Positions 1 to 6,560 of a stretch of DNA of 6,560 nucleotides are shown here, one piece after another (position 1 is the first letter of the stretch; each line of letters opens with the position of its first letter). The notes beneath the pieces were generated by a model that saw only the letters and a program-made list of their open reading frames with translations, was not told the DNA's origin and searched no databases. The translations under genes were made by a program, and so were the position numbers. Source of the stretch: Rhodobacter sp. (GTDB taxonomy: Bacteria; Pseudomonadota; Alphaproteobacteria; Rhodobacterales; Rhodobacteraceae); the NCBI GenBank assembly GCA_013824045.1, contig PNND01000343.1, positions 1-6,560 on the forward strand. The letters run 5' to 3'.

Positions 1-642
1 ATGCTGGGGAATTTCTATTCCGCAGGCCAAGTGTGCAGCAACGGCACGCGGGTCTTTGTGCAGAAGGGGATCAAGGCGCGGTTTCTGGAGCGGCTGGCGG
101 CGCGGACACAGACGATCCTGCTGGGTGATCCTTTGGACGAGGCCACGCAGATGGGGCCTTTGGTCAGCGCGGTGCAGTTGGACAAGGTGCTGGGCTACAT
201 GGAAACCGCCAAGGCCGAGGGCGCGCGGCTGATCTGTGGCGGCGGGCGGGCGGCTGTGAACACGGGGTTTTTCGTCGAGCCAACCGTCTTTGCAGATGTG
301 ACCGACGACATGACCATCGCGCGGGAAGAGGTATTTGGCCCGGTGATGGCGGTGCTGGATTTCGAGGCCGAGGACGAGGTCATCGCGCGGGCCAATGCGA
401 CCGAATTCGGGCTAGCGGCGGGGGTATTCACGGCGGACCTGACGCGGGCGCATCGGGTGATCGCGCAACTTGAGGCGGGGACCTGCTGGATCAACGCCTA
501 TAACCTGACGCCGGTGGAAAGCCCGTTCGGGGGATCGAAGATGTCGGGCGTGGGCCGCGAGAACGGGCGCGCGGCGGTGGAGCATTACACGCAGGTCAAG
601 TCTGTTTATGTGGGGATGGGGCCGGTGGATGCTCCCTATTGA
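1..642 (+). CDS. betB: Betaine aldehyde dehydrogenase, 3' part (5' end outside window)
   Basis: NAD(P)-dependent aldehyde dehydrogenase that oxidises betaine aldehyde to glycine betaine, the second step of the choline-to-betaine route in the cytoplasm. The visible 213 residues are the C-terminal part of a family usually about 480-490 aa long. The catalytic cysteine is visible residue 12, in the motif [11 protein letters not shown]. Further hallmarks are EEVFGPV (about residues 109-115), [19 protein letters not shown] (about 165-183) and GRENG. The ATG at position 1 is not the start: the catalytic Cys lies near residue 285 in full-length BetB, so roughly 270 residues and the general-base Glu are upstream of the window. 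The stop is TGA at 640-642, and the next gene starts inside this one. BetB is favoured over other aldehyde dehydrogenases because of the cysteine-loop sequence and because betA lies just downstream. Confidence 0.93.
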
Positions 643-1639
643 CCTGCCACAGCCTTCGCAGATGGCGGCGGCGCAGCAGGCGCTGGCCGGACGGGTGCGG
701 CTGACGCCTTTGCTGGAGTCGGACGTGCTGGCGCGGGACTGCGGCGCGGCGCGGCTGTTCGTGAAGGCCGAAGGGTTGCAGCGGACGGGGTCGTTCAAGC
801 TGCGGGGTGCGCTGTGGCGGTTGATGCAGTTGACCGACGCAGAGCGGGCGCGGGGCGTGGTGGCGTTTTCCTCGGGCAATTTCGCGCAAGGGCTGGCGGC
901 GGCGGGGCGTGATCTGGAGGTGCCGGTGACGATCGTGATGCCGTGGGATGCGCCTGCGGCGAAGCGATTGGCGACTGAGGCGCTGGGGGCGGAGGTGGTG
1001 CTGTCGCATCACGGCGATGCCCCGCGCGAGGTGGTGGCGGCAGGCATGGCGCGCGATCTGGCGGCAGAGCGGGGGTTGGTCTTGCTGCATCCCTTTGACG
1101 ATGTGGCGGTGATTGCGGGGCAGGGGACGGCGGCGGTTGAGGCCCTGGCGCAGATGCGCGAGGCGGGGGCAGAGCCGGATGTGGTGGTCTGCCCGGTGGG
1201 CGGCGGGGGCCTGATGGGCGGCGTGTCGCTGATGATGCGGGGGGCGCATCCGGGCGTGGCGATCTGGGGCTGCGAGCCGGTGGGACATGATGGCTTGGGC
1301 CGGTCTTTGCGTGCGGGTGAGCGGGTGGCGGCGCCGGGGGGTGCCACTTTGTGCGATGCGTTGCAGGCGCCGATGCCGGGTGTGGCGAATTTTGCCGCCT
1401 GTCAGGCGGCGGGGGTGGCCGGGCTGGCCGTGGCGGATGGGCCGGTGGCGCAGGCCATGGCGCGGGCGTTCGAGGTGTTGAAGCTGGTGCTGGAGCCATC
1501 GGGCGCGGTGGCGCTGGCCGCCGTGCTGGCGGGTCAGGTGCCGGTGGCGGGCAAGGTGGTGCTGGTGGTGGCGTCGGGCGGGAATGTGGCCTTTGACCGC
1601 TTTGCCGACTGCCTTGCGCTGGCGGCGCGGAAGAACTGA
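629..1639 (+). CDS. PLP-dependent threonine/serine dehydratase-like enzyme (fold type II)
   Basis: Predicted 336-aa cytoplasmic enzyme of the tryptophan synthase beta/serine-threonine dehydratase fold, which typically turns L-serine or L-threonine into a 2-oxo acid plus ammonia. The PLP lysine is K57 in TGSFKLRGA. Other family marks are SSGNFAQG (81-88), the HPFDD and IAGQGT stretch (154-167), the glycine-rich phosphate loop VGGGGLMGG (190-198), EPSGA (289-293) and SGGN (316-319). There is no C-terminal ACT domain, so this is the short, catabolic-type architecture rather than the feedback-regulated biosynthetic IlvA. The usual His of S-x-GNH-x-QG is Phe here (F85). I chose ATG 629 over an in-frame ATG at 608 because it gives a normal N-terminus and a smaller overlap, 14 nt into betB; no strong ribosome-binding site decides it. 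Lying between betB and betA, it is very likely co-transcribed with them. The substrate is not known from sequence; serine, threonine, a racemase role or a hydroxy-amino-acid dehydratase role are all possible. Confidence 0.87.
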
Positions 1640-1643
1640 TGTC

Positions 1644-1650
1644 GGAAGGA
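1644..1650 (+). promoter_or_regulatory. Ribosome-binding site for betA
   Basis: GGAAGGA lies 8 nt before ATG 1659 and fits the Shine-Dalgarno consensus well. It decides the betA start in favour of 1659 over the longer open frame reaching back to 1584, which would overlap the dehydratase gene by 56 nt. Confidence 0.75.
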
Positions 1651-1658
1651 TCGGGGAA

Positions 1659-3317
1659 ATGACGGCGGATTTCGTGATCATCGGGGCAGGGTCGGCAGGG
1701 TCGGCCACGGCCTATCGTCTGGCCGAGGGCGGGGCCACGGTGACGGTGATCGAACATGGCGGCACCGATGCGGGGCCGTTCATCCAGATGCCGGCGGCGC
1801 TGTCCTATCCAATGAACATGGCGCGTTATGACTGGGGCTTTCACTCCGAGCCGGAGCCGTATCTGGGGGGCCGTGTGCTGGCGACGCCGCGCGGCAAAGT
1901 CATCGGCGGGTCATCGTCGATCAACGGGATGGTCTATGTGCGTGGGCACGCGCGGGATTTCGACACCTGGGCCGAGATGGGCGCGCAGGGGTGGTCTTAT
2001 GCCGATGTGCTGCCCTATTTCCAGCGGATGGAGCAGTGGCACGGGCAGCGGGATGGCGCTGATCCCAGTTGGCGCGGCGAAAAGGGACCGTTGCATGTGA
2101 CGCGGGGGCCGCGCGAGAATCCGTTGTTCGAGGCGTTCATCCGGGCGGGGGAGCAGGCCGGGTATCCGGTGACGCGCGACTATAACGGCCAGCAGCAGGA
2201 GGGGTTTGGGCCGATGGAGGCCACGATCTTCAACGGGCAGCGCTGGTCGGCAGCGAATGCCTATCTGAAGCCTGCGATGAAGACCGGGAAGGTGCAGGTC
2301 ATCCGCGCCTTTGCGCGGCGGGTGGTGATTGAGGCGGGCCGCGCCGTGGGTGTAGAGGTTGAGCGGGGCGGGAAGATCGAGGTGATCCCTGCCGCGCGTG
2401 AGGTGGTGGTGGCGGCGTCATCCATCAACACGCCGAAGATATTGATGCTGTCAGGGATCGGTGCGGGCGCGCATCTGCGCGAGCATGGGGTGGAGGTGGT
2501 GGCAGATCGGCCCGGCGTGGGGGCGAATTTGCAAGACCATCTGGAACTGTATCTGCAGTTTGCGTCCAAGCAGCCCATCACGCTTTACAAATACTGGAAC
2601 CTGATGGGCAAGGCGGTGATCGGGGCGCAGTGGCTGTTCACGCGCAAAGGTCTGGGCGCATCGAACCAGTTCGAGGCCTGCGCCTTCATCCGGTCGAAGG
2701 CGGGGGTGGAATATCCCGACATCCAGTATCATTTCCTGCCCATCGCTGTGCGCTATGACGGCAAGGTGGCCGCCGAGGGGCACGGGTTTCAGGCCCATGT
2801 CGGACCGATGCGGTCGAAATCGCGGGGGGCGGTGACGCTGCGGTCGGGTGATCCGGCGGTCGCGCCGAAGATCCAGTTCAACTACATGTCGCATCCCGAG
2901 GATTGGGAGGATTTCCGCACCTGCATCCGCCTGACGCGCGAGATTTTCGGGCAGGAGGCGATGGCGGGCCATGTGAAGCATGAAATCCAGCCCGGCGCCG
3001 GGGTGCAGACGGATGCGGAGCTGGACGATTTCATCCGCCACCATGCGGAAAGCGCCTATCACCCCTGCGGCACGGCGCGGATGGGGCGGCGGGATGATCC
3101 GATGGCGGTGGTCGATCCGGAATGCCGGGTGATCGGGGTGGATGGCTTGCGCGTGGCGGACAGTTCGATCTTTCCGCAGGTGACAAATGGCAATCTGAAC
3201 GGGCCGTCCATCATGGTGGGCGAGAAGGCGGCGGATCATCTGCTGGGCCGGACACCCTTGCCCGCATCGAACCTTGAGCCGTGGATCAACCCGAATTGGC
3301 GGGTGGCGCAGCGGTAA
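1659..3317 (+). CDS. betA: Choline dehydrogenase BetA
   Basis: FAD-dependent GMC oxidoreductase that oxidises choline to betaine aldehyde, usually membrane-associated and feeding electrons to the respiratory chain. The 552 aa match the family's usual length of about 550-556. The N-terminal Rossmann motif is GAGSAG (9-14) with the FAD ribose acidic residue at E32. GMC signature 1 is around [14 protein letters not shown] (78-91) and signature 2 is [15 protein letters not shown] (254-268). The active-site His is H468 in [10 protein letters not shown], and the partner Asn is in NGNLNGP (N512 by recalled alignment). The stretch [17 protein letters not shown] (311-327) and the C-terminal NPNWRVAQR are typical of BetA rather than other GMC alcohol dehydrogenases. 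The start is set by the GGAAGGA site 8 nt upstream. It begins 19 nt after the dehydratase stop and probably forms one transcript with betB and that gene. No betI regulator or betC lies within the window. Confidence 0.95.
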
Positions 3318-3348
3318 GGGTTTGGGCAGCGGCGTTCTTGCTGTGTTC

Positions 3349-3371
3349 TTAACCATTTAAGGAAGTGTTAA
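3349..3371 (+). promoter_or_regulatory. Candidate CtrA-binding region (TTAACCAT half-site plus TTAA-N7-TTAA)
   Basis: The betA-nuclease gap is markedly AT-rich against its surroundings. TTAACCAT at 3349-3356 matches the extended CtrA half-site, and a full TTAA-N7-TTAA (TTAA 3357-3360, TTAA 3368-3371) abuts it. Both are known consensus forms for the alphaproteobacterial cell-cycle/motility/gene-transfer-agent response regulator CtrA. The box ends 42 nt before the nuclease start codon, the right zone for promoter control. No convincing -35/-10 pair could be fixed, so activation versus repression is open. Confidence 0.5.
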
Positions 3372-3381
3372 CAAATTCCTT
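3359..3381 (+). repeat. Short inverted repeat AAGGAA/TTCCTT
   Basis: Arms AAGGAA (3359-3364) and TTCCTT (3376-3381) enclose an 11-nt loop holding GTTAAC. It overlaps the CtrA-like box and is followed by GATTTT. It could be a weak betA terminator or an extra operator symmetry, but the stem is short and AT-rich and the following T run is poor. Confidence 0.25.
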
Positions 3382-3413
3382 GATTTTCGCGGCCTCGCGG
3401 CGGAAATCGGGGC

Positions 3414-4079
3414 ATGCTGTTAATCCTTCGTTCACTTATCGTTCTGATGGCGCTGGCTGTGCCTGCCCCCGCGCTGGCGGCGGATATCGAGGGGCGGGCG
3501 CGCGTGGTGGATGGCGATACGCTGGAGATGGCGGGCCGCAAGGTGCGGCTGTTCGGGATCGATGCGCCGGAACTGGATCAGCTTTGCGATGCGGGGGGCC
3601 GCATCTGGGCCTGCGGGTCCGATGCGCGTGCGGCGCTGGCGGGCATCGTGGGCCGGCAGCGGCTGGTCTGCGAGGTGCGGGATGTGGATCGCTATGGCCG
3701 GGAGGTGGCGGTTTGTGCCGCCGGGGGCGCGGATGTGGCCGCGCTGATGGTGCGGCAGGGCATGGCGCTGGCCTATCGGCGCTATTCCGGGCGCTATGTG
3801 CCGGAAGAGGCGGCGGCGCAGGCGGCGGGCTTGGGCGTCTGGGGATCGACCTATGTCGCGCCCGAGGCGTATCGGCAGCAGGGACAGGCCCCGGTTCAGG
3901 CCGCACCGGATGCCGGATGTGCGATCAAGGGCAATGTCAGTTCGCAGGGCAAGCGTATCTATCATCTGCCGGGGCAGGCGGATTATGACGCGACACGGAT
4001 CAACGAGGGCAAGGGCGAGCGCTGGTTCTGTTCCGAGGCCGAAGCGCGGGCGGCAGGTTTCCGGCGCGCGGCGCGGTGA
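3414..4079 (+). CDS. Secreted thermonuclease-like protein (SNase fold) with extra C-terminal domain
   Basis: Predicted exported nuclease of the staphylococcal nuclease (TNase/SNase) family, 221 aa. A signal peptide is clear: Arg at 6, a hydrophobic core at 7-16, and a likely signal peptidase I cut after ALA near residue 22. The SNase domain follows at about 24-150 and keeps the known active-site pattern: D33 and D35 in VDGDT, R45, D50 and E53 in RLFGIDAPE, and R96 in DRYGRE, corresponding to D19, D21, R35, D40, E43 and R87 of the staphylococcal enzyme. It should therefore be a calcium-dependent nuclease. Four cysteines (58, 67, 86, 101) could form disulphides in the periplasm. A linker rich in Q, A and P (about 153-166) leads to a roughly 50-residue C-terminal module, IKGNVSSQGKRIYHLPG...GERWFCSEAEARAAG, resembling the 'sunset' domain; its role is unknown. 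The start ATG 3414 follows a weak GGAA 8 nt upstream. Its promoter region carries a CtrA-like box. The gene could instead bind nucleic acid only, but the full residue set argues for activity. Confidence 0.85.
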   Translation: MLLILRSLIVLMALAVPAPALAADIEGRARVVDGDTLEMAGRKVRLFGIDAPELDQLCDAGGRIWACGSDARAALAGIVGRQRLVCEVRDVDRYGREVAVCAAGGADVAALMVRQGMALAYRRYSGRYVPEEAAAQAAGLGVWGSTYVAPEAYRQQGQAPVQAAPDAGCAIKGNVSSQGKRIYHLPGQADYDATRINEGKGERWFCSEAEARAAGFRRAAR

Positions 4080-4080
4080 G

Positions 4081-4094
4081 TTGACCGAGGTCAA
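4081..4094. repeat. Inverted repeat TTGACC-GA-GGTCAA
   Basis: A perfect 6+2+6 dyad starts 2 nt after the nuclease stop codon and about 60 nt before the DUF465 start codon. Its size suits a dimeric regulator's operator. TTGACC also resembles a -35 box, but no matching -10 was found 16-18 nt further on. Function unknown. Confidence 0.3.
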
Positions 4095-4140
4095 GGCGGG
4101 GGGTGCGAAGGTTCCTTAAGGTCTGTGTCACAACAGCTTG

Positions 4141-4146
4141 AGAGGA
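4141..4146 (+). promoter_or_regulatory. Ribosome-binding site for the DUF465 gene
   Basis: AGAGGA lies 6 nt before ATG 4153 and supports that start over the in-frame TTG at 4138, which would place the site inside the coding region. Confidence 0.65.
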
Positions 4147-4152
4147 TGCACC

Positions 4153-4389
4153 ATGTCGAACACGCCCCATGACCTTTATGAGGATTTTCCCGAAAAGGCC
4201 GAGGTCATTCATGCGCTGAAGGCGAAGGATGCGCATTTTGCCAAGATGGTGGAGGAGTATCACGAGGTGAACCGCGCCGTGCACCGGGCCGAGACCTTGA
4301 TCGAACCGACCTCGCCCGAGCATGAGACGGAACTGCGCCAGAAGCGGATGCGTCTGAAGGATGCGATCTGGAAGCAGATCGCCGCCTAA
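4153..4389 (+). CDS. Small DUF465 (YdcH-like) protein
   Basis: A 78-aa, highly charged, probably all-helical cytoplasmic protein of the DUF465/YdcH family, common in proteobacteria and of unknown biochemical role. The family pattern is visible: an N-terminal PHDLYEDFPE segment, then helix 1 around IHALKAKDAHFAKMVEEYHEVNRAVHR (19-45), a turn with EPTSPEHE (51-58), and helix 2 with LRQKRMRLKDAIWKQI (61-76). The two helices likely pair as a helical hairpin or a short coiled coil. There is no signal peptide and no cysteine. The start is set by the AGAGGA site. It sits 73 nt after the nuclease gene on the same strand, which leaves room for its own promoter, and ends 9 nt from the stop of the convergent ScfR gene. 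Confidence 0.88.
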   Translation: MSNTPHDLYEDFPEKAEVIHALKAKDAHFAKMVEEYHEVNRAVHRAETLIEPTSPEHETELRQKRMRLKDAIWKQIAA

Positions 4390-4398
4390 GGCGGGACG

Positions 4399-5805
4399 TT
4401 AGTCCGCGATGTCGTAGGGGAGGAGACCCCGCTTGTCGGGGTCTACCTTCAGCCTGCGTTCGAGGGGCGGGACGGAGCGTTGGTGGCAATCGCGCCGTTC
4501 GCAGATGCGGCAGGAGATGCCGATAGGCTCAAACCGGCCCTTCAGATCCAGCCCGTCGGAATAGACGAGGCTGGCGGCGTGGGTGATTTCGCAGCCCAGA
4601 CCGATGGCATAGCGGCGGACCGGGGCGAGGAAGGCCCCGCCGGGTTTTGACACATCACGCGCGAGGCACAGGTAGCGCACGCCATCGGGCGTTTCGGCCA
4701 GTTGGCGCAGGAAATGGCCCGGTGTTTCAAAGGCGCGGTGGACGTTCCAGAGCGGGCAGGCCCCGCCGAAGCGGGCGAATTGCAGGCGCGTGGCAGAGTG
4801 GCGTTTGGTGATGGTGCCGGCCTGATCGACGCGGACGAAGAAGAAGGGGATGCCTTTGGCGCCGGGGCGTTGCAGCGTGGCAAGGCGATGGGCGACCTGT
4901 TCGATGGAGGCACCGAACAGATCGGCCAAACGTTCCAGATCATGCCGGGTTTCCAGCGCGGCGGCCTGAAAGGCGCGGTAGGGCAAGAGCGCCGCCCCTG
5001 CGAAGTAATTGGCGAGGCCGATCTTGGCGATGTCGCGCGCTTCGGGCGTGGCGAAGCGGGCGAGGTCAAGCGTCGCCTCGATCAGTTCGTTTTGCGTGAG
5101 CAGGGCCACTTGCAGCAGAAGCTGGAAGCGCTGGGTCGGCACGGCGGTGCGGTTTGACAGGGCGAGCCGTTTGGTCGCCGCGTCATAACGGCGGGTTTCC
5201 GGCTGATCGGTGAAGACGGTGGTGATGCCGCGCCGTTCCAGCGCGGCGATGGCGATGCGGGTGATGTCGGTCGCGGGGCCGGTTGGGGTGGCGGGGGCGG
5301 CGAAGTTTTCGGCCGCGCGGTCGACGGCATCGATGTAGTTGTCGCAATAGTGGAAGAAATCGCGGACCTCCTCCCACGGTGAGGGGCGGAGGGAGGCGTC
5401 TTCGCGACCAAGGGCCTCGTCCAGTGAGGCGAGGCGTTCATGGGTCTGGCGATAGGCGCGGTGCAGATCGAGAAAGGCGCGAGCAAGGGCCGGGGCGTTG
5501 GAGGCGGCAAGGCGCAGATCGGCCAAGGGGGGCGTGGTCTGGGCGAAGACGGGGTCGGCGAGGGCTTCGCGCATGTCCGACACCAGACGTTCGGATTCGC
5601 CCACGGTCAGTTCGGTGACATCGAGACCGAATTCCTGTGCCAACGCCAGCACCACCGAGGCCGAGACGGGGCGGTGGTTGTTTTCCATCTGATTGAGATA
5701 GGGCAGCGAGACACCGAGCTTGTCGGCGAAGGTCTTTTGCGTCAGCGACAGGCGGCCGCGAATTTCGCGCAGCTTGGCCCCGGCATAGAGTTTCTGAGTG
5801 GCCAT
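4399..5805 (-). CDS. XRE-family short-chain fatty acyl-CoA regulator (ScfR; PccR/RamB-like)
   Basis: A 468-aa transcription factor of the ScfR family, whose characterised member PccR of Rhodobacter sphaeroides controls propionyl-CoA carboxylase. An N-terminal XRE helix-turn-helix spans about 10-66 (LSLTQKTFADKLGVSLPYLN, 19-38). A middle region follows, at about 215-320 related to the ImmA/IrrE peptidase fold, but the expected HExxH is absent (RFQLLLQVALLTQ, 226-238), so it is a sensor and not a protease. Family blocks are GLANYFAGAALLPY (263-276), RLATLQRPGAKGIPFFFVRVD (307-327), FARFGGACPLWNVHRAFE (343-360) and a C-terminal cysteine motif SCRICERRDCHQR (C432, C435, C440) that could bind metal. 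The start is favoured by a G-run ribosome site 6 nt upstream. Two TTTGCAAA boxes directly before the gene imply autoregulation. Unlike many relatives it has no acyl-CoA metabolism gene beside it here, so the ligand (propionyl-CoA or another short acyl-CoA) is not settled. Confidence 0.92.
   Translation of the reverse strand: MATQKLYAGAKLREIRGRLSLTQKTFADKLGVSLPYLNQMENNHRPVSASVVLALAQEFGLDVTELTVGESERLVSDMREALADPVFAQTTPPLADLRLAASNAPALARAFLDLHRAYRQTHERLASLDEALGREDASLRPSPWEEVRDFFHYCDNYIDAVDRAAENFAAPATPTGPATDITRIAIAALERRGITTVFTDQPETRRYDAATKRLALSNRTAVPTQRFQLLLQVALLTQNELIEATLDLARFATPEARDIAKIGLANYFAGAALLPYRAFQAAALETRHDLERLADLFGASIEQVAHRLATLQRPGAKGIPFFFVRVDQAGTITKRHSATRLQFARFGGACPLWNVHRAFETPGHFLRQLAETPDGVRYLCLARDVSKPGGAFLAPVRRYAIGLGCEITHAASLVYSDGLDLKGRFEPIGISCRICERRDCHQRSVPPLERRLKVDPDKRGLLPYDIAD
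4424..4444. terminator. Strong GC-rich hairpin in the convergent 3' region, possible transcript end
   Basis: Arms AGACCCCG (4424-4431) and CGGGGTCT (4437-4444) form a perfect 8-bp stem with a 5-nt loop. It lies 34 nt beyond the DUF465 stop and inside the last codons of the ScfR gene. No T run follows on either strand, so it is not a classical intrinsic terminator. It could still stop or protect the DUF465 mRNA, or may be only a coding coincidence. Confidence 0.3.
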
Positions 5806-5810
5806 GGCGC

Positions 5811-5817
5811 GCCCCCT
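5811..5817 (-). promoter_or_regulatory. Ribosome-binding site for the ScfR gene
   Basis: On the minus strand AGGGGG ends 6 nt before the ATG at 5805. It lies directly next to the TTTGCAAA palindrome, so a regulator bound there would also sit against the translation start region. Confidence 0.5.
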
Positions 5818-5845
5818 TTTGCAAAGCCGTTATCGGCTTTGCAAA
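5818..5845. promoter_or_regulatory. Candidate ScfR/PccR operator: TTTGCAAA-N12-TTTGCAAA palindrome
   Basis: Two exact TTTGCAAA boxes (5818-5825 and 5838-5845) are separated by 12 nt. The whole element is a perfect inverted repeat with 12-bp arms around TTAT (5830-5833). PccR of R. sphaeroides is known to act through TTTGCAAA-X4-TTTGCAAA upstream of pccB. The box matches exactly here, but the spacing is 12 instead of 4, making 20 bp centre to centre, about two helix turns. It starts 13 bp before the ScfR start codon, and no other TTTGCAAA was found in the window. The inference is an autoregulatory operator. A terminator for the upstream MFS gene is less likely, because no T run follows. Confidence 0.75.
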
Positions 5846-5858
5846 GCGTGCCCGTCAA
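5829..5858 (-). promoter_or_regulatory. Candidate sigma-70-type promoter for the ScfR gene
   Basis: On the minus strand TTGACG (5858-5853) is followed after 18 nt by GATAAC (5834-5829): 5 of 6 matches to the -35 consensus and 4 of 6 to the -10. The -10 sits in the centre of the TTTGCAAA palindrome, with one box in the spacer and the other over the expected start of transcription near 5822. This geometry suits repression by steric block. Predicted from consensus only. Confidence 0.45.
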
Positions 5859-5871
5859 GCATGCCCGTCAA
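5849..5871. repeat. Direct repeat of TGCCCGTCAA
   Basis: Two identical 10-mers (5849-5858 and 5862-5871) are 13 nt apart. The second covers the MFS stop codon. On the minus strand each reads TTGACGGGCA, so the repeat duplicates the putative -35 hexamer of the ScfR promoter. Confidence 0.5.
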
Positions 5872-6560
5872 TCGGAGAGGCCGAGGGTGCGGGCGCGGCG
5901 GATGACGGCGAGGATTGAAAAGAGCGCGAGGATGGCGGAGGCCAGCATGAGGAGGACCAGCGGCATCTCTGTTGCGCCTTCGGTGAGCAATGCGCCGGCC
6001 AAGGCGGCCAGCGCCGCGCCGCCGCCGATCTGGATCGCGCCGCCAAGGCCCGAGGCGGTGCCGGCGAGTTCGGGCTTGATCGACAGCATCCCGGCATTGG
6101 CATTGGGCAGGGTCATGCCGTTGCCGAGGCCAAGGGCGAGGGTGAAGCCGAAAAAGACATAGGGCGAATGCACGCCCGCCAGTGTGACGAGGGTCAGCAT
6201 CGCGAGCCCCGAGATGGAGGCGAGGGTGCCCCACAGGATCATCCGGTTCATGCCGAGGCGCACGGAAAAGCGCCCGGCGATGAAATTGCCGACCAGATAG
6301 CCCACGGCGGTGATGGCGAAGAGCAGGCCCACTTCTGAGGAGGACAGGCCAAAGACCACGTTGCCGACATAGGGCGCGCCACCGAGATAGGCGAAGAAGG
6401 AGCCGGAGGTGAAGGAGGCGCAGCCGACATAGCCCCAGAAGCGACGGGATTTTAGCAGACCGGGATAGGTGCGGACCTGATCCATCAGGGAGACCTTGCG
6501 GAGGGTGGCAGTCTCGCCCAGATCGGCCCAGACGAGGGCCAGCGTGGCAAGCCCGAGGAT
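5868..6560 (-). CDS. MFS multidrug efflux transporter, Bcr/CflA-like, C-terminal half (5' end outside window)
   Basis: Inner-membrane proton-driven exporter of the major facilitator superfamily, probably of the drug-resistance Bcr/CflA type. The reading frame is open to the window edge. The first in-frame ATG (6485) is internal, since 25 further codons upstream (ILGLATLALVW...) continue the protein, so 230 residues are visible of an expected 390-410. They cover the end of TM6 and TM7-TM12. TM7 contains GSFFAYLGGAPYVGN, the TM8-TM9 loop has a motif-A-like GRFSVRLGMNRM, and TM10 ends in GNGMTLPNANAGMLS, very like the LPNANA signature of Bcr/CflA proteins. TM11 is glycine/alanine rich (GLGGAIQIGGGAALAALAGALL). 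It ends 62 nt before the ScfR gene on the same strand and may be partly co-transcribed with it. The substrate is unknown. Confidence 0.85.
   Translation of the reverse strand: MLGLATLALVWADLGETATLRKVSLMDQVRTYPGLLKSRRFWGYVGCASFTSGSFFAYLGGAPYVGNVVFGLSSSEVGLLFAITAVGYLVGNFIAGRFSVRLGMNRMILWGTLASISGLAMLTLVTLAGVHSPYVFFGFTLALGLGNGMTLPNANAGMLSIKPELAGTASGLGGAIQIGGGAALAALAGALLTEGATEMPLVLLMLASAILALFSILAVIRRARTLGLSD

Follow-up and report, generated by a model that had tools for sequence, protein, structure and literature searches.

The subject of this analysis is a long palindrome placed directly in front of a regulator gene. The DNA is a contig of Rhodobacter sp., and the window, i.e., the whole stretch that was analyzed, is 6,560 nt long. 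Positions 5818-5845 read TTTGCAAAGCCG-TTAT-CGGCTTTGCAAA, a 28-base palindrome with perfect 12-base arms and a 4-base centre. After a gap of 12 bases comes a 468-aa gene on the minus strand, with an ATG whose first base is 5805. The sequence TTTGCAAA occurred exactly twice in the window, at 5838-5845 (box 1, farther from the gene) and at 5818-5825 (box 2, nearer the gene), and none of 200 dinucleotide shuffles of the window contained two copies. The preliminary description of this DNA was thus accurate in reporting two exact boxes within a perfect palindrome. The single 8-mer is not rare, with 40 copies in the genome compared to 8 for a reversed control; when pairs with 0-30 bases between them were considered, the pair in the window was the sole one in the genome assembly, which is 83% complete. 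The 12-base spacer (5826-5837, minus strand) holds a predicted -10 element, as judged from its sequence and from dyad and promoter comparisons of orthologous leaders. Directly after box 2 lies AGGGGG (5812-5817, minus strand), which by its sequence and the G-rich character of orthologous leaders is a likely ribosome-binding site.

The 468-aa gene (4399-5805, minus strand) encodes a protein in which HTH_3 (PF01381), IrrE-like (PF06114) and ScfRs (PF09856) domains all scored over cut-off, giving it the HTH, IrrE-like and C-terminal ScfRs domains of a ScfR regulator. Its best NCBIfam model was RamB (NF038139), at 415 bits compared to a curated cut-off of 700, and the closest solved structures were those of PrpR. 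A [4Fe4S] cluster has been found in MtPrpR, and cysteines of the C-terminal region of the protein aligned with PrpR. In published accounts, Phe155 of MtPrpR is tied to ligand choice and the equivalent residue of PccR is Trp. This column, counted by hand on the alignment, is occupied by Trp144 in the protein studied here, and a motif match found Trp in 97 of 98 orthologues.

Gene order pointed in the same direction. In Cereibacter johrii, a carboxyltransferase gene (pccB) is followed by a divergent DUF486 gene, an MFS gene, the regulator, a nuclease and a GMC oxidoreductase, and the window matched the stretch between MFS and GMC oxidoreductase, both included, apart from a small interposed DUF465 gene. 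The MFS transporter gene, assigned by open reading frame, domain and its place between pccR and pccB, occupies 5868-6560 (minus strand) and is cut by the contig end. The pccB gene of this genome starts at base 1157 of another contig (C13). Since the last base of the window and the first base of C13 aligned to neighbouring positions of a relative (G006), the assembly break falls inside the MFS gene, and pccB lies about 1.2 kb past the window end by the same relative. The gene order with pccB that marks PccR was therefore found in C. johrii and, through this contig join, in the genome under study. The name pccB itself rests on a Pfam carboxyl transferase domain and gene order, and the nearest NCBIfam model scored under cut-off. 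Because of this gene order and the Trp in the ligand column, together with the domains, we take the 468-aa gene to be an orthologue of pccR, in agreement with its earlier assignment to the ScfR family. Its product is probably a propionyl-CoA-responsive ScfR regulator.

Conservation of the boxes was assessed in two sets of orthologous leaders. The first comprised 98 distinct leaders from two sources, i.e., the best 30 loci of 61 relative genomes (41 of them with a match) and the best 80 of 565 named genome records. The later set was drawn from 80 further leaders, the first new ones in a similarity ranking of 215 matching genomes, which is a non-random choice, and provided 71 new and usable leaders. 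Two loci whose start codon was not located (L048 and L049) and leaders with identical last 90 bases were left out, as were, in the later set, 8 leaders already present in the first and one locus with no upstream sequence (L179). In the 90 bases next to the start, 96 of 98 leaders of the first set and 67 of 71 of the later one contained at least one exact box, compared to a letter-shuffling expectation of 0.045 leaders in each. The preliminary description had named absence of the boxes upstream of orthologues as evidence against an operator; instead, they were kept. Both boxes occurred before orthologues at a constrained distance, yet 45 of the 98 leaders had fewer than two exact boxes, mostly outside the group to which the window belongs. 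Judged from these sequences, the palindrome is a real and conserved operator-like element.

The distance between boxes followed the helical repeat. Exact pairs of the first set formed a cluster at 20-22 bp and another at 30-32 bp. Two windows, 19-23 and 29-33 bp, represent 10 of 42 possible distances. After removal of a 41-42 bp class that is discussed below, they contained 48 of the 50 exact pairs of the first set, and for the later set the count was 20 of 21. These phase windows had been predicted in writing before the later set was fetched; the prediction also included a 40-44 window, in which no pair of the later set fell. When one mismatch was allowed, 67 of 69 pairs in the first set and 55 of 60 in the later set were in phase. 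The exceptions were at 13, 25 and 36 bp for exact pairs and at 14, 14, 16 and 26 bp for pairs with one mismatch. One pccR leader (L104) has exact boxes at -40 and -27, just 13 bp apart, which is near the X4 spacing of pccB. The leaders share descent, a tree of 69 requiring at least 8 changes of spacing class, so the support for phase is real but smaller than binomial values imply. A distance of 20 bp, corresponding to a 12-base spacer, accounted for 42 of 74 exact pairs over all 169 leaders. It is therefore the commonest arrangement at pccR, not an unusual one as had been proposed; elsewhere the spacer is 13-14 bases, or about one helix turn longer (22-24).

Promoter-like elements recurred around the boxes. 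A predicted -35 element, TTGACG (5853-5858, minus strand), is followed after 18 bases by a predicted -10, GATAAC (5829-5834, minus strand), placing box 1 between the two elements and box 2 over the predicted transcription start. A generic promoter scan found nothing, so the pccR promoter is predicted from recurrence in orthologues. TTG[AC] stood 13 bp before box 1 in 24 of 45 leaders of the 20-bp class, 12 of 18 (21 bp), 5 of 16 (22 bp) and 18 of 28 (30 bp), and a -10-like hexamer followed 16-18 bases after TTG in 35 of 45, 16 of 18, 9 of 16 and 21 of 28, respectively; the signal was weak in the 22-bp class. In the 30-bp class, the position of box 1 relative to TTG[AC] was unchanged and box 2 was shifted downstream by ten bases. 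Of the 28 leaders of this class, 10 also had a third, weaker box at +22, with 5 or more of 8 letters matching. In addition, a second TTGACG in the window (5866-5871, minus strand) overlaps the stop region of the MFS gene, 13 bases upstream of the predicted -35.

At pccR, then, conserved boxes lie about two helical turns apart, or about three in other lineages, among recurring promoter-like elements. We consider it likely that the palindrome is an operator through which PccR represses its own gene, with the two boxes straddling the predicted -10. We infer that PccR itself is the protein that binds them. With both boxes occupied by PccR, the -10 and the start site would be covered, and because boxes 20 bp apart straddle the predicted -10, the bound protein would block RNA polymerase. 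Two dimers or one tetramer may grip both boxes from one helix face, and contact from one face would account for changes in distance of about one full turn. An acyl-CoA may alter the outcome of PccR binding.

Related regulators provide parallels for parts of this arrangement. Two-box sites are common for ScfR regulators, and RamB of Paracoccus denitrificans, also a ScfR regulator, has two nearly identical boxes, changes from tetramer to dimer with CoA esters and is proposed to have repressor and activator states (PMC10370305). A spacing of whole turns suits a protein, for example such a tetramer, that contacts the two boxes from the same side. Unlike the protein studied here, it is a class 2 RamB, and its boxes have an 18-bp spacer before a glyoxylate-cycle operon (PMC10370305). 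Negative autoregulation has been reported for RamB of Corynebacterium glutamicum (PMC4448153) and of M. tuberculosis (PMC3420887, PMC6765138); the former is a ScfR-family protein of class 1 with other targets. In M. tuberculosis, TTTGCAAA and TTTGCgAA boxes were footprinted between prpR and prpD, and there they are one base apart in a shared divergent promoter (PMC3420887, PMC6765138). Control of pccR by its own product was not mentioned in the titles and abstract openings of the literature surveyed; the original PccR paper may report it.

The PccR operator of pccB in Rhodobacter (Cereibacter) sphaeroides was reportedly described by Carter and Alber in 2015, and we take TTTGCAAA-X4-TTTGCAAA before pccB, as given in the preliminary description, to be the PccR motif. 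The window has the same TTTGCAAA box; its boxes differ from that operator in that they precede the gene of the regulator itself, are separated by 20 bp rather than 12, and lie inside the predicted promoter core. The pccB leader of C. johrii reads exactly TTTGCAAA-X4-TTTGCAAA, with boxes at 2265 and 2277. The two genes were compared in 61 loci in which both leaders were readable, allowing at most one mismatch per box. Pairs 20-22 bp apart occurred in 35 of 61 pccR leaders versus none of 61 pccB leaders. At pccB, pairs were found at 32 bp (21 loci), 40 bp (17), 8-10 bp (8) and 11-12 bp (4), and no 8-12 bp pairs were detected at pccR in these loci. At least one exact box was present in 47 of 61 pccB leaders, and two in that of C. 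johrii alone, so that the X4 arrangement suggested for pccB was exact in this species and in no other of the 61 leaders; the pccB leader of our own genome had inexact boxes only.

The main box of pccB, present in 60 of 61 leaders, lies 22-23 bp before a conserved CTTT and in 52 of 60 starts 46 bp before TAnnnT. This position, upstream of the predicted -35 and of the core as a whole, is where an activator would sit, and the boxes in pccB leaders are consistent with control of pccB by PccR. A conserved composite block, TTnGCAAnTTTGCAATTTGC, made of two boxes 8 bp apart, was also observed at -40 to -21 from the main box; of 60 pccB leaders, 52 had its box at -40 and 44 that at -32, with at most two mismatches.

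Box layout at prpE likewise differed from that at pccR. For candidate prpE, the best NCBIfam model was propionate-CoA ligase, under cut-off when a 457-residue piece was searched. Boxes 48 bp apart were present in all 17 same-genus loci (one box in one locus being mismatched) and in 18 of the 21 loci examined, out of 26 prpE loci; additional boxes followed at 10 bp in 9 loci and at 32-33 bp in 17. The helix does not complete a whole number of turns over 48 bp. No box was found in 2 of 4 prpE loci from other genera, where start codons may be misread. In the genome under study, the leader of the candidate prpE (contig C2) contains several boxes, among them those at 5601 and 5649.

The proposal that spacing separates self-control from target control held in so far as pccR and pccB spacings differ across the 61 loci; self and target are separated at least as clearly by where the boxes lie with respect to the promoter core. 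On the reading that we favour, PccR would repress at pccR and activate at pccB, self and target being told apart by geometry. We tentatively extend this to a general scheme, which we regard as possible, though short of probable: a single PccR tetramer would act as self-repressor on boxes two or three whole turns apart in the promoter core and as activator of pccB and prpE where tandem boxes, with distances of 8-12, 32 and 40 bp, lie upstream of the -35, and the self-operator would evolve only by whole turns. Three genes, pccR, pccB and prpE, share one box and presumably one protein, and between lineages the spacing moves by about a helix turn. This amounts to a natural experiment, in which the idea that spacing and position set the sign of control becomes testable with a few reporter constructs. 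In addition, box layout could serve as a rule for annotating propionate regulons in relatives of Rhodobacter.

Among other explanations, the one that survives best, though we consider it unlikely, is that PccR binds the boxes and activates pccR in a positive feedback. PccR is reported as a ScfR activator controlling pccB, and MtPrpR is likewise reported to raise prpR expression on propionate, so positive self-control exists in the family. Against this stands the position of the boxes: a protein bound between -35 and -10 and over the predicted start usually blocks polymerase, whereas the main box of pccB is upstream of the predicted -35. It is less probable still that the boxes are bound, with or without PccR, by a different ScfR protein (the L002 paralogue, RamB- or MccR-like). 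Four PF09856 matches occur in the genome, and MtPrpR and MtRamB are reported to share sites, with MtPrpR repressing ramB; however, the boxes accompany pccR, pccB and prpE, and no TTTGCAAA was found within 300 bases upstream of the start of the L002 paralogue. This paralogue (contig C318) is divergent from a gene resembling an aminotransferase.

Very improbable, in our assessment, is that the palindrome acts as an RNA hairpin, for example as terminator of the MFS gene or in translation control in the pccR leader. The minus strand folds at -30.6 kcal/mol (z -3.35), with 2 of 200 shuffles equally good, and a one-sided 8-bp stem is kept in five loci (L021-L023, L027 and L031). However, no terminator-like sites were found, the conserved stem with T-run of an intrinsic terminator being absent. 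In the 42 leaders with a 12-base spacer, dyad symmetry inside the spacer was close to shuffled expectation: matches were observed in 35, 30, 18, 14, 5 and 16 leaders, compared to 33.5, 26.6, 15.3, 16.5, 10.1 and 12.9 with shuffled partners, and the boxes persist as the inner stem changes. The hairpin was set aside because of the missing T-run and the unconserved dyad. The 12-bp arms noted previously are thus perfect in the window, but their inner part is a trait of this sub-clade. Self-repression by PccR, acting through the boxes, is the reading that we retain.

The chance that the boxes belong to a dispersed double-hairpin repeat whose junction also reads TTTGCAAA is negligible: although 16 of the 38 copies outside the window are by eye such junctions and box 1 of the 41-42 bp class resembles one, each window box is flanked by a stem on just one side, the side that both share, and orthologous leaders keep box and promoter, not repeat arms. 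This four-turn class (L026, L029 and L035) was dropped from the spacing analysis, its box 1 appearing to lie inside the repeat by a stem rule for L029 and L035 and by eye for L026. In our genome, the repeat consists of two back-to-back CAAA-stem-TTTG hairpins with a terminator-like look, joined at TTTGCAAA. When up to 3 mismatches were allowed, a 44-base consensus of the repeat had no matches, so copies vary by more than this. Single boxes were rejected as a regulon predictor, 16 of 38 being repeat and most others overlapping open frames. A strict two-stem rule was passed by 13 of the 38 copies outside the window, and the repeat loci are L009, L011, L012, L015, L019, L020, L212, L214, L215, L217-L219, L230-L232 and L234.
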